From Teredinibacter turnerae T7901 (lineage in GTDB: Bacteria > Pseudomonadota > Gammaproteobacteria > Pseudomonadales > Cellvibrionaceae), in the NCBI RefSeq assembly GCF_000023025.1, contig NC_012997.1:3097125-3161124 (forward strand): a stretch of 64,000 nucleotides of DNA. The letters are read 5' to 3'. The position numbers and the translations under genes were made by a program. Positions 1-64,000 of this stretch are shown here, piece by piece; positions within the stretch are counted from its first letter, which is position 1; every line of letters begins with the position of its first letter. A model generated the notes under the pieces. The model was given only the letters and a program-made list of their open reading frames with translations. It was not told the DNA's origin and did no database searches.

Positions 1-457
<457 letters not shown>

Positions 458-563
458 GCAACATTCCCACTTGGCCCGCTTGTGCACGCCGCTTTGTGTG
501 GGGCGCGAATAATAGCAATTTGCCAAGAAAAATCAAAGGGTTGAAGAAAAAAATTTCAAAAAA

Positions 564-600
564 TAAAAGCCAAAGGGCAATATCACCACTTTGGCTTTTA
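564..600 (-). terminator. Rho-independent terminator of csrA
   Basis: TAAAAGCCAAAG at 564-575 pairs with CTTTGGCTTTTA at 589-600 around a 13-nt loop. Read on the minus strand the stem is followed by a T-rich run. It lies 35 bp after the csrA stop codon. Confidence 0.85.
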
Positions 601-634
601 CGACATGAGGGTTTTACCTGAAATTCGCGTAACC

Positions 635-829
635 TTAGCTGTTACCTATTTCGCCTTGTTCTTGTTTTTCACGCTGTATGCGCTGGTAAATTTCCTCTCG
701 GTGCACCGCAATCTCTTTCGGAGCATTCACCCCGATACGCACCTGGTTGCCCTTGACGCCCAGCACGGTTACGGTCACATCGTCACCGACCATGAGGGTT
801 TCGCCAATTCGGCGGGTCAAAATTAACAT
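635..829 (-). CDS. csrA: Carbon storage regulator CsrA/RsmA
   Basis: This is a 64-residue CsrA/RsmA RNA-binding protein. It binds GGA motifs in mRNA leaders and controls translation of metabolism, motility and biofilm genes as a dimer in the cytoplasm. The N-terminal [17 protein letters not shown] beta-strand signature, the [24 protein letters not shown] core and the short helical tail are all present at normal family length. Arg44-type and Leu4-type RNA-contact positions look intact. An AGGAG ribosome site sits six bases before the ATG. It lies downstream of alaS and lysC in the conserved order but is separated from lysC by a terminator, so it probably has its own promoter in 830-1009. Confidence 0.98.
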
Positions 830-1009
830 TTAAGTCTCCTTATATTCATCCTGCTCTGCCAGCAATAATCATTTTGTTCGATGCCAGCTTCCACTGGTGG
901 TCATCATTGCCACCCCTGTTATTGTTCTAGTCCACTATCAACTATCAAAGTTGTAGCACGGGAGGTAGATATAAACCAGCTAACTTTATATTTTGGTCAC
1001 AAAAATTAA

Positions 1010-1037
1010 AAGCCTGCCTAAAGGTTTAGACAAGCTT
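1010..1037 (-). terminator. Terminator after lysC
   Basis: An imperfect inverted repeat, AAGCCTGCCTAAA with TTTAGACAAGCTT (1010-1037), reads on the minus strand as a stem followed by TTAATTTTT. It lies about 50 bp downstream of the lysC stop and separates lysC from csrA. Confidence 0.7.
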
Positions 1038-1085
1038 GGCATCAGTATCAACAATTGTAACACTTTTTTGACAACGTACTCTTTT

Positions 1086-2306
1086 TTACTTGTCTAATTC
1101 GAATGCACTGTGTAGTGCCCTAACAGCAAGTTCAAGGTACTTCTCTTCAATAATTACGGTGATCTTTATCTCGGAAGTTGTGATCATCTGAATATTGATA
1201 TTCTCGTTAGCCAGGGTTTTGAACATTTTCGAAGCAACCCCGGCGTGAGAGCGCATCCCAACACCAACAATGGAGATTTTCGCGATTTTGTCGTCTCCGA
1301 CAACCTCACGAGCACCTAAATCCTCGGCTACGCCTGCTAATACAGACTTCGCTTTTTCAAGATCGTTCTTGTGAACTGTGAAAGTAATCGCATTTGTGTT
1401 GTCTGCGGCGACATTTTGCACAATTACATCGATCTCGATATTCGCGTCACCAATGGGTGATAAAACCTTGGAAGCAACACCCGGCGCGTCGGGTACACCC
1501 AGAATGGAGATTTTTGCCTCGTCCCGATTAAAAGCTATGCCAGATACAACGGGTTGTTCCATTGTCTCGTTTTCCTCATCAAGTGTTATTAAGGTGCCTG
1601 GACCGTCGACAAACGACGACAGAACACGCAGTGGTACTTTGTACTTGCCAGCAAACTCGACCGAACGAATTTGCAAAACTTTCGACCCCTGGCTCGCCAT
1701 TTCGAGCATTTCTTCGAAGGTGATCTTGTCCAATCGGCGGGCGGAATCCACGACACGCGGATCGGTTGTATAGACGCCATCGACATCAGTGTAGATCTGG
1801 CATTCATCCGCTTTGAGCGCTGCCGCTAACGCGACGCCAGTGGTGTCGGAACCACCGCGACCGAGCGTGGTGATATTGCCTGCCTCATCCACGCCCTGGA
1901 ACCCGGCCACCACAACCACGCGACCTGCATCCAGATCGGCGCGCATGTTGTCTACATCGATGTTTTGAATGCGCGCTTTCATATGGGCGCTGTCGGTAAG
2001 AATTTTAACCTGCCCACCAGTATATGAACGTGCGTCATAGCCCTTGGCTTTTAACGCCATGCACAGCAAGGCGATGGTTACCTGCTCGCCGGTTGAAACC
2101 AGCACGTCCATTTCGCGTGGGTCCGGCTTTTCCTGGACATCGCTCGCCAAGCTGATTAAACGGTTGGTCTCGCCACTCATGGCCGACACAACCACCACCA
2201 TGTCGTGACCTTGATCGCGGAAACCCGCGACTTTTTCGGCCACAGCTTTGATTTTTTCGGTAGTGCCAACAGACGTACCACCGAACTTTTGTACGATTAA
2301 GCTCAT
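1086..2306 (-). CDS. lysC: Aspartate kinase (LysC type, two ACT domains)
   Basis: It catalyses ATP-dependent phosphorylation of aspartate, the first step toward lysine, threonine, methionine and diaminopimelate. The kinase domain begins with LIVQKFGGTSVG and continues with VVVVSAMSGETN and LGRGGSDTTGVALAAAL. The C-terminal 150 residues carry two ACT repeats (beginning near KISILGVPD and KISIVGVGM) that normally bind feedback effectors. I chose the ATG at 2306, giving 406 residues. An upstream in-frame GTG at 2342 would add 12 residues that lie outside the family alignment. It lies 114 bp after alaS and before csrA, the usual pseudomonad arrangement, and probably shares the alaS transcript. 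Confidence 0.96.
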   Translation of the reverse strand: MSLIVQKFGGTSVGTTEKIKAVAEKVAGFRDQGHDMVVVVSAMSGETNRLISLASDVQEKPDPREMDVLVSTGEQVTIALLCMALKAKGYDARSYTGGQVKILTDSAHMKARIQNIDVDNMRADLDAGRVVVVAGFQGVDEAGNITTLGRGGSDTTGVALAAALKADECQIYTDVDGVYTTDPRVVDSARRLDKITFEEMLEMASQGSKVLQIRSVEFAGKYKVPLRVLSSFVDGPGTLITLDEENETMEQPVVSGIAFNRDEAKISILGVPDAPGVASKVLSPIGDANIEIDVIVQNVAADNTNAITFTVHKNDLEKAKSVLAGVAEDLGAREVVGDDKIAKISIVGVGMRSHAGVASKMFKTLANENINIQMITTSEIKITVIIEEKYLELAVRALHSAFELDK

Positions 2307-2420
2307 TTGCTTGTTAGGTCTCTCATCGTTGTTTAACTGCACAGTCTTTTACTGCGCCGCCTGCCCTTTTATCCACGCTAAAAACCCACGGATTTTGCGC
2401 TTCCAGGGGAGCTGCCTATG

Positions 2421-5021
2421 CTACGAAAGCTGGTCTTGCACCCAGGCAGGAACACTCGCCAGTGCGCCAGGAAGCGCAGCCACATCCGAACCCGCGCCCT
2501 GCGCCATGTCGGGTCGACCACCGCCCTTGCCACCGACCTGAGTGGCGACGTATTTGAGCAGGTCGCCCGCGCGCAAACGCTTGGTGGAATCGGCACTCAC
2601 GCCCGCAGCCAGCGCGATCTTGCCCTCGTTCACAGACGCGAGAATTATCGCACAGCTACCTAGTTTGTTCTTGAGCTGATCCAGGGTACTCAGTAAAGAT
2701 TTTGCATCCACCCCTTCCAGGGACTTGACGAGCAGCTTGAGCCCTTCAATTTCCTGCGCTTCGCCCAGCCATTCATCGGCAGAAGCCGCAGCGAGTTTGC
2801 TGTTTGCCGCCGCCAGCTCCTTCTCGAGCATTTTGTTGCGAGCAAGCAGTTGTTCGAGTTTTTCGGGCAGCGACTCGGCGCCGGACTTCAACGCTCCAGC
2901 GACAGTACTGAGCAGTTCTGCTTGGCTTTCCACTGCCACCAGGGCATGTTCACCGGTCACCGCTTCGATTCGGCGCACCCCGGAAGCAATGCCGCCTTCA
3001 GAGATAATGCGCATTAAGCCGATATCCCCGGTACGCGATACATGGGTACCGCCGCACAGTTCCACTGAGAAGCCCTCGCCCATGGAGAGAACGCGCACTT
3101 CATCGCCGTACTTCTCACCGAACAACATCATTGCACCGCGCTCTTTGGCGGTATCCATATCGCAGAGTTCGGTGGTAACCACTGTATTGCGCCGAATTTC
3201 CCCGTTCACAATACGCTCGATCTGCTTCAATTCCGCCGGCTTAACCGCTTCAAAATGCGAGAAGTCGAAGCGCAGGCGTTGTGAATCTACCAGCGAGCCC
3301 TTCTGGGTTACGTGATCACCCAAGACTTTGCGTAATGCCGCGTGGAGTAAATGGGTCGCCGAGTGGTTGAGCGCTGTTGCGGCGCGCACGCTTTGGTCTA
3401 CACACGCGGTGACCTCGTTTTGCTCGGCAATACTGCCTGACAACATCACGCCAATATGCAGGTGATTGCTGCCACTTTTCTGGCAATCGCGCACCTCAAA
3501 TTTACCGGCAACCGTGGAAATGTACCCGGTATCACCGGCCTGTCCGCCGGACTCGCCGTAAAAAGGCGTTCGCGAAAGCACGATCACACCTTCGTCGCCT
3601 TCATTGAGCTGACTGACTTTCTCGCCGTCTTTGAACAGCGCCTGCACCTTACCGGACTCCTCCAGGTGGGTGTAACCCAGAAACTCAGTGGTACCTTCAA
3701 GCGACAGGTTGGCGGTGTAATCCATCTTGAAAGAACCAGAAGCGCGCGCGCGGGCTTTCTGTGCTTCCATCAGGCTTTCGTACCCATCGAGATCCAGCGT
3801 TAAAGAACGTTCGCGCGCGATATCGTTGGTGAGATCCACCGGGAAACCATAGGTGTCGTAAAGGGTAAATACCGTTTCACCAGGAATAACCGAACCATCC
3901 AAACCGGCGAGACTGTCTTCGAGAATCGCCATGCCTTTATCCAGCGTCTTGGCAAACTGCTGTTCTTCGGTGAGTAAAACTTTTTCAATCTGCGCCTGGT
4001 GCTGGCGCAGCTCTGGATAGGCGTCGCCCATCTGCTCAACCAAAGCCGCGACAAGGGTATGAAAGAAGCTGTTTGTCTGGCCCAGTTTGTGTCCATGACG
4101 AATCGCGCGGCGCATGATTCGCCGCAGCACATAACCGCGCCCTTCATTCGATGGCAACACGCCATCGCACACAAGAAAAGAGCAGGAGCGAATATGGTCT
4201 GCAATTACCCGCAGGGATTTATTTTCCAGGTCTGATGTTCCGGTTGCCGTAGCTGCCGCACGAAGTAGCGCCTGGAAAAGATCGATTTCATAATTGCTGT
4301 GCACGCCTTGCATTACCGCAGCGATACGCTCCAGCCCCATGCCGGTATCCACCGATGGGCGCGGCAAAGGCACCAGCTCACCATTACTCTGGCGCTCGAA
4401 CTGCATAAACACCAGGTTCCAGATTTCGATATAACGGTCGAGGTCGTCGTTTTCACTACCGGGTGGGCCGCCGGGAACATCAGCGCCGTGATCGTAAAAG
4501 ATCTCGGAACTTGGGCCGCAAGGGCCGGTATCGCCCATTTGCCAAAAATTATCTTCATCCAGGCGCGAGAAGCGATCGGCACTCACGCCCACTTCTTTCA
4601 GCCAGATATCCGCCGCTTCGTCGTCACTGATGTGCACCGTCACCCACAGGCGCTCCGCCGGCAGGCCGAGTACCTTGGTTAAGAACTCCCAACCAAATCG
4701 AATCGCATCGCGCTTGAAATAGTCGCCAAAGCTGAAGTTACCCAGCATTTCAAAAAACGTGTGGTGGCGGGCGGTGTAACCCACGTTTTCCAGATCGTTG
4801 TGCTTGCCGCCCGCGCGAACACAGCGCTGCGAACTGGTGGCACGGCTATAGGGCCGCTTCTCCGCCCCGAGGAACACGTCTTTAAATTGCACCATGCCCG
4901 CGTTAGTGAATAACAGCGTGGGATCGTTGCCGGGAACAAGGGAGCTGCTGTTTACAACTTCGTGCCCTTGCTCTGCGAAATACTTCAGGAATGCATCGCG
5001 GATTTCTGCACTTTTCATCAT
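2421..5021 (-). CDS. alaS: Alanyl-tRNA synthetase
   Basis: Charges tRNA-Ala with alanine and edits mischarged serine/glycine. At 866 residues it matches the family's usual length. The catalytic domain starts with [17 protein letters not shown]. The editing domain shows the HSATH zinc/catalytic motif and the CGGTHV motif, and the C-terminal C-Ala domain ends in the [12 protein letters not shown] signature. Two adjacent ATG codons (5021 and 5018) make the start ambiguous by one residue. In related genomes alaS directly follows recX; here seven genes and a mobile element lie between them. Confidence 0.98.
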
Positions 5022-5079
5022 CGTAGAAAACTTATGTATCGCCTATAAAAAAGAGATGGGTCTCGAACGGGTGAAGCAG

Positions 5080-5433
5080 TTACTTCATTCCCAACGAGCC
5101 TTCGGAGAAGGTCTTGTTGGCCAGGATGTGTAGGTGAAGATGGAAAACTGTCTGACCCGCAGCTTCGCCATTATTTACAACCACTCGAAATGCCTCGTCG
5201 ACACCCAGTTTGCGGGCGATTTCACCGACCGACAGCATCAGGTGACCAAGCAGCGCTTTGTCTTCGTCAGTCGCGTCCGCAAGGCGAGGTATCGCTTTGC
5301 GCGGAATAACCAACACATGCGTAGGTGCCTGAGGGTTGATGTCCTTAATACAAATACACAGCTCGTCTTCGTAAACCCGCTCAGCGGGAATTTCACCACG
5401 GATTATCTTGCTGAATATGGTGTCGTCACTCAT
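5080..5433 (-). CDS. HIT-family nucleotide-binding protein (HinT-like)
   Basis: A 117-residue histidine-triad protein. HinT-type members are cytoplasmic purine nucleoside phosphoramidases. The N-terminal IFSKIIRGEIPAERVYEDE, the central INPQAPTHVLVIPRK and the C-terminal GQTVFHLHLHILA are typical; HLHLHI is the His-x-His-x-His-x-x active site, with the catalytic histidine in the middle. It is 58 bp downstream of the alaS start region on the same strand, so it may be transcribed ahead of alaS. No partner in the window suggests a specific substrate. Confidence 0.93.
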   Translation of the reverse strand: MSDDTIFSKIIRGEIPAERVYEDELCICIKDINPQAPTHVLVIPRKAIPRLADATDEDKALLGHLMLSVGEIARKLGVDEAFRVVVNNGEAAGQTVFHLHLHILANKTFSEGSLGMK

Positions 5434-5483
5434 TGCTCTGGTCCCCCACCCTCATTGCCAATAGTTAACAGCCTGGGTTTGCC

Positions 5484-5678
5484 TCAGTGGCTGTACTGTT
5501 CTTTCTCTTCCAGTGTCAGTTCACGCGCTTCGGTTTCCAACATAACGGGAATACCATCGCGAATAGGGTATGCAAGGCCGCTGGCGGCACATACGAGTTC
5601 TTGCTTGTCTGCGACGAATTCCAATGGAGCTTTACTCACTGGGCACACTAAAATACTGAGCAGTTTTTGATCAATCAT
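5484..5678 (-). CDS. Trm112/YcaR-family small zinc-ribbon-like protein
   Basis: A 64-residue protein of the UPF0434/Trm112 family. Members are small scaffold-like proteins; the eukaryotic relatives activate methyltransferases. Visible signatures are [16 protein letters not shown] at the N-terminus and [18 protein letters not shown] in the second half. The length matches E. coli YcaR (about 60 residues). Many family members carry four cysteines for zinc, but here only Cys12 and Cys30 remain, as in YcaR-type proteins. It is 50 bp from the HIT gene on the same strand, so they are probably cotranscribed. Confidence 0.88.
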
Positions 5679-5801
5679 CGTAACCTTCTAAGATTGTCAG
5701 GCCTTGGGTCTGGCCAATGGGAATTTTCTGGATCGCGAATGTTACACCGGATGCTGGTTAAAGTCTCTAAATCGCAGATGTTCACGGCCACTCACGGCAG
5801 C

Positions 5802-6698
5802 CTAACGGTTGTTTAATGCGGGTTTTTCTGGCGCGACCTGTTGAGTATTGGCTTTATCGGAAGTCTCCTCCGCTCGCCTGCTCGCGAAGTCGGGCAGCAG
5901 CAGTGCCGGGTCGAGCCGTTCGTCAAACCAGTTGACCCGCCAGTCCAGGTGAGGCCCGGTGGCGCGGCCGGTCTTGCCAATCAACGCGATTTTTTGACCC
6001 TGCCGCACGCGCGCGCCCGGCTTGACCAGTATCTTGCTTAGATGAATGAATGTTGAGGTAATTCCATAGCCGTGATCGACTATGAGCGTGCCACCGGAAT
6101 AATACATATCGGGTGCCACCAGGACGACTACGCCACCGGCAGGTGCGACCACTGTTGTGCCGACCGGGCCCGCAATATCCAGCCCGAAATGCGGGCGTTT
6201 CGGCACCCCATTAAAAACGCGCTGACTCCCATAGACGCCGGTGACTGGTCCCTCTGCGGGCCAAATAAACGGTTCTCGGTAGTAAGTTTCCCGGGACAAA
6301 ACACGCCTCGCATTTGCAACCTGAGCAGAATCCTCCTGGATGCGGGCCAGTACGTTTTCAGGAGGCTCGACATATTTCTGCTCCACCCCGGTGATACGCT
6401 GAACCTTGTATTGTCTCGGCTGCACAGTGTATTGCGCGGAGAATTCCGTACCACCTTTGCTGACGGTCACTGTTTGCTCGCCCTTCACGTCTCGCCCTAA
6501 CCCGAAAACGAAATTCCCCTTGGCATCTGCGGTCAGAGTTTTATTCATCACCGAAACAGTCGCCTCCGGCACGGTATGACCAAACAGCATCGCGCCCGGA
6601 AGCCAGTTACCTTTAATTTCCAGCGGCAGCTGAGCCGACTCAGCCCGCACCACCACGGCCGCAACTGCAAACAACAATACTGCTAAACGGGTTACCAT
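5802..6698 (-). CDS. Secreted M23-family (LytM) metallopeptidase
   Basis: A 298-residue exported peptidoglycan hydrolase candidate. The first 22 residues form a signal peptide (MVTRLAVLLFAVAAVVVRAES), followed by a beta-rich domain and a C-terminal M23 domain. The first zinc ligands are in PHFGLDIAG (His170, Asp174). The second motif reads GPHLDW (His250, Asp252) where most M23 enzymes have HxH, so the third ligand is Asp instead of His. A conserved FIHLS histidine precedes it. I took the ATG at 6698 because GGTGAG lies five bases upstream; a GTG at 6704 is the alternative. It is divergent from the YheT-like gene, with 60 bp between the starts. Confidence 0.88.
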   Translation of the reverse strand: MVTRLAVLLFAVAAVVVRAESAQLPLEIKGNWLPGAMLFGHTVPEATVSVMNKTLTADAKGNFVFGLGRDVKGEQTVTVSKGGTEFSAQYTVQPRQYKVQRITGVEQKYVEPPENVLARIQEDSAQVANARRVLSRETYYREPFIWPAEGPVTGVYGSQRVFNGVPKRPHFGLDIAGPVGTTVVAPAGGVVVLVAPDMYYSGGTLIVDHGYGITSTFIHLSKILVKPGARVRQGQKIALIGKTGRATGPHLDWRVNWFDERLDPALLLPDFASRRAEETSDKANTQQVAPEKPALNNR

Positions 6699-6758
6699 CA
6701 ACACTCACCATTTTTGAGACAATCAATTATTCGTTCCACGCCGACATAAAGAGAATGT

Positions 6759-7775
6759 ATGCCAGCTAATGACTCACCCACGATCGACTTTAATCCTCGC
6801 GGCATTCTTCGCAACGCTCACGCACAGGTTATTTTAGCGACTTCCGGCTTGCGCAAAGCGTTTTTGAAACGCACGCACAAGAGCTACCTCAGCACTGCCC
6901 AATGGCTGGAGCTCGATGCCGGCAACGGAGTTACCTTGGCCGGAGAGCTTAACACAGCGCCTGCAACTGCATCCTCCTCCCACCCGGCGCACAAGAACAC
7001 TCTGGTTATTGTGCTGCACGGCTGGGAAGGCTCCAGCCAGTCGGCCTATGCGACCTCCGCTGGCAGCACGCTTTTCGACAATGGGTTCGACACTTTTCGC
7101 CTTAATTTTCGCGATCACGGCGACACCTACCACTTAAACCGCGGCATATTTAACTCATCGCTGATTGACGAAGTAGTGGGCGCAGTCAAAGCCATCCAGC
7201 AGCAAACCGACTACGACAAGTATTGCCTGATGGGGTTCTCACTGGGTGGGAACTTTGCCTTGCGCGTCGCGGTGCGGGAACAGCATCTCGCTAAACCGCT
7301 AGCGGGCGTGCTCGCCGTATGCCCGGTACTCGACCCCGCACACACCATGATGGCCCTAAACCGAGGTGCGTTTTTCTACGGCCGCTATTTTGCGCATAAA
7401 TGGAAGCGCTCGTTAACCGCAAAACTTGCAGCTTTCCCAGACTACAAATACGGCAAAGATTTAAAATCGATACACACGCTTGATGAGTTAAACAACTATT
7501 TCATTCCCCGCTACACCGGCTTCAACTCAGTCTCCGAATACTTCAAAAGTTACACGCTCACCGGGCAGAAGCTCGCGTTTCTCAACTGCCCCAGTTACAT
7601 TCTGGCAGCTGGCGACGACCCAATAATTCCAGCATCCGACTTTCAGAAAATAGCCAAGCCTGCGAATCTGCACATAACAGTAACGCAACAAGGTTCTCAT
7701 TGCGCATACCTGGAAAACCTGCATAAACCTAGTGCTGCCGACAAATATGCGGTGAAATTATTTGGAGCCTGTTGA
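6759..7775 (+). CDS. YheT-type alpha/beta hydrolase
   Basis: A 338-residue cytoplasmic alpha/beta-hydrolase of the YheT/ABHD group, enzymes that act on esters of unknown natural substrate. The N-terminal NPRGILRNAHAQVI is typical of YheT. VLHGWEGSSQS is the oxyanion-hole region, MGFSLGGN is the nucleophile elbow with catalytic Ser, GDDPIIP carries the acid, and GSHCAYLE the histidine. AAAGAG precedes the ATG by five bases. The gene stands alone between the divergent M23 gene and a convergent TetR gene. Confidence 0.85.
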   Translation: MPANDSPTIDFNPRGILRNAHAQVILATSGLRKAFLKRTHKSYLSTAQWLELDAGNGVTLAGELNTAPATASSSHPAHKNTLVIVLHGWEGSSQSAYATSAGSTLFDNGFDTFRLNFRDHGDTYHLNRGIFNSSLIDEVVGAVKAIQQQTDYDKYCLMGFSLGGNFALRVAVREQHLAKPLAGVLAVCPVLDPAHTMMALNRGAFFYGRYFAHKWKRSLTAKLAAFPDYKYGKDLKSIHTLDELNNYFIPRYTGFNSVSEYFKSYTLTGQKLAFLNCPSYILAAGDDPIIPASDFQKIAKPANLHITVTQQGSHCAYLENLHKPSAADKYAVKLFGAC

Positions 7776-7831
7776 TATCGCAAGGCAGATAGTTAAAGCC
7801 AGAGAATTGGCTTCGAAGTGTAGATGTCTAA

Positions 7832-8302
7832 TTATTCTTCTGCGGCTGGCGTCATTAATTGGCGGAGCAAACGCTGATCAAATTCCCTGGCGAAACTTTC
7901 CACATCGAATCCATGTCGCTTAGCCCACTGCTCAAGGGGCGCTCTCCAAGCGCGTTCTACATGTTTAAATAGTACGCGCTGAGCATCGGGAAATCGCTGC
8001 CCTTCTCCAATGCAAAGCGCGAGCAGGCGCACTGCCTCTGGCGTAAGCAGCAGCGCTTCCAGCTTGAGCCAAAGTGCGCTCGCCGTCAGCGTTGACCAGT
8101 CCACACTAGGCTGTACGTCCCGCCAATATTCGAGTGCTGCAACCAACAGCGCATTTTTATCCGGAAAATGTCGGTACACGGTCGGCTTCGAAACCCGGCA
8201 AGCAGCGACAACCATATCGATAGACGTCCCTTTAAACCCGTTTTCGAGAAACAGCGGCAGGCTTTGCATCGCTATCTCGTTACGCTTGGACGGACGGGCC
8301 AT
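7832..8302 (-). CDS. TetR-family transcriptional regulator
   Basis: A 156-residue TetR/AcrR-type repressor. The N-terminal helix-turn-helix is clear: LFLENGFKGTSIDMVV, AACRVSKPTVYRHF and PDKNALLVAAL. The rest is a variable ligand domain I cannot assign. I chose the ATG at 8302, which has an AGTGAG site nine bases upstream; a TTG at 8320 would add six residues. It is transcribed away from trpBA, with 175 bp between the starts, and is the obvious candidate to control trpBA, itself, or both. Some TetR members act on unrelated distant genes, so this is an inference. Confidence 0.9.
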   Translation of the reverse strand: MARPSKRNEIAMQSLPLFLENGFKGTSIDMVVAACRVSKPTVYRHFPDKNALLVAALEYWRDVQPSVDWSTLTASALWLKLEALLLTPEAVRLLALCIGEGQRFPDAQRVLFKHVERAWRAPLEQWAKRHGFDVESFAREFDQRLLRQLMTPAAEE

Positions 8303-8407
8303 ACGATTACTCACTTGCAAAAGATCGCCACCTTAGCCTAAGCCTGCGACGCTGTCACCTCTGAAAACCCCGTACTAACCCCGCACTATCCCCATAAACA
8401 TCGGTGC

Positions 8408-8455
8408 TTGAATGGGTTTGCCTATCGCAGTATAGTTACTACACCGTTTAGTTAC
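8408..8455 (+). promoter_or_regulatory. Predicted trpBA promoter with overlapping direct repeat
   Basis: TTGAAT (8408-8413) and TATAGT (8431-8436) are separated by 17 bp, a good sigma-70 promoter reading toward trpB. TAGTTAC occurs twice, at 8433-8439 and 8449-8455, 16 bp apart. It overlaps the -10 box and the expected start point, as an operator would. The divergent TetR protein is the likely binder, but TetR sites are usually inverted repeats, so another regulator is possible. Confidence 0.5.
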
Positions 8456-8477
8456 ATAACCATGATTTGGAGTGCTA

Positions 8478-9770
8478 ATGATCAGCAGTGAACAAGGGCT
8501 TTTTGGCGAATTCGGCGGCCGCTATGTGCCGGAAATATTGCGCCCCGCCCTTTGCCAGCTTGAAGACATGTATCAACAGCTACGCAGCGATGAAACCTTC
8601 TGGCAAGAATACCTTCAGCTGACGCAGGAGTTTTCTGGCCGCCCGACGCCGTTAACCGCTCTACCTCGCCTGAGTGAGCTGCTGGGTGGCGCCAAGATCT
8701 GGCTCAAACGCGAAGACCTTAACCACTCAGGCGCCCACAAAATCAACAATGTGCTTGGCCAAGCACTATTGGTGAAGCGCATGGGCAAACAGCGAATAAT
8801 CGCCGAAACGGGCGCCGGTCAGCACGGTCTGGCCACAGCCATAATCGCGGCTCGGATGGGGTTGCAGGCGACCATTTATATGGGCAGCGAAGACGTTGAG
8901 CGTCAGTATTCCAATGTCTTCTGGATGCGGCAATTAGGGGCGGAAGTGGTTCCTGTTAACCACGGCTCCTGCACGCTCAAAGATGCGCTGGACGAAGCCC
9001 TGCGGGACTGGGCCGCGAGTGTTGACGACACCCATTATGTGTTGGGCACCGCGTGCGGACCGGCTCCCTTTCCGGAACTGGTCACCTATTTTCAACGGGT
9101 AATCTCGCAGGAAATTCGCGCCCAAGCGAAACATCAAATTGGCGCTCTGCCAAATGCCGTGGTGGCTTGCGTCGGTGGCGGCTCCAATGCGCTGGGCGCA
9201 TTTTGTGATTTTCTGGACGAACCGTCAGTACGGCTTTTGGGGGTCGAAGCTGGAGGGCGCAGCCAACAACCAGGTCAGCACTCTATTCGTTTGCACGGCG
9301 ATCTAGCGAGCCCGGGTATCGCACAGGGCTACAAAACACTATTTTTACAAAACCGTAATGGGCAACTGGGGGAAACCCATTCGATTGCTGCGGGTCTGGA
9401 TTATGTGGGCGTATCCCCGGTTCTAGCTGATTTAGTTGCACGGGGACGCGTAGACGCAACAAGCGCGACCGACGCTGAGGTTACTCACGCATTCCAGCTG
9501 CTGATGCGCTACGAAGGCATCATTCCTGCGCTTGAGTCTTCCCACGCGTTGGCAGGTGGATTTGCCTTAGCAAAAGAAATGCAGCCACAGGAGCATGTGG
9601 TAATCAACCTCAGCGGACGCGGCGACAAAGACATTTTCAATATCGCGCAAGCCCTTCCGCAGCAGGAATGGCTGGATTTTCTGGAACGTGAAGTCGCCCG
9701 CACAGAGCAGCGCCTGAAAGAAAGCGCCCAGTGCCCTAACGGAGAAGAACAGTATGTTTCCAACGGCTAA
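8478..9770 (+). CDS. trpB: Tryptophan synthase beta chain, divergent
   Basis: A PLP enzyme joining indole and serine to tryptophan. The 430-residue chain has the full TrpB fold. FGGRYVPEIL is N-terminal, GAHKINN has the PLP lysine, and AETGAGQHG has the catalytic glutamate. GGGSNALG binds the PLP phosphate, and SGRGDKD is C-terminal. Two usually strict motifs differ: the GPHPFP segment reads GPAPFP, and GLDYPGVGPEH reads GLDYVGVSPVLA. GGAG five bases before 8478 supports that ATG over a GTG at 8472. The last 17 bp overlap trpA. It is not in the trpF-trpB-accD-trpA layout common in relatives, so it may be a second, specialised copy. TrpB identity is sure; the exact physiological role is not. 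Confidence 0.88.
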   Translation: MISSEQGLFGEFGGRYVPEILRPALCQLEDMYQQLRSDETFWQEYLQLTQEFSGRPTPLTALPRLSELLGGAKIWLKREDLNHSGAHKINNVLGQALLVKRMGKQRIIAETGAGQHGLATAIIAARMGLQATIYMGSEDVERQYSNVFWMRQLGAEVVPVNHGSCTLKDALDEALRDWAASVDDTHYVLGTACGPAPFPELVTYFQRVISQEIRAQAKHQIGALPNAVVACVGGGSNALGAFCDFLDEPSVRLLGVEAGGRSQQPGQHSIRLHGDLASPGIAQGYKTLFLQNRNGQLGETHSIAAGLDYVGVSPVLADLVARGRVDATSATDAEVTHAFQLLMRYEGIIPALESSHALAGGFALAKEMQPQEHVVINLSGRGDKDIFNIAQALPQQEWLDFLEREVARTEQRLKESAQCPNGEEQYVSNG

Positions 9771-10518
9771 TGAGTCTCTAAAAGTTATGTCTCACTGCGT
9801 GGTTGGCTTCCCCAGCCTCGAAGAAAATGAACATGCGATCGATGGACTGGTTGCCGCGGGGATTCGCCTGATCGAACTGCAAGTTCCCTTCAGCGACCCG
9901 GTTGCAGATGGCCCAGTCCTGGTCAATGCCTGCGTGAAAGCCCTCGCGCAAGGCGGCTCATTCGAAGCAACGCTCGCACTCGCACGCAAAGTCAGCCGCC
10001 GCCACCCTGAGGTTACGTTTGTTTTGATGAGCTATTTGAATCCAATCTATCAATACGGTATTCCCGCCGCCATTGATGAGATTGCCAATGCAGGCATCGA
10101 AGGGATTATTGTGCCCGACTGGCCAGTGGAGGCTATGCGCCCTCACCTCCTCCACATGGAAAAGCGCGGGGTTGCGCCAATTCTCATGGTCACACCCAAT
10201 ACAGCGTCCGCGCGCATAGCCGAAATCGCATCAGCCAGCCGAGGTATGCTGTACGTTGTTTCCCGAATGGGTGTCACCGGGTCGAGCACACATTGGGGAG
10301 AGGAATTCCAAACCTACATCGCTCGAGTAAAAGAACACACTAACCTTCCCCTGGCAGTGGGTTTTGGCGTGCGCACTCGCGAGGACTTGCAAGCACTGCG
10401 CGGTCGAGTCGAGGTCGCCGCCTTCTGCTCCCAATATATCGAATGGCAAGCAGAGCATGGGAGTGAACGAGCCGCTGAACGAATGGCACAAGTTGTTCAA
10501 TCCATCCAAGCAGCTTGA
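9754..10518 (+). CDS. trpA: Tryptophan synthase alpha chain, divergent
   Basis: A 254-residue TIM-barrel protein that should cleave indole-3-glycerol phosphate to indole for TrpB. The two catalytic acids are present in LIELQVPFSDPVADGP (Glu and Asp). MSYLNPIYQYG, IIVPDWPVE and YVVSRMGVTG follow the family order. The C-terminal phosphate-binding loop usually reads GSAIV; here AAFCSQYIEW stands in that position, so phosphate binding may be altered. The start overlaps the trpB end by 17 bp, suggesting translational coupling and a real complex. It could serve tryptophan synthesis or indole supply for something else. Confidence 0.85.
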   Translation: MFPTANESLKVMSHCVVGFPSLEENEHAIDGLVAAGIRLIELQVPFSDPVADGPVLVNACVKALAQGGSFEATLALARKVSRRHPEVTFVLMSYLNPIYQYGIPAAIDEIANAGIEGIIVPDWPVEAMRPHLLHMEKRGVAPILMVTPNTASARIAEIASASRGMLYVVSRMGVTGSSTHWGEEFQTYIARVKEHTNLPLAVGFGVRTREDLQALRGRVEVAAFCSQYIEWQAEHGSERAAERMAQVVQSIQAA

Positions 10519-10716
10519 AAGCAAAACCAGAGGGTATTTAGAGTTGGACTGAAGAAGACAAGTGCTGGGACATTACCGAACGACGTCCATAAAAGCCAAT
10601 CCAGTTCGCCACATCTACCTGTGAGCACAGGGTTTACCAAGGCGCTACTCAACTTTTCGATTGACCAGTCAAACGCGCAACAACGTTTGATGTTTAGATC
10701 CTGGAGCGACTATGAC

Positions 10717-10985
10717 CTAGGGCCTGTTAACACTAATTCGATTCATTCTGTTGCGGCTAAAATTTCGCTATCAAGGCGTTTGGAGCATAGTTTGGTTGTT
10801 CCAAATGAGCGATAAACAACGCCGAGAGCGGGATTTTAGCCGCAACCCGTAGGGCTGGGCCTGTATTTCCAGGCTGATGCGTTATTTTTCGCTCGTTTAG
10901 CCCGCTAAACAACGCCAAAAATGCCTTTCATCCTGAAAATACAGGCTCCAGCAGAGCGAATTGAATTAGTGTTAACAGGCCCTAG
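10717..10985. mobile_element. MITE-like element with terminal inverted repeats
   Basis: The ends are near-perfect inverted repeats: GGCCTGTTAACACTAATTC at 10721-10739 against its complement at 10963-10981. CTAG flanks both ends (10717-10720 and 10982-10985) as a possible 4-bp target duplication. Inside are further inverted repeats: GTTGCGGCTAAAAT (near 10750) with ATTTTAGCCGCAAC (near 10833), GCCTGTATTT with AAATACAGGC, and a GTTTAGCCCGCTAAAC palindrome. The element is 261 bp between the CTAGs, with no credible gene. This fits a non-autonomous element moved by a transposase encoded elsewhere. Confidence 0.75.
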
Positions 10986-11106
10986 GTATTTGCCTACCAA
11001 ACCCGGCAGCTGTATGTTCACACTGAATATCACCAGCAACTACGGATATCGATTAATTGTCGACGGACCTTGAGATTTATCTGTTACCCAAAACACGATC
11101 AGCAGT

Positions 11107-11622
11107 TCAGAGGTCAACGTGTTCCTGTGCTACCAGGCTATCGAACAGGCACTCAATTTCCTCTGCTCTATAGCCACGGTAGCGAAGAAACTGTTGTTGT
11201 TTGCCTTTCTCTTTGAAGTCCGCAGGTAGGCGACCAAATTTTTTTCGCCACGTATTTAAGATTTCAGTGGAAATTGCATCGGTGTAGCGCTCAAGCACGT
11301 CGTCCGCCAAGCCCGGGCCAATGCCTTTTTCCTTAAGCTCCATACGCAAACGCTCTGTACCAAAGCCTTTGCGAATACGAGCCCGGGCGTAAACTTCGGC
11401 AAAACGCTCATCAGATAAGTAGCCGTCTTCCACCAGTTTTTCTTCGACTGAGTCCAGCGCTAACGACACGGCCGTTGGATCACTAGAATTTTTACTGGTT
11501 AACTTTGTTTTTAATTTTGCGCGCAACTCTTTTACCGAGTGCTCCCGCCTAGCCAAAAGGCCCAACGCAGAATTATAGGCATAAGCAACCAGCTCACTTG
11601 AAGCGGAAGTTTGCAGGTTCAT
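11107..11622 (-). CDS. recX: RecA regulatory protein RecX
   Basis: RecX binds RecA filaments and limits their growth and coprotease activity. The 171-residue protein shows the repeated three-helix motifs of the family: ALGLLARREHSVKELRAKL, YLSDERFAEVYARARIRKGFG, and the third repeat ending QQQFLRYRGYRAEEI. I used the ATG at 11622; a GTG at 11631 is in frame. It lies 470 bp from recA on the same strand, a wider gap than usual, so some separate expression is likely. Downstream is the MITE-like element. Confidence 0.95.
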   Translation of the reverse strand: MNLQTSASSELVAYAYNSALGLLARREHSVKELRAKLKTKLTSKNSSDPTAVSLALDSVEEKLVEDGYLSDERFAEVYARARIRKGFGTERLRMELKEKGIGPGLADDVLERYTDAISTEILNTWRKKFGRLPADFKEKGKQQQFLRYRGYRAEEIECLFDSLVAQEHVDL

Positions 11623-12035
11623 AACTATCACTTTTCAGATTTGTTTCGCAACGCATATACAAACAAACGGGGCTGATGCTGTTTCGGGGTCAGGTGGTTA
11701 AATTTTGCCGACAGCGGATTACGCAGTGATATTTTTTCTCGAACTTTCTAGATCACCCATGTTTCGAGGCGTGTTGAAACAGCTCCCTCTCCAGTTACCA
11801 CTCTAACCATCAAGCGCACTCTTATTCTTACTTGCACCCTTACACTTACTCTATACACTTCCTCTTGTCAGCGCCAAGCCCGAAACCAACCGGAAAAACG
11901 CGTATCTTTCACGTTTTCGTAGGTATCTGCTAGCCCTGGTAACTTCGCCAGGGCGTTGCAGGAAACAATCAAGCAAATCGATTGATGATGGGTGAATCCA
12001 TAAGGCTGCGTCACCGCAACCTCTTGCGCAATCGT

Positions 12036-12068
12036 AGTTAGGAGCTGTAAAAGTTAGGGGCTGTAAAA
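12036..12068. repeat. Tandem 16-bp repeat between recA and recX
   Basis: GTTAGGAGCTGTAAAA (12036-12051) recurs as GTTAGGGGCTGTAAAA (12053-12068), one base different. It sits just downstream of the recA stop codon. The remainder of the 470-bp spacer (11623-12092) holds no gene I can support. Confidence 0.8.
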
Positions 12069-12092
12069 ACCCCCACATTTTGCAAGTCCGCT

Positions 12093-13121
12093 TTATTCGC
12101 TTTCGGCTTCCGCTTCAACGGCCTCGTCGAAAGATTGGCCTAAAAGCTCTGCTTTAAGTCGGTCTTCAAGTGTTTGGGCAACATCAGAGTGTTCACGCAA
12201 ATATTGAATAGCGTTATTTTTACCCTGCCCGATTTTATCGCCGTTGTAGCTATACCAGGCGCCCGCTTTGTCGATAAGCCCCAGCTTAACGCCGTAATCA
12301 ATTACTTCACCCAAACGGTTAATACCGGTACCGTATAGAATTTGGAATTCAGTCTGCTTAAATGGTGGAGCAACTTTGTTTTTAACGACCTTCACTCGCG
12401 TTTCGGAACCAATAACCTCATCGCCATCTTTCACAGAACCAATACGACGAATATCGAGGCGCACAGAAGAGTAGAACTTCAGCGCGTTACCGCCAGTCGT
12501 AGTTTCCGGGTTACCGAACATCACGCCAATTTTCATACGAATCTGGTTGATAAAAATCGCCAGACAATTCGCGTTTTTAATATTACCAGTGATTTTTCGC
12601 AGCGCTTGCGACATCAATCGCGCCTGCAGGCCAACGTGGTGATCTCCCATTTCGCCTTCAATTTCTGCTTTCGGCGTGAGTGCAGCCACCGAGTCGACCA
12701 CCAACACATCAATTGCGCCTGAACGCACCAGCATGTCGGCGACTTCCAACGCTTGTTCGCCGGTATCTGGCTGCGACACGATAAGATCGTCCACGTTGAC
12801 GCCCAGCTTGGCTGCGTAAATAGGGTCAAGTGCGTGCTCGGCGTCGACGAAGGCACAGGTTCCACCTTTGCGTTGTGCTTCAGCAATCACCTGTAGCGTA
12901 AGTGTGGTTTTACCGGAAGATTCCGGGCCGTAGATTTCAACAATCCGACCTTTCGGCAAACCGCCAATGCCCAGGGCAACATCCAGCCCTAGCGAACCGG
13001 TTGACACGGCTGGAATGGCTTCCAGCTCTTTGTCACCCATACGCATGACGGTGCCTTTACCAAACTGGCGGTCAATTTGTTGCAGTGCCGCCTGCAACGC
13101 TTTTTCTTTGTTAGCATCCAT
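12093..13121 (-). CDS. recA: Recombinase RecA
   Basis: Strand-exchange recombinase and SOS coprotease. The 342-residue protein is of normal length. Landmarks are [19 protein letters not shown] near the N-terminus, the Walker A motif [28 protein letters not shown] (Walker B and following), and the DNA-binding loop region [19 protein letters not shown]. An acidic tail [10 protein letters not shown] closes it. It is preceded by a LexA-box promoter and an unusually long leader of about 200 nt. Neighbours pncC upstream and recX downstream follow the conserved order. Confidence 0.99.
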
Positions 13122-13208
13122 TGAGAATAACCCCGTTTCGATTTCTCATATTCGTTAATTCGTGGATTTGACCTTCACGCGCGCCGCACATCCTGCACAG
13201 CGACTGTC

Positions 13209-13244
13209 TCATCTTAACCAGTTGCATCATCTTAACCAGTTGCC
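13209..13244. repeat. 18-bp tandem duplication in the recA leader
   Basis: TCATCTTAACCAGTTGCA (13209-13226) is followed directly by TCATCTTAACCAGTTGCC (13227-13244). Both copies lie between the predicted recA promoter and its start codon, so they would be transcribed as part of the 5' leader. Confidence 0.85.
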
Positions 13245-13329
13245 TAAAGCACCCGGGCTGTATAGTTAAACCAGCGGTTTTAAAAACGGCCAAATCAGAG
13301 GAAATCGCTCCTCACCACAGTACCCGGCC

Positions 13330-13361
13330 AGCATAAAACAAAATACTGTACGTGTAAACAG
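13330..13361 (-). promoter_or_regulatory. recA promoter with LexA (SOS) box
   Basis: On the minus strand CTGTTTACACGTACAG (13346-13361) fits the LexA consensus CTG-N10-CAG. It overlaps the -35 box TTTACA, which is 17 bp from a -10 box TATGCT (13330-13335). Transcription would start near 13323. LexA bound here would block RNA polymerase, the known mode of SOS control of recA. Confidence 0.85.
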
Positions 13362-13371
13362 TGGTATACAG

Positions 13372-13890
13372 CTATACAGTAGTTGAGCGGTATTTTTGCT
13401 GAAGATAGTCGAGCAACACACGAAGAGCGTAGTTCGTTGCCTGCACCCGCACTTCACCTCTGTCGCCGTTGAACAACTGCGTCGAGGAGCGAAGGTCTCC
13501 CGCCGCCCCCCAGGCGAAACAAACAGTGCCGACGGGTTTTTGATCAGTACCGCCGTCTGGGCCCGCAATGCCGCTGGTTGCGGCTGCCAAGGTTGCGCCA
13601 GAGGCTGCCAGTGCGCCTCTCGCCATCGCCACCACGACAGATTCGCTCACCGCACCGTGCCGCTCGAGTAGCCCTTTGGACACCCCAAGTAGAGATTGCT
13701 TCATTGCATTGCTGTAGGTCACCAACCCCAGATCGAACCAGCCGGAGCTGCCCGGAATCTCCGTCACCGCCTGAGCAAGGCTACCGCCCGTGCAGGATTC
13801 GGCGAAAGTAACACGCTCACCGGCGTTGGCGAGCAGGGTTCCCAGGGTTTTGCTGAGCTGGAGAGTTTGTGCAGTCAAATCAGTTTTCAT
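13372..13890 (-). CDS. pncC: Nicotinamide-nucleotide amidase PncC (CinA C-terminal domain)
   Basis: A 172-residue stand-alone CinA C-terminal domain. PncC deamidates nicotinamide mononucleotide to nicotinate mononucleotide in pyridine-nucleotide recycling. Signatures are RVTFAESCTGG (with the catalytic Ser), GLVTYSNAMKQSLLGV, and ATSGIAGPDGGT. The N-terminal COG1058 domain of full CinA is absent, as in many gammaproteobacteria. I took the ATG at 13890; a TTG at 13899 is possible. It is upstream of recA on the same strand, but the recA LexA promoter lies just after its stop codon, so recA can be induced independently. Confidence 0.95.
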   Translation of the reverse strand: MKTDLTAQTLQLSKTLGTLLANAGERVTFAESCTGGSLAQAVTEIPGSSGWFDLGLVTYSNAMKQSLLGVSKGLLERHGAVSESVVVAMARGALAASGATLAAATSGIAGPDGGTDQKPVGTVCFAWGAAGDLRSSTQLFNGDRGEVRVQATNYALRVLLDYLQQKYRSTTV

Positions 13891-13997
13891 GGAGCGCAAA
13901 ATAGGTTAAGCCGCGGCAACTTGCAATGGTCGTTTTCCTCTTTTACGCTCTATCCACTAAAATAGTGCGCAATGGCATTTACAAGGAAAATATCACC

Positions 13998-14465
13998 ATG
14001 GTTTGGAAGCTAGTTCTTAAAGTTATGGTTATGGTCGCAGTTATGGTTGGCGTTTCTAACTACGTACTTTACCTGATGACCGGAAAATCACCGTTTAGCA
14101 AAGACGATATACCGACAATTGCCACTCCAAACCTTCAAAATATAGTGCCAGCTTTACCCGCAGGCAAAGACACAGTGTACAAATGGACCGACGCAGACGG
14201 TGCAATCCACTATAGCTCTGAACCCCCACCCGAGTCGCAACAGGCATCCGCAGAAAAAATGGAAGTGGATCCCAACACCAACCTTATCCAGGGAATAAAA
14301 GTACCCGAACCCACACCCGAAACAGCTGTGAGCGCAGCACCGCCGCCGCAACTTCACTCACCACACTCGATACAAGGCGCACAAAAGCTGATTGAGGATG
14401 CCAAAAACGTCCAGAATCTGTTGGACGAGCGCTTTAAGAAGCAGCAGGCGGCGATGGGAGACTAG
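13998..14465 (+). CDS. DUF4124-domain membrane-anchored protein
   Basis: A 155-residue protein with an N-terminal membrane segment (VLKVMVMVAVMVGVSNYVLY) and a periplasmic DUF4124 domain around VYKWTDADGAIHYSSEPP. DUF4124 proteins are common in gammaproteobacteria and have no settled function. The C-terminal third is proline-rich, then a charged helix. I chose the ATG at 13998, which has AAGGA in front; upstream in-frame codons to 13926 give no family match. It is divergent from pncC. Confidence 0.85.
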   Translation: MVWKLVLKVMVMVAVMVGVSNYVLYLMTGKSPFSKDDIPTIATPNLQNIVPALPAGKDTVYKWTDADGAIHYSSEPPPESQQASAEKMEVDPNTNLIQGIKVPEPTPETAVSAAPPPQLHSPHSIQGAQKLIEDAKNVQNLLDERFKKQQAAMGD

Positions 14466-14511
14466 TCCCCGCCGCGCGCCCCTCCGTCCGCGGCTGGCTA
14501 ATTGGGTTTGG

Positions 14512-14800
14512 TTACAACACACAGACATTGCTTGCCGGCCCGAGCTGTTTATTTCGTATATGACACCCAATGTGCCAGGCAACGATTCTCCGTGGATACA
14601 AATCCAGCGTAACCGCGCGGCACATCCGGCCTTCGCCAGCTTTCAGCCAGTTTACATCTCAAGCCCAAACCTGATTGGTTCCAACTTGGTTGAGGTTCTG
14701 GCTCAGCAAGTTGTCAGCCACGGCATCAGTGGCTTCGCGCTTGGTGGTAACTTTTTAGGCAACTCGCTGACAGGCCAAGTTCGCCAAGTGAGCAACAAAC
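14512..14800 (-). pseudogene. Decayed IS3-family transposase (orfB integrase core fragment)
   Basis: On the minus strand the translation reads KVTTKREATDAVADNLL, then NQVWA, a stop, DVNWLKAGEGRM, then VTLDLYPRRIVAWHIG. This is the N-terminal part of the IS3 orfB DDE integrase core, whose family form is roughly NQVWxTDITYxxxxEGWLYLAVVxDLxSRxxVGW. There are at least two in-frame stops (one between NQVWA and DVN, where the first catalytic Asp region lies) and a frameshift at the A-run near 14755. In the other frame GELGLSASCLK continues the match upstream. No terminal repeats were found, so only a fragment remains. Confidence 0.7.
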
Positions 14801-15116
14801 AGCGCAGGGGTTGGGGAAAATGAAATCACGGGGGGCGTGCGTTTTGGAGTGGATGCTAGAGAGCTGTAGTCGTTGGAGGAAAATAACGGCCTGTGTCCAA
14901 TGATTTTATGCCCTAGTTGTATGAATGTGCGCCCTGTCTGTAACTTGCTCAACAAGCGGTTCGCACAGTTCTCGCCAGATTTCACAGAGCCGCCCCTCTC
15001 AGGTACGGCTCACTGCCAAGCGCAAGATTTTCGAGGTCTCACTTAAAATTAACACGCCAACACTTGCTCAACACCAAACCGAGATTAGCGGCTTCTCGGA
15101 ATGATCTCCCGTAGAA
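14801..15116. other. Gene-poor spacer after the IS3 relic
   Basis: No credible gene. GAGCCG (14987-14992) and CGGCTC (15006-15011) form a short stem, and CTTGCTCAACA occurs twice (14946-14956 and 15063-15073). These could be debris of the same mobile-element events that left the IS3 fragment. Confidence 0.4.
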
Positions 15117-15842
15117 TTAAGTGGGAGACCCAGGAACGCACAGCTTGTTTATCTGATCCTTCTTTCTGACTGCGCTTACTGCTCCCACAAGGCTCTGAAA
15201 GTTTGAAGATGTAGCGGCGCTATCATTTTTGCTCGTGAGAACCTCAAGTGCTCCAACTTTTTCCAACCGATAGCCGCAACTATCAAGAAAAACGGCCTCT
15301 CGACCCGTTGCAGTCAGTCTTTGTCCCTGGCTGTCCCAGATATTTTTGAACCACCGAGGTGATGCAAGGTTAAAATCGCACAACCCATGCGCGCCGCCAA
15401 GCAGCCACGCGTCGTTATAGAAAAAGTGATATCCAGACCGGCGGTTGCCTTGGGCATTGATACCACGCCACGCGCCGCTTGGCGAAGCACCAATATTATT
15501 GTAGTAATGCATAACCATACCACCGGTGGTTACGGGAATTTGCCCGAACCCAGCTTGCGTCCTCGCTGCTACGGCTTCTGCGCCATGTGTTATAACACCC
15601 AGACCTACATGATCTTCTTCAGTAATGGCATTGCCAAAGTGGTGTGGCTGTCTACCGGCCTCATCAACACAGGTACGCCCCATCACTAGCACTTTTATAG
15701 ATTGATTTTTTGCCTGATTATAAATATCCCAGCCTTTTCGAATATCAATAGGGGCAACCCAGTTTAATATGCGATTAAAAGTCTCGTAATAATTAGCAAC
15801 GCTTCTGTAGCTTGCCCAAAAGTTTTGGTAAGTAGTGAACAT
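15117..15842 (-). CDS. Unrecognised 241-residue protein
   Basis: I do not recognise this family. The reading frame is long, starts at an ATG with GAGGGA six bases upstream, and has ordinary amino-acid composition, so it is likely real. It has no signal peptide and no membrane segment. It is rich in Gly, Asn and aromatic residues, with segments such as KVLVMGRTCVDEAGRQPHHF, GLGVITHGAEAVAA, GGMVMHYYNNIG and GAHGLCDFNLASPRWFKN. Histidines and aspartates cluster in the middle, but no catalytic motif stands out. It stands alone in a mobile-element scar, which suggests recent acquisition. It could be an enzyme or a secreted effector using a non-classical route; I cannot choose. Confidence 0.65.
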   Translation of the reverse strand: MFTTYQNFWASYRSVANYYETFNRILNWVAPIDIRKGWDIYNQAKNQSIKVLVMGRTCVDEAGRQPHHFGNAITEEDHVGLGVITHGAEAVAARTQAGFGQIPVTTGGMVMHYYNNIGASPSGAWRGINAQGNRRSGYHFFYNDAWLLGGAHGLCDFNLASPRWFKNIWDSQGQRLTATGREAVFLDSCGYRLEKVGALEVLTSKNDSAATSSNFQSLVGAVSAVRKKDQINKLCVPGSPT

Positions 15843-16595
15843 AGCTTTATCCCTCTAAACAACGAATTTCGTTCGCTGACAGCAGCATCATAAAATAGGC
15901 CGGTAAATTAAGCGGGCTGCCGCTCATTCTCCTGCGCCATCACTCATAAACTGACGATGGCTCCTTCCAGAAAACGCCGTCAGCTTCGTCCTTACAGCAA
16001 TACACTGCTAGTCCTAGCGTGAGACGCTTCTAACACATATTTGTCTCCCCGATAAAGACAAATAGACGAATCAGTCATCATGGTTCTTTACTGAGATGAA
16101 CCTTTAGCTAACATGTTATCCAAGTGCACCCATTCGATGACATTCTTGCAGAAAAATTTATACCACAATAACTTGTGGCATCAAAATAAGCCACGTGCAC
16201 TACTCACATTTAGTAAATATATAAAAGTCCCACATGGACTGAATCCAATTGGAAACCTAAAACCCGCCGGATTATGCTCACTATCTTTTTTGCAGACTGT
16301 AGTTCCGAGCTGGGGTACCAGGATTTCGAAGACAACAAACAGGTCAGATTCACCGCTCCATAGACTCGTTCCTTTCGCAGTGATCGCTCAAGGTTTATCT
16401 AGCTCGCCGCTGTTCATCTGCTTACCTGCATTTCATCGTTACTAAAGCAGACCGGACAACGACACTCTGTTAGATTGGAGTCGCAAGGCTCAACATCGGT
16501 CACTTGGCTGAGCGTTTATTTATTTGGGGCTCGGTTACATTTCGGTTAACATACGCGGCTCTCCCAGCAGTGTGTGTTTCAAAAAATAATCTCAT
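15843..16595. other. 750-bp spacer upstream of mutS
   Basis: No gene can be supported. Open frames here, such as one at 16113-16445 on the plus strand, have no ribosome site, no family match and odd composition. The stretch looks more AT-rich than its neighbours between about 16080 and 16260. The mutS promoter is expected near 16500-16590, but no convincing -35/-10 pair was picked. Confidence 0.5.
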
Positions 16596-19190
16596 ATGAA
16601 TCAAGAAGTTAAGCAATCAGAAGTCAACCTCGAGCAGCACACCCCAATGATGCAGCAGTACCTGCGCATCAAAGCCCAACACCCCAATGAACTGGTTTTT
16701 TACCGGATGGGGGACTTTTACGAACTGTTTTACGAAGACGCCCGCAAAGCTGCAAAGCTGCTGGATGTAACGCTCACCGCGCGCGGCAAATCCAATGGTG
16801 AGCCCATTCCCATGGCGGGCGTGCCCTACCACGCTGCTGAAAACTATCTGGCGAAGCTGGTAAAACTCGGAGTATCAGTCGCAATTTGCGAGCAGATAGG
16901 CGATCCAGCCACCACCAAAGGGCCTGTCGAGCGCAAAGTGATGCGCGTTGTTACGCCAGGTACGGTGAGCGATGAAGCATTATTGGACGAACACAGGGAC
17001 AACTGGCTGGTAGCAATTAGCGCGCACGAAAGCCAATTCGGTATTGCCTGCCTTGATATGGGCAGTGGGCGCTTTAGTGTATTCGAAATAGAAGGCGAAG
17101 ATGCGCTGATCAGTGAGATCGAACGCTTGCGACCTGCCGAAATTCTGGCGCCTGACCTGCTCACCTTGCCACCGGGTGTGCGCAATAAAGCCGGTTATCG
17201 CGGTCGCCCGGAGTGGGAGTTTGATATCGAATCCGGATTGAGATCGCTATGCGCGCACTTTGCGACCAAAGATCTCGACGGCTTCGGTTGCCGCGGCCTT
17301 ACGGTCGCGCTCGGCGCGGCGGGCTGCCTTTATGCGTACGCGAAGGAAACCCAGCGCACCGAGCTTAGCCATATCGCGAGCCTGGTGGTTGAAAACCCCG
17401 ATAACACCGTCAGCCTGGACGCAGCGACGCGGCGCAATCTGGAACTGGATATTAATCTCAACGGCAGCGAAGAAAACACGCTGTTCAGTGTGCTGAACAC
17501 CACCGCGACAGCGATGGGCGGCCGCCTTTTGCGCCGCTGGATAAACACCCCGTTGCGCGACCTACACACACTGCATTCACGACAGTCAGCGATTGCTGCG
17601 CTACTGGAAAACTACCGGTTTGAACAAGTGCAGCAGGAGCTTAAGCATATTGGCGACCTGGAACGAATTCTAGGCCGCATCGCGCTGCGTTCTGCCCGCC
17701 CCCGTGACCTGACCCGCCTGCTGAATTCGCTCGCGATCTACCCTCAGCTACAACCACTACTGAAATCGGCGGAATGCGAAACTCTCGCAACCCTGGCCAG
17801 CGAGATAAATGAGTTCCCGGGTTTAGTACAAGAGTTGGACAAGGCCCTGGTGGAAAATCCACCCGTTGTCATCCGGGAAGGCGGTGTGATCGCCGAGGGC
17901 TACGACGAAGAGCTGGATGAACTGCGCGGAATCAGCACAAACGCGGGCGAATTCCTTGTCAAACTGGAAACTCAGGAGCGCGAGCGCACCGGCTTAAACA
18001 CGTTGAAAGTCGGCTACAACCGGGTTCACGGTTACTTCATTGAAATCAGCAAGTCACAGGCCGAGAAAGCCCCCGCTGAGTATATTCGACGGCAGACACT
18101 GAAAAATGCCGAACGTTTTATTACACCCGAGCTGAAAACGTTTGAAGATAAAGCGCTGTCTGCAAAAAGCCGGGCGCTATCGCGGGAAAAAGCACTCTAC
18201 GAGCAGCTGATCGAGAAACTGAACGAACACCTGCGGGAGTTGCAGATTTCTGCTGTCGCGGTGGCGGAGTTGGACGTGCTTAATACCTTTGCTGAGCGGG
18301 CCCACGCTTTGAAACTGGTCAAGCCGGAGTTCCGCGGCGAAGCAGGCATCGAAATCGAAAAAGGCCGGCACCCGGTAGTTGAACAGGTATTGACCGACCC
18401 ATTCATTCCTAATGACCTCACCCTGAATGCGCAGCAGCGCATGCTGATAATCACTGGCCCCAACATGGGCGGTAAATCAACCTACATGCGCCAGACCGCG
18501 TTAATCGTACTGCTTGCTCAAGTAGGAAGCTATGTGCCTGCTGAAGCGTGCAGGCTGGGACTGGTTGATCGTATTTTTACCCGTATTGGCTCGTCGGACG
18601 ATCTCGCTGGCGGTCGTTCGACCTTTATGGTCGAAATGACAGAAACGGCAAATATCCTTAATAATGCGACCAGCGACAGTCTTGTATTGATGGACGAAAT
18701 TGGCCGGGGCACATCCACTTACGATGGTCTTTCCCTGGCGTGGGCCTGTGTGGAGCACCTGGCGGAAAAGCTCAAGTCCTTCACCCTGTTTGCTACACAT
18801 TACTTTGAAATTACTGCGCTCCCTGCACAGCTACCTACCGTGAAGAATGTTCACCTTGACGCCACCGAATATCAGGACAATATCGTTTTTCTGCACAACA
18901 TCCAGGCCGGGCCGGCAAGCAAGAGCTACGGCTTACAAGTGGCTAAGCTGGCCGGAATTCCCGGGGCAGTCCTACGCCAGGCGAAGGACGTATTACACAA
19001 ACTTGAGACTGGCAAGCCAGAAAGCCCGGCTCCGGTGGCGAGTCGTTCAAGCAAACCCAGTATGCAGGCGGATATGTTTGCTGAACCTCAGCCCAGCAAG
19101 GTCGAGAAACGGTTGGCGACAGTAATACCGGATGACCTGAGCCCCAGACAGGCACTAGAGCTGGTTTACGAACTGAAAAAGCTGATTTAG
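16596..19190 (+). CDS. mutS: DNA mismatch repair protein MutS
   Basis: Recognises mismatches and small loops and starts repair with MutL. At 864 residues it is full length. The mismatch-reading Phe-x-Glu is in [12 protein letters not shown] near residue 40. The ATPase has Walker [10 protein letters not shown], Walker [13 protein letters not shown] and the signature histidine in [14 protein letters not shown] near residue 827 resembles a beta-clamp-binding motif, and the C-terminal [17 protein letters not shown] is the tetramerisation helix pair. fdxA and rpoS follow, as in pseudomonads. Confidence 0.98.
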
Positions 19191-19350
19191 CAGAGCCAGA
19201 AATAAACCACGACTAGCAAGTGCTGGCTGACGTGGCTATTTTTAAACCAAAGAAAAGAGCGACAAGCCCACTGGGGGTACAACCCTTTGCCTGCTCGACA
19301 CGAGCTGTTAGAATGCCGCACTTTTCGATCACAGCCCCGAGGTTAATGCG

Positions 19351-19674
19351 ATGACATTTGTAGTCGGTGAAAACTGTATCAAGTGTAAACACACTGACTG
19401 TGTTGAAGTGTGTCCAGTTGACTGCTTTTACGAAGGTCCAAACTTTCTGGTAATTCATCCTGATGAATGTATCGACTGCGCCCTGTGCGAGCCGGAATGC
19501 CCCGTAGACGCCATTTTCTCTGAGGATGAACTCCCTTCTGACCAGGAAGCGTTCCTCGAGCTGAATGCCGAGTTGGCCGAAGTGTGGCCAAATATTACTG
19601 AGAAAAAAGAAGCGCCTGCCGACGCCGAAGAGTGGGACGGCGTGGAAGGCAAGCTCCAGTATCTGGAACGCTGA
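19351..19674 (+). CDS. fdxA: 7Fe ferredoxin FdxA
   Basis: A 107-residue ferredoxin with one [3Fe-4S] and one [4Fe-4S] cluster. Cluster cysteines are in [14 protein letters not shown] and [12 protein letters not shown]. The C-terminal half ([16 protein letters not shown] and [13 protein letters not shown]) is the extension typical of Azotobacter ferredoxin I-type proteins. It is a soluble cytoplasmic electron carrier; its partners are not in the window. It lies between mutS and the convergent rpoS and is closed by a strong terminator. Confidence 0.97.
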
Positions 19675-19691
19675 GCAACTGACACCGCTTA

Positions 19692-19727
19692 AACTAAAAA
19701 ACCCGCCTAAATGGCGGGTTTTTTAGT
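19692..19727. terminator. Bidirectional terminator between fdxA and rpoS
   Basis: A-rich AACTAAAAAACCCGCC and its complement GGCGGGTTTTTTAGTT enclose a five-base loop. Each strand has a T-run after the GC stem. It lies just after fdxA and about 120 bp after the rpoS stop on the other strand. Confidence 0.9.
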
Positions 19728-19846
19728 TTGTAGATCTAATGTTTACTGCCGGTATCCACTTTAGGTGGTCACACTTTCCGTTAGCTCAGCTCTCGAGCAA
19801 CTCAAACCCACTCTATCTTCTACCTTCAACCAGCCAAAGTCGTGAG

Positions 19847-20860
19847 CTACATTGCGCCGAACAGCGCTGTTGCATCCAACCCTTGTTTTTCGAGGATGTC
19901 GCGCAAACGTCGCAAGGCTTCGACCTGAATCTGGCGAACGCGCTCGCGAGTCAACCCAATTTCACGGCCCACTTCTTCCAGAGTACTGGTTTCGTGGCCA
20001 CGTAAACCGAAACGCCGGGCTACGACTTCACGCTGCTTCTCGCTAAGTTCGTCGAGCCAGGAATTTAAGCTGGTGCTCAAATCGCTGTCTTCCAGCAGCT
20101 CAACCGGATCGGATACCTGTTGGTCAGGAACGGTATCCACCACAGTTTTTTCAGAGGCCGGACCGATGGGCGCGTCCATTGATGTCACGCGTTCGTTCAG
20201 AGCCAGCATGCGCTCGACGTCTTCCACGGGCTTTTCCAGAAGCTCTGCGATTTCTTCCGCAGAGGGCTCATGATCAAGCTTCTGGGACAGCTCACGGGCC
20301 GCGCGCAAATACACATTTAATTCTTTCACCACGTGAATCGGCAAGCGAATCGTGCGTGTTTGATTCATGATCGCGCGTTCAATGGTCTGGCGTATCCACC
20401 ATGTCGCGTAAGTGGAAAAGCGGAAACCACGCTCCGGATCGAATTTCTCCACCGCGCGGATCAAGCCAAGGTTGCCCTCCTCGATCAGATCAAGCAGCGC
20501 CAGGCCGCGGTTAACGTACCGCCGGGAAATTTTTACCACCAGGCGCAAGTTGCTTTCGATCATGCGCTTGCGGGCAGCCTCATCCCCTTTGAGCGCGCGT
20601 CGCGCGAAGTAAACCTCTTCATCTGCACTCAACAGCGGCGAGAAGCCAATCTCGTTCAAATAGAGCTGGGTGGCGTCCAGGTTACGCTGATAACTGTCTT
20701 CAGACTCGGCGCTGGACGAACGACCATTCCGGGACCGACTTTTACTGGACGAACTATCGCTGTCGTATTCGTCGTAATCGAAATCGACACCGTGTGGGAT
20801 GAGCGTATCTTGTTCGAGAGACGCATAGGACAATACTGTATCCAATTCTTGAATTGCCAT
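19847..20860 (-). CDS. rpoS: RNA polymerase sigma factor RpoS
   Basis: Stationary-phase and general-stress sigma factor, 337 residues. Region 1.2/2 reads [19 protein letters not shown] then AEEVYF-type residues and [18 protein letters not shown]. Region 2.4 contains [17 protein letters not shown]. Region 4 ends with [20 protein letters not shown] and [14 protein letters not shown]. Before region 1.2 there is a Ser/Arg/Asp-rich low-complexity stretch (around residues 30-52) not seen in E. coli RpoS. nlpD lies upstream on the same strand; in relatives the main rpoS promoter is inside nlpD. Confidence 0.97.
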
Positions 20861-21056
20861 GACCTGACCCCTGTGACGTAGGTTATCCTCGCGAGGCTAA
20901 TTCTCTCGCACCTTTTTGTAGTTGCTTTTATATCGTTATATCGTCGGCCCGTGGGTTTGAAACCTCGTTGATTACGCCGCCGAGTTAGTTGTAATGTCGG
21001 CAGGGAAATCAAATCTTTAAGTAAGATTGACCTTTTTTGCTACTTTTTAATTAGAG

Positions 21057-21827
21057 CTATCTACGAGGTAAGTACTTCATGGGATCTACAGGGGTGCCAT
21101 CAAAGCGTATTTCAAAGTGCAATTTGACAGCATCGGTACCCGAGGAACCCATCTCGGCAATCTTCTGACCGCGTTTAACCTGCTCACCTTCCTTTGCCAG
21201 GAGACGACGGTTATGCGCGTAAGCACTTAAGAACTTATCACTGTGCTTGACGATCAAAAGTTTGCCGTAACCTCGCAGTCCGCTTCCGGAGTAAACCACA
21301 ATCCCCGCAGCAGCCGCATGCACAGGCTCTCCTAATTTCCCCTGAATATCAATACCTTTGTTTAGACCACCGTTTGAGCTGAAAGTAGCAATTAACTTCC
21401 CGCTCGCGGGCCAATGCCATGAAGGATCGACTTTTGGCGCCTTTTTTATCGGTTTTTGGCTTTCGGAAGGTGTTTGAATTTTCGAACGTGGCGGTGTTTT
21501 TACGACTTTTGGAGGAGCTGAGACAACTGTTTTAGTCGTCCGCTTAATTGAGGGCTTCGGCGGCACCCGTGTAACATCAAGAGTCAGCCGCTGCCCCGGG
21601 TAGATGTGAAAGGTAGATCCGACACCGTTAGCGGCCGCTAGCGCGTGATAGTCGACATTATAACGCCAGGCTATGGAATAAAGCGTCTCTCCTTTGGCGA
21701 CAATATGATACCCAATGCGCTCGCCCGGCGGCCGCCCTCGGTCAGTCACTGGCGCTTTATACGTGCCAGAGCTGCATGCAGTAAGGCATACACCAATGAC
21801 ACATAATATGATCAATATTTTGAACAT
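21057..21827 (-). CDS. nlpD: Lipoprotein NlpD (LysM + degenerate M23 domain)
   Basis: A 256-residue envelope lipoprotein that activates the AmiC amidase during cell separation. The signal peptide ends in the lipobox LTAC. A LysM domain (GYHIVAKGETLYSIAWRYNV) is followed by a Thr/Lys/Pro-rich linker and a LytM domain. The LytM domain lacks metal ligands: the HxxxD site reads KGIDIQG, and the HxH site reads KLHFEIR with one His. It is therefore a regulator, not an enzyme, as known for NlpD. The order pcm-(DUF368)-nlpD-rpoS is conserved. Confidence 0.95.
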   Translation of the reverse strand: MFKILIILCVIGVCLTACSSGTYKAPVTDRGRPPGERIGYHIVAKGETLYSIAWRYNVDYHALAAANGVGSTFHIYPGQRLTLDVTRVPPKPSIKRTTKTVVSAPPKVVKTPPRSKIQTPSESQKPIKKAPKVDPSWHWPASGKLIATFSSNGGLNKGIDIQGKLGEPVHAAAAGIVVYSGSGLRGYGKLLIVKHSDKFLSAYAHNRRLLAKEGEQVKRGQKIAEMGSSGTDAVKLHFEIRFDGTPVDPMKYLPRR

Positions 21828-22027
21828 AGTGCTATTGCTCGTAGTGTCACCAACCGCACGTTACAGAGGCGCCATATTCACAAAAACGACGAATTTATGA
21901 ACATGTTTATAATTTATTTCTGATTTACAAGCCAGTTTTATTATAAATGAGTCTATATGTATTCAACCGTTTTCTAATATTTTCGCGAAAAATCCGAAGT
22001 CCGAGTGATTCTCTACGGTATTCACGA

Positions 22028-22996
22028 TCACGCTTTGATCGGTTTAAACGTTATTTTAGACGACAATAACTCAACAGTAAGTACTAAGCATAAACCGACA
22101 GCAAAGCAAATCAATGCGAGAAATAGTTGCGAATCCTGATGTGTTAGTGCGGTGTAAGTGCCTGGCAGAACATTGCTCTGTACCAGCGGGATAACCTCTC
22201 CATGGCGGTCTATTGTCGTTTCGATTGTCTCTTTCCACGGCCAGGTCACGTTAAGTGAACCGATAAGAAAACCAATTAACGTAGCAAGTGTTAATTGGTG
22301 ATAGCTATCCAGCAACCAGGATAGGAAGCGTGAAAACACCAATAAGCCAGCAACACAGCCCGCTCCCAGGCTGGCGAGCGCGACCAGATCCATATCACTG
22401 ATCGCGCCCAGCACGACAGGATAGAGCCCTACCAGCAATAAGATAAAACTACCCGAGATACCGGGTAAGATCATTGCGCAAATGGCAACAAAGCCGCCTA
22501 AAAACAACATCCACCAATGCCCGGGAAGTTGCGTGGGCGACGCGATAGACACCCAATAGATAAATATGACGCCAATTGCACACGCCAGATAATGTGGCCA
22601 ATACCAACGTGGTTGCTGTTTCGTTAACAGGATAATGGAAGCGATGATTAGCCCTGAAAAAAATGACCACACCAAAAGCGGGTAATACTCGAGGCAAAAA
22701 CCAATAATCGCTGCAAACGTTTTAAGGCTGAGTAAAATGCCACCAAAAACGGCGAGTAAAAAATTCCCATTGATATGGCGCCATGCAGCGGGGATGCCCT
22801 CACGAAACATAACGCCGATTGCGGCAGGACCTATCTGTTTTAACGAGTGAAGTAATTCATCATAGATCCCTGTTATAAATGCCACTGTGCCACCCGATAC
22901 GCCGGGCACAACGTCCGCTGCTCCCATGGCCATTCCCTTTACCACCAATAAAATGTAATCGCGCGCGCTCCGCACGCCGCCGACAGCGTCGTTCAT
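22028..22996 (-). CDS. DUF368 membrane protein (PopT-like polyprenyl-phosphate transporter)
   Basis: A 322-residue integral membrane protein with about eight to ten hydrophobic segments. The signature KGMAMGAADVVPGVSGGTVA near the N-terminus and the repeated MILPGISGSFILLLVG near the middle define DUF368. Members of DUF368 (PopT) have been shown to recycle undecaprenyl phosphate across the inner membrane for peptidoglycan and O-antigen synthesis. It sits between pcm and nlpD, where relatives have no such gene or have it near surE. Which lipid it moves here is inferred from the family. Confidence 0.88.
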   Translation of the reverse strand: MNDAVGGVRSARDYILLVVKGMAMGAADVVPGVSGGTVAFITGIYDELLHSLKQIGPAAIGVMFREGIPAAWRHINGNFLLAVFGGILLSLKTFAAIIGFCLEYYPLLVWSFFSGLIIASIILLTKQQPRWYWPHYLACAIGVIFIYWVSIASPTQLPGHWWMLFLGGFVAICAMILPGISGSFILLLVGLYPVVLGAISDMDLVALASLGAGCVAGLLVFSRFLSWLLDSYHQLTLATLIGFLIGSLNVTWPWKETIETTIDRHGEVIPLVQSNVLPGTYTALTHQDSQLFLALICFAVGLCLVLTVELLSSKITFKPIKA

Positions 22997-23038
22997 AATT
23001 TCCCCAAAAGTCGATTATTAATTAGTCTGTAAAATTGT

Positions 23039-23683
23039 CTAGCGGGTTACCCCAGAAAGCAGAGGCACAAAACGCACCGGTTCCAGCTTTTGCGTCTTAA
23101 ATTCATTGGTATCGCCCACCCGGATAACGAGTGTCAGAATTTGTTGGTCGTCGCCAACAGGAATCACCAGAACACCATTCGGCGCTAGTTGGCGATAGAG
23201 TCTCGCGGGAATTTCACGAGGGGCCGCGGCGGAAAGAATGCCATCGAATACGGCGCCTTCATCAGGCCAGCCCAGGCCACCGTCCGCGTGTCGGAAGTCG
23301 ACGTTGTGAAGCTTGAGGCGGCGCAGTCTTTCGCGCGCCTGTATTTGCAGCGGTTTGATTCGTTCGACGCTGTAAACCCGCTCGACAAGCTGCGCGAGCA
23401 CTGCGGTTTGGTAGCCACAGCCGGTGCCAATTTCCAGTACCCTGGAAAGGGTGCCGCCAGCACCGAGCAAGATCTCGGTCATGCGAGCAACAATGTAGGG
23501 TTGCGAAATTGTCTGACCGTGACCAATAGGGAGGGACGTGTCCTCATAAGCGCGATGGGATAGCGCTTCTTCCAGGAAAATATGTCTGGGGGTATTAGCT
23601 ACCACATCCAGCACACTGCGATTGCTCACTCCCTGATCAACCAAACGCTGTACCAGTCGATCTCGAGTGCGTTTAGACGTCAT
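23039..23683 (-). CDS. pcm: Protein-L-isoaspartate O-methyltransferase
   Basis: Repairs isoaspartyl residues in damaged proteins using S-adenosylmethionine. The 214-residue form starting [14 protein letters not shown] matches the family start, with GAAGG upstream; an ATG at 23716 would add 11 residues. Signatures are [20 protein letters not shown], the SAM-binding [19 protein letters not shown], and VRFVPLLSG at the C-terminus. In E. coli and pseudomonads surE sits directly upstream of pcm; here truD is upstream with no room for surE. Confidence 0.95.
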
Positions 23684-23773
23684 GCCCACGCCTTCTAATT
23701 CAAGTCGATTTACCATTTACCTAACCTACGGCCAGAAAAAAAAGCGCGCAAACTATACCACACACTCTGAGCC

Positions 23774-24763
23774 CTATTGCTCCGCCTCCGGCATGGAGAG
23801 GTTGTTGAGAGTACACAGTTCACGTAACACTGCGGTGGCATAACCGCCAGGCGGCAACATAAAGCTGATTACTAGGCGTTCTGCATCCAATTGCCAGTGA
23901 CACTCCTGCGGTTGCAACACCAGCGCTCGCCGCTCCTGGTTCAAGCCCACGTGCTCCAACGGGTCCAGCCATGCAGACCATGGCGCAATCACCGCCTGCT
24001 CATATTCCCGCTGAGGCTCTGTCGCCACTGGGCGTCCGCGCCCCCACAAAGGACCGCTTGGCTGAGATTCGTCGAAGGTCGCGTGCCGCCAGCTGTCGTC
24101 CCGAACCCGCGCCGCGAGCACTTGATTGAAAAGCCAGGATCGGGCAGCGGATTGCGCCATAATGCGCTTGCCGCGGTTACGTATCGCTTCACCGCCAGAC
24201 AACCAACGGTCAGCCCAGATCAGGTTACTGCCATGATTGCCAAAACGCTGCTCCCCGAAATAGTTGGGCACCCCCTCGGCGGCAATGCGATTTAACCGCG
24301 CATCCACACCATCATCCGAACTTAAATTGCGTAAGGTTATGGTGAAGCGGTTCGCCAGGTGCCCGCCACGGCGGAGCTTTTTATTGTGTCGACGTACCTC
24401 ACGCAGCACGACTTGTGCTTCCAGGCGTTCCGGCAAATTCGCTAATATCTGCGCCTGCTCGGGATCGGGCTTTGGCAGGTGAACGCTGAACCACTGTGTG
24501 GTACAGGCGTGCCGATCCTTCAACCCGTGATAGCCAATATCCACCGGGCGCACACCAAACGCTTTAGCCAGCTGTTCCGCGAGCCACCCGGTATTCTCTC
24601 CTCGCTTGGTCAGCTGTAAGCAAAGGTGCTCACCCTCCCCGCTGGGCGGCTCGAGCAAAATTTCATCCACGATAAAATCATCTGGGTGAGTGCGAAAATC
24701 CGCCTGTGTACACGGGCCGCCATACGCGAAGGGAAAGTTCAGATCAAAAGGGGTATCGCCCAT
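23774..24763 (-). CDS. truD: tRNA pseudouridine(13) synthase TruD
   Basis: Makes pseudouridine 13 in tRNA-Glu. At 329 residues the length is near the family norm. The catalytic aspartate is in GYHGLKDRHACTTQWFS; the KRGENTGWLAEQLAKAFG motif precedes it and NYFGEQRFG follows. The gene is 6 bp from the ispF-like gene and on the same strand, so they are cotranscribed. Confidence 0.96.
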   Translation of the reverse strand: MGDTPFDLNFPFAYGGPCTQADFRTHPDDFIVDEILLEPPSGEGEHLCLQLTKRGENTGWLAEQLAKAFGVRPVDIGYHGLKDRHACTTQWFSVHLPKPDPEQAQILANLPERLEAQVVLREVRRHNKKLRRGGHLANRFTITLRNLSSDDGVDARLNRIAAEGVPNYFGEQRFGNHGSNLIWADRWLSGGEAIRNRGKRIMAQSAARSWLFNQVLAARVRDDSWRHATFDESQPSGPLWGRGRPVATEPQREYEQAVIAPWSAWLDPLEHVGLNQERRALVLQPQECHWQLDAERLVISFMLPPGGYATAVLRELCTLNNLSMPEAEQ

Positions 24764-24769
24764 AGGTTA

Positions 24770-25243
24770 TTAATGCTCGTCATCAAGCAGCGCCGTCGCC
24801 AACGCCAGGACATCCGAGTCATTGCGCGCCGGCAACAACAAGGCGCCAGAAAGTTTTAGGTTTATGCGTGTAGCGTCGATGCCCAGCGCATCGGCTATAG
24901 ATGCCTGCATATCGTCCCGATACGCATTAAATATTAAATCCCGACCACACAAGGAAATGTCCAGATTCACTGTCCGCAGACCCTTGCTGCGCAAACTGGT
25001 TGCCAGCATCTGCAAGAGTGAACGGGTAGACGCATGTTTAAAATCCGGAGAGGTTAGATCATAAAGTGAAACGAAATTACCGAGACCTGCAGCGCCGGCG
25101 AGTGCGTCGCCGACCGCCGCCAACAACAGGTCACCATCATTCATAATGGCAAGTCCAAATCCCGGTTCGAGATAAACGCCACCCAGCACCAATTTTCTCG
25201 CTTGCGTACGCTGCGCGCACACAATGCCATGGCCGATTCTCAT
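24770..25243 (-). CDS. IspF-like protein lacking metal and CDP ligands
   Basis: A 157-residue homologue of 2-C-methyl-D-erythritol 2,4-cyclodiphosphate synthase, by position, length and fold: MRIGHG start, KLVLGGV, NDGDLLLAAVGDALAGAAGLG, a NVDI-like NLDISL segment. However, the metal ligands are gone. The GFDVHAF site reads GIVCAQR (Val8 and Ala10 for Asp and His), and HSDGD reads MNDGD (Met34 for His). The TTTEKLGFTGRGEG nucleotide loop reads KLSGALLLPARNDSD. It can hardly be an active IspF. The reading frame is clean, with AAGGA seven bases upstream, so it looks selected. It may be a structural or regulatory descendant; a true IspF must be elsewhere if the MEP pathway operates. Confidence 0.8.
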   Translation of the reverse strand: MRIGHGIVCAQRTQARKLVLGGVYLEPGFGLAIMNDGDLLLAAVGDALAGAAGLGNFVSLYDLTSPDFKHASTRSLLQMLATSLRSKGLRTVNLDISLCGRDLIFNAYRDDMQASIADALGIDATRINLKLSGALLLPARNDSDVLALATALLDDEH

Positions 25244-25412
25244 GGAGGTATCCTTGGGCAGGCTCCCTGCTTTTGTGGCTGAAAGATAGATCAAACAGTG
25301 ACAAGATGCCGTATGATCAGCCGTTCAGGAGTAAAGTAAGGGCAGTGGCAGCCAGCGCAGGTTACCAACAACTTAGGGCATAGGCGCTGTAAACATTTCC
25401 TGTGCCGCTGTC

Positions 25413-25688
25413 TTATTGATCGTCAATAATCATAAAGAAGGTCTCACCCTCTTTAATCATCCCCATATCACTGCGCGCCCGTTCTTCGATAGCGTCATCG
25501 CCAGTCTTCAGCGCATCCACTTCTGCAGCCAGCTGTTTATTGCGCTCGCGCAGGCGTTCGTTGTCCGCTTCCTGGCGGGCAATTTCCCGTTCCAGGCGAA
25601 CCACGTCGGCGATGCTACCCTCACCCACCCAAAGGCGGTATTGGAACATTGCCACAAACACCACTAATACAGCGACCAACCATTTCAT
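25413..25688 (-). CDS. ftsB: Cell division protein FtsB
   Basis: A 91-residue bitopic inner-membrane protein of the divisome, acting with FtsL and FtsQ. It has a short cytoplasmic start, one membrane helix (LVAVLVVFVAMFQYRLWV) and a periplasmic coiled coil (LEREIARQEADNERLRERN and so on), followed by ARSDMGMIKEGETFF, the region that contacts FtsQ. In relatives it follows eno directly; here it lies 21 kb away, at the head of the ispF-truD-pcm block. ispD, normally its neighbour, is absent. Confidence 0.95.
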   Translation of the reverse strand: MKWLVAVLVVFVAMFQYRLWVGEGSIADVVRLEREIARQEADNERLRERNKQLAAEVDALKTGDDAIEERARSDMGMIKEGETFFMIIDDQ

Positions 25689-25911
25689 ATAAAGCCCGGT
25701 TTACCACCCGTTCGATTCCGCGACAAATTAACACAATGCCACGGGAGTGTTAATACAAAGCATAGTCCGAGCCGAGGTTAAGATCCCAAATCGAAGAATT
25801 TACGTAAGTAAACCTGTGCTTGTGCCACCACTTGGGGCGCTATTGCGCTTTACTGGAAAGTGGCGGGCAGCGCTCCGCGCAAATCGATAATAGTCCCTTG
25901 GAGAATTAACG

Positions 25912-27309
25912 TTGAATCTCATGTGGTTTCGCGCGGACCTTCGCGTTGCAGACAACCCAGCCCTCTGCGCAAGTATGCAAGCCGGGCCAACCGCCGCCGT
26001 CTACACACTGTGTGAAGCAACCTGGAGCGAGCATCGGCTCTCTCCGGCAAAAATCAGCCTAATCTGTCGCCAGTTGGAAAAGCTGGAGTCCGCCCTCGCA
26101 GCACTGCATGTGCCGTTAATCATTATTCCCTGCAGTAATTTTAAGCGCGTGCCGGGCGAGCTCAAATCGTTCGCCGCAAAACACAACATTTCTGCCGTGT
26201 ACTTCAACCATGAATTTGAAATAAACGAACGGCTGTTGAGCAAACGGGTGATTGCCGAGCTGCAACCTCATATAGACACCTGGTCCTTTAACGACCAATG
26301 CGCTATCGCGCCCGGCAAGCTCAAAACCGGCAGCGACGATTGGTACAAGGTATTCACTCCGTTTAAAAAACGGTACCTGGCAGAATTCAGCTCCATGGCG
26401 CGCGCCGTTTACCCGACACCAAAAGCGCAGAAAAAAATTCCAATCACTTCCAGCATTGCGCCATTACAACAGGTGCAGTTTGAATCGTGCTGGCAAAACC
26501 TCTGGCCCGCAGGGGAAGACGAAGCTCACCGGCGGCTGCACCGATTTGGCAAAGACGGGATGTCTCGCTATCACGAGGATCGTGATTTCCCCGCAGTCGA
26601 CGGCACCAGCACCCTGTCTCCATACTTGGCGGTAGGCGCCATCAGCACCCGCCAGTGTATGGATGCAGCAATCCAACAGGGCGGCATGGAAAATGACCAA
26701 TCCACCCAAGGTGCTCAGACCTGGCTCAGCGAATTAGTTTGGCGTGATTTCTACCGGCATCTGCTTTATGGCTATCCCGACCTTTGCAAATTTAAAGCGT
26801 TTCAACAAAACACTGAGCGGCTGCCCTGGCGCCATGATTCAAGGCTGCTAACAGCCTGGCAAGAAGGCCGTACCGGGTTCCCCATTGTCGACGCTGCGAT
26901 GAAACAACTCGTACAAACCGGTTGGATGCATAATCGGCTGCGGATGATTACAGCCATGTTTTTGACCAAGCACCTGTTCGTCGATTGGCGGCTTGGTGAA
27001 GATTTTTTTATGCAGCACCTGGTAGACGGTGATCTCGCATCCAACAACGGTGGCTGGCAGTGGTCTGCGTCCACCGGCGTCGACGCAGCACCTTATTTCC
27101 GGATTTTTAATCCAACCCGGCAATCAGAACGCTTTGACCCAAACGGAGAGTTCATAAGGCATTACCTGCCAGAGCTGAAAAATCTCAGCAACAAAGCTAT
27201 TCATTCGCCGAGTGTCATCGAAGCAGAATCCTGTGGTTACCCCAAACCTATTGTTGACCACAGCACCGCCGTGAAACAGACCAAAGCCTGGTTTAAAGAA
27301 TTAGCGTAA
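25912..27309 (+). CDS. phrB: Deoxyribodipyrimidine photolyase (class I CPD)
   Basis: A 465-residue flavoprotein that uses blue light to split cyclobutane pyrimidine dimers. The N-terminal antenna domain begins NLMWFRADLRVADNPAL; the C-terminal FAD domain shows SELVWRDFYRHLL, GRTGFPIVDAAMKQL, GWMHNRLRMITAMF and GWQWSASTGVDAAPYFRIFN. The start is a TTG, since GGAG lies eight bases before it while the next ATG (25921) would be too far. It opens the inserted block and reads opposite to ftsB. It is followed by cti 111 bp later. Confidence 0.95.
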   Translation: MNLMWFRADLRVADNPALCASMQAGPTAAVYTLCEATWSEHRLSPAKISLICRQLEKLESALAALHVPLIIIPCSNFKRVPGELKSFAAKHNISAVYFNHEFEINERLLSKRVIAELQPHIDTWSFNDQCAIAPGKLKTGSDDWYKVFTPFKKRYLAEFSSMARAVYPTPKAQKKIPITSSIAPLQQVQFESCWQNLWPAGEDEAHRRLHRFGKDGMSRYHEDRDFPAVDGTSTLSPYLAVGAISTRQCMDAAIQQGGMENDQSTQGAQTWLSELVWRDFYRHLLYGYPDLCKFKAFQQNTERLPWRHDSRLLTAWQEGRTGFPIVDAAMKQLVQTGWMHNRLRMITAMFLTKHLFVDWRLGEDFFMQHLVDGDLASNNGGWQWSASTGVDAAPYFRIFNPTRQSERFDPNGEFIRHYLPELKNLSNKAIHSPSVIEAESCGYPKPIVDHSTAVKQTKAWFKELA

Positions 27310-27420
27310 AATCCAGGCGCCGTGCGAGCGCATTTGTGCGGCCACAAAAAACCTTTGTTGCGAGTCAGAGTCTTTAGTATTCCTTTATACTGCACCAACC
27401 ATTCTATTCAGGCCCTCTTA

Positions 27421-29778
27421 ATGATCTTCAAGCCCAGCCGTTTACTTATTGTTTCTGCCATTCTGCTACTGGGCGCCTGCGCCGTTTACACGACAAATAA
27501 CCTGGTTGACCGCTACGGTAACGCGTCGGCAAAAGATAGAGAAGTTATTGCGATAGACGCAAACCAAGTTGACTACTGGCGCGATGTAAAACCCGTGCTG
27601 GATAACCGGTGCGTTGTTTGCCACGCGTGCTACGACGCACCCTGCCAGCTAAAGGCGACCGCACCCGAAGGCTTGGCCCGCGGAGCCAGTAAAGACAAGG
27701 TTTACCACCCACAGCGGCTTACCGCAGCACCGCCATCGCGTTTGTTTCAGGACGCGTTCGGCGTAGAAGCGTGGCGTGAACGTGGTTTTTTCCCGGTATT
27801 AAATGAATTTAAATCGTCCACAGAAGCGAATCGTGAAGCCAGCGTGATGTACCGCATGCTGCAGTTAAAGGCCGACCACCCAGTAATGCTCGACACTCCG
27901 CTTACCAAAGACGTACCAGTTGGCATCAACCGCGATGAATTTTGCCCTCAGGCAGAAAATTTTGACGCGTTCGCGAACGAGCACCCCCAGTGGGGTATGC
28001 CCTATGGCTTACCTGGCTTGTCGAAAAACGAATTCACAACCTTGACGCAGTGGGTACAGGAAGGCGGCCGCTATACGCCACTCAGCCCTCTCGACACAAA
28101 GCTCGAAGCTCAGCGCGCAGAATGGGAGGCGTTTTTAAACCGCACCGGCAACAAGGGCCGACTGGTGTCACGGTACTTGTATGAACACCTGTTCCTCGCT
28201 CATCTGTATTTTAGCGAGCTGGACCAAACAACCTTTTTTAAAATTGTGCGCTCACATACCCCGCCTGGGCAGCCGGTGAAATTACTGAGCACGCGCCGCC
28301 CGATAGACGACCCTGGCACGCAGGATTTTTACTATCGTTTGGTGCGCAAGCAGGAAACTATCGTTGCCAAAACCCACATGCCATACGCCCTGAACACGGA
28401 GCGCATGCAATTCTGGCAGGGACTCTTCTTCAACACCAACTACACCGTCGGTACCCTGCCCGGCTACGACAAAAAACATATCGAAAACCCGTTTTTAACG
28501 TTCGCCCAGCTGCCCGTAAAATCCCGCTATAAGTTTTTATTGAAAGAAGCACAGTTTTCAATCATGAACTTTATTAAAGGGCCTGTCTGTCGCGGTCAGG
28601 CAGCGCTGAATGTAATCAAGGACCATTTCTGGGTGTTCTTCGTCGACCCAGAGGTTATTTCGGAAGCCAAGGTTGCAGAATTCCTGCAGGAAAATGCCGA
28701 CTATTACGATCTTCCTAATGCCGACAGCGATGTGTATTTGCCGCTCTCCACTTGGCTGCATTACTCTCACAAACAGAAGAAACTGCTGGATGCGCGCGAA
28801 GCCTTTTTGAAAGAACAATTAGTGGATGAAAACCGCTCAATCACACTGGATATGATCTGGGATGGTGAAGGCAACAACAAAAATGCAGCTTTAACCATTT
28901 TTCGCCATTTCGACAGCGCCACCGTCGAACAGGGGCTTGTCGGCGCACCACCGCAAACGGCCTGGGTTATCGGCTATTCGCTGCTAGAGCGCATCCATTA
29001 CCTGCTGGTTGCCAGTTACGATGTCTATGGCAATGTTGGCCACCAGCTGATGTCGCGCCTGTATATGGACTTCCTGCGCATGGATGGCGAATCGACATTC
29101 CTGTTAATGCTACCCTCGGAAACCCGCGCACAAGAGCGCCAAAACTGGTATCGAAAGGCATCGCCGGAAGTGGTCGATTATTTAAAACACCCGGCCCTGG
29201 ACAATCGCGTCGAGCCGGACATCGACTACCGTTCCAGCACCCCGAAACTTGAGCTTTTCAGCCTGTTAGAAGAGCGCCTTGGAGATGCGGTAAATCACCG
29301 CCGCGATCTCGACAATATCGACAATAAGGTGGTGCGCAAGGCGCTTAAGCGCCTGGCCAAGGTCAAAGGAAAAACCACCGAAGCCCTGCCCGAAAATACT
29401 TACCTGTATATCCATGATGGGGAGCAGCATTTTGCCGCGTCGCTCTTACGTAACAACGCGCATTTGAACATTACGTCCATGTTCAGGGAAGATAAATACC
29501 TTGTGCCCGAAGAAAATGACGTCACCGTAACCAACGGGTTTACTGGCGCATACCCCATTGCATTCTTTGATCTGGACGTAGAACAACTGGCCGACTTTGT
29601 CGATGCCGTAGGCGCGCTAAAGAGCAAAGACGATTATACGCAGCTCGTGAACCAATATGGTGTCCGCCGCACAAACGCTAATTTCTGGCCAGAACTGGAT
29701 AAAATACACGCGGCGTTACGCGAGTTCGATCCAGTTGAATTTGGTGTGTTAGATTTGAACCGCCTGCAAAACCGCTAG
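27421..29778 (+). CDS. cti: Periplasmic fatty acid cis/trans isomerase
   Basis: Converts cis-unsaturated phospholipid acyl chains to trans, quickly stiffening the membrane under solvent or heat stress. The 785-residue protein has an N-terminal hydrophobic signal ending LLGAC, a possible lipobox, and a haem c site CVVCH (near residue 65), the catalytic haem of Cti. I chose the ATG at 27421; earlier in-frame codons give no family match and would sit before the signal. Members occur in Pseudomonas and Vibrio. It is on the same strand as phrB. Confidence 0.9.
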   Translation: MIFKPSRLLIVSAILLLGACAVYTTNNLVDRYGNASAKDREVIAIDANQVDYWRDVKPVLDNRCVVCHACYDAPCQLKATAPEGLARGASKDKVYHPQRLTAAPPSRLFQDAFGVEAWRERGFFPVLNEFKSSTEANREASVMYRMLQLKADHPVMLDTPLTKDVPVGINRDEFCPQAENFDAFANEHPQWGMPYGLPGLSKNEFTTLTQWVQEGGRYTPLSPLDTKLEAQRAEWEAFLNRTGNKGRLVSRYLYEHLFLAHLYFSELDQTTFFKIVRSHTPPGQPVKLLSTRRPIDDPGTQDFYYRLVRKQETIVAKTHMPYALNTERMQFWQGLFFNTNYTVGTLPGYDKKHIENPFLTFAQLPVKSRYKFLLKEAQFSIMNFIKGPVCRGQAALNVIKDHFWVFFVDPEVISEAKVAEFLQENADYYDLPNADSDVYLPLSTWLHYSHKQKKLLDAREAFLKEQLVDENRSITLDMIWDGEGNNKNAALTIFRHFDSATVEQGLVGAPPQTAWVIGYSLLERIHYLLVASYDVYGNVGHQLMSRLYMDFLRMDGESTFLLMLPSETRAQERQNWYRKASPEVVDYLKHPALDNRVEPDIDYRSSTPKLELFSLLEERLGDAVNHRRDLDNIDNKVVRKALKRLAKVKGKTTEALPENTYLYIHDGEQHFAASLLRNNAHLNITSMFREDKYLVPEENDVTVTNGFTGAYPIAFFDLDVEQLADFVDAVGALKSKDDYTQLVNQYGVRRTNANFWPELDKIHAALREFDPVEFGVLDLNRLQNR

Positions 29779-30307
29779 TCAATACACAAGGTATTTTTGC
29801 ACGCCACTACGGTTATCTTATTAGGCGGTTATCTTATTAACTGGGCGATGAAAATTGCTAAGTTGATAGGCGGCGCAGGGAAGCACCGCCATTGCCCGGT
29901 GGGCAATGTAGCTCATTGAAATATCAGAAAACTCACACCTTTTCGTCAGTATTTCAATGGTGCGCGATTAATATATATAAGGTCATCTATTTAATCGCCG
30001 GGTTAGCCCCGGGTTAATAGTAACCGTCTGGCAAGATCTGGCTCGCAGCGAGCAGGCGACTGCCGCAGCTGTTGGGCATGATTAATGCTGGTAACGGATC
30101 TGGAAACTCTGTCCCTATCCTTCTACATTGCAAGAGGAGCCGCCGCACTGTATGCAACTAGCGTAGAATACACGCCATCGTAAACCAGCCAGTCATTACA
30201 CGACGTCTTCCGCTGCCGCCAGTGAGACCTGGGCTGCGCCAACATGTGGCGCACATCCCCACCCGGCCCCAAAACAATGACCCCGTTTTAGTGGAACCTC
30301 CGCAGTT
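29779..30307. other. 530-bp spacer between cti and the phosphorylase-kinase-like gene
   Basis: No gene seen. GGTTATCTTATTA appears twice (29811-29823 and 29827-29839). CATTGCCC/GGGCAATG at 29890-29908 makes a perfect 8-bp stem with a 3-base loop but no T-run. ATTGAAATA and TATTTCAAT near 29920-29960 form a longer inverted repeat. Confidence 0.5.
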
Positions 30308-33300
30308 ATGAGAAACAGCGAACAAGAGCTCAAACAACTCTACAACGAAATCAATCAAGTTATCCTGTCACGGCAGAACCCGGTAACGGGCTTGCTCCCA
30401 GCCAGTACCTCCGTCAATGCACACGGCGACTACACCGATGCCTGGGTACGCGACAATGTATATTCCATCATCGCGCCCTGGGCCCTCAGCCTGGCCATGA
30501 AAAAAGCAGGCGAAACCCGAGAGGCGGATGAACTCGAACAAGCCACCATCAAGTTGATGCGAGGTCTGCTGCAGTCAATGATGCGCCAGGCCCACAAAGT
30601 GGAAGCGTTCAAACATACCCTCAAACCGATTGATGCTCTGCACGCTAAGTACGACACCGCAACGGGCCTCACAGTTGTCGCCGACGATGCCTGGGGCCAT
30701 TTGCAAATCGACGCAACATCTATTTACCTGTTAATGATCGGGCAAATGACAGCCTCCGGTTTACGCATTATTCAAACCTATGACGAAGTCGATTTTGTCC
30801 AAAATCTTATTTACTACATCGCCAGTGCGTTCCGCACGCCCGACTACGGTATCTGGGAGCGTGGCAATAAAATTAATAATGGCAAGCCGGAAATTAATGC
30901 CAGCTCACTCGGCATGGCCAAAGCTGCGCTACAAGCATTGGATGGGTTGAATTTATTTCACAAAGGCGGGCCAACCCGCGCGGTTGTGCACTCTGTACCA
31001 GACGCACTATCGATGGCACGCACCAACCTCGCCGCGCTGCTGCCACGAGAATCGCTCTCTAAAGAAGTGGACGCTGCACTACTCAGTATTATTGGCTTCC
31101 CCGCATTTGCGGTTGGCGATTCCATTTTGGCAACCGAAACACGCGATGAAATTTTAAAAAAGCTGGGCGGTATTTATGGGTTAAAGCGATTTTTGTGGGA
31201 CGGCCACCAGACCGTTATCGAAGATCCATCTCGCTTGTACTACGAACACTCAGAGTTAGCCAACTTTCAGCATATTGAATCCGAATGGCCCTTGTTTTTT
31301 TGCTATCTCTATCTGAACGCACTGTTCACTGGCAACACGCAGACCGCAAGCCACTATTATCAGAAAATTCAAAATCTGATGATCGAAAAAAATGGTATCG
31401 GCCTAATTCCCGAATTGTATTATGTACCCGAGCATGCCATAGAAGCCGAAAAGCGCAATCCCAAAAGCCAGGCCCGCGTCGCCAACGATAACTTACCGCT
31501 GGTTTGGGCGCAGAGCCTGTACTACACCGGCAGGTTGATGGACCTAGGATTGCTAAAACCGGACGACCTCGACCCGGTAAAATTGCGCAGTACCACAACC
31601 CAAATGACCAAAGCACAGGTTGCGCTTGTGGTACTGGCTGAAAATGAAGATGTGAAAAAAATCCTCGCGGATAACGGCGTAATTGCCGAAAGCATTCTGG
31701 ATATCGCCCCGCTAAAAGTTATCTCTGCCCCACATCTGGTGGAGGCCTACGCACAAGTTGGCGCCAACCACAAATTGAACCTCACCGGACGGCCGCGACG
31801 ACGACTTTTGAGCCTTGCAAGTTCGCAGACCTACTGTATTAACGACCACCAGTTTTTGTGTTTGTCGTGGATTCAAGGCGATTCCGATGATGACTATGTG
31901 CATCACGATATCGCGCGGGTAGCGACCATGGTGCGAGAAGAAATCTCGCATATTCGTAAGCACTGGCTCAACTCCGAAGTTGCCGTTTTTACTTTTATGG
32001 TCAACGAAGCCCTGTGTAACTCGCCCGACGCTCACTTACTCTACGAGTGCCTGCAAGGATTTCAGCTACGAACAGAAGACGAGAATATTGGTTATGCTTC
32101 CGCCAATCTTGCGTTCCGCGCGTCAAGAGAAAACTGGCTTCTCGCGCCCGATATCTGCCTAACCCCCATTACCAGCCGCGAGGTGGAAGCGCCACCGGCA
32201 ATCGAATGGAATACCCAAAGCCTGGCGCTGCTTCAAGCGCTTGATGGCAGCCAGCTCGCACAGGCAGATAAGCTCGTCGAATACTTCGCCGACCGACCGC
32301 TGCACGAGTCTGCCAGTGATACCAATAAACGGATTACTGCCCGCGACCTGCTGAATACAATTTATAGCAATGCCTTACAAAACCATCAGTGGCTGATTGC
32401 CCGGCTCGCTTTCGCACTATCGGGCCGGGTAAAAGACGATCTGTCGGACTATCTTTCGGTTCTCAGCTCACGTCACTTCTCTGTGATCGTTGGCTCAGTA
32501 GATACCAGCGAGTTTGGCTTGGAACAGTCGCTTAACAACAGCCAGATTGTGGAGGCGTTGCGCGAAGCCAGTATTAACCCCATCGACCACTGTCTGCTCC
32601 AGGAATTGCTGGAGTCCATCGGTATATTGCAACGCACCAACCCACAGCTTTTCGAAGGGGTGCGCTCAATACAGTTGAGTAACCTTCTGAATCTGTGTGC
32701 CGATGGCGTAAAAAGCGATAACTACAAAGAATCCGTGCTGGAGCTCGGCCAGCTCAGCCCGAGTGCAGTGTTAGACCGGCTCTATAAAATCTTCAGCTCC
32801 CAGCGAAGCGTATTCGCCAAAGGCTTAAAACGCAGTCTTTCTGCGAAAAACATGAGCGATTCCGATGTGGAAGCAATGGATCTTGACTGGTTTGAATGGC
32901 GCTTTGAGCGCGGCCTTATTCTCAGTTTGAGCCGCGAGTTCCTGGAAAAGATCTGGCAAACCCTTGCAATTGCACCCAAAATTATTTTTGCCGAATCGCA
33001 CAACCCCGCGTGCATTATTGAAAGCGAATTTGTTCGCAGCTCGATGACCCCCGGCGAGGAAATTTTTGCACAACTCATTAACGATGCACTTGCCCAATTA
33101 CACCCGCCCTATTTCCGAAGCGCGATTGTCGAGGTGCTCCTGGCAATAACAGAATTTCACGAGGAGCATCCAAAAGAGCGTGTCGAGCACCCAATCAACC
33201 TGGAAGAAATACTGGAATGCGCGGCCGATATGAGCAGCTCCAGCAGCACACAAAAAGCCACAGCAAAAATCGACCTGCTACTGGAAGAATCCCCGCAGGT

Positions 33301-33367
33301 GCTAAACGGCTATATTCTCAGCAGTTTGCCTACGTATTTAAAGAATTTAGGTAAAGAGAGCGAATAA
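30308..33367 (+). CDS. Phosphorylase kinase alpha/beta-like GH15-fold protein
   Basis: A 1019-residue homologue of the regulatory alpha/beta subunits of animal phosphorylase kinase. The first 400 residues form a GH15-like (alpha/alpha)6 domain. Near-identical stretches to the animal proteins are DAWVRDNVYSIIAPW, LMRGLLQSMMRQAHKVEAF, GHLQIDATSIYLL, MTASGLRIIQTYDEV, NASSLGMAKAALQALD and GFPAFAV. The C-terminal 600 residues include segments like those around LNLTGRPRRRLLSL. No signal peptide, so cytoplasmic. No gamma-type protein kinase or calmodulin is in the window. In animals the alpha/beta chains bind calmodulin and hold the kinase; the bacterial role is unknown. A strong terminator follows, and the gene appears monocistronic. 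Confidence 0.85.
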   Translation: MRNSEQELKQLYNEINQVILSRQNPVTGLLPASTSVNAHGDYTDAWVRDNVYSIIAPWALSLAMKKAGETREADELEQATIKLMRGLLQSMMRQAHKVEAFKHTLKPIDALHAKYDTATGLTVVADDAWGHLQIDATSIYLLMIGQMTASGLRIIQTYDEVDFVQNLIYYIASAFRTPDYGIWERGNKINNGKPEINASSLGMAKAALQALDGLNLFHKGGPTRAVVHSVPDALSMARTNLAALLPRESLSKEVDAALLSIIGFPAFAVGDSILATETRDEILKKLGGIYGLKRFLWDGHQTVIEDPSRLYYEHSELANFQHIESEWPLFFCYLYLNALFTGNTQTASHYYQKIQNLMIEKNGIGLIPELYYVPEHAIEAEKRNPKSQARVANDNLPLVWAQSLYYTGRLMDLGLLKPDDLDPVKLRSTTTQMTKAQVALVVLAENEDVKKILADNGVIAESILDIAPLKVISAPHLVEAYAQVGANHKLNLTGRPRRRLLSLASSQTYCINDHQFLCLSWIQGDSDDDYVHHDIARVATMVREEISHIRKHWLNSEVAVFTFMVNEALCNSPDAHLLYECLQGFQLRTEDENIGYASANLAFRASRENWLLAPDICLTPITSREVEAPPAIEWNTQSLALLQALDGSQLAQADKLVEYFADRPLHESASDTNKRITARDLLNTIYSNALQNHQWLIARLAFALSGRVKDDLSDYLSVLSSRHFSVIVGSVDTSEFGLEQSLNNSQIVEALREASINPIDHCLLQELLESIGILQRTNPQLFEGVRSIQLSNLLNLCADGVKSDNYKESVLELGQLSPSAVLDRLYKIFSSQRSVFAKGLKRSLSAKNMSDSDVEAMDLDWFEWRFERGLILSLSREFLEKIWQTLAIAPKIIFAESHNPACIIESEFVRSSMTPGEEIFAQLINDALAQLHPPYFRSAIVEVLLAITEFHEEHPKERVEHPINLEEILECAADMSSSSSTQKATAKIDLLLEESPQVLNGYILSSLPTYLKNLGKESE

Positions 33368-33415
33368 CTCTTGCGCTGTTTTTTCTCGCCACATTCATAG
33401 AGTGACCTTAATTGG

Positions 33416-33450
33416 AAGCCAGCAAATACATCCGTTATTTGCTGGCTTTT
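33416..33450 (+). terminator. Terminator after the phosphorylase-kinase-like gene
   Basis: AAGCCAGCAAATA (33416-33428) pairs with TTTGCTGGCTT-type sequence ending at 33448, followed by TT. The hairpin lies 50 bp after the stop codon. Confidence 0.85.
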
Positions 33451-33485
33451 GTCAATTCACTTTCGCAGTTTTAGAATAAGAGCAA

Positions 33486-34106
33486 CTAATTCCTCTGAAA
33501 CTCCGCGTAAACCTCAATGGTCACATCATCCCCTACTGCGGGGATATATTTATCCATACCGAACTCAGAGCGTTTAAACTGGGCTATCGCTGAAAATCCT
33601 ATGGTGTATTTCGCTGTCAGCATGTTCGTTGCGCCACCGCGAAAATTAACTTCGATCATCACCGGTTTTTTCACCCCCAGAAATTCCAGAACTCCATTGA
33701 ATTTGACGATATTTCCCTCGACGGAGGCCACACTCGTCGTGCTGAAATGTGCCTGCGGGTAGGTTTGCACAGCGAACCAATCGCTGCCGCGCAGTGTGTC
33801 GGCAAATTCAGTGCTATTGACATTGATGCTTGCCATGTCAATAACCGCATCCAGACGGCTGTCAGCCAACTGTTCGGGTACAAAGTCCAGCGATGCATCA
33901 AACTTTTCGAAACGACCGACAAAACTCGACAACCCCATGTGATCGACCTTAAACAGTAGCGCGGCGTGCTCCGGGTCCAGTCGGTACTCGCCAGTGCGAA
34001 GCTCCACCAGCGCTGTCTCCACGCGCGGCGTTATCAATTGCACACAGCCACTTAAAAAACAGATGGACATGATTAGAAAAGCGAAAAACGCGACGTGTTT
34101 TCCCAT
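33486..34106 (-). CDS. YceI-family lipoprotein
   Basis: A 206-residue envelope protein of the YceI lipocalin-like family, which binds isoprenoid or other amphiphilic ligands. The signal peptide ends in LSGC, a lipobox. The domain shows YRLDPEHAALLFKVDHMGLS, FDASLDF, DWFAVQTYPQAHFST, FNGVLEFLGVKKPVMIEV and FKRSEFGMDKYIPAVGDDV, the usual order. The gene is convergent with the phosphorylase-kinase-like gene and divergent from GH3. Ligand unknown. Confidence 0.9.
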   Translation of the reverse strand: MGKHVAFFAFLIMSICFLSGCVQLITPRVETALVELRTGEYRLDPEHAALLFKVDHMGLSSFVGRFEKFDASLDFVPEQLADSRLDAVIDMASINVNSTEFADTLRGSDWFAVQTYPQAHFSTTSVASVEGNIVKFNGVLEFLGVKKPVMIEVNFRGGATNMLTAKYTIGFSAIAQFKRSEFGMDKYIPAVGDDVTIEVYAEFQRN

Positions 34107-34351
34107 TAGTCGTTTCCCATTAATAATTACCTATTGGTTGAATTACAGACAGTTCTTCGAGTTCAAGCTTATCTACGCGCCAACACCCACGGGCATTTGG
34201 CTATACTTACTTTCAAATCGCCGATACCGGAGTGGCATATTTTGAAGTAATACAGCCATGGTTTCATAGAAACCTACCTCAGTGGTCGCAGGAGCACTGA
34301 GCAGACCCGAACTCTCATGGAATAATAACTCAAACTAACGCAGGTCTTACT

Positions 34352-37018
34352 ATGCGCAGAAACCCCCTGAATCCCGTGCCAATTCTAGGTCTAACCCTGG
34401 CATCACTGCTTTTCACCGGTTGCTCACCGGATAACAACCCAGTACCCAAGCCCGTTAGCGAGCGCAGTACAGCCAATGAACAACCCGCCTACATGGACAC
34501 GACTCTGGACATTGACACCCGCGTTGATGATCTGGTTTCGCGGATGGATCTGGCAGAAAAAATATCTCAGATGTACAACGAATCACCAGCTATCGAGCAT
34601 TTGGGTATTGCAGAATACGATTGGTGGAACGAAGCCCTGCACGGTGTCGCACGGGCAGGCAAGGCCACAGTTTTTCCTCAGGCAATAGGCATGGCCGCCA
34701 TGTGGGACAGGGAGACCATGTTCGATATCGCTGAGGCCGTCTCCGATGAGGCGCGAGCGAAACACCACTACTTTGTTGAAAACGGCGTACATTTTCGCTA
34801 CACCGGGCTCACCTTCTGGTCACCCAATATCAACATCTTCCGCGATCCACGCTGGGGCCGCGGCCAGGAAACCTACGGCGAAGACCCCTACCTTACTGGC
34901 GAGCTGGCACTGCCTTACATCAGCGGCCTGCAGGGAGAAAATCCGAAGTACCTGAAAACCGCTGCCATGGCCAAGCACTTCGCAGTACACAGCGGCCCCG
35001 AAAAGTCACGCCACTCAGATAACTACATCGCCAGCCCGAAGGATTTAAACGAAACCTATCTACCCGCGTTCGAAAAAGCGGTGGTGGAAGGCGATGTGGA
35101 ATCGGTGATGTGTGCCTACAACCGCGTCAATGACGAGCCCGCGTGTGGCAACGATATGCTGCTAAAAGAAACCCTGCGCGGGAAGTGGGGCTTTAAAGGC
35201 CACGTTGTTTCCGACTGTGGCGCGATCGCGGACTTCTATGCTCCAGAGGCTCACCACGTGGTCATGGCGCCTGCGGCCGCAGCTGCCTGGGCCGTGCGCA
35301 GTGGTACCGACCTGAACTGTGGCACCGACCGCCTGAGCACTTTCGCTAACCTGCACTTTGCATTGCAGCGGGAAATGATTACACAGGATGAAATTGATCA
35401 ATCCGTAAAACGCCTGATGAAAACCCGCTTCAAACTTGGTATGTTCGATCCGGACGATCAGGTTCCCTATTCCAAAATTCCGATGGATGTAGTCGGCTCA
35501 CAGGCCCATCTCGCGCTCACTCAAAAAGCCGCTGAGAAGTCGTTTGTACTGCTCAAGAACAGCGGCATTCTGCCCCTCAAAAAATCCAGTAAGGTCGCCA
35601 TTATCGGGCCTAACGCCACCAACCCGACTGTGCTCGTGGGCAACTACTTTGGCGATCCAATCAAACCGGTGACGCCCCTGGACGGCATTCAGCAGTACCT
35701 CGGCGAAGAGAATGTGTTTTACGCCCCGGGATCTGCGCTTGCGGGTGACACCTTTTCTCACTACCAGGTTATATCTGCAGACCACTTTTTCCACAAAGAT
35801 GACAATGGCGCACTAAAGCCTGGCTTGCAAGCTAACTATTACAATGCCTCAGCCAAAGAAGGCCGGGAGGAGGTGCCGGTATTTTCTCGGGTCGACGCCA
35901 ACATCGACTTTTTCTGGCAGCGCTCACCCGTCGATAACACTGTGCGTGATGAATTCGCTGTCGAGTGGTCCGGCGTGCTGATACCCAAGGAGTCAGGGGT
36001 GTATCAATTCTCCACTCGCGAAACATTAAAAATCGATGGCGAGGAAGTAAAAGATGGAATCTACCTCAACGCTAATCAGGAGTACGCGTTCGAAGCCAGC
36101 CAAAAATTTGTCCACGCTTTTTGGGGGCAACCGCTTGAAGCCTACGCCAAAGTCAGTTGGCTGAACAGCTCGCGCAACCTGGTTGCCGATGCTGTGGCCG
36201 CGGCGCAAAAAGCCGATGTAATCATCTTTACCGGCGGGATATCGGCTGATCTTGAAGGTGAAGAAATGAGCGTCGAGATCGAAGGTTTCGACCATGGAGA
36301 CAGAACAGATATCCGCCTGCCCGAGCCACAACGCAAGCTCTTGGCAACGCTTAAAAAACTTAACAAACCCATTGTTTTAGTGAATTTCAGTGGCAGCGCA
36401 ATTGCACTTAACTGGGCGAATAATAACGTAGACGCGATTTTGCAAGGGTTTTACCCCGGCGAGGCAACCGGTACAGCGCTCGCACGAATTTTGTGGGGCG
36501 AGGTTTCCCCCTCGGGCCGCTTGCCGATTACGTTCTATCGCAGTCTGGACGATTTACCCGGTTTTAAAGATTATGCCATGACCAACCGGACCTATAAGTA
36601 CTACCAGGGGGATGTACTCTACCCATTTGGTTACGGCCTGAGTTACACCCAATTTGCTTACAGCGAGTTAAGTGCGCCAGCCACAATGGCAAGTGGTGAA
36701 CCGCTCGCTATAACCGCTCAGGTGAGCAACAGCGGCAAAGTCGCCAGCGATGAAGTTGTGCAGGTTTACGTGTCGATGAAGGTACCCGGATTAAGCCTGC
36801 CACAGCGGGAATTAAAGGAATTCAAGCGTATTTACCTGGAACCTGGCGCCTCACAGACCGTCGAATTTAGCATTGCTGGCAAAGATCTCAGTTATGTGGA
36901 CGACCAGGGCGTTCGACACCCTTACCACGGGCCATTAACACTGAGCGTTGGCGGCGGTCAGCAGCCGTATGTCTCCGCCACTGGCGCCGTGAGCAAAACG
37001 ATAACAATCGAACAATAA
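34352..37018 (+). CDS. GH3 beta-xylosidase/glucosidase lipoprotein with PA14 insert
   Basis: An 888-residue lipoprotein glycosidase; lipobox LFTGC near residue 24. The GH3 N-domain carries YDWWNEALHGVARAG, WGRGQETYGEDP, KHFAVHSGPE and the nucleophile Asp288 in HVVSDCGAI. After the second domain starts (KVAIIGPNATNP), a PA14-like insert spans about residues 490-610 (beginning GLQANYYN), then the domain resumes, ending in a fibronectin-III-like domain. WWNEALHGVAR is seen in beta-xylosidases of family 3, so xylan-type substrates are likely. It is 12 bp from GH67, which fits glucuronoxylan breakdown in one operon. Confidence 0.9.
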   Translation: MRRNPLNPVPILGLTLASLLFTGCSPDNNPVPKPVSERSTANEQPAYMDTTLDIDTRVDDLVSRMDLAEKISQMYNESPAIEHLGIAEYDWWNEALHGVARAGKATVFPQAIGMAAMWDRETMFDIAEAVSDEARAKHHYFVENGVHFRYTGLTFWSPNINIFRDPRWGRGQETYGEDPYLTGELALPYISGLQGENPKYLKTAAMAKHFAVHSGPEKSRHSDNYIASPKDLNETYLPAFEKAVVEGDVESVMCAYNRVNDEPACGNDMLLKETLRGKWGFKGHVVSDCGAIADFYAPEAHHVVMAPAAAAAWAVRSGTDLNCGTDRLSTFANLHFALQREMITQDEIDQSVKRLMKTRFKLGMFDPDDQVPYSKIPMDVVGSQAHLALTQKAAEKSFVLLKNSGILPLKKSSKVAIIGPNATNPTVLVGNYFGDPIKPVTPLDGIQQYLGEENVFYAPGSALAGDTFSHYQVISADHFFHKDDNGALKPGLQANYYNASAKEGREEVPVFSRVDANIDFFWQRSPVDNTVRDEFAVEWSGVLIPKESGVYQFSTRETLKIDGEEVKDGIYLNANQEYAFEASQKFVHAFWGQPLEAYAKVSWLNSSRNLVADAVAAAQKADVIIFTGGISADLEGEEMSVEIEGFDHGDRTDIRLPEPQRKLLATLKKLNKPIVLVNFSGSAIALNWANNNVDAILQGFYPGEATGTALARILWGEVSPSGRLPITFYRSLDDLPGFKDYAMTNRTYKYYQGDVLYPFGYGLSYTQFAYSELSAPATMASGEPLAITAQVSNSGKVASDEVVQVYVSMKVPGLSLPQRELKEFKRIYLEPGASQTVEFSIAGKDLSYVDDQGVRHPYHGPLTLSVGGGQQPYVSATGAVSKTITIEQ

Positions 37019-37030
37019 ACAGGAAAAACA

Positions 37031-39211
37031 ATGCATAAAATATTACGTACCTTTGCTTTTTTGCTGCTGTCGGTATTGGCATGCAGCCCGGCGTTTGGCC
37101 AAAAAATATTTGATGGCGAGGACGGTTATCGGCTCTGGTTGAAATACGATTTGTTGTCTGATCAACAGAGTATCAAAACATACCGGAAACAAATCAGCTC
37201 AATATACGTTGCCGGAGATTCAGCGACGACTACCGTCATCCGCGATGAGCTTTCACACGCGCTCTCAGGCCTTTTAGGCAAACAACCTAAATTTGTCGAA
37301 GCTGTTGGCAAACACGCTTTAGTGGTGGGCACCCCGTCATCCTCTGCAGACATCCGCAACGCGGACCTGTCGGAGCTGAAGGGTCTGGGCAAAGAAGGCT
37401 TTGTAATTAAATCGCTCGAGTTGAGCGGAAAGCCGGTAACCCTGATTGCAGCCAATACGGATGTGGGGGCGCTATACGGTACCTTTCACTTATTGCGTTT
37501 GATACAAACCGAGCAGCCTTTACGCGAACTCGAAATTGTCGAGAAGCCTAAAATCGATGTTCGAGTGCTCAACCACTGGGACGATATGGATCGCCATGTG
37601 GAACGCGGTTTCGCCGGGGAGTCAATTTGGGACTGGCATAAACTGCCTGATTATACCTACCCGCGCTACTACGACTACGCGCGCGCGAATGCGAGTATTG
37701 GTATCAACGGCACGGTGTTGAATAACGTTAACGCCAACGCAATTACGCTGACACCACACTATCTGGACAAAGTTGAAGCATTGGCCGACCTGTTTCGTCC
37801 CTACGGCATCAAGGTATACCTTTCAATAAAATTCAGCTCACCCCAATTAATCGGTGGACTGAAAACGTCCGACCCGCTGGACCCCACTGTAAAACAATGG
37901 TGGAAGGATAAAGTCGAGGAAATCTATGCGCGCATACCCGACTTTGGCGGCTTTTTGGTAAAAGCGAATTCCGAAGGCCAACCCGGCCCTGGTGATTTCG
38001 GTCGCACCCATGCCGAGGGCGCAAATTTGCTTGCTGATGCACTGGCGCCTCACGGCGGTGTTGTTATGTGGCGAGCGTTTGTGTATGCCAATGAAAAGAA
38101 CGAGGAGCGTTCGAAGCAGGCCTATTCCGAATTCAAGCCGCTCGATGGCAAATTTCACGATAACGTACTAATTCAGGTGAAGAACGGCCCAATCGATTTT
38201 CAGCCACGCGAACCCTTCAGCCCGCTTTTTGGCGCAACGCCCAAAACACCCATGATGATGGAATTTCAAATCACCATGGAATACCTGGGCTTTAGCACCC
38301 ATCTCGTGTATCTGGGAACAATGTACGAAGAGGCATTGCAATCTGACACCTATGCCAAAGGCAAGGGTTCAACCGTGGCCAAGGTTGTCGATGGTTCACT
38401 GTTTAACAATCACATATCTGGCATCGCCGGCGTATCGAATATCGGCACCGACCGCAACTGGACTGGCCACATTATTCTTCAGTCCAACTGGTATGTGTTC
38501 GGCCGCCTCGCGTGGGATCATGAACTGACCACAGCCGACATTGCAGACGAATGGGTTCGGATGACCTTGAGCAACGACGAAAAAGTGGTATCAACGGTTA
38601 CCGATATGATGATGCGCTCGCGTGAAATAACCGTGAATTATATGACCCCTCTCGGTTTACACCACATTATGGGCGTAGGGCATCACTACGGGCCCGGCCC
38701 CTGGGTGAAAGATCTGGGCCGAGAGGACTGGACTTCTGTCTACTATCACAAAGCAGGCAAAGACGGCATTGGATTTGACCGGTCACCTACCGGCGTTAAT
38801 TCTGTTGAGCAATATTTTTCACCACTAAAAGAAGAGTACGCAAAAGCAGAAACAACACCCGAAGAATTGCTACTTTGGTTCCATCACTTACCCTGGGACT
38901 ACACCGTTAAGTCCACCGGGCGTGACCTGTGGGATGAACTTGTTCACCGTTACTATCAAGGCGCTGCGGATGTAACAGCGATGCACAATCAATGGCAGTC
39001 TCTGCAGGACGAACTCGATCCGCTGCAATATCACCAAGTAGATATGGCGTTAACTATTCAGGAAAAAGAAGCTCGCTGGTGGCGCGATGCTTGTGTGACC
39101 TACTTTCAAACATTTTCTCAACGGCCGCTGCCAAAAGGGTTTGAAAAGCCCGAAAAAACGCTTAAAGAATATATGGACATGCGCTTCCCTTACGCTCCAG
39201 GTCAAGGCTGA
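37031..39211 (+). CDS. Alpha-glucuronidase (GH67)
   Basis: Removes 4-O-methyl-glucuronic acid from the ends of xylo-oligosaccharides. The 726-residue protein has a signal peptide (LRTFAFLLLSVLACSPAFG). Catalytic residues can be placed by analogy with the Cellvibrio japonicus enzyme: Glu315 in VKANSEGQPGPG, Asp389 in NGPIDFQPREP and Glu417 in ITMEYLG. The catalytic Asp-Glu spacing of 28 matches that enzyme. A cleavable rather than lipid signal suggests a periplasmic enzyme, unlike its lipid-anchored GH3 partner. It is the second gene of a GH3-GH67 pair closed by a terminator. Confidence 0.93.
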   Translation: MHKILRTFAFLLLSVLACSPAFGQKIFDGEDGYRLWLKYDLLSDQQSIKTYRKQISSIYVAGDSATTTVIRDELSHALSGLLGKQPKFVEAVGKHALVVGTPSSSADIRNADLSELKGLGKEGFVIKSLELSGKPVTLIAANTDVGALYGTFHLLRLIQTEQPLRELEIVEKPKIDVRVLNHWDDMDRHVERGFAGESIWDWHKLPDYTYPRYYDYARANASIGINGTVLNNVNANAITLTPHYLDKVEALADLFRPYGIKVYLSIKFSSPQLIGGLKTSDPLDPTVKQWWKDKVEEIYARIPDFGGFLVKANSEGQPGPGDFGRTHAEGANLLADALAPHGGVVMWRAFVYANEKNEERSKQAYSEFKPLDGKFHDNVLIQVKNGPIDFQPREPFSPLFGATPKTPMMMEFQITMEYLGFSTHLVYLGTMYEEALQSDTYAKGKGSTVAKVVDGSLFNNHISGIAGVSNIGTDRNWTGHIILQSNWYVFGRLAWDHELTTADIADEWVRMTLSNDEKVVSTVTDMMMRSREITVNYMTPLGLHHIMGVGHHYGPGPWVKDLGREDWTSVYYHKAGKDGIGFDRSPTGVNSVEQYFSPLKEEYAKAETTPEELLLWFHHLPWDYTVKSTGRDLWDELVHRYYQGAADVTAMHNQWQSLQDELDPLQYHQVDMALTIQEKEARWWRDACVTYFQTFSQRPLPKGFEKPEKTLKEYMDMRFPYAPGQG

Positions 39212-39280
39212 GCCGCGGGTAATCAACCCCAGCAGCCAAACTGCAGAACCAATTAGCCAACGACCAGTTGACTAACCAGA

Positions 39281-39313
39281 GGCACCACAGTGAAAACTGC
39301 GGTGCCTTTTTTA
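39281..39313 (+). terminator. Terminator of the GH3-GH67 operon
   Basis: GGCACCACAG pairs with CTGCGGTGCC (one mismatch) around a short loop, followed by TTTTTTAT. Confidence 0.9.
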
Positions 39314-39461
39314 TATCCGTTTCTATACTTGATTAAAAACAAACAGGTCCCGAATAGTCTTCCCCGCTTAGCCCACCGCAAACCTTTAAAGAAAACGCGG
39401 TGATAAGATGATTTGCATCCAGCAATACGACAAAAAATAACAACCTAAGAGGACATGAGTT

Positions 39462-41549
39462 ATGCCTGTTGCTTACTACGTGGTGTTCATAGCCGCGATC
39501 GTCGCTCTGGCGTACGGCATCGTCGCAACCCGGTGGATTTTAGCTTCACCCACGGGTAACGAGAAAATGGTGGAAATCGCCAGTGCCGTGCAGGAGGGTG
39601 CACGAGCTTACCTGAACCGACAGTATGGGACTATTGCCATTGTGGGCGTAGTCGTTGGAATAATTCTCGCGCTTCTTTTAAATATCTGGGTTGCGCTTGG
39701 CTATGTTATTGGCGCAGTTCTTTCTGGCGCTGCCGGTTATATTGGAATGAATATTTCCGTAAGAGCAAACGTCCGCACTGCGGAAGCGGCGCGCTCGAAA
39801 GGCTTGAAAACCGCATTGGATATCGCCTTTCGCTCGGGGTCCATCACCGGCATGCTCGTTGTGGGCCTGGCGCTATTAGGTATTGCGGGCTATTACACAC
39901 TGCTGCAACTGCAATTCGATCTCGCCACCGACGAGGGCGCCCGCAGTGTACTCGAAGCCCTGGTTGGCTTGGGCTTCGGCGCTTCACTTATTTCTATTTT
40001 TGCGCGTCTTGGCGGCGGTATCTTCACCAAAGGCGCCGACGTGGGCGCCGACCTCTCCGGCAAAATTGAAGCCGGTATTCCCGAAGACGACCCCCGCAAC
40101 CCAGCCGTGATTGCCGACAATGTGGGCGATAACGTAGGCGATTGTGCCGGCATGGCGGCAGACCTCTTCGAAACCTATGTGGTGACAATTGTTGCTTCGA
40201 TGCTGTTGGGCGCGCTGTATTTCACCGGAGACACCCGTGAAACACTGATGTTCTATCCGCTGTTGATCGGCGCTGTGTGTATCTTCGCCTCGGTCGTTGC
40301 TACCCTGTTTGTACGGTTAGGAAAAAGCCAGAACATCATGGCCGCCCTCTACAAAGGGTTTATTGCCAGCGCTGTGTTATCAGCCATTTTAGTGGTAGGT
40401 ACCACCCATGTTCAAATTGGCTTGAGCACCCAGTTAGCGGGCACCGATTTAACCGGTTGGTCGCTGGTGCTTTGCGCAATGACAGGCCTGGTAGTTACCG
40501 CGCTCATTGTGTGGATTACCGAGTACTACACCAGTACGGAATATCGCCCAGTTAAAATGATCGCCGATGCTTCCACCACAGGCCATGCAACCAACATTAT
40601 CCAGGGCCTGGCGATCTCGATGGAGTCCACCGCCCTGCCCGTTCTTGTCATCTGCGCAGGCATCGTAGTGTCCTACATTTGCGGCGGTCTCTACGGTATT
40701 TCCGTTGCCGCAACCACGATGCTGGCGCTCGCTGGGATTGTGGTCGCTCTGGATGCATTTGGTCCGGTAACGGATAACGCTGGTGGCATCGCCGAAATGG
40801 CAGAACTGCCAGAAGAAGTGCGCAGCACCACGGATGCCCTCGACGCAGTGGGCAACACCACCAAAGCGATTACCAAAGGCTACGCGATTGGTTCTGCTGG
40901 CCTGGCAGCGCTGGTACTGTTTACAGCCTATACCACCGACCTCGAGCACTACTTCCCCGGTTTGGATGTGAACTTCAACTTGTCCGACCCTTACGTGGTT
41001 ATCGGTCTATTTATTGGCGGGCTGCTGCCTTACCTGTTTGGCAGCGTGGCGATGCAAGCGGTAGGTCGCGCTGGCGGTAAAGTGGTAAATGAAGTGCGCC
41101 GTCAGTTTCAGGAAATTCCCGGTGTGCTGGAAGGCACCACCAAACCTGAATACGGCACCTGTGTCGATATGCTCACCAAGAGCGCCATCCGTGAAATGTT
41201 AATGCCCTCTCTGCTACCCGTGCTCGCGCCTGTCGTCATCTATTTTGTGATAAACATGGTTGCAGGCCAGGCGGCGGCGTTTGCTTCGCTGGGTGCGATG
41301 TTGCTGGGAACGATTGTGACCGGTTTGTTTGTTGCAATCTCTATGACCTCTGGCGGCGGAGCCTGGGATAACACCAAAAAAGCGATTGAAGATGGCGCCC
41401 ACGGCGGCAAGGGTTCAGAAGCGCACCAGGCGTCTGTCACCGGCGACACCGTCGGCGACCCCTACAAAGATACCGCAGGCCCAGCAGTTAATCCGATGAT
41501 TAAAATTACCAATATTGTCGCGATTCTGTTGCTGGCGGTGCTAGCCTAA
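39462..41549 (+). CDS. hppA: Membrane-bound proton-pumping pyrophosphatase
   Basis: A 695-residue polytopic protein (about 16 membrane segments) that couples hydrolysis of pyrophosphate to proton export. Substrate-binding loops include [18 protein letters not shown] and [14 protein letters not shown], and the conserved [18 protein letters not shown] lies near the C-terminus. The potassium-dependence motif reads GNTTKAIT with Lys468 and Thr471; a Lys here marks the potassium-independent class. It has its own leader and terminator, so it is a single-gene transcript. Confidence 0.96.
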
Positions 41550-41568
41550 CGTAAATCGCTAACCATAC

Positions 41569-41596
41569 AAAAGCCCGCACAACTGCGGGCTTTTTT
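41569..41596 (+). terminator. Terminator after hppA
   Basis: AAAAGCCCGCA and TGCGGGCTTTTTT flank a short loop; a classical hairpin plus T-run, 20 bp after the hppA stop codon. Confidence 0.93.
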
Positions 41597-41735
41597 GTAT
41601 CTCTAGAAAACGCCAACGCTCAATATATTAGAGCCTGACAACACCGGTTACACGCCTCAACTTTTAGCAAGAATTAGCGCTAATAATTGTGTAAAAATAC
41701 GTGTTGAATAAAGGTAACAGCAACCGGAGACACAG

Positions 41736-42464
41736 ATGAACCACGGATTACACAACAAACGCGTTTTAATTACTGGCGCCAACGGCGGAATTGGTACAGC
41801 GTTAGTATCGGCGTTTCTCGCCGCCGGGGCACAACAGGTTGTTATGGCCGTTAGAAACACCGAAAGCGCCGCGGGTTTCGCGCGTCAATTTGGATCGCGT
41901 ATCCTGGTTTTACCGCTGGATTTAACCTCCGCAACAAGCGTAACGGATTTGGCATCGCAGGCAGGCCCCTTGGATATCGTCGTGAACAACGCAGGAGCTA
42001 TGACCCTTACAACACCACTGGCAGAGGATGTAGAAGTACGGTTCCAACAGGAACTGGAAGTGAATACATTCGGCCTACTCCGCATGGCAAAAGCGTTCAT
42101 CCCTGTACTGGAAAAATCCGCTGGCGTTTTTATTCAGGTTAATTCCATTGCCTCACTCATTAGCGATGGCAGCCTCAGTACCTACTCCGCATCGAAAGCC
42201 GCAAGCTTTTCGTTTACCCTGGCTTTAAAAGCGACGTTAAAAGCCCACGACATACGCGTGATCAGCGTCCACCCAGGCCCCATCGACACCCCGATGGCAG
42301 CGAGTGCTGGCTTTAGTGATATTGCAGAGCCTCCAGAAGTCGTCGCAGAGGCCGTTTTAAGCGCGTTAACGACAAACGACTTTCTGGTATTTCCGGACAA
42401 AATGGCAAAAGAATTTGGCGATGCGTTTCAGCCTTTTGCAAACGCTTACCTGAAGGATCTTTGA
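41736..42464 (+). CDS. Short-chain dehydrogenase/reductase
   Basis: A 242-residue Rossmann oxidoreductase of the SDR family. The cofactor motif TGANGGIGTA, the VNNAGAM motif, Ser in QVNSIASL and the catalytic YSASK are present. HPGPIDTPM follows, typical of classical SDRs. Substrate cannot be told from sequence. It stands alone, with a leader of about 140 bp. Confidence 0.9.
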   Translation: MNHGLHNKRVLITGANGGIGTALVSAFLAAGAQQVVMAVRNTESAAGFARQFGSRILVLPLDLTSATSVTDLASQAGPLDIVVNNAGAMTLTTPLAEDVEVRFQQELEVNTFGLLRMAKAFIPVLEKSAGVFIQVNSIASLISDGSLSTYSASKAASFSFTLALKATLKAHDIRVISVHPGPIDTPMAASAGFSDIAEPPEVVAEAVLSALTTNDFLVFPDKMAKEFGDAFQPFANAYLKDL

Positions 42465-42581
42465 AGCAGAAAGCGCTAGCAGCAATCGCTTTATTGTCAC
42501 CCGTTAAGATTGAAGAAGTCGTGCGGATGTCTGCCTGACAACAGGGCATTATTGAAAGGAATATATTTAAGAAGAGAGAAA

Positions 42582-42620
42582 TACGGCAGCGCGATTTCAC
42601 ACGACTCTCGCGCTGCCGTA
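42582..42620 (-). terminator. Terminator of the ackA-pta operon
   Basis: TACGGCAGCGCGA (42582-42594) and TCGCGCTGCCGTA (42608-42620) form a perfect 13-bp stem with a 13-base loop. On the minus strand it is followed by a T-rich stretch, 20 bp after the pta stop codon. Confidence 0.85.
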
Positions 42621-42639
42621 ACGTGATAATGAAAACCCG

Positions 42640-44793
42640 CTAGTAGTAATTCAGTTTCGCCGCCTGCTCAGCCTGAATCGCTGTAAGCGCGATGGTGTAA
42701 ACGATATCATCGACCAGCGCGCCGCGGCTCAGATCGTTCACCGGCTTTTTAAGCCCCTGCAATACTGGGCCAATACTTAACACGTTCGCGCTGCGCTGAA
42801 CGGCTTTATAGGTGGTATTGCCGGTATTCAAATCAGGGAACACAAACACCGTAGCTTTACCCGCGACAGGGCTGCCCGGCGCTTTACTGGCGGCAACGCT
42901 GGCAATTGCGGCCGCATCGTACTGTAAGGGGCCGTCGATAATCATATCGGGGCGCTTGGCCTGGGCAATTTCAGTGGCCTGGCGTACCTTGTCAACATCG
43001 GAGCCTTTACCAGACGAACCCGTTGAATAGCTGATCATCGCGACTTTAGGGTCGATGCCAAACGCTTTCGCCGACTCTGCAGACTGAATCGCAATTTCTG
43101 CCAGCTGTTCCGCAGTCGGGTTGGGGTTCACAGCGCAATCGCCGTATACCAGCACTTGGTCCGGCATCAGCATAAAGAAAATTGACGAAACAATGCTGGA
43201 TTCGGTACGCGCTTTAATTAACTGCAACGCGGGGCGAATGGTATTTCCCGTGGTATGCATGGCACCACTGACCAGACCATCGACCTCACCGACCGCCAGC
43301 ATCATGGTACCGAGAACAACGGAATCTTCCAGTTGTACCTCAGCCTGCGGCTGACTCAAGCCTTTGTGCTCGCGCAGCGCAACCATGGGTTGCACGTAAC
43401 TTTTGCGAATATTTTCCGGGTCGAGAATTTCCAGCCCATCTGGAATTTGCAAACCGTTCACTTCGGCAACCGAATGAATTGTTTCCGGTTTACCCAACAA
43501 CACGCAACGCGCAATACCGCGGCTGTGGCAAATAATCGCAGCCTGTAACGTGCGCGGCTCATCGCCTTCAGGTAGCACAATACGCTTACTCAGGCTTTGC
43601 GCTTGACGCACCAGATAGTGACGGAACGCCGGTGGCGACATACGCACATCCTGTGGCAGAGAAGCGCGGTCCGCCAGCCATTGCGTATCGAGCGAGTGAG
43701 CCACTTCGTCCATAACTTCTAACATGCGCTGCACGTCTTCAGCCGGAACCTCTTCGCTCATATTATCGAGCAGTTGCACCGTGGCCAGTGAATCCAGCTC
43801 TGACGACAAAATTGGTAAGCCGGTGTTAATTGCGCTGCGGCACAGGGTCATAACACGTTCGTCAGGCACCATATCGCCGGTGAAGAGAACGCCCGCGAGA
43901 GGGACGCCATTAAGTGATGCCTGGCTCGCCGCCAGCATAATATCTGCGCGATCGCCAGGCGTTACGATCAAGGTACCGGGCTTAAGGGCATAAACAATAT
44001 TCGCCACGGTGCGCGCGCACAAAACGACAGAAGATACCCGGCGCTGAACAATATTACCGGCATGCAGTACCCGTGCATTCAAATGCTTGGCAACATCCAA
44101 GGTTCGCGGTGCAATAAATGCGGGGTTCCAGTGGATAATGCCCAGGCAGCGGAAATCCTGGTGGTTGAAGATCGGCAATTTACGCTTAACAAATTCAATG
44201 TTTTGCTCCGCCACTTCCCAATCGTCGGCCGCGTCATCTGCGCGTACCCGATGACTGCCTTTAGGTGGCGCCCCAACCTTATTCAGGATACAGCCCAACA
44301 AGCGTGGGTTGTTCAGTCCACCAAAAATACTGGCGGTGATATTTATCCGCTCATTGAGTTGTGCAGAAGAATAATGTTTTTTAGCTGCAACAAGAATGAC
44401 ATCACTGCCTAATGTCGCGGCGATTCGAGTGTTCAACCGTACAATGTAATCTTCGTTTGGACGAGGCACCAGCCCCTCCACAACCATCACATCGGCATCG
44501 CCAGCCGAAGCCTGGAAATTTGATATTACCTCTTCCATCAAGTCATCGAGCCCGCCGGAGGCAACTTTGTGCTGCGCGTACGACAGACTGATAGACGGCG
44601 CAGGCTGCAAGCCCACGGTTTCCTGAATCAAGGTATTCGATCGTCCCGGACCCGTATCGGTGCCGTAAATCTGCGCGATCGGTTTGAAGAAGGCAACGCG
44701 CACCCCCAGCTGATCGAGTGCGCGTACCAACCCCAAACAAACTGAGGTTAAGCCAGTGCCCGACGATGTTGGAGCCAAATAAAAACTATGCAT
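42640..44793 (-). CDS. pta: Phosphate acetyltransferase (long form)
   Basis: Converts acetyl-CoA and phosphate to acetyl phosphate. The 717-residue form has an N-terminal BioD-like P-loop domain (LAPTSSGTGLTSVCLGLVRAL), a middle DRTGG-type domain, and the C-terminal catalytic PTA domain (RIVLPEGDEPRTLQAA, VYGDCAVNPNPTAEQLAEIA, YSTGSSGKGSDVDKV). It overlaps ackA by 8 bp, giving the classical reversible acetate pathway. Confidence 0.97.
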   Translation of the reverse strand: MHSFYLAPTSSGTGLTSVCLGLVRALDQLGVRVAFFKPIAQIYGTDTGPGRSNTLIQETVGLQPAPSISLSYAQHKVASGGLDDLMEEVISNFQASAGDADVMVVEGLVPRPNEDYIVRLNTRIAATLGSDVILVAAKKHYSSAQLNERINITASIFGGLNNPRLLGCILNKVGAPPKGSHRVRADDAADDWEVAEQNIEFVKRKLPIFNHQDFRCLGIIHWNPAFIAPRTLDVAKHLNARVLHAGNIVQRRVSSVVLCARTVANIVYALKPGTLIVTPGDRADIMLAASQASLNGVPLAGVLFTGDMVPDERVMTLCRSAINTGLPILSSELDSLATVQLLDNMSEEVPAEDVQRMLEVMDEVAHSLDTQWLADRASLPQDVRMSPPAFRHYLVRQAQSLSKRIVLPEGDEPRTLQAAIICHSRGIARCVLLGKPETIHSVAEVNGLQIPDGLEILDPENIRKSYVQPMVALREHKGLSQPQAEVQLEDSVVLGTMMLAVGEVDGLVSGAMHTTGNTIRPALQLIKARTESSIVSSIFFMLMPDQVLVYGDCAVNPNPTAEQLAEIAIQSAESAKAFGIDPKVAMISYSTGSSGKGSDVDKVRQATEIAQAKRPDMIIDGPLQYDAAAIASVAASKAPGSPVAGKATVFVFPDLNTGNTTYKAVQRSANVLSIGPVLQGLKKPVNDLSRGALVDDIVYTIALTAIQAEQAAKLNYY

Positions 44794-45991
44794 GGTCAGT
44801 CACCCCCAACACCAGTTTTTTCGCATCACGTGCGATCATTGCTTCTTCATTCGTTTGAACTACCATAGCGCGAGTGGGCGACGTATCAGTCGTAATGACT
44901 CCTGCGGACTCTTTGCCATGAATGGCATTCGCAGATCCATCCACCGTAAAACCAAAAATCGCGAGAGACTCAAGCACTTTTTTGCGCAAGCCACCGTTAT
45001 TTTCACCTATCCCACCCGTAAACACGACGGCGTCGATACGTGACAGAGAAGCCGCCAATCCCGCTAACTGGCGAGCCAGGCGGAAACAAAATACATCAAT
45101 CGCCAATTGGGCGGATTCATTACCATTTTCGGCCGCCTCGACGAGAGTGCGCATATCGTTGCTGATTTGCGAAATCCCGAGCAAACCAGATTCACGATTC
45201 AACACATCGGTAATCTTCTGTAGTGACCAACCCAGGCGATCCTGCAGGAACTGATGTAGACTGGGATCGACATCACCAGAGCGAGTGCCCATCACAAGGC
45301 CCTCCAGTGGTGTCAGCCCCATGGTGGTATCGACACTCTTACCGTTACTCACAGCCGTTGCACTACAACCATTACCTAAATGAGCAATCAACAATTGATT
45401 ATCAGATTCAGGCAAGCCCAGGCGGCGAATAGCTTCACCGGCAACATAGCGATGGCTGGTGCCGTGAAAGCCATAGCGACGCACACCCTGTTGCTCGTAG
45501 AGGTGATATGGCACCGCGTAGAGATACGCTTTCTTCTCCAGCGTTTGGTGAAACGCCGTATCGAACACCGCGACCTGGGGAAGATTTGGATAAAGTTCAC
45601 CAATTAACCGAATACCCAAGACGGCGGCTGGATTGTGAAGCGGCGCCAGATCGGAACAGGATTCCATCTTGCCTAGAGAATAGTCGTCAACCACAACTGA
45701 CTCTGAAAACGCCTCACCGCCGTGCACCACTCGGTGCCCAACTACAACCACATCGGTAAAGTTAACGCCAAATTCCGGAAGCTTTGCTACCAGAATAGCA
45801 ATAGCACCTTGATGATCTGCGTCGATATGGAATCGCTGCACCTCTCCTTCGGCCGGAACTATCTTCATATTGGCTTCAGGTGTGCTGAGTGCTTCAGCTA
45901 CACCATTTAACAGGGGGGCATCGGAATCCGTGGGGAACAGTGAAAATTTAAACGAGGAACTTCCGCTATTAAAAACAAGCACAAACTGCAT
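44786..45991 (-). CDS. ackA: Acetate kinase
   Basis: Makes acetate and ATP from acetyl phosphate. The 401-residue protein shows VLVFNSGSSSFKFSLF at the N-terminus, VVGHRVVHGGEAF, FDTAFHQTL, YGFHGTSHRYV, LIAHLGNGCSATA and VVFTGGIGENNG. It is upstream of pta with a short overlap, so the two are translated together. Confidence 0.97.
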   Translation of the reverse strand: MQFVLVFNSGSSSFKFSLFPTDSDAPLLNGVAEALSTPEANMKIVPAEGEVQRFHIDADHQGAIAILVAKLPEFGVNFTDVVVVGHRVVHGGEAFSESVVVDDYSLGKMESCSDLAPLHNPAAVLGIRLIGELYPNLPQVAVFDTAFHQTLEKKAYLYAVPYHLYEQQGVRRYGFHGTSHRYVAGEAIRRLGLPESDNQLLIAHLGNGCSATAVSNGKSVDTTMGLTPLEGLVMGTRSGDVDPSLHQFLQDRLGWSLQKITDVLNRESGLLGISQISNDMRTLVEAAENGNESAQLAIDVFCFRLARQLAGLAASLSRIDAVVFTGGIGENNGGLRKKVLESLAIFGFTVDGSANAIHGKESAGVITTDTSPTRAMVVQTNEEAMIARDAKKLVLGVTDHA

Positions 45992-46297
45992 AAGATAAAA
46001 ACTCTGTAAACCGGTTCGCCAATATTCTAACGGCTTTTAGTATTCAGTGTTTTGATCGAAGTGCTTTTGTGGAGGGATAAACCGCTGGAACGCGATTTAA
46101 AATGTAATAAATTTTAAGGTACTGCACAAAGGGCAAAGCACAAGAACATGAAGTTGAAAGCTGTTTAACGGCGCGATCGAAGCACTCAAGGTTCACGGAG
46201 AGGCGATGGGGGCTGGAAGGTGCGCAATACACCCGAAATTGGAGCCGGTGCCCAGCATCATTTTAAAGGACTTGGTGTTCTGTAACGAAGTGCGCCG
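45992..46297. other. Spacer upstream of ackA
   Basis: No gene seen. An ackA promoter is expected near 46000-46100. The stop of the small membrane-protein gene lies at the right end. Confidence 0.5.
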
Positions 46298-46711
46298 CTA
46301 GTGCGCACTGCTTAACGTTGTCTCCAGAGCGCGGAGTTCCTGCTCCAACCGGTGGTAATTGACAAGAGACAGTAGGCACTTGGCCAGAAACGCCGCAACT
46401 ACCGCGCAAGCAATGCTCAAAACGGTATCCGAAAAACTAAGACCCGCCCCACTTTCAAGTTGCAACAATACAAAGAGCAAAAGTACCAGAGAGAATACGG
46501 GTGGCACCACTCGACTGCCACCTTCATTGAACAGTCGGGCGATTTTTTGGCTGGCGCCCGTATCTGAGAGCGGGCGCCCGCGCTGGCTGCAATCCCGCTC
46601 GGGCGTCACTACCAGGCGACGTACCGCAGGGCGGGAAAAACGCTTGTTTAAACGACGGAGGTTATGCACATCATTTTGGTTTTCTATCACAATCAGTTTA
46701 CCGTTGTTCAT
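46298..46711 (-). CDS. Small two-helix membrane protein of unknown function
   Basis: A 137-residue protein I cannot assign. The N-terminal half is basic and polar (LRRLNKRFSRPAVRRLVV). Two hydrophobic segments follow, VFSLVLLLFVLLQL and SIACAVVAAFLAKCLLSL, with a short loop between them. A helical tail (YHRLEQELRALETTL) could pair with another protein. GGAG lies eight bases before the ATG. It lies where ftsB normally follows eno, but it does not resemble FtsB. Confidence 0.7.
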   Translation of the reverse strand: MNNGKLIVIENQNDVHNLRRLNKRFSRPAVRRLVVTPERDCSQRGRPLSDTGASQKIARLFNEGGSRVVPPVFSLVLLLFVLLQLESGAGLSFSDTVLSIACAVVAAFLAKCLLSLVNYHRLEQELRALETTLSSAH

Positions 46712-46865
46712 AGCGTGATCTCCGTCTCAGTTGATGGACGCAACGATACGCTCGGTGAGGGTGATGGTCTGTGATATTTTCACCGTAACCGCGTGGGGCA
46801 TGCCCAAGTAGAACAACAAGCCAGGCGATAGCGCCAGGATTAGCGCCTAAATTGTCCGGCACAAA

Positions 46866-46888
46866 AAACCCGGCCTAAAGCCGGGTTT
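46866..46888 (-). terminator. Terminator after eno
   Basis: AAACCCGGC and GCCGGGTTT enclose a CTAAA loop. The stem is followed on the minus strand by TTT, and it lies 43 bp after the eno stop codon. Confidence 0.9.
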
Positions 46889-46931
46889 CGAGTGAGGCTG
46901 CACAACACAGCCTCTGGTGTGTACAGATCGC

Positions 46932-50787
<3,856 letters not shown>

Positions 50788-50976
50788 TTAATAAAGTGGG
50801 CACATAAATCTCACGACGTGCGAATACCGTACAAAAGCAGCACGTGGATACCATAGAGAGGATGCCTAAATTCTTGAGTCGGGAGTTTACAGGGCAGTTT
50901 CTTGCGGAAATTCAATCAGTTATAGACTTTCAGTTCTGCCCTAAGATGGGACGCCAGAATACCAGAAAGTACTAGC

Positions 50977-52287
50977 CTACTCAATGCGCCAAACAGGCTG
51001 AAATCCGCCGCTCGTCTCGAAGCCCTGACAAATCCACAAATCGCCCACTGCCACCAGCTCCTGGCCCGCATAAACCAGCGGTACCACGTCCCGCAACCAC
51101 GGCTCCAGGCGATATTCCTGTAACAACTTCTTCAATGTCTGAGAGTTCTGCCTATCTGCAGGCTGACAGCGTTCGCCACCTTCCCTGAACAAAACCCGAT
51201 AATTACCGGGCGCAAGGCCAACTTCGGCAGGCTTACCGACAATGGAAAAGTTACCCAGTTGAAGCTTAGTAACACCATCCCAGTTTTTGTAGCAGGCTTC
51301 ACGTTCGACTGCGTAATTTAGTCGGGGCGCCAGGTATAAGCGGTTTTGATAGCGGTAGATGCTGCCACCGCGCACGCCCGCAGGGCCCCAGCTAACCTCA
51401 GGTTTCGCATCTTCCGCCGCCAATAATAGCTTGCGTACCTCTGCAAGGTGCTGCTGGGATGGCATTAAACAATCACTCCGCCCAATCCAATAGCGCAGAA
51501 GATGGTGCTGGCGAACTTCGGAGAAATTCAGAAAGACATTGAGTATGAGGCTCTCACCAACACGTTCTTTGCGCAACTTGCAGGCGTTGAGATCGTCGTC
51601 TAGATAGGCATCGAGCAGTTCCTGACTTTCCGCGAGAAGACTCGCCGAGGTCGCGATACGCTCAATAGCTCCCGGCCAACGGGCGGAGAGCGCAGGCATC
51701 ACCTCGTGGCGAATATAGTTGCGGTCGAACGACGTATCGTCGTTGCTCTCGTCTTTGATCCAGCGCACCGCGTGATCGTCGGCCCACGCCTCCAACTGCG
51801 GGCGCGCCACATCCAAAAAAGGGCGCACCAGAGTTTTTCTTCTCCCCAGATTCCGGGATCGAGGAACACCGCACAGTCCTTTCAAACCTGCGCCCCGCAT
51901 CAGCCGGTAAATGAGTGTTTCAGCCTGATCATTCGCGTGATGCGCTGTGAGTAAAATTTCGCCAGGCTTAAGCAGCTCGCTAAAAATCTGGTAACGAAGT
52001 TTACGCGCGGCATCTTCTACCCCACCGCCAAAGTCATCCACACTGACCGTTCTTACGGTCAGCGGCACACCCAATGAATTTGCGGTATCCTCGCAATGGC
52101 GCTGCCAAGCCTGCGCATTGGGTGACAATTGATGGTTTACGTGTACGGCTTGCAGATGCTCCAGGCCCAACTGCGCTGCTTGATGCAATAACACCGTGGA
52201 ATCCAAACCACCGCTGAATGCAATCCAAACGCCCTTTGCATCTCGCAATTGCGTTTCGTAAGCTTGCAAACCTGGAAAAACGACCAT
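50977..52287 (-). CDS. tilS: tRNA(Ile)-lysidine synthetase TilS
   Basis: Modifies C34 of the AUA-reading tRNA-Ile to lysidine. The 436-residue form has the PP-loop WIAFSGGLDSTVLLHQ and the HHANDQAETLIYRLMRGAG motif, followed by the TilS C-terminal domains. I used the ATG at 52287 because AGGGGTGG precedes it; upstream in-frame codons overlap the S9 peptidase start. In E. coli and pseudomonads accA precedes it, but here a divergent S9 peptidase does. Confidence 0.95.
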   Translation of the reverse strand: MVVFPGLQAYETQLRDAKGVWIAFSGGLDSTVLLHQAAQLGLEHLQAVHVNHQLSPNAQAWQRHCEDTANSLGVPLTVRTVSVDDFGGGVEDAARKLRYQIFSELLKPGEILLTAHHANDQAETLIYRLMRGAGLKGLCGVPRSRNLGRRKTLVRPFLDVARPQLEAWADDHAVRWIKDESNDDTSFDRNYIRHEVMPALSARWPGAIERIATSASLLAESQELLDAYLDDDLNACKLRKERVGESLILNVFLNFSEVRQHHLLRYWIGRSDCLMPSQQHLAEVRKLLLAAEDAKPEVSWGPAGVRGGSIYRYQNRLYLAPRLNYAVEREACYKNWDGVTKLQLGNFSIVGKPAEVGLAPGNYRVLFREGGERCQPADRQNSQTLKKLLQEYRLEPWLRDVVPLVYAGQELVAVGDLWICQGFETSGGFQPVWRIE

Positions 52288-52337
52288 AGCCACCCCTAGG
52301 TAAAAAACTGAACCGGCAGACTTATACAGGAAAATCC

Positions 52338-54290
52338 ATGCACGAGCGAGACACCCCCAAGAAAAACCTGCCTTTCGGTCGCTGGCCATCGACTATTTAC
52401 GCAGAGCTGGTCGCCAACGGCACGCCGCGTATCGCCGAACCCTGTATTGTCGGCTCAACTATATTCTGGCTACAGGGGCTGCCCCAGGAAAAGGGCCGCA
52501 CCACCATTATGGCGCAACCACTAGACGGCAGCGCAGCACCGGGCAGCCTGCTCCCGTCCCCGCTAAACGCGCGCTCCAAAGTACATGAATACGGCGGGGG
52601 CAGTTATCTTATAACTGAAACCGACATCTACTTCGTGCAGGCCGATGACCAGCAAATTTATCGTATCCAGCGCGACCCCAGCCTAAAATCAATTCCCGTG
52701 GCAGTAACCGACACGCCCAGCGCCCGCTATGCGGATCTTATTCTGGACCCCACCACCAATGCGATTGTCGCCGTGTGTGAAAGCCACAACGCAGAATCTG
52801 CGCACCCGTCAAACAGTTTGGTAAGCATAGATCTGAACAACGGAAACGTCATTTCGATCATTGCCGAAGGCGCAGACTTTTATGCGAGCCCGACCATTTC
52901 TTCAGATGGTCAATATCTGGCTTGGTTGAGCTGGGATGCGCCTGACATGCCCTGGGACACGACCGAACTTGCAGTGACCAAGCGCAGCGTAAACGGCGCG
53001 TTTAGCCAGGCATGCGCAACAACCGTTGAAGGCCATAGCGGCCATAGCCTGTTTTTGCCTAGGTTCCACCGCAACGGCGACCTCTATTTTGTCTCCGATG
53101 TTAATCAATGGTGGAATATTTATGTGATTCCCCAAGCGCACTTGCGCGATAACAAGACTGACAGCCAACCTGTTACCCAAATGAACGCTGAATTCGCAAC
53201 ACCCCAATGGGTGTTTCGCATGTCTACTTACGACTTTCTGGACAACAACACTTTGCTCGCCTGTGCCAGCGCCAATGGCGAATGGCAATTAATTACGCTG
53301 GATCTTTCCAAAAAACAATGGCCAGCCCCGTGCCAGTCTGTGGCAAATGCACCATCGTCTATTAGCGATTTATTTGCTGACGGCAACGGCCACGCTGGAT
53401 TTATCGGCGCTGCTCCGGCGCAGGCACCTACACTCTATTTACTGGATGACAATCACAATCCAGTAGCATCCACAACGTCAGCTTCACCCGTAAGGGAACC
53501 CGAAATATCACGTCCCCTAGCCGTAGAATTCCCCACCAGCCAAAATGCAAACGCGTATGGATTTTACTACGCCCCGAGAAACAGTCAGTACAAAAGTGAT
53601 GACGATTTACCACCGCTAATCGTTATTTGCCATGGCGGCCCAACTGCAGCCACCGACACCGCATTCAATGCGAAAATACAGTACTGGACAAACCGAGGCT
53701 TTGCGGTACTGGATGTCAACTATCGCGGCAGTACTGGCTATGGTCGCGACTACCGCCACGCGCTTTCCGGCCAGTGGGGCGTGTTCGATGTAGATGATGT
53801 ATGTGCTGCTGCCGAATATGCAGTGGCGCAGGGCTGGGTCGACAAAAACAAGCTAATCATAAAAGGCAGCAGCGCCGGTGGTTATACGGTGCTCGCCGCC
53901 CTCGCCTTTCGCGATACATTCAGTGCGGGCGTCAGCTTGTACGGTATTGGCGACCTGGAAACCCTGGCACAAGATACCCATAAATTTGAAGCCCAATACC
54001 TGGAAAAACTGGTAGGTAGCTACCAACAGCAGCCAGAACTTTACCAACAACGTTCCCCAATTCACGCAGTCGATAAAATTAGCTGCCCACTCCTCGTTTT
54101 TCAGGGGCTTGAAGACAAGGTGGTACCGCCCAATCAGGCGGAAGCGATGGTTGATGCCGTAAAAAATAAAGGCCTGTACGTCGAGTATGTCACCTTCGCC
54201 GATGAAGGCCACGGATTTCGCAACGCCACCAATATAAAAACGATGCTGGAAACTGAACTGGCGTTTTATCAGAAGGTATTTAATTTATAA
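52338..54290 (+). CDS. S9-family prolyl-oligopeptidase-like serine peptidase
   Basis: A 650-residue cytoplasmic peptidase of the S9 family (acyl-aminoacyl/dipeptidyl peptidase group). An N-terminal beta-propeller of about 380 residues (SKVHEYGGGSYL, SPTISSDGQYLAWLSWD) precedes the alpha/beta hydrolase. VICHGGPTAATD and NYRGSTGYGRDYRHAL are family motifs; the nucleophile Ser is in IKGSSAGGYT, the acid in GLEDKVVPP, and His in DEGHGFR. The start, with AGGA upstream, is only 50 bp from the divergent tilS start, so they share a control region. Confidence 0.93.
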   Translation: MHERDTPKKNLPFGRWPSTIYAELVANGTPRIAEPCIVGSTIFWLQGLPQEKGRTTIMAQPLDGSAAPGSLLPSPLNARSKVHEYGGGSYLITETDIYFVQADDQQIYRIQRDPSLKSIPVAVTDTPSARYADLILDPTTNAIVAVCESHNAESAHPSNSLVSIDLNNGNVISIIAEGADFYASPTISSDGQYLAWLSWDAPDMPWDTTELAVTKRSVNGAFSQACATTVEGHSGHSLFLPRFHRNGDLYFVSDVNQWWNIYVIPQAHLRDNKTDSQPVTQMNAEFATPQWVFRMSTYDFLDNNTLLACASANGEWQLITLDLSKKQWPAPCQSVANAPSSISDLFADGNGHAGFIGAAPAQAPTLYLLDDNHNPVASTTSASPVREPEISRPLAVEFPTSQNANAYGFYYAPRNSQYKSDDDLPPLIVICHGGPTAATDTAFNAKIQYWTNRGFAVLDVNYRGSTGYGRDYRHALSGQWGVFDVDDVCAAAEYAVAQGWVDKNKLIIKGSSAGGYTVLAALAFRDTFSAGVSLYGIGDLETLAQDTHKFEAQYLEKLVGSYQQQPELYQQRSPIHAVDKISCPLLVFQGLEDKVVPPNQAEAMVDAVKNKGLYVEYVTFADEGHGFRNATNIKTMLETELAFYQKVFNL

Positions 54291-54436
54291 ATGCATAACC
54301 CGATAATTCGGGAGCTCAGAAATCGTCGATAAGTGCTCAAAGAAGGTATACAGCCCCATTGCCTGGGGATACAGCATGCAACTGATGATACCTATACCCT
54401 ATTTGACGCTTAGCCCCACTTCCGCATGACGGCGGC

Positions 54437-54805
54437 TTATTCCGCCATTTGTTCGTCGATTGAGCGGGTTCTCTCTGTTATTAGGGTACCTGTGTGCAAC
54501 GTGCTTTTTCTTTCAACAAGAAGCACGCAGCATTCTTTCTCAGCAATTGGGTTGTGCGCAACCCCCTTTGGAACGACATAAAAATCACCTTGTTCCAACT
54601 GCACATCGCCGCTTTCTGTTTGAATGAGCAGACGTCCTGAGAGAATAAAAAATGCTTCATCTTCCTCATCATGAGTGTGCCAGGCAAGCGAACCTTTAAG
54701 CTTTGCAACTTTGACATAGGCATCGTCAACGTCAGCGATAACTTTGGGAGACCAGTAATCTTGAAGAGAATTCGCCTTTTTCAACGCAGAAACGACAGAG
54801 CTCAT
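54437..54805 (-). CDS. Cupin-domain protein
   Basis: A 122-residue single-domain cupin. The metal motif reads WHTHDEEDEAFFILSG, with the second motif GDFYVVPKGVAHNP: two His, one Glu and a late His, the usual ligand set. Function cannot be fixed; cupins include isomerases, dioxygenases and ligand sensors. It lies 126 bp after the type II thioesterase gene on the same strand, so it could belong to the NRPS operon or be independent. Confidence 0.87.
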   Translation of the reverse strand: MSSVVSALKKANSLQDYWSPKVIADVDDAYVKVAKLKGSLAWHTHDEEDEAFFILSGRLLIQTESGDVQLEQGDFYVVPKGVAHNPIAEKECCVLLVERKSTLHTGTLITERTRSIDEQMAE

Positions 54806-54931
54806 TTAATCACCATATTAAGATAAAAAAATTCTTTTCGATAATCTTAAACTCGGCGATAACCTATCAGAGGGGTCATCACCAAAACCAATAAACTATT
54901 ATAGTTGCCACAACGACCGCATTTTTGAAGG

Positions 54932-55693
54932 TTACCACTCTGCCTGCGGCTCCATCATCGAAATGAGAATACCATTTATTACCTCTAGTACACTCGACAC
55001 ATTGGACTCCAAAAAGAAATGGTCGCCGTCAAACATTTTAACAGAAGCCCCAGTTTCGAAATGTTGCCCCCATGCGACTAATTGTTCATCAGAAAGGCCA
55101 ACATCCGAACGGCCTGCAAATACCGTTGTCCGCACAGGTAATTGTTCTTCATTTTTATAAACATAATGAGCACCCAAACAGAAATCGGCCCGAATTGTCG
55201 GGGCACACAGACGCATAAGGTGATCATTTTTCAAAATCTCTTCAGGCGTGCCGTTAAGATCTCTTAACGCTCCAATAAATTCATCCATCGGCAAATCGTG
55301 TAGCCCGCCGCCCTGGATCGGTATGTGCGGAGCTCTACTACCCGAGGCAATAAAATGTGATGGCAGACGCTTTCCTTCTAGCGACAGCTTACGAATCAAT
55401 TCAATTCCCATCCGGCTGCCTAAACTGTGCCCGAATATTACGTAAGGCCGATCGAGCAGCGGAACAATTTCGGCGAACAGGCTTTCTATTAAAGCCTCCA
55501 TTCTTACAAAAGGAGTTTCATTGATTCTGTTCGCACGCCCAGGGAGTTGAACAGCAACAAGCTCGACATATTCTGGCAAATACGCAAGCCAAGGAAAATA
55601 TATAGCTGCACTACCGCCCGCATAAGGAAAACAAATCAACCTGATAGCCGGGGCGCGCTTTGGCTGGGAAATAATAAACCATTTAGATGTCAC
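54932..55693 (-). CDS. Type II thioesterase of the NRPS operon
   Basis: A 253-residue alpha/beta hydrolase of the external (type II) thioesterase class, which clears wrongly charged carrier proteins. Signatures are LICFPYAGGSAAIY, VELVAVQLPGRANRI, FGHSLGSR with the nucleophile Ser, the ARSD-type acid region FAGRSDVGLS and the histidine in DGDHFFL. Its ATG overlaps the stop of the RND pump gene by 4 bp, so translation is coupled to the pump. This is a strong sign that pump and NRPS act together. Confidence 0.93.
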   Translation of the reverse strand: MTSKWFIISQPKRAPAIRLICFPYAGGSAAIYFPWLAYLPEYVELVAVQLPGRANRINETPFVRMEALIESLFAEIVPLLDRPYVIFGHSLGSRMGIELIRKLSLEGKRLPSHFIASGSRAPHIPIQGGGLHDLPMDEFIGALRDLNGTPEEILKNDHLMRLCAPTIRADFCLGAHYVYKNEEQLPVRTTVFAGRSDVGLSDEQLVAWGQHFETGASVKMFDGDHFFLESNVSSVLEVINGILISMMEPQAEW

Positions 55694-58600
55694 TTGATTG
55701 CCACCTCCTGTGCATCGAAAGCTGTGTGAGCGCTAGTTCGGTTTCTGCCCCGTAAAGAAGACCCTGCCACGTACAATGCGGGAACTAAAGCCAGAGTAAC
55801 GAGTAGCGCAAATAACACTCCAAACGCTAACGATAAAACCGCAGGCTTTAAAAACTGAGCCTGCACCGAAGTTTCGGAAATCATCGGTATCAGCCCGACA
55901 AAGGTTGTTACCGAGGTTAACAACACAGGGCGAAATCGGCTGACAGCACCTTCGATCATCGCCGTACGGGCAGATTCTCCGGCAGTGCGTAGCTGCAGCA
56001 CGGCGTGCATAAGGACCAAGTTATCATTAATCACCACACCCGCCGCGGCGCCTATGCCGAAATAAGAAAATAGCGCCATGGGAACCCCAAAGAGCAAGTG
56101 GCCAATTACCGCTCCCACGAAGCCAAAAGGAATAGCCACTAGTACTAGCAGAGGCAGAGTATAGGATTGAAATGCGATTGCGATAAGTGCGTACATTAGG
56201 AATAGAGCAATACCATACAGACTCAAAATTTCCACAAAAAAGCGTTTTTCGCCTTCTGCTTCGCCAACTTCCCCAAGAGTCACTCCTGGATAACTTTCCT
56301 GCCACGCAGCAATCGGCCCGGAATTTAAGGCTTGCGCAATAGCTCTGCGATCGGCAGAGTACAATTCAGCGGTCACCGTCGCTGTACGTTGCCGATTCTG
56401 TCTTTCAACACGTTTTATTGCAGATGTATAGCCGAAGTTCGCCACTGCACTAAGCGGTATTTCTCGGCCATCCGCTAACTGCAATCTAAAATTGCGCAAT
56501 GACGAAAATGAGCTGCGTTCTGAACGGGGTAATCGAACCATTACACGAACGTCTTCTCCGTTGCGTACAAGTCTCTGAACCTCTTCACCATAAAAGGCAT
56601 GGCGCACCTGCCGGGTTATCTCAGAGATCGAAAGATCCAGTTGATATGCCGCTGGCTTTAAGCTAAAACTCAGTTCTTGCTGATTTGAATCGAGTGTATC
56701 AGCGATATTATAAACATCACGATAGCCGGCCAACATCGTTTTAAAAGCCAGTGCTGCCGCAGATATAAGCTCAGGATCGGGGTGACTAATTGTATAGCTC
56801 AACGCGGGCTCTTGGTTTTTCCGATGAAAAACCTGCACCTTTTTTACACCTGGCGGATGGCCAATAATCGAACGCCATTGTTGCGATAGCTGCTCCGCAC
56901 TAATTTTACGCGCCTCGATTAAAGGCAGCTTGAGCAGTGCCGTTAATGTGTTGTCCGCTAGCCCCAAGTACCAGCTCTCGATCTTTGCAGATCCCGAGGT
57001 CGGCTGGTCGACCCCCGGTGATTGAATTGGATCGCCATTTTTTTCATTCAAGAGCACATCTATAGAGTTCTCCACCACCTCCGCTATCTGATTTACTTGC
57101 AGATCCGATACATTGCTTTCCAGATTCAAAACCAAGGTAACCTGATCGCTTTCGATTTCCGGAGCAAGTGAAAACTGGAGGAGACCACTGGTCAGGAATC
57201 CCACACACAAAACGAAGAGCGCAATAAAGACACTTATCGACAAATATGGCCGCAGAGTAACAAACTCCAGACAGCGGCGATAGTGCCTGTGGCTAAGCAT
57301 CACCAACCCGTCGCGCACCCGCTCCTGAAATCTATGTAGCACATTACCATTTGAGATCAATTTCAACTTTCGTAAATGAGCAGGCAGAATGAAAAATGCA
57401 TCCAACAACGAAAAACAAAGAGCAAATATAATTACAAGCGCAATTTGGCGGGTAACCTGAGCGTCGGCACCGGTGATAAAAAGCCAAGGTAAAAAGGCCA
57501 ACATTGTCGTCGCGACAGAAAATACTACAGGTTTGGCGACGAGTGTAACACCGCGAGTGACACAGTCTGCCCCTGCGGCAGCGTTCTTGTATGTCTGGGT
57601 ATGAATGCTCTCTCCGACAACTATAGCATCGTCCACAATGATGCCTATAACCAATAGAAAGGCAAACGTCGATAACACATTAATTGAAACGTCCATGTAC
57701 GGCAAAAGCGCAAAAGTTCCCATATAAGACGAAGCTATGCCGACGGTCACCCAAACAGCAACAGTGAAGCGCAGCGTTAACATCAACACAGCAAATACCA
57801 ATATCAAGCCCGATAATGCCGAATTTTCTATGGTTGTCATTCGACTTTTATAGATATCCGCCGAGTCCCACCAGACCGCTATTTCTACTGGACCTTGGTC
57901 TAGAGTTGCGAGATTAACAGCGGATCCCGACTTGAATTTCGTCTGAGGCCGCTGTTTCCGTTCGGCGAGCCAATCGTTCACTCGACGACTGACATCGATA
58001 ACATCGGTAGTTTCTGCAGACATTATCTTTATTTGAATTGCAGGTTTTCCTTGCATGATTGAAAGATGTAGCTCATCGACAAACCCATCGACCACCGTCG
58101 CCATATCGCCAACCCGGATCACACCGCCCAACTCCGTGTTACGAACAACGATATTCAGGAAATCCTCTTTTTTGTTGGCAAGGTTTTCTGTACGCAGCTG
58201 CAAACCTCCAGATGGAGTTTTAACCATACCTGCAGAAAGATTTATTGAACTTCGTGCGATTGCCAACGCAATTTCATTAAAACTGATCCCGTACTTGAGC
58301 ATTTGCGCCGTAGAGAGCTCGATAACAAACTCATCTGGACGACTTCCGGAAAGTTCAACCAAATTAATACCGGGTAATTTCAACAGTTCGCTACGAATAG
58401 TTTCCGCGGTGCTTTTCAAATCTCGCTCAGTTAACTCGCCGAATACGACCAAGCGCATTACTTCGTTGCGAAAAATAGATTCGTATACCAGCGGCGGTTC
58501 AATCTCTACCGGAAAACTCCGTATTCCTGCAACTCGACTCTTTACTTGGTTGAGAAAACGTGTCATATCAACAGTGGGATCAGCTTCAATAACGATAAGC

Positions 58601-58869
58601 GCCTGTGACTCCTCTGCTGTAGCACTCACCCTGTCGATATTATCAATATCCATTATTGCTCGTTCGACCCGAGTAATGACTTGCTCCTCGAGATCTTCCG
58701 GAGCAGCGCCGGGCCATACCACAAGAATTTCGACTACATTCGTATGTATGGTCGGCATAAGTTCCCGGTCTAGCCTCAGAAACCCTATAAAACCAGCAGC
58801 CAGCACACCAAATAAGAGCAGGTTTGCTGCGATAGGATTTTTTACCCACCAGCCAATTAACGCGCTCAT
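55690..58869 (-). CDS. RND-family efflux transporter (AcrB type)
   Basis: A 1059-residue inner-membrane proton-driven exporter. It has the RND layout: an N-terminal helix (NPIAANLLLFGVLAAGF), a large periplasmic loop, then helices 2-6 with the proton-relay Asp pair in VIGIIVDDAIVVGES, a second large loop, and helices 8-12. It lies between the adaptor (4-bp overlap) and the type II thioesterase (4-bp overlap). No TolC-type outer channel is in the window, so it must borrow one. It most likely exports the peptide made by the NRPS or its precursor. Confidence 0.93.
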   Translation of the reverse strand: MSALIGWWVKNPIAANLLLFGVLAAGFIGFLRLDRELMPTIHTNVVEILVVWPGAAPEDLEEQVITRVERAIMDIDNIDRVSATAEESQALIVIEADPTVDMTRFLNQVKSRVAGIRSFPVEIEPPLVYESIFRNEVMRLVVFGELTERDLKSTAETIRSELLKLPGINLVELSGSRPDEFVIELSTAQMLKYGISFNEIALAIARSSINLSAGMVKTPSGGLQLRTENLANKKEDFLNIVVRNTELGGVIRVGDMATVVDGFVDELHLSIMQGKPAIQIKIMSAETTDVIDVSRRVNDWLAERKQRPQTKFKSGSAVNLATLDQGPVEIAVWWDSADIYKSRMTTIENSALSGLILVFAVLMLTLRFTVAVWVTVGIASSYMGTFALLPYMDVSINVLSTFAFLLVIGIIVDDAIVVGESIHTQTYKNAAAGADCVTRGVTLVAKPVVFSVATTMLAFLPWLFITGADAQVTRQIALVIIFALCFSLLDAFFILPAHLRKLKLISNGNVLHRFQERVRDGLVMLSHRHYRRCLEFVTLRPYLSISVFIALFVLCVGFLTSGLLQFSLAPEIESDQVTLVLNLESNVSDLQVNQIAEVVENSIDVLLNEKNGDPIQSPGVDQPTSGSAKIESWYLGLADNTLTALLKLPLIEARKISAEQLSQQWRSIIGHPPGVKKVQVFHRKNQEPALSYTISHPDPELISAAALAFKTMLAGYRDVYNIADTLDSNQQELSFSLKPAAYQLDLSISEITRQVRHAFYGEEVQRLVRNGEDVRVMVRLPRSERSSFSSLRNFRLQLADGREIPLSAVANFGYTSAIKRVERQNRQRTATVTAELYSADRRAIAQALNSGPIAAWQESYPGVTLGEVGEAEGEKRFFVEILSLYGIALFLMYALIAIAFQSYTLPLLVLVAIPFGFVGAVIGHLLFGVPMALFSYFGIGAAAGVVINDNLVLMHAVLQLRTAGESARTAMIEGAVSRFRPVLLTSVTTFVGLIPMISETSVQAQFLKPAVLSLAFGVLFALLVTLALVPALYVAGSSLRGRNRTSAHTAFDAQEVAIK

Positions 58870-60059
58870 AGCGCCTGTTCCTGTATAACAAACACATTTT
58901 GTGTAGCTATCGGCTTGGCCACTACTGCCTCAGCTTTTGCTCCCTCTACGACAGCAGAGACCGGGGATGTGACAATCAGGTCTCCATCTTTTAGCCCATC
59001 AAGGACAACGAGTGACTCCGAACGCTGCTGAAAAACACTAAGCCTTTTGGAAAAAACCTGCCCGTTGTTCACAACATACACCCTATTACCATAGTGCAAC
59101 GCTTCGGATGGTATAACGTAAGCCCGAATAGGTTCCGTCGCGCGAACCTGAGCAGAAATAAATGAACCAATTGCCAATGGCATCTTTTCCTGACCGCGAA
59201 CCTGTTCGTAGGGAGCTTCAACTTTGACATAACCATAAATGAGTCGGGTTTGGCGTTCGTACGCTGCATCAACACGTGCGAGCCAGCCCCACCATTCATA
59301 ATCTCTACCAGCAACATTCGCCGTTACTTTCACTTTAAGCGCATCCTGCTTTTCGGCTTTATAACCCATACTAATGCCCAGCTGGATAAGCTGGTCGTCG
59401 GTGAAAGCCAGACGAACTTCGGCATTCTCAGTCGAATAAGCCTCTCCCAGGGATACCCCAACAGGAACATATTGACCAACGCCAACAAGCTTACTGCGTA
59501 TACGGCTGGTAAAAGGAAGTGTGATAGCGGTTCTTGCCAGATCCAATCGCGCTTTCTGCAAGCCCGCCTCAGCGGCTTTCAATTGCGCCCGAGCCTGAGC
59601 TATTTGTGGCTGTTTAAGCGCAAGAGGTGTGTGACTGCCTGAGGGAAGCTGCTTTCGGGCGACCTCAGCATCGGCAATATTTTCTTGCAGCGCCAGATCG
59701 GCGATGGCAACCTGGGCTTCAGCCTGAACAACGGCCAGGCGATAATCTTCATCTTTTATCTTGATCAGTACTTCGTTGGCATCAATAGTTCCACCAGCGT
59801 TAAACGCAGGGTGAATTGATTCAATTCTGCCACTAACCTCAGCAATTAAGGTAAGTTCGGATTCCGCTTTTACCTCACCAAAAAGATCGACAACAACCTG
59901 CACTAATTGAGAGTGAATTTCATTCACCTCATAGCGAGGAATTGCCTCAGGCGTGGCATTTTTTACCGGCGGTTCTTTAGCCACAGTCATTAAAAAAACC
60001 GCAATAAAACTAGCCGCTATAATGCCTGACGGCAACATTATTTTTATTAACTTACCCAT
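58866..60059 (-). CDS. RND efflux periplasmic adaptor (MFP/HlyD type)
   Basis: A 397-residue membrane-fusion protein with an N-terminal anchor (LPSGIIAASFIAVFLMTVAK), a lipoyl/barrel-sandwich (LIAEVSGRIESIHPAFNAGG), an alpha hairpin with the coiled-coil segment around AQARAQLKAAEAGLQKARLD, and beta-barrel and membrane-proximal domains. It pairs with the RND pump that follows and overlaps it by 4 bp. It starts 40 bp after the NRPS stop codon, so NRPS, adaptor and pump are one transcript. Confidence 0.93.
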   Translation of the reverse strand: MGKLIKIMLPSGIIAASFIAVFLMTVAKEPPVKNATPEAIPRYEVNEIHSQLVQVVVDLFGEVKAESELTLIAEVSGRIESIHPAFNAGGTIDANEVLIKIKDEDYRLAVVQAEAQVAIADLALQENIADAEVARKQLPSGSHTPLALKQPQIAQARAQLKAAEAGLQKARLDLARTAITLPFTSRIRSKLVGVGQYVPVGVSLGEAYSTENAEVRLAFTDDQLIQLGISMGYKAEKQDALKVKVTANVAGRDYEWWGWLARVDAAYERQTRLIYGYVKVEAPYEQVRGQEKMPLAIGSFISAQVRATEPIRAYVIPSEALHYGNRVYVVNNGQVFSKRLSVFQQRSESLVVLDGLKDGDLIVTSPVSAVVEGAKAEAVVAKPIATQNVFVIQEQAL

Positions 60060-60099
60060 CGGCTAACTTCCTGAGCCAAAATAAAAAGGCTGATTATAT

Positions 60100-63000
60100 T
60101 TACGTTAACAGCATATCCGTACTCTCGGAAACAACTGGGGTGCGCTTCGCAGAAGCCCCATTGGAGAATTGCACATTTACAATAGATTCTAAAATCTCAA
60201 GGAAGCGCAGTGAAAAATTCTTCATCTGAAGTTCAGAAAAATGCTCTCTATCAAAATCAAGACTCGCAGCCAACTGATCTACGTTATCCACTGCACCAGA
60301 AATTGCGAGTTTTAGAGCATAATCGAAACGGTCAGACGCATAACCAATTCGTACCTGAGCGGCCCCCTCGCCGCCCGGGTTGTTAGCATTGTGAAAATTC
60401 ACAAAGTTAAACGCGGCGTAACTCAGCCTTTCACTACTAACCAAATCAGCGATAATACCCGGTGCCACAAGCGGATAAGCATCCATTTTGAAGAGCTTTT
60501 CGCTAAGTTCGTGAAGCGTTGAATATTTGTCTTCCTGCAATTCTACAAACACCGGTAAAAGCTGCCAAAACAGCCCAATACCGGCTAGTGGATCGCTAAG
60601 GTTTTCCGTACGACCATTGGTCACCACGTCTACTGTGACAGCTTCTGTCTTCACCAGCTCCCCCAACGCGTACTGATAAGCGAGCAGAAGCACACACTTG
60701 ATAGTTACTTGCGCCTTTCCAGCAAACGTCTGTAAATCCTTTGCCAACGCAGGATTAATTAAGAATTGCATCGATGTGTTCGTCGAGTGATCAGAGCCAT
60801 TCAACAGTGGGCACACCGGCATCGGGCGAAAATCTTTCAAAAGACTCGACCAGACAGTAATATCCTCCTGCGATTGAGATGCCTGTAAACTAAAGGCCAC
60901 ATGCTCTTTGAAGACATTGTGTCGCGGCGCTATAGGCAGATTTTTATGGGCGAGATAGTGTGGGTAGTCCGCCACTATTTGGTTTCGTAATTCGACGAGT
61001 GACCAACCATCGATAATCGCGTGATGTAGCGACATGAATAACTGCCATGAACCATCCGCCTGTAACAACACCGCAAATCGAAAGCAGGCTTGCCCCAAAA
61101 TAAATGGGGCGAAATCATGTTGAATAAATGTTGTCAACTGCGTGGCGCTTTCAACCCCTGAATTCACGTTGAGCACGCTCAGGTACCATTGATAATCTGC
61201 TAGGATTTCCTGCCAGAAAGTACCGTTTTCATCACGACCAAAGCGAGTGCGCAATACGGGATGCTCCTCCAAAAGCTTGTGGAACGTATTGTAAAGGGCA
61301 TCAAAATCGAACGGGATCCCGTCAATCTGATAAAGCATTTTCGGTTGATAAACGCCCTTTTCAAGCCCTATAGAACCGTGAGCAAGCAACATCCGCCGCT
61401 GCATATCAGTAATCGGGTAGCGGTCGCCGACATCATCATTTAAGCACGAGTTCGGCTCCATGTTCAGTAAATGGTACGGGACATCTACTCGTGATTTTTG
61501 TGTCGGAGAAGAGTGTTCCAAATGCCGGCTGAGAGCTGCAACCGATTGATGCATAAAAACATCCTTCACCGTAAAGTAACAGCCACGCTGTTCCGCCTGC
61601 TTCACCAATTGAACAACACGAATAGAATCGCCACCGACAGAAAAGAAATTATCATTCACGCCGACGCGTTCTAAATTGAGGAGTGCCTGCCATATATCGC
61701 ACAGTTTGCGTTGCACGGCAGTCACCGGCGCCGCATACTCCGCGGCGGCGACCTGCTCTACCGCTGTGTCCTTAAGGGCTTTGCGGTCCAGTTTTCCATT
61801 GGCGGTCAGTGGAATTTCAGGTTCCACAACAAAAGCGCCTGGAATCATATACAAAGGCAAAATGCTTTCTAAGCTATCACGCAATGTATTTACAAGCGTT
61901 TCGGGCTCAGCTTCTAAAATTGGCGAGACATAAGCCACCAACCGTTGATGATCGCCCCCCACTACGTCTACAACCGCCTGAGAAAGTAACCCAGTCGCAA
62001 GTAGCTCATGTTCAATCTCGCCCAGCTCGATTCTAAATCCTCGGATTTTAGCCTGTTGATCAATTCGTCCAAGATACTCAAGCTCTCCCGCGTGATTCCA
62101 ACGCGCCAGATCTCCGGTGCGATAGAGGCGTTCGCCCGAACCAAAAGGGCTCTCAATAAATCGCTCACATGTTAATTGTTCGCGATTGAGATAACCCCTG
62201 GTTACACCTTCACCACCAATATAGAGCTCACCCGCCGCACCCGGCGGTAACAGGCGTTGCTCGCAGTCGCAAATATACGCGCTTAAATGATTTAGTGGCA
62301 ACCCAATGACACTGCAGGATGATTCGCAATCGCTTGACATCATCCGACGAAAAGTCACGTGTACCGTCGTTTCAGTAATACCGTACATATTAATCAGATT
62401 GGGCCGGCTATCCCCGAAACAGGTCACCCAATTTTTCAATAGCAATGGATTAAGTGCTTCACCACCGAAAACAACATAACGCAATGCGAGATTTTTATAA
62501 TGATTATGGTCGGAACTCGCTGCAGTAACGATTTCATCTGAAAGAAGATAAAACGCTGAGGGCGTTTGATTTAATACTGTCACCCCTTCCTCGCTAATGA
62601 GTTTATAAAAGTCGCCGTAGTTTCGGCTGATTTGGTAAGGCACAATAACCAAGCGGGCACCATAGAACAACGCCCCCCAAATCTCCCATACCGAAAAGTC
62701 AAAAGCAAAGGAGTGATAAAGTGTCCAGCAATCGTGTTCATTAAAATTGAAAACCTGCTCGGACGCTTTGAATAAGCTAATAACATTCTGGTGCTCAACA
62801 ACCACCCCCTTAGGTTTGCCAGTAGATCCCGAGGTGTAGATCACATAGGCGGCACTGTTTACGGCCACTTTTCTGTGCGGATTAGTTTCGGGCAATTTTG
62901 CAAGTAGTTCACGCTGAGCAGGGTCATCCAGGCAAATGATTTTTCCTGAATATTGAATTGCAGAAGAAAGATGTGACTGGCAAACAACCCAGGAAGAACA

Positions 63001-64000
63001 GGCATCTTCCAGCATGTATTGTATCCTTCCAATTGGGTTCGCTGGATCTAATGGAAGATAAGCAGCCCCCACTTTCAATATCGCCAGTATCGACACAATC
63101 AGTTCCGGCGATCGCTCCAGGTAAACCCCAATAAGAGCTCCTTCACTGACCCCCTGCTCAATGAAGAAGTGGGCGAGCTTATTGGCTTGCCGATTGACGG
63201 CATGATAGCTCAATCGTTGGTCTTCGAAAATTAACGCAATAGATTCTGGATAAGTCTCGCACATCAACTCAAACTGCTGATGTAAACACCTTGTGTCCGT
63301 AGCAGATATTGCACGAAATTGCTTCTGCTGATAAAGCGCATTAGTCTCGGGGCTAACAAATGATAATTCTCTGATCGGAATTTCAGGTGCGGCAACAATA
63401 TTCGATAGGACTTCAATGAAATCCACAGCCATTCTCTCGACTGTCCATGCATTGAACAAATCGGTATTGTAGGTCCACTCAACGCAGCAGCTTTCAGCGC
63501 TGATTTGCACATTCACAGACAAATCAAATTTGGCAACTGTCGACTGAGACTCCATCCCCCGTATATCCAGCCCTTGCAGTTTCAATTCTGGCAATGCATC
63601 CGATTGAACGGAGAAGAGCAACTGAAACAACGGAGAATAATTAATATGCCGTTCTACAACCAGCTCATCAACTAATAATTCAAAAGGCACATCCTGATGC
63701 TCGAACGCCTCCAAAATTGTTTTCTGGTTCTCCTGAAACAAGGCCCGAAAACTTTTTTCATCGTCGATGCGAGTGCGCAAAACCAAATTATTAACAAAAA
63801 ACCCTATGAGCCCTGAAAGTGCGCTCTGACGCCGACCGGCAATGGGCGTGCCAACCGCAATATCATACTCGCCACTCCACCGGCATACGAAAATGGTAAA
63901 CACCGTCTCTAACGCCATGAATAAAGTTGCGTTTTGTGATTTGGCAATCTCTGCCAAGGCATCGATTTGTGATTGACACAAGGGCAGGCTAAGCGAAGCA
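60100..64000 (-). CDS. Non-ribosomal peptide synthetase, C-terminal part (C-A-T-C), cut by window edge
   Basis: Reads leftward; the 5' end lies beyond 64000. Residues below count from the first in-frame start codon seen (63981). The visible part starts inside a condensation domain (IAVGTPIAGRRQ, DVPFELLVDEL). The adenylation domain shows AYVIYTSGSTGKPKG, FDFSVWEIWG (Asp428 is position 235 of the GrsA code) and NMYGITETTVH. The ten-residue code reads DFWNVGMVHK, matching known threonine codes. The carrier domain has the phosphopantetheine Ser786 in VGGDSIR. A second condensation domain (active HHAIIDGWS at 986) ends the protein, with no thioesterase. Release is thus by this C domain or by another protein. 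Product unknown. Confidence 0.93.
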   Translation of the reverse strand, partial: ASLSLPLCQSQIDALAEIAKSQNATLFMALETVFTIFVCRWSGEYDIAVGTPIAGRRQSALSGLIGFFVNNLVLRTRIDDEKSFRALFQENQKTILEAFEHQDVPFELLVDELVVERHINYSPLFQLLFSVQSDALPELKLQGLDIRGMESQSTVAKFDLSVNVQISAESCCVEWTYNTDLFNAWTVERMAVDFIEVLSNIVAAPEIPIRELSFVSPETNALYQQKQFRAISATDTRCLHQQFELMCETYPESIALIFEDQRLSYHAVNRQANKLAHFFIEQGVSEGALIGVYLERSPELIVSILAILKVGAAYLPLDPANPIGRIQYMLEDACSSWVVCQSHLSSAIQYSGKIICLDDPAQRELLAKLPETNPHRKVAVNSAAYVIYTSGSTGKPKGVVVEHQNVISLFKASEQVFNFNEHDCWTLYHSFAFDFSVWEIWGALFYGARLVIVPYQISRNYGDFYKLISEEGVTVLNQTPSAFYLLSDEIVTAASSDHNHYKNLALRYVVFGGEALNPLLLKNWVTCFGDSRPNLINMYGITETTVHVTFRRMMSSDCESSCSVIGLPLNHLSAYICDCEQRLLPPGAAGELYIGGEGVTRGYLNREQLTCERFIESPFGSGERLYRTGDLARWNHAGELEYLGRIDQQAKIRGFRIELGEIEHELLATGLLSQAVVDVVGGDHQRLVAYVSPILEAEPETLVNTLRDSLESILPLYMIPGAFVVEPEIPLTANGKLDRKALKDTAVEQVAAAEYAAPVTAVQRKLCDIWQALLNLERVGVNDNFFSVGGDSIRVVQLVKQAEQRGCYFTVKDVFMHQSVAALSRHLEHSSPTQKSRVDVPYHLLNMEPNSCLNDDVGDRYPITDMQRRMLLAHGSIGLEKGVYQPKMLYQIDGIPFDFDALYNTFHKLLEEHPVLRTRFGRDENGTFWQEILADYQWYLSVLNVNSGVESATQLTTFIQHDFAPFILGQACFRFAVLLQADGSWQLFMSLHHAIIDGWSLVELRNQIVADYPHYLAHKNLPIAPRHNVFKEHVAFSLQASQSQEDITVWSSLLKDFRPMPVCPLLNGSDHSTNTSMQFLINPALAKDLQTFAGKAQVTIKCVLLLAYQYALGELVKTEAVTVDVVTNGRTENLSDPLAGIGLFWQLLPVFVELQEDKYSTLHELSEKLFKMDAYPLVAPGIIADLVSSERLSYAAFNFVNFHNANNPGGEGAAQVRIGYASDRFDYALKLAISGAVDNVDQLAASLDFDREHFSELQMKNFSLRFLEILESIVNVQFSNGASAKRTPVVSESTDMLLT

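Follow-up and report, generated by a model that had tools for sequence, protein, structure and literature searches.

The gene at 30308–33367 (+) of the window, the 64 kb stretch of DNA analysed here, raises the question of what a bacterium does with a protein that resembles the alpha and beta subunits of animal phosphorylase kinase (PhK), and what those subunits did before they became regulators. PhK was among the first protein kinases to be studied. The open reading frame, which was confirmed exactly as first described, encodes 1,019 amino acids and lies in a genome consisting of one contig of 5.19 Mb. In a Pfam search, the protein matched GH15 over residues 8–790 (6e-70) and KPBB_C, the ‘Phosphorylase b kinase C-terminal domain’, over residues 832–987 (2e-20; 32801–33268, +), the two following one another in a single colinear chain and both scoring above the Pfam cut-off. 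Its first domain, D1, is a GH15 (alpha/alpha)6-barrel assigned from Pfam PF00723 and a fold match, and spans residues 1–420 (30308–31567, +), the boundary being approximate. A search of NCBIfam with the protein returned no match. Inspection by eye revealed no obvious signal peptide, and the C-terminus, which ends in NLGKESE, lacks a CaaX farnesylation motif.

The original prediction, that this is a homologue of the animal PhK alpha and beta chains, proved stronger than claimed. When the protein was compared with all PDB chains using phmmer, human PHKA1 (E 1.6e-166) and PHKB (E 3.2e-128) were matched colinearly over the whole length, and at E≤1 no other sequence was found, an ordinary GH15 enzyme included. 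Identity over the first ∼557–560 residues is 46.9% to PHKA1 and 37.5% to PHKB; a comparison with a PHKA1 segment gave E 2e-158, and a cyanobacterial member of the family is 56% identical to PHKA1 (E 8e-257). The likeness had been placed in the first 400 residues; it is indeed found there, but it does not stop there and extends through the C-terminal domain. An AlphaFold model of the protein (pLDDT 74.7, pTM 0.71, with low pLDDT in the active-site loops) aligned with the cryo-EM chain of PHKA over 906 residues (Z 48.1, rmsd 6.8 Å) and with that of PHKB over 917 residues (Z 40.8, rmsd 7.2 Å). In a tree in which eukaryotes were represented by the two human sequences, PHKA1 and PHKB fell together on one side of a branch and all bacteria on the other, with support of 89/87, which is not strong; the window protein was nested within a clade of its own family, the Cellvibrionaceae.

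The occurrence of the gene in this genome is not due to an isolated transfer, since it is carried by all eight searched members of the genus and by hundreds of other bacteria. It was found, with one match per carrier genome, in 44 of 145 relatives of the window genome and in 14 of 369 sampled Gammaproteobacteria, and Synechococcus elongatus, included as a control, also gave a match. A scan of named genomes yielded at least 587 bacterial relatives, the best 80 of which are mostly from Methylococcales, together with further Gammaproteobacteria (Thiotrichales, Thiomicrorhabdus) and with cyanobacteria. Conservation is uneven along the chain. A pair of proteins from the same genus is 79% identical in the N-terminal 565 residues as compared with 51% in the rest, and KPBB_C, which is fast-evolving in Cellvibrionaceae, scores about 70–100 bits in members from that family as compared with 225–360 bits in other bacterial and cyanobacterial members. 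The C-terminal half of the window family (approximately residues 578–1019) thus has the appearance of an interaction surface that has been freed or is diverging. A literature search, which left aside the contents of Pallen 2003, found no paper on the bacterial family.

Whether the bacterial domain could be catalytic depends on the GH15 acid pair, to which the original prediction had drawn attention. Both positions are Glu in 121/121 bacterial sequences: Glu184 (30857–30859, +), equivalent to PHKA1 Glu185, is the predicted general acid, and Glu369 (31412–31414, +), equivalent to PHKA1 Glu371 and to a Lys in PHKB, the predicted general base, both on the basis of conservation and alignment. The PHKA1 pair has been named as catalytic in the structure paper (PMC10978961). 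Arg48 and Asp49, which correspond to the −1 subsite pair of GH15 enzymes, are kept in 120 of the 121 sequences, the remaining one having a gap. Upstream of them (Tyr42 to Asp49, 30431–30454, +), the near-invariant Tyr42 is a putative base-assisting residue: its spacing to the Asp is the same as that of Tyr337/Asp344 in TtGA and Tyr326/Asp333 in AgGD, and this Tyr contacts the general base in Thermoanaerobacterium thermosaccharolyticum glucoamylase and Arthrobacter globiformis glucodextranase (PMC12446779, from which these roles are taken). Tyr42 also aligns with a Tyr of an ordinary GH15 encoded in the same genome, in an alignment that is statistically weak (hhalign E 0.028, probability 1.8%); the same alignment pairs the Tyr/Trp/Arg-Asp, Trp-Glu and Asn-x-Pro motifs and leaves the base Glu residues offset by at most one or two columns. 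Two further elements are invariant in bacteria: His300-Gln301, which together with Arg294 marks a candidate +1 subsite loop (31187–31210, +), and a patch after the base comprising Asn393, Asn395, Leu398 and Ala401 (31484–31510, +), which differs in both PHKA1 and PHKB.

In one respect, the site departs from that of inverting GH15 enzymes. These have Gln after the catalytic base (PMC12446779), whereas 119 of 121 bacterial sequences have Leu at position 370, so that specificity may differ. Pro368 and Ala401 match the inverting pattern and not that of dextran dextrinase. GH15 enzymes matched the AlphaFold model in its first domain only, the best being KfIG, the isomaltose glucohydrolase of Kribbella flavida (5z3d/5z3e; Z 27.8 over ∼331 residues), while Thermoanaerobacterium glucoamylase (1lf6) gave Z 25.7. 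The latter additionally has an N-terminal beta-sandwich.

The gene is isolated in the window, flanked by a gene for a fatty-acid cis/trans isomerase (CTI) and a convergent YceI gene, and within the 64 kb neither glycogen genes nor, as had been predicted, any kinase gene were found. Neighbours shared within the genus reflect the genus's own gene order only (photolyase, CTI, TruD side). Downstream of YceI, at 34352–41549, lie genes for a GH3 protein, a GH67 alpha-glucuronidase and a membrane H+-pyrophosphatase, which have no connection with the question considered here. Evidence for function from operons comes from the loci of relatives. At 54 of 121 loci, the PHK-like gene is followed immediately, within 100 bp and in the same orientation, by a glucokinase gene, whose identity was confirmed by PF02685 on representatives; the loci are not independent samples, and Methylococcales dominate the named set. 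This linkage is found at most Methylococcales loci, in Thiotrichales, in Thiomicrorhabdus and in several other families. One locus (L034, in genome G018) has glgX, glgB, the PHK-like gene, a GH13 gene and glk in a row, another (L040) has glgX-glgB followed by the PHK-like gene, and in a third (L041) the gene adjoins glk and Entner–Doudoroff genes, namely those for KDPG aldolase and 6-phosphogluconate dehydratase and a Zwf-like gene identified by similarity. In cyanobacteria, no neighbouring gene is common to more than 6 of 18 loci. Kinase-like genes occur near 4 of the 121 family genes, two of the four being from the same species. In Methylotuvimicrobium buryatense, a divergent Ser/Thr-kinase-like ORF of 1,099 amino acids (L057:12514-15810, +) adjoins the PHK-like/glucokinase pair, and kinase-like matches also lie near the gene in two Methylomonas loci (L112 and L114). 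The window genome encodes five Ser/Thr kinases, none linked to the PHK-like gene.

The family co-occurs with glycogen synthase. Among the 145 relatives, glycogen synthase is present in 44/44 carriers as compared with 35/101 non-carriers (Fisher 1e-15), and across the sampled Gammaproteobacteria in 14/14 carriers as compared with 196/355 non-carriers (p 4e-4), both counts ignoring shared ancestry. A profile search found no match to the glycogen phosphorylase family in 11 of the 44 carriers, G018 included, one of these genomes being 72% complete. In the window genome, glgB-glgX-glgP-glgC-glgA form a cluster, and a single glucokinase gene lies away from the PHK-like gene. Glycogen phosphorylase appears to be split in two frames in one genome (G061:C1:485432-488931) and to contain an internal TAG in another (G080:C8:33674-35806), through possible decay or assembly error. 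Genomes G070 and G083, from the same genus as the carriers G011 and G042, appear to be neither carriers nor to have a glycogen synthase match, possibly through joint loss. In methanotrophs, the relevant parts of two reports derive intracellular free glucose mainly from glycogen and ascribe it to GlgP, GlgX and MalQ, those parts making no mention of the PHK-like gene (PMC8062543, PMC6406325).

Taken as a whole, the data favour the view that the PHK-like protein is a cytoplasmic GH15 exo-alpha-glucosidase that frees glucose from glycogen or dextrins for glucokinase, and that animals turned such a protein into a regulatory scaffold; we regard this as probable. A free-glucose-producing enzyme is suggested because a conserved GH15 active site is combined with a tie to glycogen synthase and adjacency to glucokinase. 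The bacterial role, described as unknown in the original prediction, can thus be narrowed to glycogen/dextrin hydrolysis by the neighbours, the co-occurrence with glgA and the conserved active site; the catalysis, the substrate, the free-glucose product and the origin of the animal regulators in an enzyme of this kind are what we infer. Working by the inverting mechanism of GH15, in which Glu184 would serve as acid, Glu369 as base and Arg48/Asp49 would keep the glucose in the −1 subsite, the protein would remove one glucose at a time from non-reducing ends, either of glycogen itself or of dextrins that GlgX has detached from it. Glucokinase would then phosphorylate the released glucose. Such an enzyme would act alongside glycogen phosphorylase and would seem to replace it in some species.

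Other explanations are compatible with parts of this evidence. The protein might be a GH15 hydrolase or transglucosidase acting not on glycogen or dextrins but on another small alpha-glucoside, such as trehalose, isomaltose, maltose or a stored osmolyte, and we hold this to be a minority possibility, though the most serious one. Trehalases and isomaltose glucohydrolases are among the members of GH15, and the same two Glu occur in a homologue that is a retaining transglucosidase (PMC12446779); the best fold match to an enzyme is an isomaltose glucohydrolase, and linkage to glucokinase would suit any producer of glucose. Nevertheless, the glgX-glgB operons and the presence of glycogen synthase in every one of the carriers among the relatives point to a storage glucan, and Pro368 and Ala401 conform to the inverting pattern rather than to that of dextran dextrinase. 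The window genome, moreover, has a better candidate for a trehalase in its second, ordinary GH15, a protein of 597 amino acids (L002:841-4052; C1 about 3999207-4002418), whose gene overlaps the start of an ORF that by eye resembles trehalose-6-phosphate synthase (OtsA) and which may act on trehalose. A search of the PDB with this second protein gave pentatricopeptide artefacts only.

It is somewhat less probable still that the bacterial protein is a non-catalytic glycogen sensor or scaffold which, as PhK alpha and beta do, would bind glucan and control a Ser/Thr kinase or glycogen phosphorylase. In its favour are the complete PhK architecture, with a C-terminal domain that in the animal proteins touches the kinase, the five Ser/Thr kinases of the window genome and the inactivity of PHKA in spite of its Glu pair. 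A scaffold role in bacteria is made less likely because the potential partners are unlinked, kinase-like genes being so rare near family members, and because the phosphorylase to be regulated can be absent. Furthermore, the active-site residues are invariant across bacteria while the regulatory PHKB has lost several of them, and conservation of the protein is lowest in its C-terminal half. As for an ordinary GH15 glucoamylase having no more than its fold in common with PHKA/PHKB, the outcome that the original prediction had set against homology, the Pfam GH15 match is in its favour, but the E-value to PHKA1, the lack of any ordinary GH15 among the PDB matches, the presence of KPBB_C and the failure of phmmer to match the protein to the second GH15 of its own genome rule it out with near certainty.

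Human PhK showed no glucoamylase activity when maltose, isomaltose or glycogen was the substrate, and PHKA retains both Glu yet shows no activity (PMC10978961). We compared PHKA1 with the 124 positions in residues 1–577 that are near-invariant (at least 98.5%) in bacteria. PHKA1 retains 112 of them, and most of its 12 changes lie in three patches adjoining the catalytic motifs, a placement that relies on the sequence motifs and the weak alignment to ordinary GH15. In the Thr34–Tyr42 loop, His39 and Gly40 are deleted and Tyr42 is replaced by Gln; His300-Gln301 is replaced by Tyr-Lys; and the third patch is formed by Asn393, Asn395, Leu398 and Ala401. Most of the same positions are altered in PHKB too. 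These losses of active-site support may explain why glucoamylase activity is absent from human PhK, although PHKA has a Tyr of its own two residues upstream of the site aligned to Tyr42, which could possibly compensate. In the evolutionary sequence that we envisage, animals would have acquired and duplicated the protein, lost the residues supporting the active site and kept it as a kinase-binding scaffold. The fuller proposal, that an active bacterial enzyme forms with glucokinase a phosphorylase-independent route from glycogen to glucose-6-phosphate, that it is ancestral to the PhK regulators, and that alpha was inactivated by losing the loop with the base-assisting Tyr and the support residues rather than the Glu pair, seems to us about equally likely to be right or wrong. 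If true, it would provide a candidate ancestor pointing to the activity of the animal subunits prior to their regulatory role, bear on why PhK alpha and beta carry a glucoamylase-like domain, and name specific residues whose loss could explain why that domain is dead in humans. Methanotrophs, cyanobacteria and bacteria that degrade polysaccharides might then also possess a glycogen-breakdown enzyme that has so far gone unrecognised.

Among known systems, the enzymes with the same D1 fold, K. flavida isomaltose glucohydrolase (5z3a-e) and 1lf6, have the acid and base Glu in common with the window protein, and 1lf6 also its Tyr-to-Arg-Asp spacing; they are, however, only 14–18% identical to it and have Gln beside the base where it has Leu. 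The unstudied bacterial and cyanobacterial genes belong to the same family, with a C-terminal half that has diverged in the Cellvibrionaceae members. The metazoan regulators are homologous to the bacterial protein over the whole length. PHKA (PHKA1/PHKA2) has in common with it GH15, KPBB_C and both catalytic Glu, but has a longer linker and a CaaX end, whereas the bacterial protein has neither and travels without a kinase gene. PHKB is further removed, with Lys at the base position, Gln at Arg48 and 35 of the 124 near-invariant positions altered, as compared with 12 in PHKA1.
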